A stretch of 64,000 bases of DNA from Deltaproteobacteria bacterium (GTDB taxonomy: Bacteria; Desulfobacterota; Desulfobulbia; Desulfobulbales; Desulfurivibrionaceae), in the NCBI GenBank assembly GCA_021847425.1, contig JAJZRF010000006.1, positions 1 through 64,000 on the forward strand. Reading direction: 5' to 3'. Position 1 is the stretch's first letter; the number at the start of each line of letters is the position of its first letter. The notes below the pieces were generated by a model. That model made no database searches, was not told the DNA's origin, and was given only the letters and a program-made list of their open reading frames with translations. A program made the position numbers and the translations under genes. Below are positions 1-64,000 of this stretch, piece by piece.

Positions 1-158
1 TTGGATTTATCGCACAGGATAATGGCAAGGATGTTTTTGTGCATTACTCCGCAATCAACAAGAATGGCTTCAAAACTTTACAGGAAGGTGAACGCGTCCG
101 CTTCGAGATTGTCGACGGCCAGAAAGGCCCTGCCGCGGCCAATGTGGAACCGCTGTAA
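1..158 (+). CDS. Cold-shock (CspA-family) protein, 5'-truncated by window edge
   Basis: Frame 3 reads [51 protein letters not shown], the typical CSD C-terminal half; not the frame listed in the ORF track. Confidence 0.9.
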
Positions 159-186
159 AGTCCACCCCCGACGTTTGACCATCCAA

Positions 187-217
187 GGGCCCCCGTAAAC
201 GCGGGGGCCCTTTTTTT
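187..217 (+). terminator. Rho-independent terminator after cold-shock gene
   Basis: GGGCCCCC-gtaaacgc-GGGGGCCC followed by TTTTTTT. Confidence 0.85.
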
Positions 218-647
218 GGTTCATCCGGGAATTCCCATTGGCCCGCCGCCGGGCACCGGAGAGGTTGCCGAAATGTGATATCCAGCACCCATCTTCGCGC
301 CTGGCCGACTCCATCAAAAAATTGAATATTATGACGTCTGTTTGTTCGGAATATTCGATTTGACTTTGGATCTGGGTTTCGCTAGGCTTGCGAGTTCACA
401 CGTTCCATTCCTTTTCAAGGAGAGCTGTTTTGAAACGTATATTGCAGCAGATTTGAGCAATACCCCGGCGTAAGCCGGCCGGCCCGGTTCGGGCTGGACG
501 ATATTGCGGCTCTTCCTGCCTTTCGCACGGTCCAAGGCGCCCACTCGGATAGTTTCTCCTTGTACGCTGACGTTGTCCGTGGCTGGTTGCAGAGAGCCGC
601 GGCATTTCCGGAATGATTTTCCGGCAACGTACAGTGAAGGAGAATGT

Positions 648-3600
648 ATGCATACCCCCGTTTCCAACCCGTCTGCTCTACAGACGGTCGGTTCGGTTCT
701 GGTGGTCGGCGGCGGGGTGGCAGGCGTCCAGGCCGCCCTTGATCTCACCGAACTGGGCTACAAGGTCCATCTGATCGAAAAGTCCGGCGCCATCGGCGGC
801 GTCATGGCCCGGCTGGACAAGACCTTTCCCACCAACGACTGCTCCCTCTGCATCCTGGCCCCCAAGCTGGTGGAGGCTGGGCGCGACCCCAACATCGAAA
901 TCCTGACCCTGTCCGAGCTCGTCGATCTTACCGGTGAGCCGGGCAGCTTCACGGCCACGGTCCGAAAGCAGCCTCGCTACATCGACGAGGAGATCTGCAC
1001 TGGCTGCGGCCAGTGCACCCTCTATTGCCTCAAGCAGATCGGCAACGATTTCAACGAGAATCTCGAGCACAGCCAAGCAGCCCATATCGATTATGCCCAG
1101 GCCGTGCCCACCTCCTATTATATCGACGCCAAGGCATGCCTCAGGCTCAACCATGATACCTGCGGCCTCTGCGCCTCTGTATGCCAGGCCAAGGCCATTC
1201 GTTTCGACGACACGGAAAAGGTGATCGATATTCCGGTGGGCGCGGTGGTTCTGGCCCCCGGCTTCGGCCGGGTCAGCGACGAGGTCATGGCCCGCTACGG
1301 CCTGGGGCAATTCGAGGATGTGGTCACCGCCTTCGAGCACGAGCGGCTGATGTGCGCCTCCGGCCCCACCGGCGGCGAGATTGTGCGGATATCCGACCGG
1401 AAACACCCCAAGAAGATCGCCTTCTTGCAGTGCATCGGCTCCCGCGATGAAAACTGCGGCAACAACTACTGCTCCTCGGTCTGCTGCATGTACGCAATCA
1501 AGCAGGCAACCCTGGCCCGCGAGCACGATCCGGAATGCGAGATCACCCTTTTTTACATGGATGTCCGCACCCACGGCAAGGGGTTTGACGCGGCCAGGGA
1601 GCGGGCGGTGCGGGAAGGCAACTTCCGGGTGATCTACGCCAGGCCGCCCAAGGTGGAGGATGTTTTCGGCGGCGGGCTCCTGCTCACCTGGGCCACCGAG
1701 GACGGCAAGCACCACAGCGAAAAATTCGACCTGGTCGTCCTCTCCCAGGGCCTGGAGGCGCCGGATGGCGCGGAGGACTTGGCCCGGTCGGCCGGCATCG
1801 ACCTCAACCCATACCTCTTCGCCCAAACAAGCATCTACACGCCGCTGGCCACCAGCCGGCCCGGTGTCTATGTTATCGGCGCCTTCCAGGGGCCCAAGGA
1901 CATCCCCGACTCGGTGACCCAGGCGGGCGGGGCGGCGGCGCTCTGCGCGGGCCAGCTTGCCCCGGCCCGGGGCACAAACACCATCAAGGCGAGCTTCCCC
2001 GAGGAGCGGGATATCGCGGGCGAGGAGGTGCGCATCGGCGTGTTTGTCTGCCATTGCGGCATCAACATCGGCGGAGTGGTCAAGGTGCCTTCCGTGGCCG
2101 AATATGCCAAAACCCTGCCCCATGTGGTCTATGCCACGGACAACCTCTATTCCTGTTCCCAGGACACCCAGCGGTTGCTGGTGGAGACCATCCACAAGCA
2201 CCGGCTCAACCGGCTGGTGGTGGCGGCCTGCACCCCGCGCACCCACGAGCCGCTCTTCCAGACGACCCTGCGCGAGGCAGGGCTCAACCGCTCCCTTTTC
2301 GAGATGGCCAACATCCGGGACCAATGCTCCTGGGTGCACATGCACGAACCCGAGGCCGCCACCGAAAAGGCCAAGGACGCGGTGCGCATGGCAGTGGCCA
2401 AGGCCGCGCACCTCACCGCCCTGGCCGAGCAGCAGCTGCCGGTGACCCCGTCCGCCCTGGTGGTGGGCGGGGGGCTGGCCGGGATGACCGCAGCCATGAC
2501 CATCGCGGAGCAGGGCTTCGAGGTGACTCTGGTGGAGAGGGAAAAGGAACTGGGCGGCAGGGTCAAGCTGCTCACCGCCGACCGCTTTGGCCGTGATCCG
2601 CGCAAGGCCGTGGCGGAGCTGATCGCCAAGGTCAAGGCGCACCCGAAGATCACCGTGCACACTAAAGGAACGGTGGCGGCGGTTTCTGGCTATGTGGGCA
2701 ACTTCACCACCACCCTGGACACCGGCAACGGCAGCGTGGTGGTCAACCACGGCGTCGCGGCCATCGCCACCGGCGGCAGGCCCTACGAGCCGAAGCAGTA
2801 TCATTACGGCGAGTCTCCGAAGATCGTCACCCAGTTGGAGCTGGAAAAGAAGCTCGCCGCAACAAGCCAGCCCCTTGCCAAAAACACCAAGCAGGTGGTG
2901 ATGATCCAGTGCGTGGGTTCGCGCGGCGAGGATCTTTCCTATTGCAGCCGGGTCTGCTGCGGCCAGGCGCTGAAAAACAGCCTGCGTCTCAAGAAACTCA
3001 GGCCGGAGCTCGGCATCACCGTGCTCTACCGCGACATGCGGGCCTACGGCTTTCTGGAGGACGACTACCGCGCGGCGCGAGAAGCGGGGGTAATTTTCAC
3101 CCGTTATCAGGTGGAACAAAAACCGGAGGTCATTCCCGGCAAGGGCGGCGCGGTCGCGGTGCGTTACCACGACCCGCTGCTGGCCGAGACCGTGGAGGTG
3201 GACGCCGATCTGCTGGTGCTCTCCGTGGGTATCGTGCCGGAAGACCCCACTGCCCTTGCCCGGATGCTCAAGGTGCCGGTGACGGCGGAGAAGTTCTTCC
3301 TGGAGGCGCATGTCAAGCTGCAGCCGGTGGACCTGCCGGTGGATGGCACCTATGTCTGCGGCCTGGCCCATTCGCCCCGCTCCATGGACGAGACCATCGC
3401 CCAGGCCCAGGCGGCGGCGGGCCGGGCCTGCCACCCTCTGGCCCGCGGTTCCATTACCCCTGCGCCCATCGTCTCCAAGGTCGATCCGGAGTTGTGCATC
3501 GGCTGCGGCGCCTGCGAGTCCTTCTGCCCCTACAAGGCCATCGAGATTTACAAGGAAGCAAAGAGCCGCAAGGCGCGGACGCTTACCGCCTCCTGCAAGG

Positions 3601-3710
3601 GGTGCGGCATCTGCGCGGCCCGCTGCCCCACCATGGCCATCGACATGGGCCGCTTTACCCTGGACGGCATCATGGCCCAGATCAAGGCCTTTGGCCAGGG
3701 GGTTAGCTGA
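648..3710 (+). CDS. hdrA: HdrA-like heterodisulfide reductase subunit A / polyferredoxin, long form with two FAD modules
   Basis: MHTPVSN... start after GAAGGAG; VLVVGGGVAGVQAALDL and ALVVGGGLAGMTAAMTI dinucleotide-binding motifs, VGVFVCHCG-type HdrA motif, C-terminal CxxCxxC ferredoxin motifs. Confidence 0.9.
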   Translation: MHTPVSNPSALQTVGSVLVVGGGVAGVQAALDLTELGYKVHLIEKSGAIGGVMARLDKTFPTNDCSLCILAPKLVEAGRDPNIEILTLSELVDLTGEPGSFTATVRKQPRYIDEEICTGCGQCTLYCLKQIGNDFNENLEHSQAAHIDYAQAVPTSYYIDAKACLRLNHDTCGLCASVCQAKAIRFDDTEKVIDIPVGAVVLAPGFGRVSDEVMARYGLGQFEDVVTAFEHERLMCASGPTGGEIVRISDRKHPKKIAFLQCIGSRDENCGNNYCSSVCCMYAIKQATLAREHDPECEITLFYMDVRTHGKGFDAARERAVREGNFRVIYARPPKVEDVFGGGLLLTWATEDGKHHSEKFDLVVLSQGLEAPDGAEDLARSAGIDLNPYLFAQTSIYTPLATSRPGVYVIGAFQGPKDIPDSVTQAGGAAALCAGQLAPARGTNTIKASFPEERDIAGEEVRIGVFVCHCGINIGGVVKVPSVAEYAKTLPHVVYATDNLYSCSQDTQRLLVETIHKHRLNRLVVAACTPRTHEPLFQTTLREAGLNRSLFEMANIRDQCSWVHMHEPEAATEKAKDAVRMAVAKAAHLTALAEQQLPVTPSALVVGGGLAGMTAAMTIAEQGFEVTLVEREKELGGRVKLLTADRFGRDPRKAVAELIAKVKAHPKITVHTKGTVAAVSGYVGNFTTTLDTGNGSVVVNHGVAAIATGGRPYEPKQYHYGESPKIVTQLELEKKLAATSQPLAKNTKQVVMIQCVGSRGEDLSYCSRVCCGQALKNSLRLKKLRPELGITVLYRDMRAYGFLEDDYRAAREAGVIFTRYQVEQKPEVIPGKGGAVAVRYHDPLLAETVEVDADLLVLSVGIVPEDPTALARMLKVPVTAEKFFLEAHVKLQPVDLPVDGTYVCGLAHSPRSMDETIAQAQAAAGRACHPLARGSITPAPIVSKVDPELCIGCGACESFCPYKAIEIYKEAKSRKARTLTASCKGCGICAARCPTMAIDMGRFTLDGIMAQIKAFGQGVS

Positions 3711-3722
3711 CATGCCCAGAAA

Positions 3723-3825
3723 AGACTGGAATCCCGTACTGGTGTGCGGCGCGGACTTCAAACCCGTGATGCTCCACTGTCTTATAAACAGGGAGTTGTG
3801 GGTTCGATTCCCACTCCAGTCTCCA
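3723..3825 (+). tRNA. selC: tRNA-Sec (anticodon TCA at 3758-3760)
   Basis: 6-bp D stem with 4-nt loop (CCGTAC-TGGT-GTGCGG), anticodon loop CTTCAAA, long variable arm (CTCC-a-CTGT...ACAG-GGAG), T arm GTGGG-TTCGATT-CCCAC, acceptor AGACTGGA/TCCAGTCT then CCA. One A·C mismatch in the anticodon stem; exact 5' end uncertain. Confidence 0.8.
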
Positions 3826-3900
3826 TGAGTCATCGCGCTGAAAAAACGAAATAATAACCACTTGTCCGGTGGTGAAGCTGCTTACATATTGGAGTGCAAC

Positions 3901-4512
3901 ATGTCTCAGATCTACAGCCCCAAGATCCTCGGTTTTCTCTGTAACTGGTGCTGCTACACCGCCGCCGATTCGGCCGGGGTGGGCCGCTACCAGTACCCAC
4001 CCAACCTGCGGGTCATCCGCATGATGTGCACCGGCCGGCTCGACCCTTCCTTTCCCCTGGAAGGATTGGCCAACGGCGCAGACGGCATTTTTGTCGGCGG
4101 CTGCCATCCCGGCGAGTGTCACTACATCGACGGCAATTACCATGCCCTGGTTTCCGCCTCCCTGGTCCATGAGATGCTGAGCAAGATCGGCATCGAGCGT
4201 GAACGTTTTCTCATCGAATGGGCCTCGGCTGCCGAGGGGCCGAACTTCGTGAAGATCATCACCGCCTTTACCAAAAAAATCAGCGCGCTCGGTCCCCTGG
4301 GCCAGGCCGAGGGCAAGGACGGCGAGGAATTGCGGCTTCAGCTCGCCGCTGCGGCCGAATCGGCCCGGGGCCGAAAGATCAGAACCGGGCTGATCAACGC
4401 CAGTAAAGAGATGATGAAAGGAGGCGATTTTTCGAGAACGGCCATTGCCGGACTGGTGCATGACAAATGCGATAAGGCCTTGACCGAGCTGATGGGAGAG
4501 TTTGCCCCATGA
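3901..4512 (+). CDS. mvhD: MvhD/FrhD-type hydrogenase iron-sulfur subunit
   Basis: GFLCNWCCYTAADSAGVGR..RVIRMMCTGRLDP..GADGIFVGGCHPGECHY motifs. Confidence 0.9.
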   Translation: MSQIYSPKILGFLCNWCCYTAADSAGVGRYQYPPNLRVIRMMCTGRLDPSFPLEGLANGADGIFVGGCHPGECHYIDGNYHALVSASLVHEMLSKIGIERERFLIEWASAAEGPNFVKIITAFTKKISALGPLGQAEGKDGEELRLQLAAAAESARGRKIRTGLINASKEMMKGGDFSRTAIAGLVHDKCDKALTELMGEFAP

Positions 4513-7500
4513 ATGATGTGCAGATAGCCCTTGCCATCAATGGGCGGCCGGTCAGCGCCTTGGCGGGGGCTACGATCATGGAGGCTGCGGCAACGGCTGG
4601 GGTGGAGATTCCCCATCTCTGCCATCTCCCTGGCCGCCCGGATGCCAAGCGGCCCTGTCTTCTCTGTCTGGTGGAGGCGGACGGCAAGCAGGTTCGCGCC
4701 TGCCGGACCCTGGTGCGGGACGGCATGGCGGTTGAAACCGAAAACCCGGCGCTACATGAACACCGCAAGGAGAGGCTGCAGCAACTTGCCGCGGTCCATT
4801 ACGGCGACTGCAAGGCGCCCTGCAATCTTACCTGCCCCGGCGGGATCAATGTGCAGGGCTATGTCAATCTCATCGGCCAAGGCCAGTACGAAGCGGCCCT
4901 GCGGCTGATCAAGGAAAAAAATCCCCTGCCCGGTATCGTCTGCCGGGTCTGTCCCCGTTTTTGCGAGACCCGTTGCCGGCGGGTGCTACTCGACGAGCCC
5001 ATCGCCATCAACCATCTCAAGCGGTTTGTCGTCGAATATGGCCGGAAGAGCGGCTTGCCGGTTGAGCCGGTGCCCTTGGCCACCGGCAAGAATGTGGCGG
5101 TGATCGGCGGCGGCCCGGCGGGATTGTCCGCCGCTTGTTTCTTGAGGAAACAGGGACACAGCGTCACCGTCTTTGAGGCGGCCGCGGAACTGGGCGGCAT
5201 GACCCGTTACGCCATCCCCTCCTTCAAGCTCCCCAAAAAGGAACTGGCCCTGGAGATTGAGGCCATCCTGGCCATGGGGGTGCATGTCCGCACCGGCAGG
5301 AAATGGGGCCGGGATTTCGTGCTCCGCGATTTGCAGGATCAGGGGTTCAAGGCGATTTTTATCGCCATTGGCATGAATCGGCAGAAAGCGCTCACCGTGC
5401 CGGGAGCGGAACAGGTCTTGGACGGTCTTGTCTTTTTGCGGCAGGTGGCGACCGGGGGTATGCGGGATCTTACCGGTAAGGTTCTGATCGTCGGGGGCAG
5501 CAAGGTCGCGGTGGAGGCGGCGCGTTGCGCGGTCCGTCTTGGCGCGGCCGAGGTTACGGTGATCCATGACCGGTCCCGGACGGAAATGGCCGCCCATCAA
5601 CGGGATATCGTCGAGGCGGAACAGGAAGGAGTGAAGTTTTTTCTGATGGCCGCACCCCTTGCCATCCACAAGGGGGCGGATGGACGCGTCGAGGTGGAGA
5701 TGGCCAGAACCGTGCTTTCCGAGCCCGATGCTACAGGAAGCCGCAGGCCGGTGCCGGTCGCGGGCTCCTGTCTGACCTGGAGCGGGAAGATCGTGATCAA
5801 CGCCCTGGGGCAGGAGGCGGACGATGGCTTCCGCACTTACGGGGAACTGGAAGCGCAGCTTGCCGTAACGCCCAGGCAGACGATCAAGTCCGAGCCCTCC
5901 ACCATGCAGACCAATCTGCCCGGTATTTACGCAGGCGGCGAGATGGTCAGCGGTCCGCGTTCGGTGATCCAGGCGGTGGATGCCGGGCGCAGGGCGGCGG
6001 AGGCGATCCATCGGCAATTGGGCGGGGAGGATGCCCGGTTGAGCGATGGCCGTTTCAATTTCAGCAGGGGTAAAAAGTTTGAAGAAGTGGACATGCGCAA
6101 CTTCAACGGCTTTCCGGTCCGCCTGAGCGAACAGATGCCGGTCCGCTCCCCGGAGCGGCGCATCGGGGATTTTGCCGAGGTGGAATTGGGTTTTACCGAA
6201 GAGATGGCGATGCGGGAAGCAAAGCGCTGTCTGGCCTGCGGCTGTCTGGGGCTGGCCAAATGCAGCCTGCGGGAACTCTGCCGGGAGCACAAGGTGGCGG
6301 GTTCCAGTGCGCCGGAAAAGCAGCTCCATGCCCCGGACGACTCGCATCGCTTCATCGCCGTTGATCCGAACCGCTGCGTTGCCTGTTCCCGGTGCGAGCG
6401 GGTCTGTGAGTTTGCGGCTATTTCCGTTTCCTGCCAAGAGAAACACGGGCAATTGGCTGATGTCCGTCTAGCCATCGGGAACAATTGCGTCTCCTGCGGG
6501 GCCTGCGTCGATGCCTGCCCCACCGGGGCGCTGACCAAGAAGCAGCTTGGTCTGCCGCTTCTGCCCGGCGAGGCCGAGGCGGTGCGGAGCGTCTGCACTT
6601 ACTGCGGCACCGGCTGCGAGATCGATCTCCAGGTCAAGCAGGGGGTGCTCCTTGAGGTCAAGGCCCGGCGCGATGCCCCGCCCAACCATGGCGATCTCTG
6701 CGTCAAGGGGCGATTCGGCTTTGATTTCCACCGCCATCCCGAGCGGTTGACCCAGCCCCTGGTCCGGGAGCGGTTGGACGAGCCGTTCCGCCGGGTCACT
6801 TGGGAGGAGGCCCTTGATTTTGCGGCACGCCGTTTCGCTCATATCCGCGATACCTTCGGCCCGGAGGCGCTCGGCGTCTTGTCTTCCTCCCGTTGCGAGA
6901 ACGAGGTCAATTACCTGGCCCAGAAATTTTGCCGCCTGGTATTCAAGACCAACTCGGTGGACAACTGCGCCAGGGTCTGTCACGCCCCATCGGTGAGCGG
7001 CCTGCGCATCGCCCTGGGCAGCGGGGCGGCCACCAACTCCCTGGCCGACATCGAAGGGGCGGAGGTTATTCTGATCTGCGGCTCCAACACCAGCGAGGCC
7101 CATCCGGTGGTGGGCATGAAAGTGCGGCGGGCCATGCGCAATGGCGCAAAGCTCATCGTCATCGATCCCCGGCGCACCGAGATGGCGGCCATGGCCGATC
7201 TCTGGCTAAGGCTGGTGCCGGGGACCAACGTCCTGCTCCTGAACTCCCTGCTCCATGCCATCCTGGACGAGGGTCTGGAAAACCGGGAATTCATCGCCAA
7301 GCGGACCGAAAATCTGGAGGCGGTGCGGGCACATGTGGCGGCATACAGCCCCGAGTCCATGGCGGACCGGACCGGCGTCGCCCCGGAGCTGGTGCGTGGG
7401 GCGGCCCGTCTTTACTGCGCCACGCAAAAGGGCATGATCCTCTATGGCCTGGGGGTCACGGAACACCGCAACGGCACCCAGGGCGTCATGGGGCTGGCCA

Positions 7501-8615
7501 ATATCGCGCTCGCTTCCGGCAACGTCGGCCGCCCCCATGCGGGCATCTGTCCGCTGCGGGGCCAGAACAATGTCCAGGGCTCCTGCGACATGGGCGCCCT
7601 GCCCTATGTGCTGCCGGGGTATCAGGATGTGGCGGATGTTGCGGCCAGGGAGCGGCTGGGCCAGGCTTGGGGCGCGGAGCTGCCCGCCAACCAGGGGCTC
7701 ACCGAACCGGAGATGTACGAGGCAGCCAGGGAGGGGTGTTTCAAGGGGATGTATTGCATCGGCTATGATCCGCTCCATACCCAGGCCGATGTCAACAACG
7801 TCAGAAGTGCCTATGCCGAGATGGAAATGGTGGTGGTTCAGGACATCTTTCTCACCAAAAGCGCGGAAATGGCCCATGTGGTGCTGCCAGCCGCCTGTTT
7901 TTATGAAAAGGACGGAACCTTTACCAATGCCGAACGCCGCATCCGGCGGATCAGAAAGGCGGTGGACCCGCCCGGCGCGACTTTGCCGGACTGGGAGATC
8001 ACCTGCCGCTTGGCCGGGGCCATGGGGTACCCCATGAGTTATGAAAGCCCGGCCCGGATCATGGAGGAAATCGCCCGCTGCACCCCGATCATGGGCGGGG
8101 TCCGTTATGAGCGGCTGGAAGGCGACGGGTTGATCTGGCCCTGCCCGGACCGGGAACATCCCGGCACCCCGATTCTCCACCAAGAGAGCTTCACCAGGGG
8201 CAAGGGCCGTTTTTCCGTGCTGGGCAACGTGGAGACCCTGGAAAAACCTGATGACCAGTACCCCCTCATCCTGGTCACCGGCCGGCGGCTCGCCCATTAC
8301 AACAACGGCTCCATGACCCGCCGATGTAAAGGGCTTGCCGCCCTTGAGCCCGAAGAGGTGGTGGAGGTGCATCCGGATGACGCAGCGGGGTTCGGGATAG
8401 AGGATGGGTGCCGGATTATGGTTGTTTCCCGGCGCGGCGCCCTGGAAGTTCTGGTCCGGATCACGGAGCGCAGCCGGCCCGGCTCGGTGTTCATGGCCTT
8501 CCACCACGAAAAGCCTCTGGTCAATATCCTGACCAGCCCCGGCGTGGATGAGGTTGCCGGAACCCCGGAATACAAGGCGTGCGCGGTACGGTTTATGCCG
8601 GTTACGAATCCGTGA
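4509..8615 (+). CDS. Multidomain formate dehydrogenase-like protein: 2Fe-2S + GltD-like NAD(P)H/FAD + ferredoxin + molybdopterin oxidoreductase (FdhA)
   Basis: CLLCLVEADGKQVRAC; NVAVIGGGPAGLSAACFLRKQGHSVTVFE; CVSCGACVDACPTGAL; CTYCGTGCEIDLQ; DNCARVCHAPSVSGL (Cys at the usual Sec/Cys ligand). Confidence 0.9.
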   Translation: MNDVQIALAINGRPVSALAGATIMEAAATAGVEIPHLCHLPGRPDAKRPCLLCLVEADGKQVRACRTLVRDGMAVETENPALHEHRKERLQQLAAVHYGDCKAPCNLTCPGGINVQGYVNLIGQGQYEAALRLIKEKNPLPGIVCRVCPRFCETRCRRVLLDEPIAINHLKRFVVEYGRKSGLPVEPVPLATGKNVAVIGGGPAGLSAACFLRKQGHSVTVFEAAAELGGMTRYAIPSFKLPKKELALEIEAILAMGVHVRTGRKWGRDFVLRDLQDQGFKAIFIAIGMNRQKALTVPGAEQVLDGLVFLRQVATGGMRDLTGKVLIVGGSKVAVEAARCAVRLGAAEVTVIHDRSRTEMAAHQRDIVEAEQEGVKFFLMAAPLAIHKGADGRVEVEMARTVLSEPDATGSRRPVPVAGSCLTWSGKIVINALGQEADDGFRTYGELEAQLAVTPRQTIKSEPSTMQTNLPGIYAGGEMVSGPRSVIQAVDAGRRAAEAIHRQLGGEDARLSDGRFNFSRGKKFEEVDMRNFNGFPVRLSEQMPVRSPERRIGDFAEVELGFTEEMAMREAKRCLACGCLGLAKCSLRELCREHKVAGSSAPEKQLHAPDDSHRFIAVDPNRCVACSRCERVCEFAAISVSCQEKHGQLADVRLAIGNNCVSCGACVDACPTGALTKKQLGLPLLPGEAEAVRSVCTYCGTGCEIDLQVKQGVLLEVKARRDAPPNHGDLCVKGRFGFDFHRHPERLTQPLVRERLDEPFRRVTWEEALDFAARRFAHIRDTFGPEALGVLSSSRCENEVNYLAQKFCRLVFKTNSVDNCARVCHAPSVSGLRIALGSGAATNSLADIEGAEVILICGSNTSEAHPVVGMKVRRAMRNGAKLIVIDPRRTEMAAMADLWLRLVPGTNVLLLNSLLHAILDEGLENREFIAKRTENLEAVRAHVAAYSPESMADRTGVAPELVRGAARLYCATQKGMILYGLGVTEHRNGTQGVMGLANIALASGNVGRPHAGICPLRGQNNVQGSCDMGALPYVLPGYQDVADVAARERLGQAWGAELPANQGLTEPEMYEAAREGCFKGMYCIGYDPLHTQADVNNVRSAYAEMEMVVVQDIFLTKSAEMAHVVLPAACFYEKDGTFTNAERRIRRIRKAVDPPGATLPDWEITCRLAGAMGYPMSYESPARIMEEIARCTPIMGGVRYERLEGDGLIWPCPDREHPGTPILHQESFTRGKGRFSVLGNVETLEKPDDQYPLILVTGRRLAHYNNGSMTRRCKGLAALEPEEVVEVHPDDAAGFGIEDGCRIMVVSRRGALEVLVRITERSRPGSVFMAFHHEKPLVNILTSPGVDEVAGTPEYKACAVRFMPVTNP

Positions 8616-8700
8616 GATAAACGGTGGGGACGTGTTTTTGTATGCAATTTGGCGGTGGCGTCCGCCATGGCCGTAACAACACACAACAAGGAGAAGACCA

Positions 8701-9050
8701 TGCTTGAAGTAACGGAATCAGCGATCACCAATCTTAAGGAGTATCTGGCAAAAAACAACATTGACTCGGCTATCCGGGTGGTCATGCAGAGCGGCTGCTC
8801 CGGGGTGGGCCTGGGCCTTGGGTTGGACGCAAAAAGGGACTCCGACCAGGTATTTGAGGAGGGCGGGCTCACCTTTCTCGTGGATGGCGAGATGTTTGCC
8901 ACCACCGGGGCCATCAAGGTCGATTTCGTCAAATCCACCTCGGGCTGCGGTTGCAGTGGGGGCGGCGGTTTCGCGGTGAGTTCGGAGAATAAACTGGGCG
9001 GGGGCGGCTGCGGCGGGGGCTCCTGCTCCACCGGCTCCTGCGGCTGCTGA
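8701..9050 (+). CDS. IscA/HesB-like protein with Gly/Cys-rich C-terminus
   Basis: MLEVTESAITNLKEYLAKNNIDSAIRVVMQSGCSGVGLGL..; CGCSGGGG..CGGGSCSTGSCGC tail. Confidence 0.75.
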
Positions 9051-9131
9051 AAAAAAATTTTCCAAAAGAAGACAGGGCGGCGGTGCCGGTTTGCCGGTGA
9101 AACCGGACCGTCGCCCCCTGAGAGGTCCAAG

Positions 9132-9959
9132 ATGACGCCTCGACTCCATGATTTTGCCGGTGAAGCCATTGGCACCTGTATCCTGGTTTTCTTCGGCTGC
9201 GGTTCGGTGGCTGCCGCAGTGCTGTTTTCCGCCCATTCCGGGCTTTTTCAGGTGGCTGCCATCTGGGGCATAGGGGTCACCCTGGCGATTTATGCCACCA
9301 GGCATCTCTCCTGCGCCCATCTCAACCCTGCGGTCAGTCTGGCCATGGTCATCGGTCGCCGCATGGCTTTTGCCAAGCTCCCGGCCTATCTGGGCGGCCA
9401 GTTCGCCGGGGCTTTCCTGGCGGCCTGCCTTCTCTATCTTCTTTTCGGACCCTCCATTGCCGCTCATGAAACCGCGCACAACATTGTGCGCGGCGCTCCC
9501 GAATCGGTGCGAACCGCCATGCTTTTTGGCGAGTTTTACCCCAACCCCGGTGCCGGGGCGGCGGCTATGGTCAGCACGGCCAACGCCTTCGGCGCCGAGG
9601 CAGTGGGTACATTCATTCTGGTATTTCTCATCTTTTCCCTGACCGAGGGCTGCAATGTCGGTAGGCCGGATGAAGCCCTGGCCCCACTGTTCATCGGACT
9701 TACCGTAACTGTTATTATCTGTATCCTGGCACCGCTCACCCAGGCCGGGCTCAACCCGGCCCGCGACCTTTCGCCCCGGTTGTTCGCCTGGCTGGCGGGA
9801 TGGAGACAGGCTGCCATGCCCGACGCAGGGTACGGCTTTTTGACCGTCTATGTGCTGGGGCCTTTGCTGGGCGGCTCCCTTGCCTCGCTTTTCTTCACCG
9901 CCTTTATTCTGCCTTTAATGAACAACAAAAACCAGACCGGATGCGACTGCCGGAAATAA
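9132..9959 (+). CDS. Aquaporin / glycerol-facilitator (MIP family)
   Basis: Two NPA motifs (HLNPAVSLA, GLNPARDLSPR). Confidence 0.95.
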   Translation: MTPRLHDFAGEAIGTCILVFFGCGSVAAAVLFSAHSGLFQVAAIWGIGVTLAIYATRHLSCAHLNPAVSLAMVIGRRMAFAKLPAYLGGQFAGAFLAACLLYLLFGPSIAAHETAHNIVRGAPESVRTAMLFGEFYPNPGAGAAAMVSTANAFGAEAVGTFILVFLIFSLTEGCNVGRPDEALAPLFIGLTVTVIICILAPLTQAGLNPARDLSPRLFAWLAGWRQAAMPDAGYGFLTVYVLGPLLGGSLASLFFTAFILPLMNNKNQTGCDCRK

Positions 9960-9986
9960 CAACCCCTTGAATCGCGAGGTGATACT

Positions 9987-11147
9987 TTGAAAAAGCAGAT
10001 TGTATTTCTAATCCTTGCCGTCCTTTTCGCCGTGGTCCCCGGGGCGCTCGCCAAGACGACCGCCTTCGGCATCATCACCATGGATGTTGATTTATCGCAG
10101 CAACCGCAGGGGAAAGAGCTGCGGCTCTGGATTCCCTATCCGGTCTCGGATGCGAATCAGAATATCACCAGGGTCAAAATCTCCGGTAATTTTGTCGAAT
10201 CCGCCGTGTACACGGACAAAGTCTTCAAAACGCCCATGCTCTATGCGCGATGGGACAAGAATGCGGCGTGCCGGAATCTGACCTTTTCCTTTCACGCTGA
10301 GCGCGAGGAGGTTAGCCGCCGTGATTTCCCCAGCCATGAGGCAGCCTGGGACCCCAGTGATTATGCCCTCTATCTGGCCCCCACCCGGCTTGGCCCTCTT
10401 AACGGAGAAGTGAAAAAGCTGGCGGACAAAATAACCAAAGGCAAGCAGGGTGTGCTTGCCAAGGCCAAAGCTATCTATGACTGGACGGTGGAGAACACCT
10501 ACCGGAATCCCGATACCCGCGGGTGCGGTGCGGGCGATGTCTGCAGGCTGCTGCAAGACCCGGGCGGCAAGTGTGCCGATATCAGTTCTGTCTATGTGGC
10601 CCTGGCAAGGGCCGCAGGTGTTCCGAGCCGGGAAGTCTTCGGCATCCGGATGGGCAAGAAGGCCACCGAGGATATCACTGACTGGCAACATTGCTGGGCC
10701 GAATTTTATCTGCCCGGATACGGTTGGGTGCCGGTTGATCCGGCCGATGTCAGAAAGATGATGCTGATGGAAAAATTGCCCCTGGATGGGCCGAAGATCA
10801 CGGAGGCCCGGCAGTACTTCTGGGGCGGGGTCGATGCCTTCCGTGTCAAACTCGGGGAAGGCAGGGATTTGCTGCTTAATCCTCCCCAGCAGGGCGACCC
10901 GGTCAACTACTTGATGTATCCCTTTGCCCAGGCGGGGGACACAACCATTGATTGGCTTGAGCCAACCGCATTCAAATACAAGATTACCTTCCAGCAGAAA
11001 GAAAAGGCAGAGGACGGCCATGGCCTGATTGATACGAACAGCTTGAAACAGCTTTTTAATTCAGGGAGCTCAGTGTCCGTTGTCGATGAAAGGAACCCCC
11101 GGGGAGTACAAGGAGGTTCATGTGGCGGGGCCGAGCAACATCCTTGA
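9987..11147 (+). CDS. Secreted transglutaminase-like protein with a disrupted C-terminal rhodanese-like segment
   Basis: Signal peptide; GGKCADISSVYVALARAAGVPSREVFGIR..WQHCWAEFYLPGYGWVPVDPAD transglutaminase core; C-terminus leaves a rhodanese-like frame at about 11098. Confidence 0.85.
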   Translation: MKKQIVFLILAVLFAVVPGALAKTTAFGIITMDVDLSQQPQGKELRLWIPYPVSDANQNITRVKISGNFVESAVYTDKVFKTPMLYARWDKNAACRNLTFSFHAEREEVSRRDFPSHEAAWDPSDYALYLAPTRLGPLNGEVKKLADKITKGKQGVLAKAKAIYDWTVENTYRNPDTRGCGAGDVCRLLQDPGGKCADISSVYVALARAAGVPSREVFGIRMGKKATEDITDWQHCWAEFYLPGYGWVPVDPADVRKMMLMEKLPLDGPKITEARQYFWGGVDAFRVKLGEGRDLLLNPPQQGDPVNYLMYPFAQAGDTTIDWLEPTAFKYKITFQQKEKAEDGHGLIDTNSLKQLFNSGSSVSVVDERNPRGVQGGSCGGAEQHP

Positions 11148-11218
11148 AAAAAAATTTCCGACCATACCGATCAGCTTCCTGCTGCTAAGTATCGCCAAAT
11201 ATACAGAAGGAGCAACCA

Positions 11219-12514
11219 ATGACCGCAACACCCTTTGAAATAAAAGCCTACCCGGAGATGTGGGCCGGCCTCGACATGGACGTGCCCCGCTTCGACAAGG
11301 CGCGTTTGATGCTGGGGGAGATGTATCAAAAAAGCTTCCTCTCCCAGGCCAAACGGCCAACCGGCATGGCCTACTTTGACAACATGATCGCCGAGATCCA
11401 CGGCGGCCGCATCAAGGAGCTGCTGGCCACCAAGGCGGAAGGCCGCCCGGTGATCGGCACCTTCTGCGTCTACATCCCCGAGGAGATCGTGCTGGCGGCG
11501 GGCGGCATCTGCGTCGGCTTATGCGGCGGCTCCCAAGGCTCGGTGCCGGATGCGGAAACAATCCTGCCGCGCAACATCTGCCCCATGGTCAAGTCCGCTT
11601 TCGGCTTCAAGGCGGGGCGGATCTGTCCCTATTTTCAGGCCGTGGATTTCGTCTACGGCGAGACCACCTGCGACGCCAAGAAAAAGACCTGGGAGATCCT
11701 CGACACCATGGTGCCCACCTATGTCATGGAGATTCCCCAGCTGAAAAGGCAGCGGGATCTCGACCTCTGGCTGGCCGAGGTCAAGGATTTCAAGGCCAAG
11801 GTCGAAGAGGTGGCCGGGCGGACCATTACGGAAACGGATCTGGCCGCCGCCGTCAAGATCATGAACAACAAGCGCAAGGCGCTCCAGCGCCTCAACTCCC
11901 TGCGTCACCACAACCCGACCCCGATCTCCGGCAAGGACGGCCTGCTCATCGAACAGATCGCCTTTTACGACGAGCCGGTGCGCTTTACAAAAAAGGTCAA
12001 TGCGCTCTGCGACGAGCTGGAGGAACGGATCAAGGCCGGGGTGGCGGTGCCGACGAAAAACGCCATCCGGGTGATGGTGGCAGGCACCCCCATGGCCCTG
12101 CCCAACTGGAAGATCCATAACCTGGTGGAGGGGACGGGCGCGGTGATCGTCAACGAGGAGTCGTGCATCGGCACCCGCTACTTCAAGGATTGCATCGACG
12201 AGAACGCCACCGGTATGGAGGGAATGCTCGCCGCGCTCACCGACCGTTACAAGGAGATCGACTGTTCCTGCTTCACCCCCAACGACGAGCGGATCACCCA
12301 GGTGATCAAGGAATTCCGCGACTCGCACGCCCAGGGCATCATCAACTATTCCCTCCAATTCTGCCATACCTACAATATCGAGGAGGTGCGCATCCGCCAG
12401 GCCTGCGAACGGGAGGCAATCCCCTACCTGTTCATCGAGTCGGATTATTCCGCCGAGGATATCGGCCAGCTCCAAACCCGGATCGAGGCCTTTCTTGAGC
12501 AGATCGGGGGGTAA
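11219..12514 (+). CDS. 2-hydroxyacyl-CoA dehydratase-family / double-cubane-cluster-like protein
   Basis: GRPVIGTFCVYIPEEIVLAAGGICVGLCGG; PRNICPMVKSAFGF; Cys-rich HgdB/BcrB-like architecture. Confidence 0.85.
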   Translation: MTATPFEIKAYPEMWAGLDMDVPRFDKARLMLGEMYQKSFLSQAKRPTGMAYFDNMIAEIHGGRIKELLATKAEGRPVIGTFCVYIPEEIVLAAGGICVGLCGGSQGSVPDAETILPRNICPMVKSAFGFKAGRICPYFQAVDFVYGETTCDAKKKTWEILDTMVPTYVMEIPQLKRQRDLDLWLAEVKDFKAKVEEVAGRTITETDLAAAVKIMNNKRKALQRLNSLRHHNPTPISGKDGLLIEQIAFYDEPVRFTKKVNALCDELEERIKAGVAVPTKNAIRVMVAGTPMALPNWKIHNLVEGTGAVIVNEESCIGTRYFKDCIDENATGMEGMLAALTDRYKEIDCSCFTPNDERITQVIKEFRDSHAQGIINYSLQFCHTYNIEEVRIRQACEREAIPYLFIESDYSAEDIGQLQTRIEAFLEQIGG

Positions 12515-12516
12515 CC

Positions 12517-13263
12517 ATGTACATCGGGGTTGATCTGGGCTCCCGGACCGTCAAGATGGCGGTCTGGGACGGGGAGCGGCTGGTGGAGCACCGGATTGCC
12601 GCCTCGGGTTTTGCGCCCCACCGCCAGGCGGAGGAGATGATCGCCGACTACCGGGCCAAGGTCGTGGTGGCCACCGGCTACGGCAGGCATCTGGCGGCCG
12701 GACATTTCGCCGATGCGGTGATCACCGAGATCAGGGCCCATGCCCGAGGCATTTCCCATGAGTTTCCCGGCTGCCCCACCATCGTCGATGTGGGCGGCCA
12801 GGACTCCAAGGTGATCAGTCTGGATGCGGCAGGACGGGTGCGCAATTTCCAGATGAACGACAAATGCGCCGCAGGCACCGGCCGTTTTCTGGAGATCATG
12901 GCCGCTTCCCTGGCATACACCCTGGAGGAATTCGGCCAAGCCGCGCTTGCTGCCGACCACGAGGTGCAGATCAACTCCATGTGCACGGTCTTTGCCGAGT
13001 CCGAGGTGATCTCCATGAAGAACCGGGGCATTGCCCGCGAGCAGATCGCCAGGGCCGTGCATTCCTCGGTGGCCGACCGGCTGGCCGGGATGCTGGCCCG
13101 GCTCGGCCATAGCGATCCTGTGGCCTTTTCCGGCGGGGTGGCGAGAAACCCCTGCATGGTTGACCTGCTCAAAAAAAGAATGCCGGGAGTGCGGGTGCTG
13201 GTGCCGAAGCTGCCGGATATCACCGGCGCCCTGGGCGCGGCCCTGCACGGGACAGGGGTGTGA
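12517..13263 (+). CDS. Acyl-CoA dehydratase activase (BadF/BadG/HgdC-family ATPase)
   Basis: YIGVDLGSRTVKMAVW; TIVDVGGQDSKVI; NDKCAAGTGRFLEIMA; FSGGVARN. Confidence 0.93.
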   Translation: MYIGVDLGSRTVKMAVWDGERLVEHRIAASGFAPHRQAEEMIADYRAKVVVATGYGRHLAAGHFADAVITEIRAHARGISHEFPGCPTIVDVGGQDSKVISLDAAGRVRNFQMNDKCAAGTGRFLEIMAASLAYTLEEFGQAALAADHEVQINSMCTVFAESEVISMKNRGIAREQIARAVHSSVADRLAGMLARLGHSDPVAFSGGVARNPCMVDLLKKRMPGVRVLVPKLPDITGALGAALHGTGV

Positions 13264-13778
13264 GCATGGAAAAGATGCTCCTGGAGATCCATCAGACCCG
13301 CAGGTTTGCCAAACGGCTGGTGGCCATGGCCAAGGCCGGCAAGAACGAACGCATCGTGGCGGCCCGGGCACAAAGGATCATCGCCGATCTGCAGACCAAT
13401 CCCCTGCACGGGGAAGCGGAATGCAAGCGCACCCGCCACGGAGAGTTGCGCCTCAATGATTGCCGCAAGTACGATCTTTCCTGCGGATTCCGGCTGATTG
13501 CCCTGAAAAGGGAGAGGCGGCTGATCTTTACCTATATCGGCAGCCATGACGACTGTCAGCGGTGGATAGAAAACAACCGGGATTATCAGGATGCGGTCGA
13601 ATCCGAACCCGTGCCTCTGCCGGACGCGGAACATCATCGGCAAGCCGTTGCCCGCACCATGGCGGAGGAACCGGAGAAAGATGAATATGAAGAACAGCTG
13701 ATGGCGAAGATCGATGAACGGTTGTTGCGCGAAATCTTTGCCGGGCTCTTTAAAAATGATTTCGGCCGGCAAGAGTGA
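13260..13778 (+). CDS. RelE/ParE-fold-like protein with C-terminal extension
   Basis: SCGFRLIALKRERRLIFTYIGSHDDCQRWIENN resembles RelE/YafQ-type toxins; start overlaps activase stop. Confidence 0.6.
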   Translation: MSMEKMLLEIHQTRRFAKRLVAMAKAGKNERIVAARAQRIIADLQTNPLHGEAECKRTRHGELRLNDCRKYDLSCGFRLIALKRERRLIFTYIGSHDDCQRWIENNRDYQDAVESEPVPLPDAEHHRQAVARTMAEEPEKDEYEEQLMAKIDERLLREIFAGLFKNDFGRQE

Positions 13779-13938
13779 AGAACAACCCGTTCATATTGCC
13801 GGTTTGTTGTTGAGGTTTTCGCCCGGATCATGCGCGGCGCCCCCGGGAAGCCGGACATCTCCCGCCCCGCCGTTCCACGCCGAAAGCATTCCGGCTGGCG
13901 GTGAGCAGGAAAGTGCCTCCGGATGAAGGGTGCCGTGG

Positions 13939-14475
13939 TTATCTGCTGCGGGGGTAATTCTGCAGCTTGCGCTGCAGGGTTCTCCGGTGCAGGTCCAGTT
14001 TCTTGGCGGCCAGGGAGATGTTGCCGCTGCAGCCGGTGAGTACCCGGTTGATATGCTCCCATTCGGCCTGGGCCAGGGATGGGGCAGGGAACTCATTCCG
14101 GGGCACCTCGCCGGCAAGGTTCCGGTCCCTGGCAAAGGCGCCCAGGATATCGTCCACGTCGGCAGGCTTGGTCAGGTAATAGCGCGCACCCATTCGCATC
14201 GCCTCCGTGGCCGTGGCGATGCTGCCGTACCCTGTGAGCACGACCATCTGGATTGTCTGATTGGCCTCCCTGGCTGCAGCGACAAGCTCCAGCCCCGATT
14301 TGCCCGGCATCTTCAGATCAATCACCACCATGGCAGGGTTCTGTTCGAGGATGAGCCACAAGCCTTCCTCAAAACCGCCGGCGGTGAAAACCGTGAAGTC
14401 CCGCCGGCGAAAGGCCTTTGCCAACCGTTCCCGGAACAGCTTGTCGTCATCAACCAGAAGAATCGTCTTGTCCAT
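13939..14475 (-). CDS. RegA/PrrA/ActR-type response regulator
   Basis: MDKTILLVDDDKLFRERL..VVIDLKMPGKSG..LTGYGS..LTKPAD; Fis-type HTH (GNISLAAKKLDLHRRTLQRKL). Confidence 0.93.
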   Translation of the reverse strand: MDKTILLVDDDKLFRERLAKAFRRRDFTVFTAGGFEEGLWLILEQNPAMVVIDLKMPGKSGLELVAAAREANQTIQMVVLTGYGSIATATEAMRMGARYYLTKPADVDDILGAFARDRNLAGEVPRNEFPAPSLAQAEWEHINRVLTGCSGNISLAAKKLDLHRRTLQRKLQNYPRSR

Positions 14476-14558
14476 AAAAAACCTCTCTGTTCTTTTTTGC
14501 CATGAATGGCTGCCCGCGGGTTGCAGGCAGCCATTCATGGCAAGGGAAAGAAACGCTC

Positions 14559-15362
14559 TCAACTCTTTGGGGCTTGCGGGGCGGCGGGGATGCCCGAGCC
14601 ATGGCATTCCATGCAGTTCTGCTGGGCGTTGATGCCGAACTCCGAAACCGGCGCCCAGGTGCTGACGGGTTCGTACTTGCCGTCCTTCCAGGCATTGAGC
14701 ATTTCCACGAGATGGTAGGCGACGCTGGCAGCCACCCGGGCGCAACGATCCTTCCGTTCCGGGCTGCTCAGCGGCTTGTTTGCCGCCTTCATCCACTTGC
14801 CCACGGAAATGTGGCAGAGCGGCGATTCACTGACCGTATGGGGGATTAGCTCCGGCTTTATTTTCGGATTCTTTGGCACGAAAACCGGCATCGAGGCATT
14901 GGAGTACCAGTCCAGGATATCCGAGGACATGTGGTGAGCGGCTTCACCCCCGGCAACAATCCGCGGCCCGATGATCATGTTGGCGACGAGGGCGGCGCCG
15001 TTGTTGGAACCGCAGAGCGTGCCCCATCCGACAAGCCCGCCTTCCATATAGACAAAGGAATCGATGGGGAAGGAGCGGTAGGGTTCCCCTACCTTTTCGC
15101 GCAACTGGCTGAATACGCTGCTGATGACGGCGCCACCGCAGAAAAGCCTGTACCATTCGTTGTAGGCGAGTTCCGCCGTCGTGGCGGGATCAAGTTTTAC
15201 ATAGGGCCAGGGCCATTTTTCCGTGGGGCCGCCCTTGGCTTCGGCAATGCCCGGCCAACCGCCGAAGCGCGCAAGGGCTGCACTCGCGGTCAGTACCCCC
15301 GCACCGAGTACCATCTGACGTCTCGATATTCCCTTTTTGTCCATGCTTTCATCACACTCCAT
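14559..15362 (-). CDS. Tat-exported C_GCAxxG_C_C-like redox protein with CxxCH
   Basis: SRRQMVLGAG Tat motif; NCMECHGSG heme-type motif; LFCGGAVISSVF..GTLCGS. Confidence 0.7.
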   Translation of the reverse strand: MECDESMDKKGISRRQMVLGAGVLTASAALARFGGWPGIAEAKGGPTEKWPWPYVKLDPATTAELAYNEWYRLFCGGAVISSVFSQLREKVGEPYRSFPIDSFVYMEGGLVGWGTLCGSNNGAALVANMIIGPRIVAGGEAAHHMSSDILDWYSNASMPVFVPKNPKIKPELIPHTVSESPLCHISVGKWMKAANKPLSSPERKDRCARVAASVAYHLVEMLNAWKDGKYEPVSTWAPVSEFGINAQQNCMECHGSGIPAAPQAPKS

Positions 15363-15522
15363 CGATTCTTCCTCCTTATTTTTGAGGGAAGTCTTTTCCC
15401 GCGGCATCATGCCCTGGAATCCCCCCTCATTTAAGCAAGCAGCCGTGACAAACCTTTTTTTCCGAGACACAGGAAGCGGCAGCGCCGTATGCGCCGTATG
15501 TATCAGATACGGAGCAGCCTGC

Positions 15523-15566
15523 GTTGCACTAGCGATATATTTGCACAAATATATCGCTAGTGCAAC
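15523..15566. promoter_or_regulatory. 21-bp perfect inverted repeat, candidate operator near modE
   Basis: GTTGCACTAGCGATATATTTG-ca-CAAATATATCGCTAGTGCAAC. Confidence 0.6.
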
Positions 15567-15655
15567 CTTTTTCCACTCCTCCTGATTGTGAGCCCCATGC
15601 AGACCCAGCCCGGATTGAAACAGGCGTTTTTTCATAAAAAAAATCCTTGCGCAAC

Positions 15656-15679
15656 CGTTATATATTGTTAAGTATAACG
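15656..15679. promoter_or_regulatory. ModE-box-like operator upstream of modE
   Basis: CGTTATATATTGTTAAGTATAACG, 2 bp before the modE ATG. Confidence 0.6.
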
Positions 15680-15681
15680 AA

Positions 15682-16086
15682 ATGAAAAAGAACAAAGCAC
15701 AGGGGAAAATGAAGTCCGGCCTTGAGTGGCAGGGCCGGCTCTGGCTGGAAGGCCCCGAAGGCACCTTTCTCGGCTATGGCCGGGTGGTGCTGCTGGAGCG
15801 CATTAGGGAGCACGGCTCCATCGCCAGGGCGGCCAAGTCCATGGAGATGTCCTACAAGCACGCCTGGGATCTGCTCGACTCCATGACCCGTCAGGCAGGC
15901 TGCTCCCTGGTGGCCACCGTCCGGGGCGGCAAGGGCGGCGGCGGCGCGGTCCTTACCCCGGCCGGCGAAAAGGCCATTGCCGTTTTCTGGCACTACCACG
16001 CACGCTTTCAGAATGTTTTGCAGGAAATGACTGCGAAACTGGAGGATGTGCTGTGCGATGAAAAAAGTGTTGATCCGGGATCGTAA
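15682..16086 (+). CDS. modE: ModE-family molybdate-type wHTH regulator
   Basis: LLERIREHGSIARAAKSMEMSYKHAWDLLDSM, followed by modABC. Confidence 0.9.
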   Translation: MKKNKAQGKMKSGLEWQGRLWLEGPEGTFLGYGRVVLLERIREHGSIARAAKSMEMSYKHAWDLLDSMTRQAGCSLVATVRGGKGGGGAVLTPAGEKAIAVFWHYHARFQNVLQEMTAKLEDVLCDEKSVDPGS

Positions 16087-16144
16087 TTGCAGGCCAGGCC
16101 GTATGCTTTTTGTCCTGTTCATTCTTTACAAAAGGAGCCACGCC

Positions 16145-16909
16145 ATGTTTTTGAGAATCTTGATCTGTCTGTTCGCTGTGCTGCCCTCAATATTCTGGGG
16201 GGCGACCCCTGCCAGGGCTGAAACCGAGCTGGTGGTTTCAGCCGCCGCCTCCCTCACCGAGTCGTTCCGTGAGATCGGCCGCGCATTCGAGGCGAAAAAC
16301 CCCGGGGTCCGGGTCCGCTTCAACTTTGCCGCCACCGGGCCGCTCCTGCAGCAAATCACCCAGGGCGCACCCGTAGACGTCTTTGCTTCCGCGGATCAGG
16401 AGAGCATGGACAAGGCGGAGAAGGGCAAGTTTCTTCTGACCGGCAGCAGAAGCAATTTCGTTGCTAATTCATTGGTGCTGGTGGTTCCGGTGAACCCGGC
16501 TTCCACCGTTAAGGGGGTGGCGGATCTGAAGGCGGGCACGGTGCAGCGCATCGCCATCGGCAATCCCGAATCGGTGCCGGTGGGCAGGTACACCAAGGGC
16601 GCCCTGGAAAAGCAGGGGCTGTGGGATGCTCTTACCCCCAAGTATGTCATGGCCATCTCGGTTAAGCAGGTCCTGGAGTATGTGCAGCGGGGCGAGGTGG
16701 AGGCCGGGTTTGTCTATGCCAGCGATGCCGTGGCAGCCAAGGACCGGGTGCGGGTGGCGGCGGAGATTCCCACCGTGACCCCCATTGTCTATCCGGTGGC
16801 GGTGGTGGCTGGCAGCGCGCATCAGCAGGAGGCCCTGGCTTTTGTCCGCTTTCTTCGGGAGAAGGAGGCACGGGCGAGCTTCGGCAAATACGGATTCAAA
16901 CAGCCGTGA
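16145..16909 (+). CDS. modA: Molybdate ABC transporter substrate-binding protein
   Basis: Signal peptide; LVVSAAASLTESFREIGRAFEAKNPGVRVRFNFAATGPLLQQI. Confidence 0.95.
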   Translation: MFLRILICLFAVLPSIFWGATPARAETELVVSAAASLTESFREIGRAFEAKNPGVRVRFNFAATGPLLQQITQGAPVDVFASADQESMDKAEKGKFLLTGSRSNFVANSLVLVVPVNPASTVKGVADLKAGTVQRIAIGNPESVPVGRYTKGALEKQGLWDALTPKYVMAISVKQVLEYVQRGEVEAGFVYASDAVAAKDRVRVAAEIPTVTPIVYPVAVVAGSAHQQEALAFVRFLREKEARASFGKYGFKQP

Positions 16910-16928
16910 ATGCGGCCCGGAGTCAACC

Positions 16929-17597
16929 ATGCCCGACCTCACTCCCCTTTGGCTGACCCTGAAGGTGGCGGCCACAGCCACCGCCCTTTCCCTGGGCGTT
17001 GCCGTGGCCTTCGCCTGGCTCGTGGCGCGCCGCTCTTTTCCGGGCCGCGAACTCCTGGACGCCGTGCTCACCCTGCCCCTGGTCCTGCCGCCCACGGTGC
17101 TCGGCTACTACCTCATCGTGGTCTGGGGCAGAAACGGCTGGCTGGGCGGCTGGCTGTATCAGCATCTGGGGGTTACCCTGATGTTCACCTGGCAGGGGGC
17201 GGTGCTGGCCGCAAGCGTGGTCTCCTTCCCCCTGCTGTTCAAGTCGGCCCGCGCCGCCTTTGAAGGGGTGCCCGCCGAGTACGAGCAGGCGGCCCGCATC
17301 CTGGGAGATGCGGAGTTTGCCGTGTTCTGGCGGATTACCCTGCCCTTGGCCGCGAGAGGGCTGCTGGCCGGGGTGATGCTGGCCTTTGCCAGAGCCATGG
17401 GCGACTTCGGCGCGACCCTGATGGTGGCCGGCAACATCCGGGGGCGGACCCAGACCGCTGCCCTGGCGGTATTTGACGCTGTCCAGGCCGGGGATTATTC
17501 CCTGGCCAACACCCTGGTGGTCATTATGTCGTTTGCCTGCGTGGTCATCCTGGTCATGACCAACAAGCTGGCGGCCCGGTCGCAGAGAGGACGATGA
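16929..17597 (+). CDS. modB: Molybdate ABC transporter permease
   Basis: LVLPPTVLGYYLIVVWGRNGWLG; EYEQAARILGDAEFAVFWRITLPLA. Confidence 0.95.
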   Translation: MPDLTPLWLTLKVAATATALSLGVAVAFAWLVARRSFPGRELLDAVLTLPLVLPPTVLGYYLIVVWGRNGWLGGWLYQHLGVTLMFTWQGAVLAASVVSFPLLFKSARAAFEGVPAEYEQAARILGDAEFAVFWRITLPLAARGLLAGVMLAFARAMGDFGATLMVAGNIRGRTQTAALAVFDAVQAGDYSLANTLVVIMSFACVVILVMTNKLAARSQRGR

Positions 17598-18304
17598 AGC
17601 TCAGCGTCGATATCGGGAAAACCCTGCGCTCGCGGGAGCGGGAGTTCCATCTCCGCGCCGCCTTTTCCTCCTCGGACGACCTCACCGTGATTTTCGGTGC
17701 ATCCGGTTCCGGCAAGAGTCTCACCATTCAGGCCATTGCCGGACTGGTCACCCCGGAACGCGGCAGGATCACGGTGGAGGACAGGGTTCTGTTTGATCAG
17801 GAACAGGGAGTCAACCTGCCTGCGCGCCATCGCCAGGTCGGCTACCTCTTTCAGGATTACGCCCTGTTTCCCCACCTCACCGTGCGGGAAAACATCGCCT
17901 ACCCCATGAAGAAAGCCTGGCAATGGGGAATCCCACCCCACTTCGACCAGAAGGTGATGGAGATCATGGAGGCCTTCGAGATTGCCTCCCTGGCGAAAAA
18001 TCATCCCCACGAGCTGTCCGGCGGCCAGAAACAGCGGGTGGCCCTGGCCAGGGCCATGATCAAGAGGCCCTCGCTCCTGCTGCTGGACGAGCCCTTTTCC
18101 GCCATGGATGCCATGCTGCGCCAGCGGATGCGCCTGGAGCTGCTTGAAATCAGAAAACGGTTTGCCGTGCCGCTGGTGGTGATCACCCACGATCCGGCCG
18201 ACGTGGAGGTCTTTGGCGATACCCTGGTTGTCTTTGCCAATGGGCGGGTGGAGGAGATCAACGGTCGAAGAGATCCTGCCGCAGCTGAAGAGAACCGTGG
18301 GTAA
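17594..18304 (+). CDS. modC: Molybdate ABC transporter ATPase
   Basis: Walker A FGASGSGKS, signature ELSGGQKQRVALARA. Confidence 0.93.
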   Translation: MKLSVDIGKTLRSREREFHLRAAFSSSDDLTVIFGASGSGKSLTIQAIAGLVTPERGRITVEDRVLFDQEQGVNLPARHRQVGYLFQDYALFPHLTVRENIAYPMKKAWQWGIPPHFDQKVMEIMEAFEIASLAKNHPHELSGGQKQRVALARAMIKRPSLLLLDEPFSAMDAMLRQRMRLELLEIRKRFAVPLVVITHDPADVEVFGDTLVVFANGRVEEINGRRDPAAAEENRG

Positions 18305-18527
18305 ACGGCGTCAATCTTTGCCGACAATTCCCTGGCTTTTCTCCCCTGACTCCGGAGAGAGTACGACTTGATACCACCTTCTTTCCTATCCCCCTCCCCT
18401 CCTCTTTTTTCCCTAAAACCATCTCCCTGTTTGCACTGAACCTCTTTCCCCTATACAATGAAAAAAAGCCTCCCGGCTCCATCGCCGGAAAAGCCTGCCG
18501 AACACAATCCGCACAGGATTTAACTCC

Positions 18528-19160
18528 ATGTTCGATTTTTCAGAACACATAAAATTCGTCATCTCCCTCTTCGCCATCGTCAACCCCATTGGCGCCATCC
18601 CCATCTACATCAGCCTCACCGACGGCTACCGCCCGGAGGACCGGGCCAGGATCGTCCGGATCACTCCGGTCGCCGTGGTGGCCATTCTGCTGGTAACCCT
18701 GGTCAGCGGCGAGTTCATCCTCCGTTTTTTCGGGATCTCCATCGACTCCTTCCGGGTGGGCGGCGGCATTCTCCTTTTGCTCATGGCCACCTCCATGCTC
18801 CAGGCCAAGACCAGCCGGACCGCTCACACCAGCGACGAGGCCGAGGAAACCGTGGACCGCGAAACCATCGCCGTTGTCCCTCTGGCCATTCCCCTGCTCT
18901 CCGGGCCGGGCGCCATCAGCACGGTTATCGTGTACGCCTACAAGGCAAAAGGGGTTTCGGCCTATGTGATTACCAGCGCGGGCATTCTCCTCATCGGCCT
19001 GGCAATTTTTCTTTCCCTGTCGGCCGCGCCCTACATTGCCAAAAAACTCGGCAAAACCGGGATCAACATCATCACCCGGATCATGGGCCTTATCCTGGCA
19101 GCCATTGCCGTGGAATTTATCACCACCGGCTTGAAGAACATCTTCCAGATTCCGACCTGA
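18528..19160 (+). CDS. MarC/UPF0056-family membrane protein
   Basis: SLFAIVNPIGAIPIYISLT..; VPLAIPLLSGPGAISTVIVY. Confidence 0.9.
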   Translation: MFDFSEHIKFVISLFAIVNPIGAIPIYISLTDGYRPEDRARIVRITPVAVVAILLVTLVSGEFILRFFGISIDSFRVGGGILLLLMATSMLQAKTSRTAHTSDEAEETVDRETIAVVPLAIPLLSGPGAISTVIVYAYKAKGVSAYVITSAGILLIGLAIFLSLSAAPYIAKKLGKTGINIITRIMGLILAAIAVEFITTGLKNIFQIPT

Positions 19161-19199
19161 TCCCCAGATCCTCCGGCCACAACCAGGAGATCCACGCCC

Positions 19200-20027
19200 A
19201 TGAAAGTCGTCGCTGCGATGAACGGCCTTGTTTCCTCGGATGTCGCGGCGCTCTATGCCCTGCGGTATGCCGCGCTCTTTGACCACACCCTCTGCCTGCT
19301 CCATGTGCTCAACCCCACGGACCGGAGGGAGGAGGTGGAGATGAGCATGGCAGAAGCCGAAGAGGCGGCCTTCCATTACGGAGTCAAGACCGAACGGGTT
19401 TTCCTGACCGGAGAACCGGCCGACGCCATCGAGAAATATCTTGCCGCAACCAGAACCGACACTCTCTTCTGCAGCACCAGGATTAGAAAGAAAAAACGGT
19501 TTTTCCAGAACTCGCTCAGCGAAAAACTGAGCCGGTTGTCCCTGCCCGCCAATCTGGCCGTGCTCCGGGTCGCCCACGTGAACGCGGTTTTCGTAACCGA
19601 AAACATCCTGCTCCCCATCAGGGAAGACCGGCTGTCGGCACGGAAATTCGCTTTTTTCAGCGCCATGGCCAAGGCCTTTGGCGCCGCAACGGAGATATAC
19701 AGCATCCATCCCGCGGACAGGCGCAGAATAGATGCCATGGATACCCATACCGCCAGAATGCTGTTCCAGAAGATCAACTCACGCCTGGGCCACTATGCCA
19801 ATACCATGAAGCTCCTGGATATTCCCCTGACCATCAAGCACGCCCTGACCTCCAGCGAAGTTGACCAGATCCTTCACCACCTGGCCCGCCATAATTTCCA
19901 GCTCATGATCATCGGGGGCAGGAGGCTTGCCAAATTTCCCGGATTTTTCCGGGAAAACCCCATGGAAAGACTCTTTTGGCACACGCCGGTGAACACCATC
20001 GCCTTCTACGCCAGGGAAAAAAGATGA
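19200..20027 (+). CDS. Universal stress protein-like
   Basis: Usp-like fold, paired and translationally overlapping (ATGA) with the downstream P-type ATPase. Confidence 0.7.
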   Translation: MKVVAAMNGLVSSDVAALYALRYAALFDHTLCLLHVLNPTDRREEVEMSMAEAEEAAFHYGVKTERVFLTGEPADAIEKYLAATRTDTLFCSTRIRKKKRFFQNSLSEKLSRLSLPANLAVLRVAHVNAVFVTENILLPIREDRLSARKFAFFSAMAKAFGAATEIYSIHPADRRRIDAMDTHTARMLFQKINSRLGHYANTMKLLDIPLTIKHALTSSEVDQILHHLARHNFQLMIIGGRRLAKFPGFFRENPMERLFWHTPVNTIAFYAREKR

Positions 20028-22726
20028 CGCAGCTCTTCGCCCTCGACCGCCAAGCCCTTTTCCAGCGGCTGAAAACCTCGGAAAAAGGCCTGGACCCCGA
20101 GCAGGTAGCCCGGCGGCTCGTGGAGTTCGGCGCCAACGAGCTGGCAACCGCGGCGAAAAAAAACTACCTCCTTGCCTATCTGGGCCAGTACGGCAATTTT
20201 TTCGCCATTCTCCTGGAAGCGGCAGCCCTCCTCTCCTTTGCCGCCGATTATTACGATCCGGGTCAAGGCACGATCCTGGGCTACGCCATCCTCGGCGCGG
20301 TGATCATCAACGCCACCTTCACCTTCTGGCAGGAATACCGGGCGGACAAGGCCATGGAGGAACTGCTCAAGCTGATGCCCACCAAGGTTTCCCTGCGCCG
20401 GAATGGAAAGGTGGTCGCAACCACGGCGCACGAGATTGTGCCAGGCGACATCATGCTTCTGGAAGAGGGAGACAAGGTCGCGGCGGACGGAATTCTCATC
20501 GAGGCAACCTCGCTGTATCTCAACCTTTCCTCCCTCACCGGCGAATCAGCACCCGTGGCCCGCAATCTTCTGCCGGGCGAGACACAACGGGCCCTGGACG
20601 CCAAAAACATGATCTTTGCCGGAACCACCGTGCTTTCCGGCAGCGGGGTCGCCGTGGCCAGCGCCACGGGCAATGCCACGGAATTCGGCAAGATCGCCAG
20701 CCTCACCAAAAACGTGCGCAAGGCCATCACCCCCATGCAGCGGGAGATCGTTCACATCACCCGCATCCTCACGGTCATTGCCCTGCTCATGGGCGGCTCT
20801 TTTTTCGCCCTCGGCCTCTTTTCCGGCAAGGGGATCATGCTCGCCTCAACCTTTGCCATCGCCCTCATTGTCGCCAATGTGCCGGAAGGATTGCTGCCGA
20901 CCATTGCCCTGTCGCTCTCCCTGGCCAGCCAGCGCATGGCCCGGCACAATGCCCTGATCAAAAACCTCGACTCCGTGGAAACCCTGGGCAGCGTCACGGT
21001 CATCTGCACGGACAAAACCGGCACCCTGACCAGAAACGAAATGACTCTAACGCACCTCTGGCTGGCGGGCGGAGAACAGGTTGCCATTTCCGGGAAGGGC
21101 TACCAAGAGCCGGGAGATTTTTCCCTTGACCGCCCCAACGACACCTCGGAAGATCGCCTTGCCGCCGTGCTCATGGCAGGACTCCTCAACTGCCGCGCCA
21201 AGATCGACGGGGAAGGGTTGCACGGCGACCCCACCGAACTGGCCCTCGTCGCCGCGGCCCGCAAAAAGGGGATCAGCCCGCCGGCCATGAAAAAGGTCCA
21301 GGAATTCATCTTCACCAGCGAGCGCAAGATGATGTCATCCGTCTATCAGGATGGGGATGCAACCAGGCTCTTTGCCAAGGGCGCGGTGGAGGCGCTGCTG
21401 CCCCGATGCACCTCCTGCCTGGCCGAGGACAACTCGGTGCAGCCCTTCACCGATGCGGCAAGGGAGGCCACCCTTGCCCAGGCCAAGGAGTTCGAAAGCC
21501 AGGCCTTGCGGGTGCTGGTGATCGCCCGTAACGACAAGGCGAGTGAAGAAGGCTTGACCCTGCTGGGCCTTGCCGCCATCATGGATCTGCCTCGCCAGGG
21601 CGTGTCCGAGGCGGTGGCAACCTGCAAAGCCGCCGGCATCCGGACCATGATGATCACCGGCGACAACCCGCGCACCGCCGCCGCCATTGCCGGGCAAATC
21701 GGCATGCTGCACGACCGGGTCATCACCGGCCCCGAACTGGAAACCATGGGTGATGAGCAACTGGAGGAAATCCTTGCCAAAGAGACGGTCCTCTTTGCCC
21801 GCATGGCCAGCAGCCAGAAGCTGCGCATCGCCACGGCTCTTCAGAGCCTCGACGAGGTGGTGGCCATGACCGGCGACGGGGTCAACGACGCGCCCGCCCT
21901 CAAAAAAGCGGACATCGGCATCGCCATGGGCCTCTCCGGCTCCGAAGTCGCCAAGGAAGCGGCGGACATGGTGCTGCTCGATGACAACTTCTCCTCCATC
22001 GTCATCGCCATTGAGGAAGGCCGGACCGTGTATTTCAACATCAAGAAATTCGTCACCTACATCCTCTCCCACAACGCGCCGGAACTGGTGCCCTATATCC
22101 TGCAGTTTTTCCTGAAAATCCCGCTGCCGCTCTCGGTGATCCAGATCATCTCCATTGATCTCGGTTCGGACATGCTTCCCGGCTTGGCCTTGGGCAGCGA
22201 AAGACCGGAAAAAAACATCATGAACCAGCCGCCGGTGAGCAGAAAGGGAAAAATTCTCGACCGGGAGGTGTTCCTGCGGGGCTATTTTTTTCTGGGGCTT
22301 ATCGAGGCCACGGCCGCCATGGCCGCCTTCCTCTTCTTCCTCCTCTTGCATGGCTGGCAATACGGGACCGTGGTTCTTGCCGATCCCTTGCTGCACCGGC
22401 AGGCCATGACCATGACCCTGCTGGGCGTGATCTCCTGCCAGATGTTCAATGCCTGGACCATGCGGAGCTGGGAATTTTCCGCCTTCAGCCTCGGATTCTT
22501 TTCCAACCGCCTGATGCTGTGGGCCATGGCGGTCAATCTGGCCTGGGCCTGGGCACTGCTCAACGTGGCCGCGGTGCAGAGGGTGTTCAACACCGCCCAT
22601 GTGCCATTGACCGATCTCTGGATATTGCTGCTCTTTCCCATCCTGCTCTTTGCCGGGCATGAACTGTACAAATGGCTGCGGTGCCACGGGAAAAGCCGCA
22701 GCACCGCCCAGCCGGATCGCGCCTGA
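20024..22726 (+). CDS. Cation-transporting P-type ATPase (P2)
   Basis: SLTGESAPV, CTDKTGTLTRNEMT, MITGDNPRTA, MTGDGVNDAPALKKADIGIAMG. Confidence 0.96.
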   Translation: MTQLFALDRQALFQRLKTSEKGLDPEQVARRLVEFGANELATAAKKNYLLAYLGQYGNFFAILLEAAALLSFAADYYDPGQGTILGYAILGAVIINATFTFWQEYRADKAMEELLKLMPTKVSLRRNGKVVATTAHEIVPGDIMLLEEGDKVAADGILIEATSLYLNLSSLTGESAPVARNLLPGETQRALDAKNMIFAGTTVLSGSGVAVASATGNATEFGKIASLTKNVRKAITPMQREIVHITRILTVIALLMGGSFFALGLFSGKGIMLASTFAIALIVANVPEGLLPTIALSLSLASQRMARHNALIKNLDSVETLGSVTVICTDKTGTLTRNEMTLTHLWLAGGEQVAISGKGYQEPGDFSLDRPNDTSEDRLAAVLMAGLLNCRAKIDGEGLHGDPTELALVAAARKKGISPPAMKKVQEFIFTSERKMMSSVYQDGDATRLFAKGAVEALLPRCTSCLAEDNSVQPFTDAAREATLAQAKEFESQALRVLVIARNDKASEEGLTLLGLAAIMDLPRQGVSEAVATCKAAGIRTMMITGDNPRTAAAIAGQIGMLHDRVITGPELETMGDEQLEEILAKETVLFARMASSQKLRIATALQSLDEVVAMTGDGVNDAPALKKADIGIAMGLSGSEVAKEAADMVLLDDNFSSIVIAIEEGRTVYFNIKKFVTYILSHNAPELVPYILQFFLKIPLPLSVIQIISIDLGSDMLPGLALGSERPEKNIMNQPPVSRKGKILDREVFLRGYFFLGLIEATAAMAAFLFFLLLHGWQYGTVVLADPLLHRQAMTMTLLGVISCQMFNAWTMRSWEFSAFSLGFFSNRLMLWAMAVNLAWAWALLNVAAVQRVFNTAHVPLTDLWILLLFPILLFAGHELYKWLRCHGKSRSTAQPDRA

Positions 22727-22871
22727 GCAGATCCCATGCTCCCATTCCCTTACGCCGCGTGCGCCATTTTTTTTCTTCGCAACCCTCTCTAAAAATGATA
22801 CCCTTGCCGATGTAAGATAATCAGCCTTCGGCTGCTCCTGTCATTTGAAAATCGAAACGGATGCGCACGCC

Positions 22872-23768
22872 ATGACCACCATTGATTTCAACGCCCAGCG
22901 CCTTGATCATGCCAAGCAGATCGTCAGCAAGATCAAGCTGCCGGCCCAGCCCACCATCGTCATTGAGATCAACAAGGAAATGCGCACCGAACATCCCCAC
23001 TTTGCACGCATCGCAAATCTGGTGACGCAGGATGCCTCGATAAGCGCCAAGGTCATCAACGTCATCAACTCGCCTTTCTTCGGCCTGGCCAACAAGTGCG
23101 AATCCATCGTCAAGGCCCTCACCTTCATGGGGCTGGAAAATTTCCGCAAGGTGGTGCTCACCGCCTGCCTGCAGGATGCCTTGGGCGGCGGCACCGCAAC
23201 GGACAAGGTGTTTTGGGATCATTCCCTGCACACGGCGGTGGCGGCGGAATCCCTGGCCAAGACCATGCGCGGCATCCTGACCGCCGAGGATATCACCCCG
23301 GACATGGCCTACATGACCGGTCTGTTCCACGACTGCGCCATCCCGATGCTGCTCAAACGCAGCCCGGAATACCAGCCGTTCACCGATGCCGCCCTCAGCC
23401 ATCAGCGCGACATCATCCAGGATGAAGACACGGTGGTCGGCTCCGACCACTGCGTGGTGGGAGGGCTGCTGGCCAAAACCTGGTCGCTGCCCGATGCGGT
23501 ATGCAAGACCATCATCCACCACCATACCTCCAACCTCGCCGGGCAGGGCGCCGTGCCGGCCAAGCTCATTGCCCTCACCAGGGTCGCCGACTACCTCGCC
23601 TACACCTTTGGCTTTTCCATCGGCATGATGGACCGGATCATCGATGGCGAATGGGACCCTGAGGAATGGAGCGAAGTCAACGACTCCGTGCTGCATGAGC
23701 TAAATCTGGGGCCGGACGACCTCATCGACATGAAAGATCAGATCTTCGAGCAGCTCTCCGTTCAGTGA
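22872..23768 (+). CDS. HDOD-domain protein
   Basis: LPAQPTIVIEINKEM..; ISAKVINVINSPFFGL..; GLFHDCAIPMLL. Confidence 0.9.
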   Translation: MTTIDFNAQRLDHAKQIVSKIKLPAQPTIVIEINKEMRTEHPHFARIANLVTQDASISAKVINVINSPFFGLANKCESIVKALTFMGLENFRKVVLTACLQDALGGGTATDKVFWDHSLHTAVAAESLAKTMRGILTAEDITPDMAYMTGLFHDCAIPMLLKRSPEYQPFTDAALSHQRDIIQDEDTVVGSDHCVVGGLLAKTWSLPDAVCKTIIHHHTSNLAGQGAVPAKLIALTRVADYLAYTFGFSIGMMDRIIDGEWDPEEWSEVNDSVLHELNLGPDDLIDMKDQIFEQLSVQ

Positions 23769-24107
23769 TCCCCGCCAGGGGCCTCATCCATATTCCCAAG
23801 CCTTACGGGTCAGCGGAAGAATATCCGCCCGGAAATCGACCCCGCCTCGACAACTGAAACCCGCCTGATTCCAATTCCCGCTGTCCCATGCGTTACAAGC
23901 AGGTACTGTGTGCCACGAAATTTCCCTGGTTGCCGCAAAAGCGCCAGGACTCAAAAACAAATCGGCGGCTCCATTAAGCAAACCCCGGAATGAGGCGATG
24001 CAGGCGGCCGGCAACACCCGTCGCGCTCCCTATGCCCGCCTCCGGCAACGAGGCAGACAGCCGGAGATTTTTCCGCAAATCAGGATTGACGAAAGCGGCA
24101 CATTGCG

Positions 24108-24133
24108 CGTATTATATTACGTATGATAATACG
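24108..24133. promoter_or_regulatory. Candidate antitoxin operator
   Basis: CGTATTAT-attacgtatg-ATAATACG inverted repeat upstream of Phd-like antitoxin. Confidence 0.5.
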
Positions 24134-24154
24134 ACAAATAAGGAGGGCCATGAC

Positions 24155-24445
24155 ATGCGGGCAAACTTTACGCGGGATGAGATGATCAGCGCCACTGCCG
24201 CGGCAAAGAATTTCGGCAGGGTCGTTACGGAGCTTGCCGAACACAAAAGGGACAAGACCGCCGTAGTCAAAAACAATGAAATCACCGCGGTCATCCTGCC
24301 GGTCGAGGAGTATGAATACATGGCGGACATCGTCGAGTTCGTCGAACACCTCGAAATTTACGACCTCGTCACCAAGAGAAAGAAAGACACCGGCAAACGG
24401 ATTCCCCTGGACTCGCTCCTGCAGGAGGAAGGCATTGCCTTATAA
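24155..24445 (+). CDS. Phd/YefM-family antitoxin
   Basis: ISATAAAKNFGRVVTELAEHKRDKTAVVKNNEITAVILPVEEYE. Confidence 0.9.
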   Translation: MRANFTRDEMISATAAAKNFGRVVTELAEHKRDKTAVVKNNEITAVILPVEEYEYMADIVEFVEHLEIYDLVTKRKKDTGKRIPLDSLLQEEGIAL

Positions 24446-24482
24446 AGCTGAGTTGAGCAGCTTGCCTGCTCAAACGAAACTT

Positions 24483-24797
24483 ATGCCCTTTGGGTACAAG
24501 ATGGTGTTCACCGAGGACGCGGCCGCCGATTTCAGAGCCCTGGACGGTTCGCTCAAGAAACCGGTCGCAGCGCAGCTCAAAAAGCTGGAAGCCTCCCCCT
24601 ATCTCGGCCAGCCGCTCGGCAACATGCGCGGTTTTGACCTGACCGGTTATTACAAGCTGTATGCGGTCCGGAAATCGATCCGGGTGATGTACCGGATCGT
24701 GGAGGACGAAGTGATCGTCGAGGTGGTCGGGATCGGCAAGCGGGCGGATTTCGAGGTCTATGCCGACGTGGCCCGGAGATTGCTCAGAAAGGAATAA
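24483..24797 (+). CDS. RelE/ParE-family toxin
   Basis: FTEDAAADFRALDGSLKKPVAAQLKKLEASPYLGQPLG..YYKLYAVRKSIRVMYRIVEDEVIVEVVGIGKR. Confidence 0.92.
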   Translation: MPFGYKMVFTEDAAADFRALDGSLKKPVAAQLKKLEASPYLGQPLGNMRGFDLTGYYKLYAVRKSIRVMYRIVEDEVIVEVVGIGKRADFEVYADVARRLLRKE

Positions 24798-25026
24798 AGA
24801 CCATCAGAAAGTCACGCTAAACACGGCTGCGGAAAAACAGGGGGATGTCCCGCTTCCCATTGCTGAGCCTATCTCAATTCCTCGCATCGCACGGAGTGCC
24901 TCCTTTCTTACAGGTCGGTGGCGCGTTGCCTGCGTATCAAAATAACCTTGATATTATTTTTACAGTCTGATTATATAATAAATATATGATTAAGATCAGA
25001 AGTAAATATAATATATTGGTTATTTT

Positions 25027-25497
25027 ATGAAAGCGAAATACAAGCAGATTGCCCGACTACAGCTCGACGCCACCTTGTCGCTGTTCGGCGTAGTAAGGAA
25101 CATGCAGCCTCCGGCAAAGGGCTGGATACGGGCGGTGCGTGAGGCGCTTGGTATGTCCGGCAAGCAGTTAGCCCACCGGCTCAATGTTTCCCAGCCCCGC
25201 GTCCATAGGCTGGAGCAGGACGAGCCCTCCGGCGCGTTGACGCTCAAGACCATGCGCCAAGCGGCCGAGGCGCTGGATTGTATCTTTGTCTATGCTCTTG
25301 TCCCCCGTTCTTCGCTGGAAAACACCGTAAGGGAACAGGCCCGGCTGGTGACCGGCGAGCGGCTGCAACGGGTAGCCCACACCATGCTTCTGGAGGCACA
25401 GGGCCTTTCCGGCAAGGAACAACAAGCCTCCTTGGATGCAGCCATAGAGGAGCTGGTACGAGAGACGCCCACGGATCTTTGGGATATGAAATCATGA
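25027..25497 (+). CDS. Mobile mystery protein A-like XRE-family HTH protein
   Basis: LRxALGMSGKQLAHRLNVSQPRVHRLEQDEPSGALTLKTMRQAAEALDC; paired with Fic protein. Confidence 0.85.
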   Translation: MKAKYKQIARLQLDATLSLFGVVRNMQPPAKGWIRAVREALGMSGKQLAHRLNVSQPRVHRLEQDEPSGALTLKTMRQAAEALDCIFVYALVPRSSLENTVREQARLVTGERLQRVAHTMLLEAQGLSGKEQQASLDAAIEELVRETPTDLWDMKS

Positions 25498-26078
25498 AAT
25501 TCGATACCCCGGAAGGGGCAACCCCGCTTGACCCCGATGAAACTGAAGGGTTGCTGCTTTCTCATATCACCACACGGGCTGAGCTGGATCGCTGGGAACA
25601 GGAAAACATAGCCGAGGCCGAGGCGTGGGCTTTCCGCCGCGCCCATCCTGACATCCTCTCCGATGGTTTTGTCAAGCGACTGCACAAGCGGATGTTCGGC
25701 CATGTCTGGCGCTGGGCCGGATCATATCGGAAAACCGGCAAGAATATTGGCGTACCCGCTTGGCAGATAGCCACGGAGTTGCGTGCCCTCTGTGAGGATT
25801 GCGCGGCCTGGATTGATCATGGTGTCTATCCGCCGGACGAGATAGCCGTGCACTTCCATCACCGGCTTACGGCAATTCATCCCTTTGCCAACGGCAATGG
25901 CCGCCATGCCCGATTGATAACCGACATCCTTCTGGCGCAGCTGCTCAAGCAACCACGCTTTACCTGGGGGAGCGGCAACTTGGTCAATGCCGGGGAATGC
26001 CGGAAACAGTATGTCAATGCACTGCGTGCCGCCGACCGGCATGATTACGGGCCGCTGCTGGCCTTTGTGCGTTCATAG
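25494..26078 (+). CDS. Mobile mystery protein B-like Fic/DOC protein
   Basis: Fic core HPFANGNGRHAR; start overlaps mmpA stop. Confidence 0.9.
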   Translation: MKFDTPEGATPLDPDETEGLLLSHITTRAELDRWEQENIAEAEAWAFRRAHPDILSDGFVKRLHKRMFGHVWRWAGSYRKTGKNIGVPAWQIATELRALCEDCAAWIDHGVYPPDEIAVHFHHRLTAIHPFANGNGRHARLITDILLAQLLKQPRFTWGSGNLVNAGECRKQYVNALRAADRHDYGPLLAFVRS

Positions 26079-26243
26079 CGGAGTATTCCGTAGTCAGCAG
26101 GCAAATGCTTTGCCACTATCTAGCTCTTCCTCATGATCTTCAACTGCCCGGTTCATCTCCACGGGTATGGGTGCACATGGGGCACGTTGCTTGCTAATTA
26201 GCTAAAACAACCTTCAATATTCAGAATAGAAAAATAGCAAGCA

Positions 26244-29200
26244 ACGTCCCGTTAAGCCCGCGGTGGCAAACTTGACCGATTCGCTGGACATCATCACCGG
26301 CAACTTCTCAGCCACCTGCCCGGTGGCAAACGCCGTGCCGCCCCGCGCAGCGATAGGCCCATCCTTCTCAGCCACCTGCCCGGTGGCAAACTGCCGAAAA
26401 GACCTTGTTCATGGCGAGTGAGTCTTCTCAGCCACCTGCCCGGTGGCAAACTTATTCCAGAATTAATAGATGCAATATTTTTACTTCTCAGCCACCTGCC
26501 CGGTGGCAAACAGCAAAGCTTCTCGCTCTGCCTTGTGCACTCCCTTCTCAGCCACCTGCCCGGTGGCAAACATCCAGCTGAGCGTTGCTCCGACATCAAT
26601 TCACTTCTCAGCCACCTGCCCGGTGGCAAACACCCTGTCGTCGGCATAAGACTTTGTGCGGTCCTTCTCAGCCACCTGCCCGGTGGCAAACGCCGTGGAG
26701 GACTGGATTAATCCCCGCAGCCGCTTCTCAGCCACCTGCCCGGTGGCAAACCTTGATTCCTGCTTTCCAGGATTTTTCACTACCTTCTCAGCCACCTGCC
26801 CGGTGGCAAACGCAATGGCCCGGTCCATTTCATCCCGACTCCACTTCTCAGCCACCTGCCCGGTGGCAAACGTTCCTTTATAATACCCATCATTCTTGTT
26901 TTTCTTCTCAGCCACCTGCCCGGTGGCAAACTTTGGCAGATGCGCAAAGGACATTTGCGAGCTCTTCTCAGCCACCTGCCCGGTGGCAAACTCGGGAGCC
27001 ATGCGGAAACGAAAAGAGCAACACTTCTCAGCCACCTGCCCGGTGGCAAACTGCTCGGGTACCCCGTTGAAATGATATCTATCCTTCTCAGCCACCTGCC
27101 CGGTGGCAAACGGCTTGAAGTAATCAGGCACGAACCCGCCCAACTTCTCAGCCACCTGCCCGGTGGCAAACGGTGGTTACTTCCACCGGGACTCCGGCAT
27201 TCACTTCTCAGCCACCTGCCCGGTGGCAAACCCACAGTTGAGCATGTCGGGCAATTGCTGCAACTTCTCAGCCACCTGCCCGGTGGCAAACTCCGGCCTT
27301 GACGCCAGCAGGGCAAACTCCAGCTTCTCAGCCACCTGCCCGGTGGCAAACATCCCGCAGGAAGGGTGGACAACCACCGGCCACTTCTCAGCCACCTGCC
27401 CGGTGGCAAACGATCTCCCCGGCCAACATCTGCATGATCACCTCTTCTCAGCCACCTGCCCGGTGGCAAACGGATTTTCCGGCCGAATCAAACAGCGACG
27501 TGCAGCTTCTCAGCCACCTGCCCGGTGGCAAACCGGAGTCAGGTTTGTTATCCGCACATCATATTCTTCTCAGCCACCTGCCCGGTGGCAAACCACGACC
27601 GCCGCCAATTTCGCTATCGCCCCCACTTCTCAGCCACCTGCCCGGTGGCAAACTGGCCGCCTGGATCGCCTCGGCGTCAACATTCCTTCTCAGCCACCTG
27701 CCCGGTGGCAAACAGAGTGGGATATGGAAGGCAACCCGATCAATGCTTCTCAGCCACCTGCCCGGTGGCAAACGTATGTGTCAGGGAATTATGCCTACGC
27801 CATTGCTTCTCAGCCACCTGCCCGGTGGCAAACGGTGGGGGTTGTTTCGATACGGATCGTCGGCTCTTCTCAGCCACCTGCCCGGTGGCAAACGACATTA
27901 ATGATGAGGCGGCGCGTATTCTTCGCTTCTCAGCCACCTGCCCGGTGGCAAACGAGATTTATTTCGGGCTTCGACTTGTCGTGCCCTTCTCAGCCACCTG
28001 CCCGGTGGCAAACTTTATTGGCTAGTTTCTCGGCTAGTTTTCTACCTTCTCAGCCACCTGCCCGGTGGCAAACAATGACGATATGCTGCCCAGGCCGTAC
28101 TATGGTCTTCTCAGCCACCTGCCCGGTGGCAAACTTTTTGCTCATTTTTATCCTCCTAGTCGTCCACTTCTCAGCCACCTGCCCGGTGGCAAACCGACGT
28201 ACTCCATGGCATGCCGGTGATGTCCTCTTCTCAGCCACCTGCCCGGTGGCAAACAATCCCCGCCCGTCTCCTGAACTTTTTCGTTGCTTCTCAGCCACCT
28301 GCCCGGTGGCAAACGGCCTGCTACAGCGCGGAGCGGGTGCATTGCGCTTCTCAGCCACCTGCCCGGTGGCAAACTGTTTCCTCCCTAGGTTTGCCGCACG
28401 ACAGGACTTCTCAGCCACCTGCCCGGTGGCAAACCATCATCGGCAATGCCGATAGCCTCGCCGGGCCTTCTCAGCCACCTGCCCGGTGGCAAACTTATCC
28501 CCGGATGGCAAACCCACACGTTTTGACTTCTCAGCCACCTGCCCGGTGGCAAACGGTCCGCCCATGGCCGCACCTATGCCCAAAATCTTCTCAGCCACCT
28601 GCCCGGTGGCAAACTCAGTTCCGCGATGCGACCCCCTCCGGGGACTCTTCTCAGCCACCTGCCCGGTGGCAAACGCCTTCAGCTACGGACCATCCCAGAC
28701 CACCTGCTTCTCAGCCACCTGCCCGGTGGCAAACACAGCCAACCACCGTTATCCTGCCACCCCGGCCTTCTCAGCCACCTGCCCGGTGGCAAAAGGCCAG
28801 CGGGTAGAGCTGGGCTGCCGCCCGCACTTCTCAGCCACCTGCCCGGTGGCAAACTGAGGAAGCTGACCCGTGGCGTGAAGAAGCATCTTCTCAGCCACCT
28901 GCCCGGTGGCAAACGGTTGCATCCTGGGGCAGTCCACGGCGCTCCACTTCTCAGCCACCTGCCCGGTGGCAAACGGCGGGGGCCGGCGGAAAAGTAAAAT
29001 GTCGATCTTCTCAGCCACCTGCCCGGTGGCAAACAACAACCTGGCTCGCGGTCCGGTGCGATGACTCTTCTCAGCCACCTGCCCGGTGGCAAACGTGTTT
29101 TTCGCCACCGGCGCCAGCGCCGACCACTTCTCAGCCACCTGCCCGGTGGCAAACTTGAGCTGAGACGCGGGAAACCGAAACAGGAGCTTCTCAGCCACCT

Positions 29201-30895
29201 GCCCGGTGGCAAACCGACAAGATGGATTTTGCCCCCGTCCCGCACGCTTCTCAGCCACCTGCCCGGTGGCAAACGCGGTGATCGGGGTGGAGACGTAGGA
29301 GATGGCCTTCTCAGCCACCTGCCCGGTGGCAAACCAAACCCACACGTTTTGAGGTTGCCGTGGTGACTTCTCAGCCACCTGCCCGGTGGCAAACCTGGTG
29401 GATTGCAGGAGGCCTTACCCCGCAGCCTTCTCAGCCACCTGCCCGGTGGCAAACATCGCCATCGACCGGCAGCCAGCCGCCATCCACTTCTCAGCCACCT
29501 GCCCGGTGGCAAACTCGGCGATCAGTTGCGCCCAGGGCTGGCGTATCTTCTCAGCCACCTGCCCGGTGGCAAACGGGGCCTGGCTGCTGCACTCCGGATA
29601 TACCGACTTCTCAGCCACCTGCCCGGTGGCAAACGAGCGAATCAAGAATTTTTTTCCTTTTGTGGACTTCTCAGCCACCTGCCCGGTGGCAAACGTTCAG
29701 GGATGATGCGCTGGCACAATTCGAGACTTCTCAGCCACCTGCCCGGTGGCAAACGGCCAATATCGTATGCGCCTCAATTTGTTTCTCTTCTCAGCCACCT
29801 GCCCGGTGGCAAACTTCTGGGATGGATTCCTGAGCAGGATTGTCCACTTCTCAGCCACCTGCCCGGTGGCAAACGTCAAACGCCGTTGTTGCGATATTGC
29901 CCCACACTTCTCAGCCACCTGCCCGGTGGCAAACGGAGACAAGGTAACGCTCACCATCAGCAGAGACTTCTCAGCCACCTGCCCGGTGGCAAACGAGTTG
30001 ACAATCTCATCGCTGTCGGTATACGACTTCTCAGCCACCTGCCCGGTGGCAAACAACCAAAAGCGAAGAAAGAATTATGCGCGTATCTTCTCAGCCACCT
30101 GCCCGGTGGCAAACATGCACACACATGTAGTATATATGTAGGCATACTTCTCAGCCACCTGCCCGGTGGCAAACGTGTCGCCGTACTTGCACCAGATCGA
30201 GAAGCTGCTTCTCAGCCACCTGCCCGGTGGCAAACGATTGAGCGCGAATTGGCGGATTATCTCACCTCTTCTCAGCCACCTGCCCGGTGGCAAACGTACA
30301 TGGCGTTTTTGGCGATTTTGGTATTTACTTCTCAGCCACCTGCCCGGTGGCAAACGGCCCGCAAGTTCCAGCTCGCTCCATTCACTTCTTCTCAGCCACC
30401 TGCCCGGTGGCAAACAATACTCACTGATTTCAAGGCAGACACAGGGTCTTCTCAGCCACCTGCCCGGTGGCAAACGACTCGCCGGGTCGGCTTTAGAGAT
30501 TTGTTAACTTCTCAGCCACCTGCCCGGTGGCAAACTGGCATGGAACAGGGCCACTCCGTCGCGCATGCTTCTCAGCCACCTGCCCGGTGGCAAACGATCA
30601 TGGATGCCTCTTTTTTCCCATCGGTGCCTTCTCAGCCACCTGCCCGGTGGCAAACCCGCGCAGCCCATGCAGTACAGCGTTGGAATGCTTCTCAGCCACC
30701 TGCCCGGTGGCAAACCTGTTGTACGGCGCCGGCCTGCGCCTCATGGACTTCTCAGCCACCTGCCCGGTGGCAAACTTGGAAGGTGTCCACATAGTGTCCA
30801 CACTTTACTTCTCAGCCACCTGCCCGGTGGCAAACAACCGGCAGCTACTGCAAGCGCATACCTCGCTCTTCTCAGCCACCTGCCCGGTGGCAAAC
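26244..30895 (-). CRISPR. Type I-F-like CRISPR array: 77 full 28-bp repeats plus one degenerate terminal repeat, 77 spacers
   Basis: Plus-strand repeat CTTCTCAGCCACCTGCCCGGTGGCAAAC (crRNA sense GTTTGCCACCGGGCAGGTGGCTGAGAAG). Spacers 32 bp except 34 bp at 27472-27505, 33 bp at 28074-28106 and 30175-30207. Degenerate repeat 26244-26271 at the trailer end. Confidence 0.99.
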
Positions 30896-30978
30896 TAGAG
30901 CTTATCTCTAATAAGTTATTAGAATTCAATATGTTATCCATACAACAAACAGAAAACCTTCGTTTTTCAAATGGCCAG

Positions 30979-30991
30979 CAACCTATTGATT
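30979..30991 (-). promoter_or_regulatory. IHF-consensus site in CRISPR leader
   Basis: CAACCTATTGATT fits YAANNNNTTGATW exactly; reverse complement is AATCAATAGGTTG. Confidence 0.6.
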
Positions 30992-30992
30992 T

Positions 30993-31943
30993 TCATAAGA
31001 TTTTTTTTGCAAAATCCGCTACAAAGGTAAACACCTTATCCAAGACATCCTTCTTCTGACACGTCTCAATTAATGCATTCCGAAAATCTTTTTGAGATAT
31101 TTTCAACTCGCCGAAGAGAAATGCTAGCGGCATGACATGGGCATCTTTGATAAGATCGGCAACGTCAAACACGAGTGCGCCTCTCCGGGTTTTTCCATGC
31201 AGCAAGGGTAAAGAAAAACTGATTCCCAGACCATTGAGGACAACCGCGGCATAGCCATATGCGATATAATTGCCGTGATCAATAAACCCATTGACAATAT
31301 CTTCTCGCGATTCCTGTTTCCCTTTACCTTCTTCCCTGACAAATTTGTGCAACCCAACCCCTTCGGCCAGTCTCGCATAGAGGGCCTTCGCCCAACGTGC
31401 TTCGGCAAGAAGGAGCGTTTCTGTATTTTGGGCGGCATTGATCTGAGCCGAAAATCCTGCGGCAAGGCCATCGTCAATTTTGATGCCATTGCGAATCAGC
31501 TCAATATTTTCATCCCATGCTTCCATGGCCCAATCCAAACGTTTTTGCAGAAGCGCTTTTGCCAAATCCAGTCGCTTCGGTTCATCAAACCAGGTCTTTA
31601 CCCAGGCCTGCATGTACTCCGTGGGCCGATATTCGCTCTGAGGGCTCAAAAACACCTGATCTACTGATGAAAACAGGGGGGAGCCACCACTGCCGCAAAA
31701 CCCGACGAGAACGTTTGATTCAGCCATCCTGCGCGCGGCGGCATCAGTAATCGAGGTACCTTTACCAAGCAACACGAATGCCGTATTGCGCTCCGGAATG
31801 TTGAAATAACGTTCCACGTCCTCGCCTGTATCCGTCAGATAAACAATCCTGTTGTCTTTTTGCATAACGCGAACGTGCTCCAAGTAGAATACATTCGCCC
31901 GTTTCGACAAAAGAATCTGACGGGGCTTCACTTGGCGGTTCAT
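30993..31943 (-). CDS. cas1: Cas1 (type I-F)
   Basis: MNRQVKPRQILLSKRANVFYLEH..; catalytic-type LLLAEARWAK, LPLLHGKTRRGALVFDVADLIKD. Confidence 0.95.
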   Translation of the reverse strand: MNRQVKPRQILLSKRANVFYLEHVRVMQKDNRIVYLTDTGEDVERYFNIPERNTAFVLLGKGTSITDAAARRMAESNVLVGFCGSGGSPLFSSVDQVFLSPQSEYRPTEYMQAWVKTWFDEPKRLDLAKALLQKRLDWAMEAWDENIELIRNGIKIDDGLAAGFSAQINAAQNTETLLLAEARWAKALYARLAEGVGLHKFVREEGKGKQESREDIVNGFIDHGNYIAYGYAAVVLNGLGISFSLPLLHGKTRRGALVFDVADLIKDAHVMPLAFLFGELKISQKDFRNALIETCQKKDVLDKVFTFVADFAKKIL

Positions 31944-32500
31944 GGTAGGTCCGGCACGGCAAAAGGTCTTGTTGTAACCGAGAGGCCGTAACTGTCTGGC
32001 TTGCATTCTCCCTGATGATCCGCCGCAGGGCCGATCTCGACATAAAGTCCAAAACGCTGCCCGGAGGAAGCGCTGGAGAGAATGAAGAACGGCAGTTTGT
32101 TCTCGTCGGCCTGGGCGATCCTTCGAGTCCTCAGTGCGTGATCCGGATCCCTGTCGGCTTTGCGAGTCGGGATGCGAAAACGCGAATACCGTTTCCATGG
32201 ACCATCGAACTTTTCGGGAACTGCGCGTGGGTAACCGATCCGGCCGTAATCCCTGATTGCCGGGTTGTCGACGACAGCGTCAACGAGCAGGTCCAAATCC
32301 CCGCGAGTCGGTGAAAAGACCCGGATGCATGCGAAAAGGCTGTTCTCCTTTCCCGGCAGGGCAAGGGCGAATTTTCCCGGATAGCGACGAAAGGCACCGT
32401 GCAGCACCCGCAGGATTGCGCCCGCCACCACCGGGCGGGAGGGCCCTCCGCCCTTTTCGTTGCCGGGGATCTCAATGTTGACGTAGTGTGCAGGTCTCAT
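31940..32500 (-). CDS. cas6f: Cas6f/Csy4 crRNA endoribonuclease
   Basis: MRPAHYVNIEIPGNEKGG..ILRVLHGAF (candidate catalytic His)..; SYGLSVTTRPFAVPDLP C-terminus; 186 aa. Confidence 0.92.
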   Translation of the reverse strand: MRPAHYVNIEIPGNEKGGGPSRPVVAGAILRVLHGAFRRYPGKFALALPGKENSLFACIRVFSPTRGDLDLLVDAVVDNPAIRDYGRIGYPRAVPEKFDGPWKRYSRFRIPTRKADRDPDHALRTRRIAQADENKLPFFILSSASSGQRFGLYVEIGPAADHQGECKPDSYGLSVTTRPFAVPDLP

Positions 32501-32501
32501 C

Positions 32502-33596
32502 TCAAGACTCCTTTTTTCCCTTTTCAGATTTTTCTCCATCGGAAAATACACCGCCTCGAATCAGGCTGGCAGTCATGAACATTCCTTCCGGTGATCCTGG
32601 GTCAAGCGTGTTGAGCCTTTTAGCAAGATCGAAGGCCGAGAGCTTTTTGCCTTTCCGGAAGAATTTCTGCGCATCGAGGCTGGCTCCGTTTGGCTCGATG
32701 GGAATGGGGCGATTGAAAATTCCATACTCTGGATACCAGGTGTCGATAGTACGAAGCGCATTAGCGACCTTCTGATCCCGCAGGGCGGCGTGCCCCATGA
32801 CACGAATGGCATCCTTGCCGTCCGCTTTTTTTGCGTCAGTTCTGCCGAGGCAATAGAGAGAACGGGCAAAGCCACGGGGTTTGTCTTCAAGATAGTTTTG
32901 AGAACAAAATATCTCCATGGCGCCCTGCATGCCGAGATCCATCCGGGCCGTTACTTCCAGTGCCGCACTATCGTGACCACGCAATCCATCCGCAATGAAT
33001 TTGGCCACTGCCTTTTCCGCATCGCTATAATTGTCGAAAGTAGGCAAAGGAATGGACTGTGCATCCGCCTCTCCCACATTCTTGCCAGCTACCACTACAC
33101 TAATTGTTATTTTCCGAGCGACCAGCCGGTTCCGCCACAGCCATCGGCCGTTAAGGATGTTGCGGGCATAACGCGATGCAATTTCATCTACTCCTTGGTC
33201 ACTTTTAGCGCGTTGGATAAAGCCATCGACACTCTGGCGCAATTCTCCAACAAGGGTATCGTCGTCTCCTTTACTGGGCGCACAGGCGAACAAGGCGTTT
33301 TTAAGGTCGAGAAAACGGATGGAAAACCGGACGATCACCGCCGAGGCATTGGGATCTGTCTTGGCGGTGTCGGTCGTCTGGATATTGGAGACCTCCTCGC
33401 GGGCCGCAGATCCTGAGGTCGAGGTTTCAGCATCGCCCTTTTTGTTGACGTTCTGCGTTCCCCGGATGCCGTGCCGCAAAACCGGCACAGGGGTCAGTTC
33501 TTCACCAATTTCGTTATAGAAAAGGGCGTCGGTAATGACAATCCCACGCTGGAAAGAAAGAACACCCGGCAGTTTCTTGAATTCTGTGTCACTCAT
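32502..33596 (-). CDS. csy3: Csy3/Cas7f backbone protein
   Basis: LPGVLSFQRGIVITDALFY..; NILNGRWLWRNRLVA; 364 aa. Confidence 0.95.
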   Translation of the reverse strand: MSDTEFKKLPGVLSFQRGIVITDALFYNEIGEELTPVPVLRHGIRGTQNVNKKGDAETSTSGSAAREEVSNIQTTDTAKTDPNASAVIVRFSIRFLDLKNALFACAPSKGDDDTLVGELRQSVDGFIQRAKSDQGVDEIASRYARNILNGRWLWRNRLVARKITISVVVAGKNVGEADAQSIPLPTFDNYSDAEKAVAKFIADGLRGHDSAALEVTARMDLGMQGAMEIFCSQNYLEDKPRGFARSLYCLGRTDAKKADGKDAIRVMGHAALRDQKVANALRTIDTWYPEYGIFNRPIPIEPNGASLDAQKFFRKGKKLSAFDLAKRLNTLDPGSPEGMFMTASLIRGGVFSDGEKSEKGKKES

Positions 33597-34399
33597 GATT
33601 GGATCTCCTTTTGTTTTATGATGAAAACATCGTCACGAAGCCATTGATGATGCCAAAACGGGATGGGCCGCGCGCCATAATCCCGAAGAGAAACATACTG
33701 AACAAGTCCGACCAGGGATTCGCAGAAGGCATGGGGGGAGCCCTCGCGAACGCCGCCACGCTGCTCGAATCCGGTGATGGCCGCATACCCCAAAACAGTC
33801 GGCACGAGCCAGGAGTTCGGAAGCGTTCCGGGCTCGGGGGCATCCTGTCTGAATCCGGTTGCCTTGATTACCGCATCGAGCGGGTCACCTTGTGACAGCA
33901 TAAGATCAGAACGTTCGATAAGCCAGTAGCCGGTTCTCAACCGCTTCCTGAGCTTTTCGTCGTCTCCGATTATCTCCGGATCACCACTGCCGATCACTTG
34001 TCCGCCTGCGATGCGCGCTGATTTCATAAAATCATTCACGGCGTCGATATCGAAGGCATCATCAAAGGAAAACACCAGGGACAGAATGAGATGACAGGAT
34101 GCCGTTGGTTGCAAGGAGAGGGCATGCGGGTTCTTGTTTGAGTAATCTTCTCCGTTGATAAATGTTGTACCCCGTCGCTGCTGAGGATGAAGCCGTCCAT
34201 AAAAAGCGATTCCCTTTTCCCCCAGCAGTTGGGCGTCATGGTGAATAACGGCCACCCCATCCGAAAATGCACCTATATTGCGACCGAGATTATGGGCGAA
34301 CATGTTGAGTGCCATCACCGGCGCGGCATTGATGAGCCAGGAGGTTGCATGGGCATTAGCCGCCTGGACTTTAATTCTTGGCAGATACAGATAATTCAT
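33593..34399 (-). CDS. csy2: Csy2/Cas5f
   Basis: YLYLPRIKVQAANAHATSWLINAAPVMALNMFAHNLGR; WLVPTVLGYAAITGFEQRGGVR..; 268 aa. Confidence 0.92.
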   Translation of the reverse strand: MNYLYLPRIKVQAANAHATSWLINAAPVMALNMFAHNLGRNIGAFSDGVAVIHHDAQLLGEKGIAFYGRLHPQQRRGTTFINGEDYSNKNPHALSLQPTASCHLILSLVFSFDDAFDIDAVNDFMKSARIAGGQVIGSGDPEIIGDDEKLRKRLRTGYWLIERSDLMLSQGDPLDAVIKATGFRQDAPEPGTLPNSWLVPTVLGYAAITGFEQRGGVREGSPHAFCESLVGLVQYVSLRDYGARPIPFWHHQWLRDDVFIIKQKEIQS

Positions 34400-35487
34400 C
34401 GCAGACCCTCCTCAATCCATTTAGCGATCCTGGCAATTGCGCCGTCATCGAGTCCCAGGCCACCTTGTTCGTCCTTGAACTCATAAGCGGCAATCTGGTT
34501 CGCCAGCCGCCAGGAAAACCCGCGCTCCCAATCCTTGGTTCGCTCGGCGAGGTCGATCACACCCCGAATGATCTCATCCACCTTGCCGGACACCAAAGGC
34601 TCCCCGTTCTCAGGCAGATATTCCCTGTGACCATCGAGGACCTTCAAAGCTTTAGCCCCTCGCGAGAGGATGGCCGAGGAAAATCTCTTCGAGAACGTTT
34701 CTTCCTTTTCCCGTGTTTTCATGTCGGTCGGAATTCGGCCTTCGTTTTTGGCCTTCTCCGCTTCGCGCCACGCCCTGTATTCAAAAACTAGCTCACGAGG
34801 GACAGCCAAGGAAATACCCTTGTAGTGGATTGACAAAGCTGTTTTGATGTCTTTGGATTCGGTAGGACTTTCAAAAAAAAGAGGCCGTTGCATCTCTCGG
34901 ACAAGCCCTCCCACATTTTGTGGATTTGCACCGCCTATTCCAAACTGCGCTTGTCGCAATCGAACGCCCTTATCCTCGCTAAGTTGGTTATGCGCTTTTA
35001 CCCGTGTATTGATGATTGCATTCAGGCCACCAGCGCCAATCGGCGTAAGAGCAACATAGCTTTCATCTATCGGGATCAACAACTGCCGCATTCGAGGCGA
35101 TATAAACTCACAATTAGACTCAAGGCGCGACGAGAAGGCGGATATGCATGCATCACGTATCTGCTCCGCTTTAGCCTCTGACTTGGGTTGCTCGCCCGCA
35201 AAGACAGCCCTTATCTGCTTGGCAATATTTGCTGTCTTGTCAACATTCTTGGTGTAATCCCGGTCAATTTGAACACCGTGCGCCATCAACGTTCGCACCG
35301 ACACATACGGCAGTAACAGTGCATCTTCGCCGGACAGTCTCACGCCACCTCCCGCAGCGTTCGAGTTTACCGATTTAAACGAAAAATGAACCATGCCTTC
35401 CGCCAGATTACGATATTGGTCGATATCGTAGTTGTTCCAGGCAGCTTCTTGCTCAGCCCTCTTTTCTTCCTCTGTTTTTTTTACCAT
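34396..35487 (-). CDS. csy1: Csy1/Cas8f, compact/divergent
   Basis: RLRQAQFGIGGANPQNVGGLVREMQRPLFFESPP-like motif (compare Csy1 FGGTKPQNISQLN); 363 aa; position between cas2-3 and csy2. Confidence 0.85.
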   Translation of the reverse strand: MVKKTEEEKRAEQEAAWNNYDIDQYRNLAEGMVHFSFKSVNSNAAGGGVRLSGEDALLLPYVSVRTLMAHGVQIDRDYTKNVDKTANIAKQIRAVFAGEQPKSEAKAEQIRDACISAFSSRLESNCEFISPRMRQLLIPIDESYVALTPIGAGGLNAIINTRVKAHNQLSEDKGVRLRQAQFGIGGANPQNVGGLVREMQRPLFFESPTESKDIKTALSIHYKGISLAVPRELVFEYRAWREAEKAKNEGRIPTDMKTREKEETFSKRFSSAILSRGAKALKVLDGHREYLPENGEPLVSGKVDEIIRGVIDLAERTKDWERGFSWRLANQIAAYEFKDEQGGLGLDDGAIARIAKWIEEGLR

Positions 35488-35541
35488 ATCATCCCTCGTT
35501 GCCTCCTTGTTGTTCTACAAGTCGATATTTCCTCATGGCCG

Positions 35542-38500
35542 TCAGTTGGATAAGTAAAAGCCGAAGGAATGATCAAAGACAATCCGCATCCGGCCCTGGT
35601 TATCAGCGTCCTTGCTTGAATAGTGCACAATCTCGAAGCGCAAGCCTTCTTCTTCGCGAATTCCGAATTCAAGACAACGCTCGAGCAAGTCTTCAATATC
35701 AAAACACAACCAATCATTGGTGGCCCGCCCAAGGTGGTTCACCCATCCATTTTTTGAGACAAAGCACTGCTCGTAATTGACGATTTCCAGTCGCTGAAAA
35801 CACTCATCGCCATCGGCATCCTTCACCAGCCGCCAGGTCTGTTTCGGCTCTCCGGACCGTAAAGGATATTTGCGATAAAACCCCTCGGTCATCCACACAA
35901 CATTGGCTTGCGAGAGATCGCACAGACCTTTCATGGGATCTTTGAGGGTTATTTTGATGCTTTCGTCGTCCAATTGTCCCAACCGATGTCCTGCAAATCG
36001 CAGCCGGGCGTCAAGACCGTTCTTGAGATCTTCCCAGCGTAGCAACTCAGCCAGGTCGTGGTTGTCGTACCTGAGCCTGGTCGACTCCAATCCCGGTCGG
36101 CAAAAACAAATATCCTGGCCTCTGGCCCAGCGGGCATTGAATTGCAGGATGGCCACATTCGGTTCGGAAACCGTCACCCGCCGGTGCCGGTTGACACGAC
36201 CGGCCGTCTGGACAATCGACTGAGAACTGGATGGCTCGATGACCGCCCAGTCGAAATCGTGATCCCGGCCTATCTCTTCCACGGGAGTCGCCGCGACGAT
36301 AAAAGGTATGCTCGAAAAAGAAGAACGGGCCACTATGTCGGCAATCTCCGGGTCGGCGTTGATATTTTCATTTCCCTTCTTGCGATTCAAAAGGAAATCA
36401 AGCCGCTGCTCTTTGATAAAGCGCTGCACCACGAAATCCTGCGAGTGATAGCAGGCGATCCTAGCTTGCGGCAGACGGTCCGACAAAAATCTGGCGATTT
36501 GAATCGCGGTTTTTATATTAGCCACCCGGACCAGCCCGAAGGAGATCGTTTTTTCTGTCCCGCCGAAACCCCAGGCATTGCGGTCGTGCATCATATTGAC
36601 GGCTTCCGCCACCGCCTCAAGCCAGAAAGATTCACCCCTTCCGGCGACTAATTGCAGAACCGGACGCCTGTATGTTTTTTTGCCCATTTCCAACAGCATC
36701 CGGTTGATATGCCCTTGGTATTCCAACGCGAAGTTTTCGCTTGTGATAACCGATGGATCCACAAGATCGTCAATTACGGCAACGGAAAAATCAGGGGCTT
36801 TACCAAAGAGTTGCGCTCGCATCGAGATGCCGCTTTGATAAGCTTCATGAACCGCCTGCGCCACAGGAAAGGCAAGCGTGGCTGAGGAACAGATCAGATT
36901 ACGTCCGGAAAGCCCCACCATCTGAATCAGGCGCAACACAGCCACCATGGCAGTCGGATCATAGCTGTCGATCTCATCGAGCACAAGATCGCTGTCCAGA
37001 AGCCGCAACAGCGCCGAGACATGGTTCCCCTGGCGATTCAGCTCCCCGGCCGAGATAATAAAATCAATCGTCGAGGCTAATACAGGCGCCCCAAGAATTC
37101 GGGTGATAAAAGGTTTGCGATCCGACAAATGCGCCAACCATTCCGGCAACGATTGGTTGAGCCACTCTTCCTCAAAGAACCCATCGCTCTCGAATTCGGC
37201 TTCTATCTCCTTTCCATCTATATCCATGCGACCCGCTTCATGCAGTCTCGTTGCGACCTTGTCACCGATAACGGTCGCCATCTCGTCCTTGCCGATGCCG
37301 AGTTGGAGGCTCAGGGCATCGCCGGTTTGCAGGGTTAGGGTGCGCTGGTTCAAGGCAACCGCAAAGCGAACCCTAACCGCCTGACCAAGGGCGCAGGCGC
37401 ATTTGGCGTTCATACGCGTTTTGCCAGCACCGGTGCTGGCAACATTAAACACCAACACTGGCGCTTCGCTTGTTTGCCGAATACTATGGAATATATTGGC
37501 GGCTCGGTTCTGCCAGGCAAAAGGGCCTCGATCGTCGGAAGGTTCCAGAATCCTCTCGACAGCCTCTTCGGAAAGAGAAGGCAGCCTCAGCGTGGCCAAA
37601 CGGTAAACCGTTTTTGCTGCTACCTGGGACACATGCTCCAGATGCCAGAGTAGAGGCTGGTTATATCCTCGTTTTGTGCCATTGCCGATCTTGGAAGTGT
37701 TGGCATAAAGTCCGCTGTCAACTTGGCCATAATTTCCCTCTTCACGGGCCGAAACTAGGTGATCTGCAAAAATGAGTGCTGCCCTTGTCCACACCGCAAG
37801 GCCTCGCCAGTATCCGGGAGTTCGCTTCTCAGCGATTTTTTTGATTCGCTCAAGGGTTGCCGCGTATGTCTCATGCCATCGCATGGGGAGATCCCCGACT
37901 GGGCTGATTTCTGGTCGGCTATCCCGGAGAAAATAGCGTTCCCGCGAGGGTATTCCTAGACCGCTTACAGGCCCGAATAATCTGTGGTGCGACACCACGA
38001 GAAAATCGAGTACGTCATGTACCGAGCCAATTCCCTGTTTGAGCGAAAGTTCTTGCAGGCACCTTTGATTTGCCAAAGAACTCCACGATTGCTTTGTGTT
38101 CTGCTCTTTCCGCAATTCCTGCATGAGCCGCATGGAGACCCACTCATGGCGGACCGGATCGGCCTCCCCCTGAAATGCATTTGACAAAGACCTTGCAAGC
38201 TTTTCCTGAAAATGAATCGTTGCTTTTCCCGTGTCGTGAGCCAAGCCACCCGCACGGGCAAGCAAGGCGGCAAGACGGACCCACGTTGGGAAAGGTTCTT
38301 TGGGCTTTTTGACCCGCATATATCCGCAAGGAAAATGACCATCATGTCCGAATGGTCGCTTTGAACCCACGACCCAAAGAAGTTTCATTCTCCGGCGCCC
38401 ATCGTTACGATAACAGGCCACCGTTGTTTGACGAGTTGCGCTCCGTTTTAGCGCGGCTCGCATCTCTCGCATCCCTTCTTCTGTGATAGGAGTCGCCCAA

Positions 38501-38595
38501 GAAGTCTCGCCCGTGCGAATCGCATAGCTGTCAAGCGTTGCCCGTGTTTTTTTGATCGCTCGCTTTTCACAAGCAGAAATAATTATGATATGCAT
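35542..38595 (-). CDS. cas2-3: Cas2-Cas3 fusion (type I-F)
   Basis: N-terminal Cas2-like MHIIIISACEKRAIKKTRATLDSYAIRTGETSWATPIT; HD motif GLAHDTGKATIHFQ; Walker A STGAGKTRMN; DEIDSYD. Confidence 0.95.
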   Translation of the reverse strand: MHIIIISACEKRAIKKTRATLDSYAIRTGETSWATPITEEGMREMRAALKRSATRQTTVACYRNDGRRRMKLLWVVGSKRPFGHDGHFPCGYMRVKKPKEPFPTWVRLAALLARAGGLAHDTGKATIHFQEKLARSLSNAFQGEADPVRHEWVSMRLMQELRKEQNTKQSWSSLANQRCLQELSLKQGIGSVHDVLDFLVVSHHRLFGPVSGLGIPSRERYFLRDSRPEISPVGDLPMRWHETYAATLERIKKIAEKRTPGYWRGLAVWTRAALIFADHLVSAREEGNYGQVDSGLYANTSKIGNGTKRGYNQPLLWHLEHVSQVAAKTVYRLATLRLPSLSEEAVERILEPSDDRGPFAWQNRAANIFHSIRQTSEAPVLVFNVASTGAGKTRMNAKCACALGQAVRVRFAVALNQRTLTLQTGDALSLQLGIGKDEMATVIGDKVATRLHEAGRMDIDGKEIEAEFESDGFFEEEWLNQSLPEWLAHLSDRKPFITRILGAPVLASTIDFIISAGELNRQGNHVSALLRLLDSDLVLDEIDSYDPTAMVAVLRLIQMVGLSGRNLICSSATLAFPVAQAVHEAYQSGISMRAQLFGKAPDFSVAVIDDLVDPSVITSENFALEYQGHINRMLLEMGKKTYRRPVLQLVAGRGESFWLEAVAEAVNMMHDRNAWGFGGTEKTISFGLVRVANIKTAIQIARFLSDRLPQARIACYHSQDFVVQRFIKEQRLDFLLNRKKGNENINADPEIADIVARSSFSSIPFIVAATPVEEIGRDHDFDWAVIEPSSSQSIVQTAGRVNRHRRVTVSEPNVAILQFNARWARGQDICFCRPGLESTRLRYDNHDLAELLRWEDLKNGLDARLRFAGHRLGQLDDESIKITLKDPMKGLCDLSQANVVWMTEGFYRKYPLRSGEPKQTWRLVKDADGDECFQRLEIVNYEQCFVSKNGWVNHLGRATNDWLCFDIEDLLERCLEFGIREEEGLRFEIVHYSSKDADNQGRMRIVFDHSFGFYLSN

Positions 38596-38615
38596 GGCCC
38601 ACTATCATTATTTCA

Positions 38616-39434
38616 TTATTTTATAAGGGAGGGGGGCTCCGACCCATCCAGATAATTCCCTTCCGTAACCACCCCCTCCCCTGTTTCCTGCTCCAACTTC
38701 TCCCGCGCCTCCCCGGCAATGCCGCCGCCCTTGCGGGCCGCCACCTTGTTCTCCGCAAAACCACGCGCATCCCGCTTCCGGGCGATCTCGGTGGTGGCAG
38801 CCTCGCCCAGCATGGAGAAGATCATTTCCAGGCCGGTCATGTGGTCCCGCAGGTTTTCCCGCGCCAGGCCTTTCAGATTCTTGTGTTCCGATGGGGTCAG
38901 CCCAAAGGCGGCCCGAGAAATTTCCTCGGTCAGGATGGTCTGTTCCGGCTCGGCATTAACACCCCGTTTTTGCCATTCCTCGGTCAGCTCGGCCCGGATG
39001 GCGATGCCACGCATCCGCTTGCCAATCCAGGCTTCGGAATAGCCCTTGGCTCGGTACAACTCCCTGGTCCGGATAAGGGCCTGTTCCGGGTCTGCCATCT
39101 CCCGCATCCGTTCGCAGGCCGCCTTGGCCAACCACCGCCTGAACGGCTCCGCCTTGGGCGAGGGGATGGACTGGATGAGCCGGAAAATGCCTTCGGCATT
39201 GGCGCAATCAACCAGCTCCCGCCCGCCCGGAGTATCCAGCCAAAGAGGGGTGACAAACTGCCTCCACCCTCTGGCCAAACCACGGTCACGCCGGCACATT
39301 TTCTTGATGTACTCGCCGGGGTCCAGCGAATCGGTCAACGCCCCGACAACATCATCAACCGCAAACCACCATTCGTTGTTGTGCATGGTTCGCCGGATTT
39401 TCATGTCATCAAGAAGCGTAAGGCTGGTTTCCAT
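38616..39434 (-). CDS. BRO-N family / phage-antirepressor-like (DinD-like) protein
   Basis: IRRTMHNNEWWFAVDDVVGALTDSLDPGEYIKKM..; FRRWLAKAACERMREMADPE. Confidence 0.8.
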   Translation of the reverse strand: METSLTLLDDMKIRRTMHNNEWWFAVDDVVGALTDSLDPGEYIKKMCRRDRGLARGWRQFVTPLWLDTPGGRELVDCANAEGIFRLIQSIPSPKAEPFRRWLAKAACERMREMADPEQALIRTRELYRAKGYSEAWIGKRMRGIAIRAELTEEWQKRGVNAEPEQTILTEEISRAAFGLTPSEHKNLKGLARENLRDHMTGLEMIFSMLGEAATTEIARKRDARGFAENKVAARKGGGIAGEAREKLEQETGEGVVTEGNYLDGSEPPSLIK

Positions 39435-39637
39435 AATCCCCGTCCTTTCTCAATCCGCCGAAACCTGCATGGAAATAATATGCGGTAAGAATATTTCTCT
39501 TTCTCAAAACACAAAATCCCTGTCAGGATTCACAGTATTGCACCAAGCAGATTCCGGCAAGCAACAAAGGGATTCCCCGTATTTTTTCCGTATCCCGAGG
39601 CCGGAAATTTCCCCTACCATGCGCAGAGCATACCACC

Positions 39638-39666
39638 CCACCTGGGACAAATGGTGTCCCAGGTGG
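39638..39666. repeat. REP-like perfect hairpin
   Basis: CCACCTGGGACA-aatgg-TGTCCCAGGTGG. Confidence 0.6.
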
Positions 39667-39774
39667 ACAGAAAAAATAAAAAAATGAGGAACAGCCGAGG
39701 AGGGGTTACGAAAGGAGTACAGAGAGGGGAACTGCCCAGAACAGTCAAGGGAACGCAGGTGATTTATCGAGTCA

Positions 39775-39835
39775 GCCGGACGGCCTCATCGACATGAAAG
39801 AGCAGATCTTCGCGCAGCGCTCCGCTCAGTGATCC
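39775..39835 (+). pseudogene. 3'-end remnant of an HDOD gene (paralogous to 23711-23771)
   Basis: 56/61 nt identity, including stop codon (PDGLIDMKEQIFAQRSAQ* vs PDDLIDMKDQIFEQLSVQ*). Confidence 0.85.
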
Positions 39836-40000
39836 TCGACGGCCGCCTCGTTCTTGGCAAAAAAGGCGCAACCCCGCTCCCTGCCCTGGTCCAGCGATCC
39901 GCTGGATTGCACGGCCAAGGCCAGGTGATGCCCAACCGGATAATTCTTGGCACGAAATACAATAATGGCTGAACTCCTTGATGTGGCCCGGGCGCTGCTC
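39827..40000 (-). pseudogene. 3'-end remnant of a dus-like gene (paralogous to the 3' end of the dus gene at 43190)
   Basis: About 85% nt identity over 39842-39952 vs 43205-43315, weaker similarity further on. Confidence 0.8.
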
Positions 40001-40240
40001 CGGGGGATGGAAAGGGAAAGAAGCAGGCGCTCAGAATCACAATGGATGCTTCTCCTCGCTGCAAAACATTAGCTATTGCAAAAGAAAACCCGGTCAGCTA
40101 CTTTGCGGGCTGACTCCTGCGGACGTGCATGTCGGCAGGAGGCAGGCTTCGGCCCGGCGGTCTTGAACGCGTCTCTTGCTGTTGGCACGTAAAACTGTTG
40201 ACCCGTAAAAAATCGCGAACATAGCGCGAGAGAGTTCACC

Positions 40241-42304
40241 ATGAAGTCCCCCACCCTATTGCCACGGCTTTTCCGTGGGCACAGCACCCACTGGCGCTAT
40301 CTCGCCTACGGACTGATCATCGGGCTTCTCGGCAACCTGAGCGCCCTGATCAATCTCTTCCTGCACCCGGAAATCCCTTATCTGGACGCCAGCAACAGCA
40401 TTGTCGGCGGCATCCTCGCCCTGCTGGCCGCTATCCTCTGCATCATGCTGGAGACCCATATCCGACGGGATACCCTTTCCGCCTCCTCGGCCCGTCTCGG
40501 CCCCTACCCATGGATCCTGGTGGCCCTCTGGACCGTGCTCATCGGCGCTTCCCTGGCCTGGTCCATCTATTACAAACGCCAGGAAACCATGGCCGTGGCC
40601 AAGAACGAAGCCCGGACCATCTTTGACAAGGATCTTCTCTATTACCGCTGGGCAGCGGACCAGAACGGCGTTTTCGTGCCGGTTACCAAGGACATCCGCC
40701 CCAATCCCTATCTGAAGAATTTTCCCGACTCAAGCGGGGTTACCGATTCCGGCCACCCCCTGACCTTGGTCAACCCTGAGTATATGATCCGCCAGGTTTA
40801 CGAGATACAGACCTCGGACAACGATGTCCGGGGCCACATCACCAGTCTCAACCCGAGACGGCCCGGCAATGCGGCGGACCCCTGGGAGAAGAAGGCGCTG
40901 CAGGCCTTTGAGGAAAAGGGCGAAATAGAGGTCTCGGCCATCCAGGATATGGACGGCCAGCAGTATTTCAGGCTCATGCGGCCGATGATCACCGAACAGG
41001 GCTGCCTCAAATGCCATGCCGACCAGGGCTACGCTGTGGGGGATATCCGGGGCGGCATCTGTGTGTCGGTGCCCATGACCCTGTTGAACAGTCTCTTCCG
41101 CAAGGATGTCTTCACCATGGCCCTGGCCCACGGCGCACTGTGGATTCTCGGCCTGCTCGGTACCTTTCTCGGCGCCTATCGCATCACCGGCTCCATCCGC
41201 GAGAAGGAACAGGCGGAGACACGGCTCAGGGCCATCATCAACAACATGTTGGACGGGTTGATCACCGTGGAAGAGAACCGGACCATCGAATCGCTCAATG
41301 CCTCGGCCGCCGCCATGTTCGGCTACTCTCCCGAGGAGGCGGTGGGCCGGCCCATCGAGTTTTTGCTTCGTTTCCCGACCGGCCCCATCGACGATAAAAA
41401 CTTGGGCGCCTCCCTGCGGCAGGCCATCTCTTCCAGACGGCCGCTGCACGGGCTGCGGAAGAACGGCGACTCCTTCCCCGTTGCGCTGTCGCTGAGCGAA
41501 ATGCGCCTCGGGAGCAAACACCTCTTCATCGTCATGGTCCGCGATATCACCGAGGAAGAACAGCATCGCCACGAGGCCTTGCGGGCGGGCCAGCTGGCCG
41601 CCATCGGCGAACTCGCCGCCGGAGTTGCCCATGAGATCAACAATCCGGTGAACGGCATCATCAATTTCAGCCAGGTGCTGCTTGACGAGGCGGAGGACGA
41701 AGGAAACAAAACCTTTCAGGATATCCTTAAACGCATTATCAGCGAAGGCGAGCGGGTGGCGGGCATTATCAGCAACCTTCTCTCTTTTACCCGACAACGC
41801 GACGAGATTGTGGGGGATGTCAATCTCAAGGCCGTGATCGACGACTGTGTCGCCTTGCTGCTCTATCAACTCGACAAGGACAAGATCAAGCTCCAAGTCG
41901 AAATCCCCGACGATCTTCCCTTGCTGAAGGGCAACCCCCAACAGCTGCACCAGGTTTTCCTCAACCTGTTGACCAACGCCCGCTATGCTCTCAATCAGCG
42001 TTTCGTTGGCCCCGATCCCGACAAACGGATCGAGATTCAGAGTTGGACGATCACCGTTGATGGACGTCGGTTTATCCGGACGACCCTCACCGACCATGGC
42101 ATCGGCATCCCGCAGGATGTCATCAACCGGATTTTCGATTCGCTGTTCACCACCAAGCCGCCCGGCGAGGGCTCCGGCCTGGGCTTAAGCATCAGCAAGG
42201 GGCTGGTGCGGGATCACGCCGGCCAACTCACCCTGGAAAGCGTGCCCGGCGACCACACCGTCGCCACCGTCGACCTGCCGGCGGCCAGCAGCGACCAGGG
42301 GTGA
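40241..42304 (+). CDS. Membrane sensor histidine kinase with CxxCH-containing (DUF3365-like) sensor and PAS domain
   Basis: QGCLKCHADQGYAVGDIRGG; PAS; AAGVAHEINNPVNGIINF; GEGSGLGLSISKGLV. Confidence 0.92.
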   Translation: MKSPTLLPRLFRGHSTHWRYLAYGLIIGLLGNLSALINLFLHPEIPYLDASNSIVGGILALLAAILCIMLETHIRRDTLSASSARLGPYPWILVALWTVLIGASLAWSIYYKRQETMAVAKNEARTIFDKDLLYYRWAADQNGVFVPVTKDIRPNPYLKNFPDSSGVTDSGHPLTLVNPEYMIRQVYEIQTSDNDVRGHITSLNPRRPGNAADPWEKKALQAFEEKGEIEVSAIQDMDGQQYFRLMRPMITEQGCLKCHADQGYAVGDIRGGICVSVPMTLLNSLFRKDVFTMALAHGALWILGLLGTFLGAYRITGSIREKEQAETRLRAIINNMLDGLITVEENRTIESLNASAAAMFGYSPEEAVGRPIEFLLRFPTGPIDDKNLGASLRQAISSRRPLHGLRKNGDSFPVALSLSEMRLGSKHLFIVMVRDITEEEQHRHEALRAGQLAAIGELAAGVAHEINNPVNGIINFSQVLLDEAEDEGNKTFQDILKRIISEGERVAGIISNLLSFTRQRDEIVGDVNLKAVIDDCVALLLYQLDKDKIKLQVEIPDDLPLLKGNPQQLHQVFLNLLTNARYALNQRFVGPDPDKRIEIQSWTITVDGRRFIRTTLTDHGIGIPQDVINRIFDSLFTTKPPGEGSGLGLSISKGLVRDHAGQLTLESVPGDHTVATVDLPAASSDQG

Positions 42305-42351
42305 GCCTCGGCAGAGGGATGTCCTGGTTTTTTCCCAATACCCTCACCAAC

Positions 42352-43050
42352 TCAGGGCAGACAGCACTTTTTGAATTTTTTGCCGCTGCCGCAAGGGCAG
42401 GGATCGTTGCGCCCCACCATGGGCTCGCTTTGGCGCCGGGGCCCGGCCAACGATACAGGCTCTTCCCGCCGGGCCAGCCAAAAGGCGTGGATATCCCGGA
42501 CATGACTCGCGATACCTTTCTGGAGAAGATCAATCCCTTCAGGATTCAGATCGTGGGCCTGCCAGTTCGTGACCTCGGTAAAGGCCAAGATGGGCATTAG
42601 GAGTTGCGTCAACTCATCAACGGCGGTGTGCCAGCGCTCCGCCGCCAGCCCGACGCCGCGCCAATACCCTTCGCACCACTCATCAACGATGGTGTAGGTT
42701 TTGCCCTCGACCTTGCGCTCCATGAAGATCGGTTCGAAATCCTCCGGCGCTTCCATCAGCATGGCGGAGATGGAGTTCATATGCCGCACCATCAGCGCAA
42801 AGATCTCTTCGAATTCCTTGCCGTTCTCCCAGACCGGCTCGAAGTCGCCCCAGACCGCCGGCAGCCACTGCGAAGGCATGACTGACACCGGCCCGCTGAT
42901 AATGGCGGTAAACAGCCCGTCCAGGGTCGAGACATCCAATACCCCCTCGTCCTTGCCTTCGGTGTCGGCGTCTTCATCAAGGCGATCAAGCAGGAAGTTA
43001 TCGAGGCGGTCGATTTCTTTTACGGTCAATGGCTTTGACAAGTTCTTCAT
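42352..43050 (-). CDS. UPF0149/YecA-family protein with SEC-C motif
   Basis: C-terminal [19 protein letters not shown]. Confidence 0.92.
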
Positions 43051-43189
43051 GGTCTTTTCCTTTCGTTCACTCCGTTAGAGAATTGGGCAGGGAGATCAGG
43101 GGCGGCCGGAGCTGGGGATATTTTCCCCCGCTACTCCGCAAAACGCTGGGCGGCAATTCCTCCGTCGAGCCGGAACATTCACTCGTTGT

Positions 43190-44188
43190 TCAGCAATCCG
43201 CGCCACCCGCCTCGTTCTTGGCGAAAAAGGCGCAAGCCCGCTCCCTGGCCTGATCCAGCGAACCGCTGGATTGCACACCCGAGGCCAATCGATGCCCGAA
43301 GGGATAATTCTTGGCAAAATAATGGGTGAACTCCTTGAGGCGGCCCAACCGCCGTTCCGGCAGAAAGCTTTCCTCAAGCAGCTCGATGAAGCGCAGATAC
43401 AGCGCCGGCCTGTCCACCGGACCGACCTCCGGGCCAAGGTTGTACACCTCATGGGCCAGCTCGGCAAAAATCGAGGGGTGGATGGCGGCAGCCCGGCCGA
43501 TCATGAGGCCGTCCGCGCCTGATTGGGCCAGGCAGTTTCTGGCGTCCTCCACCGAAAAGATCCCGCCGTTGGCAATAACCGGGATGTTCAGCCAGCCTTT
43601 GATCTTGCCGACCCATGGCCAGCGCGGCTTGCGCACGAACGGCTCGCCCCGGAGCCGGGCATGCACGGAAAGCAGATCGATCCCCTCGCCTTCCAGCATC
43701 CGGCAGAAATCGCGCAATTTTCCCTCATCCAGGGTCTCGCCCAGCCGGATCTTGGCGGTAAGCGGCAGGCCGGTCTCCCTTCTGGCCGCAGCCACCACAC
43801 CCTGCACCGTGGCGGGCTCCTCCATGAGGCGGCTGCCCGCCCCCATGCGGCGCACGGTCGGAGCAGGACAGCCCAGGTTGAGGTCAATGGCCTCGGCCCC
43901 CAGAGTATGGAGCTTGGCAATGGCAGGGGCGACCTCCGCCTCCCGGCTGACCAGCAGTTGATAGGAAAGGGGGGTTTCCTGGGGGCTGCGCACCAGATAG
44001 GGGGAAAGCTGCGGACTTTCCGAAGGCAGACGGGCAGCGGAGAGCATCTCGCTGGACAACAGGCCGATGCCGCCCTGCTCCAGAATAAGACGGCGCAAGG
44101 CAGAATGGGTCAAGCCGGCCATGGGCGCGAGCAGGAGCGGGGGGGAAATCTCCAGCCCTTTGAGCCGGATGGATTGCGCCTTATCCAT
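43190..44188 (-). CDS. dus: tRNA-dihydrouridine synthase
   Basis: LLLAPMAGLTHSALR; EAIDLNLGCPAPTVRRMGAGSRLM; IANGGIFSVEDA. Confidence 0.93.
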   Translation of the reverse strand: MDKAQSIRLKGLEISPPLLLAPMAGLTHSALRRLILEQGGIGLLSSEMLSAARLPSESPQLSPYLVRSPQETPLSYQLLVSREAEVAPAIAKLHTLGAEAIDLNLGCPAPTVRRMGAGSRLMEEPATVQGVVAAARRETGLPLTAKIRLGETLDEGKLRDFCRMLEGEGIDLLSVHARLRGEPFVRKPRWPWVGKIKGWLNIPVIANGGIFSVEDARNCLAQSGADGLMIGRAAAIHPSIFAELAHEVYNLGPEVGPVDRPALYLRFIELLEESFLPERRLGRLKEFTHYFAKNYPFGHRLASGVQSSGSLDQARERACAFFAKNEAGGADC

Positions 44189-44231
44189 GCAGGGCTTTCC
44201 GGCACATTTCTTTAAAAAAACACACCATAGC

Positions 44232-44771
44232 TTATTCCCGGCCCAGCAGCTTTTTGGCCAAAGCCCCGACCTTTGATTCCCGGATGTTGAGAAAATCCAG
44301 ATCAACCTTGAATGCCAGCTCGGGCTGCTGCTCGAGAATCAAGCCGGCCGCGATCTCGGCCCCGCCCACGGTCAGCTCCTTGCAGGTGGCGCCGTTTTTT
44401 TCCTTGCGCCGTTTGAGCAGCACCCGGCAGCAGGTGGCGGAGAAACGGTCCCGGAAACGGTCGTGCATCTCCTTGGCCACCTTGTCAAACTCCTTTGCCT
44501 TCATGCCCCCGGCCTGGCGCGGCCCGAGAAAAAGGCTCAGCGCAACCTCACCCCCGGCCAGCGAGCCGCAGGTGCAGCCGGCGCCGCCCATGCCATGGCA
44601 AAAACCGGAACCCAGACGGACGGCCATTTCCGGGCTGAGGTCGCCGCGAAACCCCTGATTGATCACGACAATAACCGTTTCGGAGCAGCAGTAGCCCCGG
44701 GCCGTAAAAATATTGGCCGCCCGCTCCCCGACCAGCTCAACTATCCGGGGAGTATTTTCTTGATTTTTCAT
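44232..44771 (-). CDS. C_GCAxxG_C_C-family redox protein
   Basis: GYCCSETVIVVIN..GSGFCHGMGGAGCTCGSLAGGEVALSL. Confidence 0.85.
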   Translation of the reverse strand: MKNQENTPRIVELVGERAANIFTARGYCCSETVIVVINQGFRGDLSPEMAVRLGSGFCHGMGGAGCTCGSLAGGEVALSLFLGPRQAGGMKAKEFDKVAKEMHDRFRDRFSATCCRVLLKRRKEKNGATCKELTVGGAEIAAGLILEQQPELAFKVDLDFLNIRESKVGALAKKLLGRE

Positions 44772-44842
44772 ACTTTCTACCCACGACAAAAGATAATGCA
44801 CTCATGAATCAGTCAAGTTCTTTGCTTCCACGGCAGTTAAAT

Positions 44843-45045
44843 CCCATTGGCACGCAGCCGGGCACCGGAGAGGCTGCCGGAAAAGGGCTTTGCACTGTTT
44901 GAGCGCAGCGAGTTTGCAAAGCCCCGGCAGCATCGAGGAGTACCCCATGCGGGGTATAAACTCCGGGCATCCCGCCCTCGGCGGGACAAGAGACACAGGG
45001 TGCCCTTTCTTTGGTTCATTTCTTTGGGCAAGCAAAGAAATGAAC
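44843..45045 (+). repeat. Dispersed intergenic repeat, copy A
   Basis: High similarity to the reverse complement of 47946-48129; ends in hairpin GTTCATTTCTTTG-ggcaag-CAAAGAAATGAAC. Confidence 0.85.
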
Positions 45046-45139
45046 AAACGAATAAAGCGTATTCCGCTGGCTGCCAAGATTGCCTGAAGCCTTCAACCAA
45101 AAACCATCCCGCCTTTCCCGCAAGCACCCCATATAACAC

Positions 45140-45180
45140 AAAAGGCCGGCCGGATCACCCATAATCCCGGCCGGCCTTTT
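45140..45180. terminator. Bidirectional terminator downstream of clpB
   Basis: AAAGGCCGGCCGG ... CCGGCCGGCCTTTT. Confidence 0.8.
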
Positions 45181-45210
45181 GCCTTTCGCCTGCTTGCTTT
45201 TGCCTATTTT

Positions 45211-47799
45211 TCATTCCCTGGCAAAGGTGAGCCCTGCCTCGCCCCGGTCCACCACGATGGTCTCCCCCTCGCTGAAGGTGCCGTCCAAAATCTTCATGGC
45301 CAGGCCGTCCTGGACATAGCGCTGGATGGCGCGCTTGAGAGGCCTGGCCCCGAAACTGGGGTCGTAGCCCACCTCGATCAGGTACTCCTTGGCTGCCTCG
45401 GTCAACCGCACGCTGAATTTCTGCTCGGCCAGCCGCCGGGTCAGCAGCGCCACCTGGATATCGATGATCCGGGCAAGATGTTCCTTTTGCAGGCTGTGGA
45501 AGATGATGATCTCGTCGATCCGGTTCAAGAATTCCGGCCGGAACTGGGCATGGAGGATGGCGTCGATCCGGGTCTGCATCTCCTCCCTCCGGCTCTCGCC
45601 CAGCTCCATGATCAGCTGGCTGCCCAGGTTCGAGGTCATGATCAGGATGGTGTTCTTGAAATCCACGGTCCGCCCCTTGCCGTCGGTCATCCGGCCGTCA
45701 TCGAGAATCTGGAGAAGCACGTTGAACACATCGGGATGCGCCTTTTCGATCTCGTCAAAGAGGATGACCGAATAGGGCCTGCGCCGCACCGCCTCGGTGA
45801 GATAGCCGCCCTCCTCGTAACCCACATAGCCCGGAGGCGCACCGATCAACCGGGCAACCGAATGCTTTTCCATGAACTCGCTCATGTCCAGACGGATCAT
45901 GGCCTTTTCCGTATCAAAGAGGAAATGGGCCAGGCTCCGGGCCAGCTCGGTCTTGCCCACGCCGGTGGGGCCTAAAAAGATAAAGGAGCCCAGGGGCCGG
46001 TTGGGGTCCTGGAGTCCGGCCCGGGCACGGCGCACCGCGTTGGCCACTGCACCGATCGCCTCGGTCTGGCCCACCACCCGCCGGGCCAGTTCCACATCGG
46101 CATGGACCAGCTTTTCCTTTTCCCCTTCCAGGAGCCGGTCCACCGGGATGCCGGTCCACTTGGCCACCACCTGGGCCACATCCTCCTCGTCCACCTCTTC
46201 TTTCAGCATCTTCCGGTCCTTCTGGATCTCGGCAAGCCTGCTGTTTTCGTTGGCCAGCTGCTTTTCAAGCTCCACGATCCTGCCGTAACGGATCTCGGCC
46301 ACCTTGCTCAGATCGCCCTGCCGCTCCGCCTGCTGCTCGGCAACATGCGCCTCGTCGATATCGCTCTTGACCTTACGGATCTTCTGAATGACATCCCGCT
46401 CCAGAATCCAGTGGCCCTTCATGGCGGTCAGGGTTTCGTTGAGCTCAGCCAGCTCGCCCTCGATCTTGCCGAGCCGCTCCTTGGAGGCGGCATCGGTTTC
46501 CTTCTTCAATGCCTCCCGCTCGATTTCCAGCATGATCCGCTTACGATCCACCTCGTCGATCTCGGTGGGCATGGAATCGATCTCGATCCGCAAGCGGGAA
46601 GCGGCCTCGTCGATGAGGTCGATGGCCTTGTCCGGGAGAAAACGGTCGGTGATGTAACGGTTGGACAGGGTCGCCGCCGCAACGGTGGCCGAATCCTTGA
46701 TCCGCACCCCGTGGTGGACCTCGTATTTCTCCTTGATCCCGCGCAGGATGGCGATGGTGTCGTCAAGCGACGGCTCCTGCACCAGAACCTGCTGGAAGCG
46801 CCGCTCAAAGGCGGCATCCTTTTCGATGTACTTGCGATACTCATTCAAGGTGGTGGCGCCGACGCAGTGCAGCTCGCCCCGGGCCAGGGCGGGTTTGAGC
46901 ATGTTGGAGGCGTCCATGGCCCCTTCCGCGGCCCCGGCCCCCACCAGGGTGTGGATCTCGTCGATGAAGAGGATGACCTCGCCGGCCCGTTTCTGCACCT
47001 CCTTGAGCACCGCCTTGAGCCGGTCCTCGAACTCGCCCCGGTACTTGGCCCCGGCCACCAGCGCGGCCAGATCCAGGGAGAGCACCTGCTTGTTGCGCAG
47101 GGTTTCCGGCACATCGCCGTTGACGATCCGCTGGGCCAGCCCCTCGACAATGGCGGTCTTGCCCACCCCGGGCTCGCCGATCAAAACCGGGTTGTTCTTG
47201 GTCCTCCGGGAAAGCACCTGGATCACCCTGCGCACCTCGTCATCCCGGCCGATTACCGGGTCGAGCTTGCCTTGCCTGGCCACATCGGTGAGGTTGCGGG
47301 CATATTTCTCCAGAGCCTGGTATTTCTCCTCGGGGTTCGGGTCGGTAACCCGCTGGTTGCCGCGGATGGCGACCAGGGCCTGTAAAAATGCCTCCCGGCT
47401 TATGCCTTTACGTTTAAAGGCCTGGGCCGCCGGAGAGTCCTTGTCGTCGAGCACGGCCAGAATCAGATGCTCCAGGCTGACATACTCATCCTGCATTTCG
47501 CCTGCCACCTTGAAGGCCCGGTCCAGCAGGGCTTGGAACCGTTTTCCGGCATAGGCCTGGGTGTACCCGCCGCCGCTCACCTGGGGCAGCTTTTGCAGAA
47601 GCTGATCCATCTCCTGCCGGAGCAGACCGGGATCCACCCCCATCTTCTGCAGGATGGGCACCACGACCCCATCGGGCTGATCGAGAAGAACCCGCATGAG
47701 ATGCTCGGGCTGTATCTCCTGATGCCCCTTGCCCTGGGCCAGATTCTGGGCAGCCTGCACCGCCTCCTGCGATTTCACCGTGAATTTGTCAAACTGCAT
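45211..47799 (-). CDS. clpB: ATP-dependent disaggregase ClpB
   Basis: [21 protein letters not shown]; Walker A GEPGVGKT and [24 protein letters not shown]. Confidence 0.98.
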
Positions 47800-47945
47800 A
47801 GCCGTTGCTCCTTAAGCAGAAGAAAATGATCAGCCAGGCACCCCCCCGGCCGTGTTCTGCAACTACCGTAAGCTCGCCCCCAGCCGCTGTCAAGGGGAGT
47901 TACGTCAAACTTTTGACAGGCTTACAAGTGATATTGAATTGGTAT

Positions 47946-48129
47946 GTTCATTTCTTTGCTTGCCCAAAGAAACGAACCAAAGAAAAGGCCCCCTGTGTCT
48001 CTTGTCCCGCCTATGGCGGGATACCCTGTGCTCCTCGATGCTGCCGGGGCTTTGCAAACTCGGCTGCGCCTCAAACAGTGCAAATCCCTTTTCGGCAGCC
48101 TCTCCGGTGCTCGGCTGCGTGCCAATGGG
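47946..48129 (-). repeat. Dispersed intergenic repeat, copy B (inverted relative to copy A)
   Basis: Reverse complement aligns with 44843-45045. Confidence 0.85.
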
Positions 48130-48453
48130 AAATCCCCCATTTGTCCTGCCGAGCCTCACAGACGGGGGCGGAAAAAGACGCAGAAACTGTCTGAGGGCGA
48201 AGCCCGAGTTTTTCTGCGTCCCGCCCTTGTCGAGAAGTGAGGGAAGCCCGCAGGGCCAGGACTGGCCGGGGTGCCCTTTTCTTGTTTCTTCTTTTGGGCA
48301 CGCAAAAGAAGAAAGAGAGAACAGCAGAGAGATCATCGCTTTTATTCCCGGACAAACCTTTTTCCCAGACCACCCCACATAACCTTTGCCTTACCCAACC
48401 CCTCGGGGCTATATAGAGCTTGTCTCCGTTCCAATCTTTTCTCAGGATATCAC

Positions 48454-49698
48454 ATGCCCGACCTTGCCCTGGTCATTTTCATCATAACCTATCTCGGTGT
48501 GGCCATCGGCCGGATTCCCGGCCTGATGCTGGACCGGACCGGCATTGCCCTGCTGGGGGCAATCGCCATGATCGCCAGCGGCACAGTGCCGCTCACCGAG
48601 GCCATGGCTGCCATCGACCTGCCCACCATCATCCTGCTCTACGGTCTGATGGTGCTTTCCGCCCGGCTCCGGCTGGGGGGCTTTTACACCTGGGTCGCCG
48701 GCCGCACCACCAGATTCCTGGACCAGCCCCGGCTTTTTCTCCTCACCAGCATGCTGCTGGCCGGGCTGCTTTCCGCCCTGCTGGCCAATGACATTGTCTG
48801 CCTGGCCTTCACCCCGGTTCTCTGTCTCGCCCTGCTTAAGAAAGGGCTCAACCCCCTGCCCTTTCTCCTCGGCCTTGCGGCGGCCAGCAATATCGGCTCG
48901 GCCGCCACCATCATCGGCAACCCGCAAAACATGTTGATCGGCCAGGTCGGCCACCTGCACTTCGGCAGCTTCCTGCTCTGGTGCACCCCTCCCGCCCTCC
49001 TCGCCATGGGTGGCGCCTATGGCATTCTCTGCCGCACTTACCGAGGGTGCTTTGCCGCACCTTCGATTCCCCAAACCCTGGTCCAAACACCCGAATGGCC
49101 CGAGTTCGACCGCCTCCAGAGCGCAAAGGGGCTCATCGCCATGCTGGTTCTGATCACCCTTTTCTTCACTCCCATCCCCCGCGAACTTTCCGCCATCACC
49201 GTGGCCGGCATCCTGCTGTGCAGCAGGAAAATGCACTCCCGCCAGATCATGGAGCTGGTGGACTGGCATCTGCTTACCCTGTTCTGCGCCCTGTTCATCG
49301 TGGTCCACGGCATAACCAGCCGCAATGTTCCCGGCCTGATCATGGAAGCCATGGCCGCCCACGGCCTGACAATCACCAACCTTTTCGCCCTCACTGGCAT
49401 CTCCACCATCCTGAGCAACCTGGTCAGCAATGTGCCTGCCGCCATGCTCCTGGTCCGTTTCCTTAACCCTGAGGTGCCTCAGCAGTGGTATGTCCTGGCC
49501 CTGTCAAGCACCTTTGCCGGAAATCTGGTCATCATCGGCAGCATTGCCAATCTCATCGTCATCGAACAGGCAAAGAAATTTCATATCGAGATCAGCTTTA
49601 AGGAACACGCCAGGGTCGGCATCCCGATTACGCTTTTTTCCCTGCTCGTTCTTGTTCTGCTGCTGTACTTCAGACACGGATTGCTGCCCCCAGGTTGA
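48454..49698 (+). CDS. ArsB/NhaD/SLC13-type anion or Na+ permease
   Basis: SNIGSAATIIGNPQNMLIG; multiple TM segments. Confidence 0.85.
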   Translation: MPDLALVIFIITYLGVAIGRIPGLMLDRTGIALLGAIAMIASGTVPLTEAMAAIDLPTIILLYGLMVLSARLRLGGFYTWVAGRTTRFLDQPRLFLLTSMLLAGLLSALLANDIVCLAFTPVLCLALLKKGLNPLPFLLGLAAASNIGSAATIIGNPQNMLIGQVGHLHFGSFLLWCTPPALLAMGGAYGILCRTYRGCFAAPSIPQTLVQTPEWPEFDRLQSAKGLIAMLVLITLFFTPIPRELSAITVAGILLCSRKMHSRQIMELVDWHLLTLFCALFIVVHGITSRNVPGLIMEAMAAHGLTITNLFALTGISTILSNLVSNVPAAMLLVRFLNPEVPQQWYVLALSSTFAGNLVIIGSIANLIVIEQAKKFHIEISFKEHARVGIPITLFSLLVLVLLLYFRHGLLPPG

Positions 49699-49844
49699 AA
49701 CCGTGACCGGTCACCGGGGGCAACAATGTAAAAAGTGAGGTTCTGCTGAAAATATGGGATGCATTCCCGGCGCGGGGCACGACATTCCCTGTCCGCAGCG
49801 GGACATTCACATCAAAAGCATGCCGCTGTAAGCTGTAAGCTCTG

Positions 49845-51254
49845 TTACACTTCGAAGGACTGATGGGGGTCCGGGACATCAACCTGCAAAAATCCCAACT
49901 CCTTCCGCAGGCTCTCGGCAAAGACGGTGGCCACCTCCTCCTCGCCATGCACCACAAAGGTGCGGGACGGTTTCTTGTGCATGGCTCCGGCCCAGGCCAG
50001 CAGCCCATCCCGGTCGGCATGGCCGCTGAACCCGGTCAGCGTCTCCACCGTGGCCCGCAGCGGGAACTCCTCGCCAAAGATCTTTACCGTTTCCTCCCCT
50101 TCAACAATCTTGCGGCCCAAGGTGTTGGGCGCCTGCCAGCCGGTGACCAGAATGGTGTTTTTCTTGTCGCTGATGCGCTTGCGCAAGTGATGCAGGATGC
50201 GCCCTGCCTCCATCATGCCGCTGGCGCTGATAATAATGGCCGGCTCCCGCAAGAAATTCAACTCCTTGGAATCCTCCACGCTCTGGGTGTAATGCAGGGT
50301 GTCAAAACCAAAGGGGTTGCTGTGGTCATCCTTCAGGAGGAAATCCCGGATATCGCTGTCGTAGGTTTCAGGGTGCAGCCGGAAGATATCCGTAACCCTG
50401 GTGGCCAGCGGGCTGTCCACATAGATGGGCAGCCTGGGGATGTCGCGCTGCAAAAAGAGCTTATGCAGGGCATAGACCAGCTGCTGGGTCCGGCCCACGG
50501 CAAAGGCAGGGATCAAGAGCGTGCCGCCCCGCTGGTAGGTGTCGTTGACAATCCGCTTCAGTTCCTTTTCCGACTCCTGGTACGGCGGATGCTGCCGGTT
50601 GCCGTAGGTGCTCTCCATGATGAGGATATCCGCGCCCTCGCTCAACACGGCAGGGTCATTGATGATCGGGATCCCGCTCCGCCCGATATCCCCGCTGAAA
50701 ACAAGGCGGAGATCGCGATTCTCCTCCTGATCATGGATGTCGAGAATAATGTTGGCGCTGCCCATCATATGGCCGGCATCCATCAGGGTAAGGTGTATGC
50801 CGGGAAAAATCTCCCGCCTGCGGCTATAACTGATGCCGACAAACTGATCCATGGCCACGACCACATCCTCCTTGGTGTAGAGGGGCTCGAACTCTTTCTG
50901 CTTGTTTTTTTTACGGAGTTTATTGGTAAACTCCACGTCCTGCTCCTGGATATGGGCGGAGTCCATGAGCATCACCGCGCAGAGGTCGCGGGTGGCGGAG
51001 GTGCAGATGATATCGCCGCTGAACCCTTTTTTAACCAGACAGGGGATGTTGCCGGAGTGGTCGATGTGGGCATGGGAAAGAATCAGGCAGTCAAGATCCT
51101 TGCCCGCGCAAAAGCCGCTGCGGTTGAGTTCAAAGGCCTCTTTGCGCTTGCCCTGAAAAAGCCCGCAGTCAAGGAGGATGCGTTTGCCGTTCACCTCAAG
51201 CAGGTGCTGCGAGCCGGTAACGGTTTTCGCCGCGCCGTGGAAGGTAATTTTCAT
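49845..51254 (-). CDS. MBL-fold beta-CASP RNA-processing nuclease-like protein
   Basis: SHAHIDHSGNIP; MESTYGNR; IISASGMMEAGRILHHL; FVVHGEE. Confidence 0.93.
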   Translation of the reverse strand: MKITFHGAAKTVTGSQHLLEVNGKRILLDCGLFQGKRKEAFELNRSGFCAGKDLDCLILSHAHIDHSGNIPCLVKKGFSGDIICTSATRDLCAVMLMDSAHIQEQDVEFTNKLRKKNKQKEFEPLYTKEDVVVAMDQFVGISYSRRREIFPGIHLTLMDAGHMMGSANIILDIHDQEENRDLRLVFSGDIGRSGIPIINDPAVLSEGADILIMESTYGNRQHPPYQESEKELKRIVNDTYQRGGTLLIPAFAVGRTQQLVYALHKLFLQRDIPRLPIYVDSPLATRVTDIFRLHPETYDSDIRDFLLKDDHSNPFGFDTLHYTQSVEDSKELNFLREPAIIISASGMMEAGRILHHLRKRISDKKNTILVTGWQAPNTLGRKIVEGEETVKIFGEEFPLRATVETLTGFSGHADRDGLLAWAGAMHKKPSRTFVVHGEEEVATVFAESLRKELGFLQVDVPDPHQSFEV

Positions 51255-51513
51255 GGTTGTGCTCCCTTGTTGGTAGAGATGATTTCAGCTCAGCATACAA
51301 GGGTGGCGGGAAAAACAGAAGTAAAGATTTGTCTTGAATAGCCCTGGTGGTCAGGAATCTTTCTGCATATTCCACGGCCTCGTTTATTTCTCCCAACCGG
51401 TTGAAAAGAATATAGTTCTTGAATTGCTCCATGGTGTCAGGTAGACAGATTAGGAAGCAAGCTGAAAATTCCACCTTGGGCTCGCTCGATAATAATATTG
51501 TTAGGACTATCCG

Positions 51514-52002
51514 ATGTCGCCACTACCGGACTTAGTAATTGGTGCGCTACTCGCCTTACTTGGCGTTTTGGTCTCGCAACTTGTAACCATGTTGCAAGCG
51601 CGGCTAGAACGGCAGAACAAACGCGAGATACTTCTCCGCACAAAGTACGAGGAACTTGGACAGCATTTTCTTGATTCAATAAAACTCCCTCACGCTTTAA
51701 TGACGTGCACAAGTACAGAAGACATTCTCGTTTTAACTCATCAGGCATCTGGTAATAACGCGCATCTTCTCGCGTTGCTCTATTTTCCGTTACTTCGACA
51801 AGCAACCGGACGGTACATAGATTCGTATTCCGAGCTTTTAATGACCGCGACTTCATTGCACAACCCCAACGACAAACGCCCGCTCGGCATGCAAGTTTTC
51901 GACAAGCCAGAATATATTCAAGCACGCAATAATCACCTTGCTGCCAGAGATCATCTGCAAGAACAAATAGAAGCTCATGCTCCCACTTATGCAAAGTCCT
52001 AA
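51514..52002 (+). CDS. Hypothetical protein with N-terminal membrane anchor
   Basis: Coherent 162-aa ORF in a lower-GC patch; no family recognised. Confidence 0.5.
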   Translation: MSPLPDLVIGALLALLGVLVSQLVTMLQARLERQNKREILLRTKYEELGQHFLDSIKLPHALMTCTSTEDILVLTHQASGNNAHLLALLYFPLLRQATGRYIDSYSELLMTATSLHNPNDKRPLGMQVFDKPEYIQARNNHLAARDHLQEQIEAHAPTYAKS

Positions 52003-52044
52003 CTTTACGTTAACAATGCTTGTGTGTGAAGGGAAAAAACAAGA

Positions 52045-52461
52045 ATGACCCTGGAACTCCTCTGGTCCAAATTGGCCAGCATCGAAGCCAAGTCCGGCAT
52101 GCTTTGCGGACGCACAGGCAAGTGCAATGCCGACTGCTGCCGTCCCTCCATCATGGGGGGCGAACCGGGTGTCACCCCGCCAGAGATCGCATTGATCAAT
52201 GGCTTTTTGGCAAAACAGAGGAGCTTCCGTTTCTATGAAGCTGGCCAAGATGGTTGCAAGTTTCTGGGCAAGAACGGGCTGTGCCGGATTTATCCTGTCC
52301 GGCCCATCGACTGCCGGGTGCATTTCTGCAAAGATGACTCGCTGCAAAGCCAGGCCAACCCCGAGATGGCCAACCTGGTGGCAGAGTACCATTCCCGCCA
52401 CGAAACGGCGTTTATGGCAACGGAACTGCTTGATTCGTTCCGGTTTTTGGGGGAACAGTAG
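52045..52461 (+). CDS. YkgJ-family Fe-S cluster-like protein
   Basis: CGRTGKCNADCC..CKFLGKNGLCRIYPVRPIDCRVHFC. Confidence 0.85.
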   Translation: MTLELLWSKLASIEAKSGMLCGRTGKCNADCCRPSIMGGEPGVTPPEIALINGFLAKQRSFRFYEAGQDGCKFLGKNGLCRIYPVRPIDCRVHFCKDDSLQSQANPEMANLVAEYHSRHETAFMATELLDSFRFLGEQ

Positions 52462-52552
52462 GAACTGCTGCCACGCGCCGCGGGTATGCACGTTGGCGGC
52501 GGACACCGATTCGGCAGAGGGGAAATCTGCGCAGGAAAACGGCCGCAAAAAA

Positions 52553-52603
52553 GGCCATGGCTGGCTGGAGCAGATTTTCCCTCTGCTCCAGCCAGCCATG
52601 GCC
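52553..52603. terminator. 22-bp perfect inverted repeat between convergent genes
   Basis: GGCCATGGCTGGCTGGAGCAGA-ttttccc-TCTGCTCCAGCCAGCCATGGCC, A-tract left, T-tract right. Confidence 0.7.
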
Positions 52604-52637
52604 TGATCGTTTCTTTTTTTACTGGACCTGCCGGAAC

Positions 52638-53705
52638 TCACTCCCCCTCGACACACACCCGGCAACGCCCGGCTTTTTTTGCCTGGTAAAGCACTTCATC
52701 GGCCCGCTGCAGCCACTCGTCCTTGCTCATTTCCGGACTCCATTGCACCAGGCCGATACTCACGCCCAGCCTGCTGCCGTCCCCGGCATTGAGGTCAAGG
52801 CTATCGACGGCGTTGCACAACCGTTCGGCCAACAGCCGGGCCGGCTCAAGAGCGGTATCCGGCAAAACCAGAACAAACTCATCGCCGCCCATGCGCACCA
52901 GAAGATCACTGTTGCGCACCATCCCCGCCAAGGACTTGGCCACCATCTGCAAGGCGTTATCCCCGGCGGCATGCCCCAGGGTGTCATTGATCTGCTTGAA
53001 ATGGTCCAAGTCCATGCTGGCCAAGGTTATGGGCCGCCCGTAGCGACGGGCTGTTTCCAGCATCGGTCCGATGCGTTCCTCAAAAACCCGCCGGTTGTCG
53101 AGGCCGGTGAGCATGTCCCGCCGGGCCTGGGCAAAGAGATCCTCATACACAAGGGCGCGTTGCAGGGGCTCTCCCAGAATCTGCAGCGCATCCCGCAAAA
53201 CCTGGGCTTCTTCTGTTTCAATGCAGGTTCCCCGCCTGAGCAGCATCAGACAACCCTCGGTGGCCCCAGCGATGCCGCCGCCAAAGGACATCTGCCATTG
53301 CTGCACGAAAAACGGACCCCATTCACAGCAGGTCCCGTCCAGCTGACAATCAATCTTCTCAAAAACCTCTTCAGCGGTCTGCATGGCAAGACGCCGGTCC
53401 GGCCCGTGGCAGGAGCAGATGATATGCACCCGGCTCCGGTCGAGGCTGCGGTAGGCAATCAGATCATGCTCAACCAGGGGCGTCAGCCACACGGAAAAAG
53501 CCTCGATCATGCCTTGCAGGTCGGTGGCGCCAGCCAGTCTGGCGTGCAGCTCGTTGACCTGTTTCAACCACTCCGATTGGCGGCGGTAGCGATCAAGCTC
53601 CACCATCAGATGATCCAGGTTGATCGGTTCTGTCATTTCTCTATCAGAGAGAGAGTGTGCGGCATTCATTGCAACGGCTCCTTTCATGGAAAAGATGTTT
53701 GACAA
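52638..53705 (-). CDS. GGDEF-domain diguanylate cyclase
   Basis: RMGGDEFVLVLPDT; DLDHFKQINDTLGHAAGD. Confidence 0.95.
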   Translation of the reverse strand: MSNIFSMKGAVAMNAAHSLSDREMTEPINLDHLMVELDRYRRQSEWLKQVNELHARLAGATDLQGMIEAFSVWLTPLVEHDLIAYRSLDRSRVHIICSCHGPDRRLAMQTAEEVFEKIDCQLDGTCCEWGPFFVQQWQMSFGGGIAGATEGCLMLLRRGTCIETEEAQVLRDALQILGEPLQRALVYEDLFAQARRDMLTGLDNRRVFEERIGPMLETARRYGRPITLASMDLDHFKQINDTLGHAAGDNALQMVAKSLAGMVRNSDLLVRMGGDEFVLVLPDTALEPARLLAERLCNAVDSLDLNAGDGSRLGVSIGLVQWSPEMSKDEWLQRADEVLYQAKKAGRCRVCVEGE

Positions 53706-54039
53706 TAAGCTATGCCATTTTCATGCCAGATCACCCCGACAGTCCTTCCAAGAGCCTTGCCCCGCAAGGATAGCCGCAAGAAAAATACCGCATCTCTTTA
53801 AAATTATTTAAAAAACAAAAACAGACCCATTGCGTTCTCCAGCAGCGCCCACCCGTCGCATGGGGAAAATTTTTCCCGTCCACCCCGTCATTCTGCTGAC
53901 ACCCGGCCAACCTTGCCACCCTCTCCGCAACCCTTCTTTCCGTATCCCGAACAATCGTTTCCTTGCATCCGCCAGCCCAGCGGATATCATGCAAAAAGCC
54001 ATCCCCATCCAAATTCAGGCAAGAGAGAGCGCCTAACCC

Positions 54040-55233
54040 ATGCCGATCCCCGTCACCCGCCGCATCATCCATCTCGACATGGATGCCTTTTACGCCTCAA
54101 TCGAAATCCTCGACAATCCGGCCCTCAAGGGCCAACCCGTGGTGGTGGGCGGCAACTGCAACCGGGGGGTTGTTTGCGCTGCCTCCTATGAAGCCCGAAA
54201 GTTCGGGGTCCATTCCGCCCTGCCCATGCTCACCGCGAGAAAGCTCTGCCCGGAGGGGGTGTTTCTTCCGGTCCGCATGGCCCGGTATCAGGAGGTTTCC
54301 CGCCGGATCATGGAGATCTTCCAGCGCTTTACCCCGCTGGTGGAACCGCTTTCGCTGGACGAAGCCTTTCTGGATGTCACAGCCAGCCAGAGCTTGATGG
54401 GCTCGGCGGAGGATATTGCCGGAGAGATCCGGGCGCTGGTCCGGGACACCATCGGCCTCACCGTCTCGGCCGGGGTTGGCACCTCGAAACTGGTGGCAAA
54501 GATCGCCTCTGATCTCAACAAACCCGATGGCCTCACCATTGTGCCCCCCGGCCAGGAAGAACCATTTCTCTCGCCCCTGCCCATCGGCCGCCTGTGGGGA
54601 GTGGGGTGTGCCACCAGGGAGGCCCTGGGACTGATCGGGGTAAAAACCATCGGCGACCTGAACCGCATGCCCCTGGACATCCTCACCGCCAAGTTCGGCA
54701 AGGCCGGACTCATGATGCACGAATCAGCCAAGGGCATTGACCTCCGCCCGGTTGAACCGAGGCAGGAGGCCAAGTCCATCGGCCACGAAGAGACCTTTGC
54801 GGAAGACCTGCGCGACAAAAAAAGAATCGAACAAGAATTGCTGGCCCTGTGCCTCAAGGTCGGCAAGCGGGCGCGGGACAAAGGGCTGGTTGGCAAAACC
54901 GTTACCATCAAACTGAAATACCGTGATTTCGTGCAGGTGACCCGCTCGCTCACCCTGCCCGAGCCAGTGGCCGACGACAAATCGCTCTACCGGACGGGTC
55001 GCCTGCTTCTTGCCAAAACCGAGGTCGGTCCGCGCCCCATCCGATTGCTGGGAATATCGCTGGCGAACCTGATCCCGGCCGAGGCGAGCGGCCAATTAAC
55101 CCTGTTCGGCGAGAGCCGGACCAAGGAGAAGAATTGCCGCCTCTATCAGGCAATCGATGCCATCAGCAATCGGTATGGCAACGGGAGCATTGTGCCTGCT
55201 GCATTGGTGGAAAAAAAGGAGGAATATCCGTAA
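54040..55233 (+). CDS. dinB: DNA polymerase IV (Y-family)
   Basis: IIHLDMDAFYASIEILDNPALKGQPVVVGG; PLSLDEAFLDVT; VGTSKLVAKIASDLNKPDGL. Confidence 0.97.
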   Translation: MPIPVTRRIIHLDMDAFYASIEILDNPALKGQPVVVGGNCNRGVVCAASYEARKFGVHSALPMLTARKLCPEGVFLPVRMARYQEVSRRIMEIFQRFTPLVEPLSLDEAFLDVTASQSLMGSAEDIAGEIRALVRDTIGLTVSAGVGTSKLVAKIASDLNKPDGLTIVPPGQEEPFLSPLPIGRLWGVGCATREALGLIGVKTIGDLNRMPLDILTAKFGKAGLMMHESAKGIDLRPVEPRQEAKSIGHEETFAEDLRDKKRIEQELLALCLKVGKRARDKGLVGKTVTIKLKYRDFVQVTRSLTLPEPVADDKSLYRTGRLLLAKTEVGPRPIRLLGISLANLIPAEASGQLTLFGESRTKEKNCRLYQAIDAISNRYGNGSIVPAALVEKKEEYP

Positions 55234-55555
55234 AGAAAGACGGCAATGATTACTGGAATCGCGCAGGATGATCCTGCCAAATCAATGATGATAAACTTTG
55301 CCCCTGGTTTCATCCGGGAGGATATTTCCGGCAAGTATTCCTTTTCCCCCCATCGTCAGGGATGAACAGAGGCGGCCGGGTTTCCCTGAACAGGGGATCG
55401 ACTTTGAAAAACCAGGGGCCCCCCAGTTTTCCCTGACCGCTATTGACGGTACCCCCATTTCTGTTTATCCTTAATTTGTAGGCTCAAAAGAGTATAGAGC
55501 CCATGCGTCTGCTCCGCAAAAAGGGAAGACAACCTCCCATAGATGGAGAAAAGGC

Positions 55556-56665
55556 ATGCCTGTTGACAGCATTAATAATACAACTCCCGTATTGCCAACA
55601 ACCCTGCAGGGTCAAGTTCATACCTCTGTCCCCCTTGCCACCTCCCCGCTTAACCTCGTTAAGAATCCTGTGGCCGTGGCGGCTGCCGCGACTCAAAATC
55701 TGAGCCCTGCCCAACAGGCTGCCTTGCTGGGCAGCGAGGCAGTGCAAACCTTGAACCTGGCGCCAACCTCCCCGGCCGAGCCGTTGTTGGCCACGGGGAC
55801 GACTCCTGATCTCACGACGATTACCGAGTCGCAGGGGTTAAGCCCTGCCCAAGAAGCGGCCCTGGCGGTGAACCAAACGGTTCAAACAGCTCTTGCGCCC
55901 CAAAACCTGACCCCGGCCCAACAAGCCGCCCTGGCGGTTAATCAAGCGACCCAAAACCTGGCCGCTCCCCTGGTGGTGCCGGAAATCACGATTCCCGCCG
56001 CAACGAGCGGGATCGCCGTCCAAACTCCGGCCCCTGGCCCTGCGCAACCACCGCTTACGGCCGGAGCACCGGCGGGGATTGCAACCACAGGCGTGACGCC
56101 TGCCGCCACAGCGGCCACGCCAACCGTGACTACCACTCCTCCCATCACGGCCACGACTGTTGCCCCCGAAGTGCCAAATCCCACCCAACCGGCAACAGCC
56201 CAACCGGTTCCGTATCAGAATGCGTTCGCGGTGTATGAAGTCAAAAATCCAACCCCTCCACCTACGGATCCAAGTCCGATACGGAAAGAAATCCATCCGC
56301 CGCTGCCCATCGGAAGGGTGCGGCCCGTTGACCCCCTGGTTCTCAGGCAGGAATGGGAAAAGAGAAAACAGAACAAGCACCGAGAAACCGGAGCCCAGGA
56401 ATACCCCCAGTCCCGTCCGCTTTTGGCGGAAAAATCCATCCGTGATTTAATAGCACAGACCAATGCAGATCTGGCCGCCAGCGGGGTGCCCTTGCACCTG
56501 GTTCTGGTCAAGAACGAGGGGGGCTTCACCTTAGACATCTATGACTGTTCGGATAACGTGGCGTGCCAGCTGTCGCAGGAGGTGCCGCTTGACCTCGGCA
56601 ACCTCTTGACCATTCTGGATAACCTGGAACATGAAACCGGGATTATTGTCAATATCAAGACCTGA
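55556..56665 (+). CDS. Pro/Ala/Thr-rich protein with three LS/TPAQ(Q/E)AAL repeats and conserved-looking C-terminal domain
   Basis: Repeats LSPAQQAALLGSEAVQT, LSPAQEAALAVNQTVQT, LTPAQQAALAVNQATQN; C-terminus weakly FlaG-like. Confidence 0.7.
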   Translation: MPVDSINNTTPVLPTTLQGQVHTSVPLATSPLNLVKNPVAVAAAATQNLSPAQQAALLGSEAVQTLNLAPTSPAEPLLATGTTPDLTTITESQGLSPAQEAALAVNQTVQTALAPQNLTPAQQAALAVNQATQNLAAPLVVPEITIPAATSGIAVQTPAPGPAQPPLTAGAPAGIATTGVTPAATAATPTVTTTPPITATTVAPEVPNPTQPATAQPVPYQNAFAVYEVKNPTPPPTDPSPIRKEIHPPLPIGRVRPVDPLVLRQEWEKRKQNKHRETGAQEYPQSRPLLAEKSIRDLIAQTNADLAASGVPLHLVLVKNEGGFTLDIYDCSDNVACQLSQEVPLDLGNLLTILDNLEHETGIIVNIKT

Positions 56666-56692
56666 CGGAACAGCTCAAAGGCCTGACTTGAG

Positions 56693-56727
56693 ACAGCCTG
56701 AAACTCCTTTTTTCAAGCTGTTTTTTT
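56693..56727 (+). terminator. Rho-independent terminator
   Basis: ACAGCCTGAAA-ctccttt-TTTCAAGCTGT then T-run. Confidence 0.75.
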
Positions 56728-56809
56728 GTGGTAACATCAACCAACACCTTGCCGAAGCTGGCAATAACAGCGAGCTTTCCCGCTAACCCAACCATAAAAG
56801 GATCCTGCC

Positions 56810-57268
56810 ATGCTCGAGCCTAAACGTATTCTCGTCGTCACCAGAATGATCCAATCATGCAGGAAAGCGATTCAATATGGGGTTTTGCTTGCCCAAAAAC
56901 ATCACGCCCAACTCTACGTGATCCATTCCATCTACAATCCTTTCGGGCTTAAGGGCTGGAGCATGGGGACCCTGTCGCTTGAAAAGGAATACGAAAAAAT
57001 TCTTCTGAACACCAAGGAAAAGCTGTCGGAAATTGTCGAGGCCGAAAAAACGAAGGGAATGACCATAACGGAATTGGTTCGGGAAGGTGAGCCCACCGAG
57101 GAAATCCTGAAGACCATCCAGGAAAAAAACATTGACCTCCTGGTCATGCTTGCCCATGAAGAGGGCCACTTGGAACACCTCCTGTTCGGTCGCAGCAACG
57201 ACGAACTGGTCAGGAAGATGCCCTGTTCGATCATGCTGGTCAAAAAAGAGCCGGGGGAAAAATTGTAA
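56810..57268 (+). CDS. Universal stress protein (UspA family)
   Basis: RILVVTRMIQSCRKAIQYGVLLAQKHHAQLYVIHS; LLFGRSNDELVRKMPCSIMLVK. Confidence 0.9.
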   Translation: MLEPKRILVVTRMIQSCRKAIQYGVLLAQKHHAQLYVIHSIYNPFGLKGWSMGTLSLEKEYEKILLNTKEKLSEIVEAEKTKGMTITELVREGEPTEEILKTIQEKNIDLLVMLAHEEGHLEHLLFGRSNDELVRKMPCSIMLVKKEPGEKL

Positions 57269-57359
57269 GGCCAAGATCTGCCATGGTGATCCGGCCACTG
57301 GTTGCCTCGGATCGCGTCATCCTCTGTCGGCAGTACAAATCCTGACGGGACGAGAAGAG

Positions 57360-59906
57360 ATGGACAAAGTCAAAAGAACCAGCAGCCCCATATATACCTT
57401 CTTCCCTGCCGAGGTCGAGGGGTTCGATTTGCTGGGGGAGCTGGCCCTGGATATGCGCTGGTCCTGGAATCACGCGGCCGACGAAATATGGGCGCGGCTC
57501 GATCCGGATCTCTGGGGCCTCACCTACAACCCCTGGCTCGTTCTGCAAACCGTTTCGCGGAGCCGGCTTCAGCAGGCATTGGCCGATCCCGTCTTTAAAA
57601 GAAAAGTCGACGACCTGGTGAAAACCAAACGGTTCGAGGCGGAGGCACCTGCCTGGTTTCAGCAGAGCCATCCCCAGAGTGGTTTGACCTCGGTCGCCTA
57701 TTTCAGCATGGAGTTCATGCTGAGTGAAGCGCTCCCCATTTATTCAGGGGGGCTCGGCAATGTGGCCGGCGACCAGCTCAAGGCGGCAAGCGATCTGGGG
57801 GTGCCGGTGGTCGGAGTGGGACTCCTTTACCAGCAAGGGTATTTCCGTCAGGTGATAGACCGCTCCGGAGCGCAGCAGGCCCTCTTTCCGTACAACGATC
57901 CCGGGCAGTTGCCGATTATGCCTGTACGCGAACCGAACGGGGAATGGTTGCGGCTTAAGATCCTGCTGCCCGGCTATTCCCTTTGGATACGCGCCTGGCA
58001 GGTCCAGGTGGGAAGAGTGACCTTGTACCTGCTGGACAGCAATGACGCGGCAAATTTCCCCACCTATCGAGGGGTGACCAGCGAGCTTTACGGCGGCGGC
58101 CCGGAACAGCGCCTGAGCCAGGAAATGCTCCTCGGAATCGGCGGCTGGCGGCTGCTCGAAGCGCTCGGCATCAAACCGGAGGTCTGCCACCTGAATGAAG
58201 GGCATGCCGCCTTTGCGGTACTGGAACGGGCCCGCAGCTTTATGAAAAAAACCGGCCAGCCATTCGAAGTCGCCCTGGCCGTTACAAAGGCGGGCAATCT
58301 CTTCACCACCCATACCCCGGTAGCTGCCGGATTCGACCGTTTTGACCCGCAGCTTATCGAGCATTACCTCGGTGACTATGCCCGGAACAGTCTCGGCATT
58401 TCCTCCCGGGATCTGTTGGCCCTGGGCCGGCTCAATCCGGAAGATTCCGCGGAAGAATTCAATATGGCGTACCTGGCCGTGCACGGGAGCGGAGCGATCA
58501 ACGGGGTCAGCCGTCTCCATGGGGAGGTGAGCCGGGCCATCTTCCAGCCTCTCTTCCCTCAATGGCCGAGGATCGAGGTGCCGGTGGGCCATGTGACCAA
58601 CGGCGTCCATGTACCCAGCTGGAATTCGGCGGAAGCCGACCTTCTCTGGACTGAATACTGCGGCGACGACCCTTGGCTCGGAACGATTGACGCTCTGGAG
58701 GGACAGATCCACTGTGCGCCTGACGCCAAGCTCTGGCAACTCCGTGCCGATGCCCGCAAATCCCTGGTCGGTTATGTCCGGGAACGGCTTTCCAAGCAAC
58801 TGCCTGCCTCGGGGGCGACCGCCGAGGAGATCGGGAACGCACAGCATATTTTCAATGCCAACACATTAACCCTGGGTTTTGCCCGCCGCTTTGCAACCTA
58901 CAAGAGACCGAACCTGCTCCTGCACGACCCCGAGAGACTGCTTGGCATCCTCACCGACCCGAAACGCCCGGTGCAGCTCATCATTGCCGGCAAGGCCCAT
59001 CCGGCCGACCAGGCAGGACAGGCCATGATCCAGGAATGGGCCCGGTTTATCCAACGCCCCGAGGCAAGCAAGCACGTGGTCTTCCTGAGCGACTACGATA
59101 TGCTGATGACCGAACATCTTGTCCAGGGCGTGGATGTCTGGATCAACACCCCACTCAGACCATGGGAGGCTTGCGGGACAAGCGGCATGAAGGTGCTCGT
59201 CAACGGCGGCCTCAACCTGTCGGAGCTGGATGGCTGGTGGGCGGAGGCCTACACCCCTGAAGTGGGGTGGGCGCTGGGGGACGGAAAGGAACATGACAGC
59301 GACCCGACCTGGGATGCCACCGAGGCCGAGGCGCTCTACACGCTCCTTGAGCAGGAAGTGATCCCCGAATTTTACAACCGCGACCACGACGGTATCCCTG
59401 TTGAATGGGTAACCCGCATCCGCAAAAGCATGGCGCGCCTGACCACGCACTTTTCCAGCAATCGCACGGTGCGCCAGTATACCGCGCAATACTATCTGCC
59501 TGCCGCGGCTGCTTACCAGGAACGCGCGGCCGGCAAACAGGCCGGGGGGGTGCAGATGGTGGAGTGGCGCCACGCCCTGGAACTGGCCTGGGGCAATCTG
59601 CGCTTCGGCGATGTCAAAATTGCCCGGGAAGGAGATCGTCAGATATTCGAGGTCCAGGTCTACCTGAACAGCCTCGATCCGGATGCGGTTCGGGTCGAAT
59701 TATACGCGGAAGGGCTTAACGGCGGCGATCCTGTCCGCTTGGAGATGACCCGCGGCCCGAAGCTGGTTGGCGCGGAAAACGGCTACAGCTATGGCGCGCA
59801 GGTGCAGGCGACCCGGCCGGCCACGGACTATACCGCCCGGGTGATCCCGCACCGCCCAGGCATTGCCGTGCCTCTGGAAGCCGCCCATATCCTGTGGCAG
59901 CGCTGA
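57360..59906 (+). CDS. glgP: Alpha-glucan (glycogen) phosphorylase
   Basis: VAYFSMEFMLSEALPIYSGGLGNVAGDQLKAASDLGVPVVGVGLLY; FARRFATYKRPNLLL; GTSGMKVLVNGGLNLSELDGWW. Confidence 0.96.
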   Translation: MDKVKRTSSPIYTFFPAEVEGFDLLGELALDMRWSWNHAADEIWARLDPDLWGLTYNPWLVLQTVSRSRLQQALADPVFKRKVDDLVKTKRFEAEAPAWFQQSHPQSGLTSVAYFSMEFMLSEALPIYSGGLGNVAGDQLKAASDLGVPVVGVGLLYQQGYFRQVIDRSGAQQALFPYNDPGQLPIMPVREPNGEWLRLKILLPGYSLWIRAWQVQVGRVTLYLLDSNDAANFPTYRGVTSELYGGGPEQRLSQEMLLGIGGWRLLEALGIKPEVCHLNEGHAAFAVLERARSFMKKTGQPFEVALAVTKAGNLFTTHTPVAAGFDRFDPQLIEHYLGDYARNSLGISSRDLLALGRLNPEDSAEEFNMAYLAVHGSGAINGVSRLHGEVSRAIFQPLFPQWPRIEVPVGHVTNGVHVPSWNSAEADLLWTEYCGDDPWLGTIDALEGQIHCAPDAKLWQLRADARKSLVGYVRERLSKQLPASGATAEEIGNAQHIFNANTLTLGFARRFATYKRPNLLLHDPERLLGILTDPKRPVQLIIAGKAHPADQAGQAMIQEWARFIQRPEASKHVVFLSDYDMLMTEHLVQGVDVWINTPLRPWEACGTSGMKVLVNGGLNLSELDGWWAEAYTPEVGWALGDGKEHDSDPTWDATEAEALYTLLEQEVIPEFYNRDHDGIPVEWVTRIRKSMARLTTHFSSNRTVRQYTAQYYLPAAAAYQERAAGKQAGGVQMVEWRHALELAWGNLRFGDVKIAREGDRQIFEVQVYLNSLDPDAVRVELYAEGLNGGDPVRLEMTRGPKLVGAENGYSYGAQVQATRPATDYTARVIPHRPGIAVPLEAAHILWQR

Positions 59907-61567
59907 TGGAATTTCTGCACACAGCAACCTTTATCAACAGCGTTTGGGTGGGCAGCGCTTTTCTCTGCGGTTTTGCCTGCAAACGGCTCAACCTGCCGCC
60001 CATGCTGGGCTTTCTCATTGCCGGCTTTGTCATGAATTTCCTCGGCCTGACCCAGGGCTCCCTGCCCCTGAACAGGATTGCGGATCTGGGCATCATTGTC
60101 CTGCTCTTCACCATCGGCCTCAAGCTTGATCTCAAGGGGTTGGCCAAACGGGAGATCTGGGGCGGGGCCACGCTCCATGCCCTGCTCACCATTTTCCTGC
60201 TGGCCGTGGTGATCCTGGTGGCCGGAACCCTCGGAGCTGCGCATCTCGCCGGCCTCAGCCCGCAGCAAGCCGCCTTGATCGGTTTTGCCTTGAGCTTTTC
60301 CAGCACGGTCTTTGCCGTGAAGGTTCTCGAGGAGAAAGGCGAACTGAACGCCCTGCACGGCCGCGCCGCCATCGGCATCCTCATCATGCAGGATCTGATG
60401 GCCGTATTCTTCCTCACCATCGCCAAGGGCCAACTCCCCTCGCCCTGGGCCTTGGTCCTGCCCGTTTTTCTCCTCGCCATCCGGCCGTTGCTCATGTACA
60501 TCATCGACCATATCGGTCATGGTGAGCTTCTGCCCCTGAGCGGGCTCTTCATCGCCCTTGCCTTGGGCGCCACCAGCTTTTCCCTGGTGGGACTCACGCC
60601 CGACCTGGGCGCTCTTGTAATCGGAATGCTGGTCGGCTCCCATGCCCGGTCCTATGAGCTTTCCACTTCGCTGTACAGCTTCAAGGATATCTTCCTGGTC
60701 GGGTTCTTTTTTCAGATCGGCTTCACCGGCATCCCCAATCTCGGACATGTGCTCGTTGCCTTGGGGCTTACGGCCCTGCTCCTGGCCAAGACCTTTATTT
60801 ACTTCCTGGTTCTGACCCGCTTCCGGCTGCGCGCCAGAACCAGCCTGCTTGCCAGTCTGAGCCTGACCAATTATTCCGAATTCGGCCTGCTCGTTGCCGC
60901 CATTGCCATGAAACAAGGGTGGCTCGGGCCGGACTGGCTGATCATCATCGCCCTGACCCTCTCCTTTTCCTTTTTGCTGGCTGCGCCCTTGAACAGCAGC
61001 GTCCATTTCCTTTACAACCGTTTTGCCGCACAGCTCCAGCGTTTCGAAACCACAATCCGCCATCCCGACGATATCCAGATCGACCTGGATATCGCCGACA
61101 CCCTCATCTTCGGCATGGGGCCCTTCGGGATCATGGCCTATGACACCACCAGGGAACGGTTGGGAGACAGGGTGCTGGCCATTGACTACAACAGGGAAAC
61201 GGTGAAGAAACAGCGTGCCGCCGGCCGCAAGGTGATCTGGGGCGATGCCACGGATTATGATTTCTGGCGCAAGATCGATCTCGGCAAGGTAAAGATCATC
61301 ATGCTCTCCATGAGCAACCACCAGGCAAATCTGCTGGCCCTGCGGGAGATACATTCCGCCGGCTTTCAGGGGCCGGTGACCGCCACAGCCCGCTTCGAGG
61401 ACCAACTGTCGGAGCTGGAGGCAGCCGGGGCCACCGCCGCCTATAATATCTTCTCCGAGGCAGGCGCGGGCTATGCCGACCATGCCTGCCGCGCCACCGG
61501 CCTTGTCTGCAAAACCCCGTTTTTTGTGCCTGCAGGCGAGATACCGCCCATGCCCGAGAGCATATAA
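59906..61567 (+). CDS. CPA2-family K+/H+ antiporter with RCK-N domain
   Basis: MLGFLIAGFVMNFL; SFSSTVFAVKVLEEKGE; FGMGPFGIMAYDTTRERLGDRVLAIDYN. Confidence 0.93.
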   Translation: MEFLHTATFINSVWVGSAFLCGFACKRLNLPPMLGFLIAGFVMNFLGLTQGSLPLNRIADLGIIVLLFTIGLKLDLKGLAKREIWGGATLHALLTIFLLAVVILVAGTLGAAHLAGLSPQQAALIGFALSFSSTVFAVKVLEEKGELNALHGRAAIGILIMQDLMAVFFLTIAKGQLPSPWALVLPVFLLAIRPLLMYIIDHIGHGELLPLSGLFIALALGATSFSLVGLTPDLGALVIGMLVGSHARSYELSTSLYSFKDIFLVGFFFQIGFTGIPNLGHVLVALGLTALLLAKTFIYFLVLTRFRLRARTSLLASLSLTNYSEFGLLVAAIAMKQGWLGPDWLIIIALTLSFSFLLAAPLNSSVHFLYNRFAAQLQRFETTIRHPDDIQIDLDIADTLIFGMGPFGIMAYDTTRERLGDRVLAIDYNRETVKKQRAAGRKVIWGDATDYDFWRKIDLGKVKIIMLSMSNHQANLLALREIHSAGFQGPVTATARFEDQLSELEAAGATAAYNIFSEAGAGYADHACRATGLVCKTPFFVPAGEIPPMPESI

Positions 61568-61621
61568 CTGATGGTTGCCCTGTTTGGCCCCAGAGAATCA
61601 CTCCCACGGAGGAAAGCAATC

Positions 61622-61996
61622 ATGTCCCGCTGCCTGGTGATATTCATTGCCGCCGCTCTCACCGCCTGTGCCACCACGGCAGGATACGAGAAGATTCTCA
61701 ACTCATGGGTCGGCGTCCAGGAGATCGACCTGGTCCGCGGCTGGGGGCCGCCGCTGCAATCATACGAGACCGGGGGGCACAGATTTATCGTCTACTCGTC
61801 GCGCCGCAACGTCTACCTGCCCGGAACGCCTCCGACCTATCAGACAACCATCGTCGGCAATACCGCATACACCAATGCCATTGGCGGCAGCCCCGGAATG
61901 ACCATTGACAAGACGTGCACCACCACCTTTGAGCTTGAAGGCACGCGGGTGATCTCGTGGTCTCACCAGGGCAACGATTGCAAGGCCAGGGAATGA
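61622..61996 (+). CDS. Small lipoprotein
   Basis: Lipobox LTAC after signal peptide. Confidence 0.75.
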   Translation: MSRCLVIFIAAALTACATTAGYEKILNSWVGVQEIDLVRGWGPPLQSYETGGHRFIVYSSRRNVYLPGTPPTYQTTIVGNTAYTNAIGGSPGMTIDKTCTTTFELEGTRVISWSHQGNDCKARE

Positions 61997-62022
61997 ACGC
62001 CTGACGCTGGCCGGCAGTCAGG

Positions 62023-62760
62023 CTATTTGTAAAGGGGTTCCTCGATGATGCGGACGTTCTGCCCAGCCTCGTCACAGAGGGAGGAGCCGTCTTTGCGCAG
62101 ATTTTCCGGCTCTCCCATGCCGGGATTTCCTTTGCGCCGCTGCTCCTCGGAAACTGCGGGGGTTGCCTCCTGCGGCGCCTGGGGTTCGTCCTTCGGCGGC
62201 GGCTGCAGCTGTGCCGGGGCGGAAGCCGCCTTGCCGGGGCTGTCCGCGGATTTGGCCTGGTCCTTGGCAGGGCTTGCCTGCGCCTGGGGCTTTTTCTTAT
62301 CCGGGACAACCTGCTCCGGGGCCGGACTACCTTCCCGGCCAGACCGATCATCCGGCTTTCCCTGGCCTGATTCCTTGTCCGGCGCGATCTTCTGTTCCGC
62401 TTGCCCTGCAGCCTGATTCGTCTTTGCCGCCCCAGGCCCCAGCGGGGATTTCCATTCCTTCAGCCGCGAATCCCCGGCCTCGACACAGGAAAAATAGAGT
62501 TCGTAGGAAATCATGTCGATGCCCAGGTTACAACCGTACTGGAAAATATTCTTCACAAAGAGGTACTGCTTATCCTCCTTGGCGCATCGCGCCTTGGCGC
62601 TTTCCACGGTTTCGGCAAGAACCTTTCTTGAGGTGCTCCAGGCGGAAATCCGGTAAACATCGGGCCCCATCTCCTCGGAGGGAGCCCGGCGCACCGAGCC
62701 GCAACCGTTTGTCATGAGGGCCGCGCCACTAAGCAGCATGCAGAAAAGTATCTTTTTCAT
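62023..62760 (-). CDS. Lipoprotein with Pro/Lys/Ala-rich C-terminal half
   Basis: MKKILFCMLLSGAALMTNGCGS lipobox. Confidence 0.7.
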   Translation of the reverse strand: MKKILFCMLLSGAALMTNGCGSVRRAPSEEMGPDVYRISAWSTSRKVLAETVESAKARCAKEDKQYLFVKNIFQYGCNLGIDMISYELYFSCVEAGDSRLKEWKSPLGPGAAKTNQAAGQAEQKIAPDKESGQGKPDDRSGREGSPAPEQVVPDKKKPQAQASPAKDQAKSADSPGKAASAPAQLQPPPKDEPQAPQEATPAVSEEQRRKGNPGMGEPENLRKDGSSLCDEAGQNVRIIEEPLYK

Positions 62761-62861
62761 CCAGAGTCTGCTCCCGGAATAAGTCCTTATACAAAAAAGG
62801 TAACACATCCGGGCCGGGAGAGCGAAGAAAGAAATCGCCCGCCAGGGAGACATCTTCGCCC

Positions 62862-63968
62862 TCACAAGCTCCATACCGTCAGCATGTCCTGCTCGGGCGG
62901 CAGATCGCTCACCACGGTAAAAGCATGGACAGCAACCGTGCGGCCATTTTCAGTTTCCACCTCCACCCGCCACTGCCCTGCCGGCACATCCTGCTTATAG
63001 GTATAGCCGCGAAAACCGCCATTGCGCCCGCCAAAGAGACCAAAGCCATTGCGGGAGACGGTAACCCAACCGCGCCTGGCGTCGTAATGCTCCCACCGGT
63101 GATAGAGGCGGGTGCTTAGGCCGCCTGGGGCGAAGACGGAGGAAACGCAGTACAAACGCTCGCCCGGAGCAAGATGCACCTCGGTTGACGACTCCCGCCA
63201 GAATTCCCACCAGGGCGCCTTTTCCAGGGTAAGGCGGTACTCGTCCCCCACATGCGCAAAATTTATCCCCACTTTCATATCACGCTTAACCAAGGGAACC
63301 GGAGGGATAAGATCCAGGGGATACGCCACCGCCAGCATGGCGGCGATGATCCAGACCGGCGCCACCCGCCCGGGACACCCCCGGGTATTCTGGCGCAGCA
63401 AATGGGTGAACCCGGCCCCCGCCAGGGTGCTGAGATAAAACCACTTCACGCTGATGCTGCCGACCATGAACGGCAGCACAAAGTTGAAGAGCAACATGGC
63501 GCAAAGCCCGAACAATGCCCAGGTAAGGGTGAAACGATGGTATTTGTCGTTGATGAACTCGTTGGCGACCAGCAACCCGCCAAGACCGATGGACCACAGC
63601 ATGGCGCCCAGGTGACTGGAACTTTCAAAATAGAGAATAAAAAGCGCGCTGAAAAGCCCGCCGAACAGGAACTGAAGCAAGAGAAGAGGGGCGCGCTCCC
63701 ACCATATTGACCGGAAAAGAACGGGCAGGAATGCGTGATGCCTCGGCGTCGCGGCTTGCGTGCCGCCTTCGGAAGCGGCCAGCGCGAGGGCGTGGCGGCG
63801 ATGCCCCAGCCACCACAGGATGGAGGCCGCGCCGGCAAGGTAGCCGGACAGAACCCAGAGGCTCGAAGGGCTTACCGATCGGCCAATGGTAAGCGCGTCC
63901 CACAGAAAGCCGCCGAAAAAAGCGAGGACTGGGAAATAGGCGCGAATATTTGCAAATCTGCTTTGCAC
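62862..63968 (-). CDS. DUF2914-like membrane protein
   Basis: Multiple TM helices; LYHRWEHYDARRGW..GGFRGYTYKQDVPAGQWRVEVETENGRTV. Confidence 0.8.
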   Translation of the reverse strand: MQSRFANIRAYFPVLAFFGGFLWDALTIGRSVSPSSLWVLSGYLAGAASILWWLGHRRHALALAASEGGTQAATPRHHAFLPVLFRSIWWERAPLLLLQFLFGGLFSALFILYFESSSHLGAMLWSIGLGGLLVANEFINDKYHRFTLTWALFGLCAMLLFNFVLPFMVGSISVKWFYLSTLAGAGFTHLLRQNTRGCPGRVAPVWIIAAMLAVAYPLDLIPPVPLVKRDMKVGINFAHVGDEYRLTLEKAPWWEFWRESSTEVHLAPGERLYCVSSVFAPGGLSTRLYHRWEHYDARRGWVTVSRNGFGLFGGRNGGFRGYTYKQDVPAGQWRVEVETENGRTVAVHAFTVVSDLPPEQDMLTVWSL

Positions 63969-64000
63969 GTAGATGTCCTGCGGGGAGACAAGAGGAGGAG

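What the first reader, a model, noticed from the sequence alone, without database searches (positions are those of the whole stretch)
28495..29366. Two spacers tile the same protospacer region and reveal the PAM internally
Seen: spacer 28495-28526 (ttatccccggatggCAAACCCACACGTTTTGA) ends with the same 18 nt that begin spacer 29335-29366 (CAAACCCACACGTTTTGAggttgccgtggtga). The second spacer shows that GG follows the first protospacer on this strand, which is 5'-CC in crRNA sense, the canonical I-F PAM. Inference: both came from one invader or close relatives, and acquisition used a CC PAM.
Basis: partly seen in the sequence, partly recalled or inferred. Interest (0 to 1): 0.65.

Follow-up and report, generated by a model that had tools for sequence, protein, structure and literature searches.

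The report
Two overlapping type I-F CRISPR spacers
A bacterium's long CRISPR memory holds two entries copied 14 bases apart from the same unidentified invader; together with about 20 other entries that match related phages, they show that this ordinary type I-F system picks its targets next to the usual CC signal.

Summary
The array (77 perfect or near-perfect 28-nt repeats, 76 spacers, plus one older spacer behind a decayed repeat) contains spacers 28495-28526 and 29335-29366. They share 18 nt end to start, and no other pair shares 11 nt or more. A complete type I-F cas operon adjoins the array. The leader is at the high-coordinate end, so the 29335 spacer is the newer.

The pair alone is weak evidence for the PAM, because GG makes up 8.3% of dinucleotides in the phage contigs. 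I tested it independently. 21 spacers have recognisable protospacers in temperate-phage contigs of same-genus genomes and in IMG/VR. 13 of 21 best hits carry GG directly 3' in array + sense (5'-CC in crRNA sense; P about 1e-9); 15 of 21 have at least one GG-flanked hit. So the CC PAM is supported.

The pair's invader was not found in any collection, so "one invader or close relatives" remains an inference, though a strong one. The newer spacer spans the older one's intact CC PAM and 18 PAM-proximal bases, so it was not captured from an escape mutant in those bases. Such overlaps are expected when many spacers sample one 40-kb phage. This is ordinary type I-F biology; cas1-last gene order is a minor variant.

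The parts
28495..28526 (-). Older spacer of the pair (40th of 76 from the leader); crRNA-sense sequence is the reverse complement
29335..29366 (-). Newer spacer of the pair (26th from the leader; 13 spacers lie between the two); covers the older protospacer's CC PAM and 18 PAM-proximal nt
26304..30895 (-). CRISPR array: 77 repeats of 28 nt (+ sense CTTCTCAGCCACCTGCCCGGTGGCAAAC; one variant at 28767-28794), 76 spacers (73 of 32 nt, two of 33, one of 34)
26244..26303 (-). Decayed terminal repeat (15/28 identical) and one further 32-nt spacer at the leader-distal end
30896..30992 (-). Leader between cas1 and the first repeat; IHF-type site AATCAATAGGTTG starting 96 bp upstream of the first repeat
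30993..31949 (-). cas1 (Cas1f), 318 aa, adjacent to the leader
   Evidence: TIGR03637 401 bits
31940..32551 (-). cas6f (csy4)
   Evidence: Pfam Cas_Csy4 64 bits
32502..33596 (-). cas7f (csy3)
   Evidence: TIGR02566 255 bits
33593..34399 (-). cas5f (csy2), short (268 aa)
   Evidence: 94 bits NCBIfam (below cut-off), 135 bits PADLOC
34396..35487 (-). cas8f (csy1), short and divergent (363 aa)
   Evidence: PADLOC Cas8f 173 bits; no NCBIfam or Pfam hit
35542..38595 (-). cas2-3 fusion (Cas3f), 1017 aa
   Evidence: TIGR02562 746 bits

Best explanation
[quoted passage not shown] The acquisition complex (Cas1 with Cas2-3) chose protospacers next to 5'-CC (crRNA sense), written as GG 3' in the array's + reading. 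Shown: the overlap, the I-F genes, the leader end and the CC PAM. Inferred: that the source was a phage, and that the second capture came from an invader whose first target site (CC plus 18 PAM-proximal nt) was still intact, as in interference-driven or simply independent acquisition rather than priming by a PAM or seed escape mutant.
For: The only overlapping pair, 18/18 nt, about 1e-6 expected by chance. I-F cas set. Leader at 30.9 kb, from the IHF site and the decayed distal repeat, from cas1-leader-repeat in the same orientation in Nitrospirae MAG locus L053, and from 17 of 18 phage-matching spacers lying in the leader-proximal half. GG 3' of 13/21 best protospacer hits, P about 1e-9, with shuffled spacers giving 0-1 hits. 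Targets are tailed-phage contigs with portal, terminase, capsid, tail and integrase genes; one (G005:C10, 39,917 nt) has identical 40-nt ends and carries 11 protospacers. Published I-F behaviour matches: 90-93% GG PAM, about 90% 32-nt spacers, slipping, and interference-driven acquisition (PMC5059440); 5'-protospacer-GG-3' and clustering near the primed site (PMC4117759).
Against: The element carrying the 46-mer was not found anywhere searched, so shared origin and phage nature are not shown for this pair. The intact-PAM argument covers only CC plus 18 nt; the older protospacer's other 14 nt could already have mutated. It also assumes strictly leader-end insertion.
Confidence: 0.88

Rival explanations
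1. The two spacers come from two different elements (diverged phages) that share a conserved gene segment, so the merged 46-mer never existed as one molecule.
For: Neighbouring spacers match several related but distinct phages, and the 46-mer itself was not found.
Against: 18/18 identity across DNA where related phages usually differ by several bases per 32 nt. GG also falls exactly where the verified PAM rule requires it.
Confidence: 0.2
2. Primed acquisition: the older spacer, partly mismatched to an escape mutant, directed Cas1-Cas2-3 to capture the overlapping newer spacer next to its own target.
For: I-F priming clusters new spacers near the primed protospacer (PMC4117759). Protospacers on G005:C10 are clustered (median nearest neighbour 219 nt, P = 0.007), and two protospacers abut 1 nt apart on opposite strands in two phages (spacers 29095 and 30175).
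Against: The newer spacer shows CC and all 18 PAM-proximal nt of the older target unmutated. Clustering is partly a detection bias toward conserved genes. A same-strand overlap also arises by uniform sampling, with P about 0.1 for 20 spacers and 0.35 for 40 spacers on one 40-kb genome.
Confidence: 0.25
3. An artefact of array rearrangement: one spacer is a recombination or duplication product of the other.
For: General knowledge only: arrays can recombine through their repeats. No tool result supports it here.
Against: Both spacers are full 32-nt units between perfect repeats, overlap end to start with unique flanking parts, and no other spacer is duplicated.
Confidence: 0.01

Closest known systems
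Type I-F (I-F1) CRISPR-Cas of Pectobacterium atrosepticum (PMC5059440, PMC4117759)
   Same: 32-nt spacers with a few longer, Cas2-3 fusion, GG (5'-CC in crRNA sense) PAM, slipped PAMs, clustered captures from one element.
   Different: Here cas1 lies last in the operon next to the leader (cas2-3, csy1, csy2, csy3, cas6f, cas1) instead of first (canonical order from general knowledge), and Csy1 and Csy2 are short and divergent.
Type I-F locus of Nitrospirae MAG J031 (L053, RFGT01000012.1)
   Same: Same gene order with cas1 last, Cas1 81% identical, similar repeat right after the leader.
   Different: The contig ends within the second repeat, so its array cannot be compared; the one visible spacer is different.

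Membership tests
Type I-F CRISPR-Cas | Cas1f and fused Cas2-3 (Cas3f) | tested here: met
   TIGR03637 401 bits, TIGR02562 746 bits
Type I-F CRISPR-Cas | Cas7f (Csy3), Cas6f (Csy4), Cas5f (Csy2) | tested here: met
   (Csy2 and Csy4 below their NCBIfam cut-offs, but Csy2 135 bits in PADLOC and Csy4 above the Pfam cut-off)
Type I-F CRISPR-Cas | Cas8f (Csy1) | tested here: met
   PADLOC Cas8f 173 bits over residues 22-241; divergent, no NCBIfam or Pfam hit
Type I-F CRISPR-Cas | 28-nt repeat, 32-nt spacers | tested here: met
   76 of 77 repeats identical, 73/76 spacers 32 nt
Type I-F CRISPR-Cas | 5'-CC PAM (GG 3' in target-strand reading) | tested here: met
   13/21, P = 9.5e-10
Type I-F1 canonical operon | cas1 first in the operon | tested here: not met
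   cas1 is last, next to the leader; same in L053. The canonical order is from general knowledge.
Type I-F CRISPR-Cas | active interference and acquisition | not testable with these tools
   genome sequence only

The most novel reading that the evidence does not exclude
The targeted element carries a mimic of this system's own repeat: the older protospacer contains CCCGG-A-TGGCAAAC, the repeat's end CCCGGTGGCAAAC plus one inserted base. Two captures at one spot could then reflect a phage-borne repeat or small RNA decoy that interferes with this CRISPR system.
Probability: 0.03. Interest if true: 0.6.

Novelty: new member of a known kind. Interest (0 to 1): 0.2.

Why it matters
It gives an internally and externally checked PAM for a type I-F system in an uncultured lineage with an unusual gene order, and a small dated record (older spacer, then newer spacer over its intact PAM) of repeated capture from one invader. 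It does not change what is known about type I-F acquisition.

Tried and rejected
Searching for the invader of the pair: the 18-nt core exactly in IMG/VR; a 24-nt core in genome contigs; up to 1 mismatch in 146 relatives and 395 phylum genomes (only chance single-mismatch hits without flank similarity); BLAST in phages and plasmids (no credible hit); back-translated DGKPTRFEVA-type patterns; 16-nt parts (all chance by flank comparison). None found it. Two phage proteins as bait gave no IMG/VR relatives. Repeat mimicry of the older spacer: the best repeat similarity among 77 spacers, but P = 0.06 after allowing for 77 tries, so not claimed. Clustering of protospacers as proof of priming: rejected as confounded by where matches can be detected. 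Laying the whole genome in the Python box was not available.

Full report
Observation. The array at 26304-30895 has 77 repeats of 28 nt and 76 spacers, 73 of them 32 nt. A further 32-nt spacer sits behind a decayed repeat (15/28) at 26244-26303. Spacers 28495-28526 and 29335-29366 read as the finding says and share 18 nt, end to start. Among all pairs on both strands no other shares 11 nt or more; about 1e-6 such pairs are expected by chance.

Setting. On the minus strand the genes run cas2-3 (35542-38595), csy1/cas8f (34396-35487), csy2, csy3, cas6f, cas1 (30993-31949), then leader and array. The leader is at the high-coordinate end. It has a perfect IHF-type site AATCAATAGGTTG starting 96 bp upstream of the first repeat, and the decayed repeat is at the other end. 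A Nitrospirae MAG (L053) has the same gene order, with leader and first repeats directly after cas1. So crRNA sense is the minus strand, and the 29335 spacer is newer than the 28495 spacer, with 13 other spacers between them.

PAM. In crRNA sense the merged sequence reads ...CAACC|TCAAAACG..., so CC precedes the older protospacer. Taken alone this is weak: GG is 8.3% of dinucleotides in the phage contigs. I therefore searched all 77 spacers against same-genus and class genomes, phage and plasmid records, and phage contigs fetched by portal-protein similarity from IMG/VR. In 41 loci (452 kb), 60 hits with at most 8 mismatches came from 21 spacers, while shuffled spacers gave 0-1 hits. One best hit per spacer: 13/21 have GG at +1+2 (P = 9.5e-10), 10/15 at 6 mismatches or fewer, 7/11 at 5 or fewer; 15/21 have at least one GG-flanked hit. 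Some exceptions are informative. Spacer 30536 has G|GC in nearly every phage, a GG straddling the protospacer end, as in the slipping described for I-F (PMC5059440). Spacers 29455 and 30296 have GG in IMG/VR locus L023 but GA and CG in the same-genus phage G005:C10 at near-equal match, consistent with PAM change in that phage. Three others (27412, 27594, 27654) match with 8 mismatches only and may be chance.

Targets. G005:C10 is a 39,917-nt temperate phage (portal, terminase, capsid-protease, tail, integrase) with identical 40-nt, tRNA-like ends and 11 protospacers, including one perfect. Others are G001:C177, G013:C45 and G002:C50. Of the 18 spacers with credible matches, 17 lie in the leader-proximal half (P = 9e-5), as expected if that half is newer.

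The pair's invader. It was not found in any collection at the sensitivities listed under Tried and rejected. The frame LSPDGKPTRFEVAVV is open across the 46-mer, but no relative was identified.

Interpretation. Two captures overlapping by 18 nt on one strand are not surprising: with 20 to 40 spacers drawn from one 40-kb genome the chance of at least one same-strand pair sharing 11 nt or more is 0.10 to 0.35. The newer spacer contains the older target's CC and its 18 PAM-proximal nt intact, so the second capture was not from a mutant that escaped by PAM or seed change in those bases. That fits interference-driven or independent capture (PMC5059440) better than priming by an escape mutant, though 14 nt are unseen and insertion is assumed to be at the leader.

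Verdict. The shared invader is likely but not shown. The system is ordinary type I-F apart from the position of cas1 and short, divergent Csy1 and Csy2.

Noticed in passing
L020 (G013:C45) 2144-3139; L021 (G002:C50) 11980-12978: Integron integrase genes (TIGR02249, 400 and 368 bits) sit beside the phage terminase (L020) or between portal and a terminase-like gene (L021) of two phage-like contigs. Spacers 30356 and 30716 target the L020 gene, and 28735 and 29035 the DNA just upstream, with GG PAMs.
   Followed up: partly
window 30993-38595; L053: Type I-F operon with cas1 last and short Csy1/Csy2. The repeat is absent from 57 relatives searched, which suggests horizontal gain; an 81% identical Cas1 with the same order is in a Nitrospirae MAG.
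   Followed up: partly
window 38616-39434: BRO-N domain protein (PADLOC phage-defence candidate PDC-S13, 330 bits) directly upstream of cas2-3 on the same strand.
   Followed up: no
window 25027-26078: HTH protein and Fic-family 'mobile mystery protein B' pair just beyond the leader-distal end of the array.
   Followed up: no
window 28500-28513: The older spacer contains CCCGGATGGCAAAC, the repeat's end plus one inserted base; P = 0.06 over 77 spacers.
   Followed up: partly
L016 12462-12527; L018 4653-4718: Spacers 29095 and 30175 match abutting protospacers 1 nt apart on opposite strands in two related phages.
   Followed up: partly
L016 18453-18484 and 18863-18894 versus L023 1523-1554 and 1110-1141: The same protospacers carry GG in L023 but GA and CG in G005:C10, suggesting PAM escape in the latter.
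   Followed up: partly
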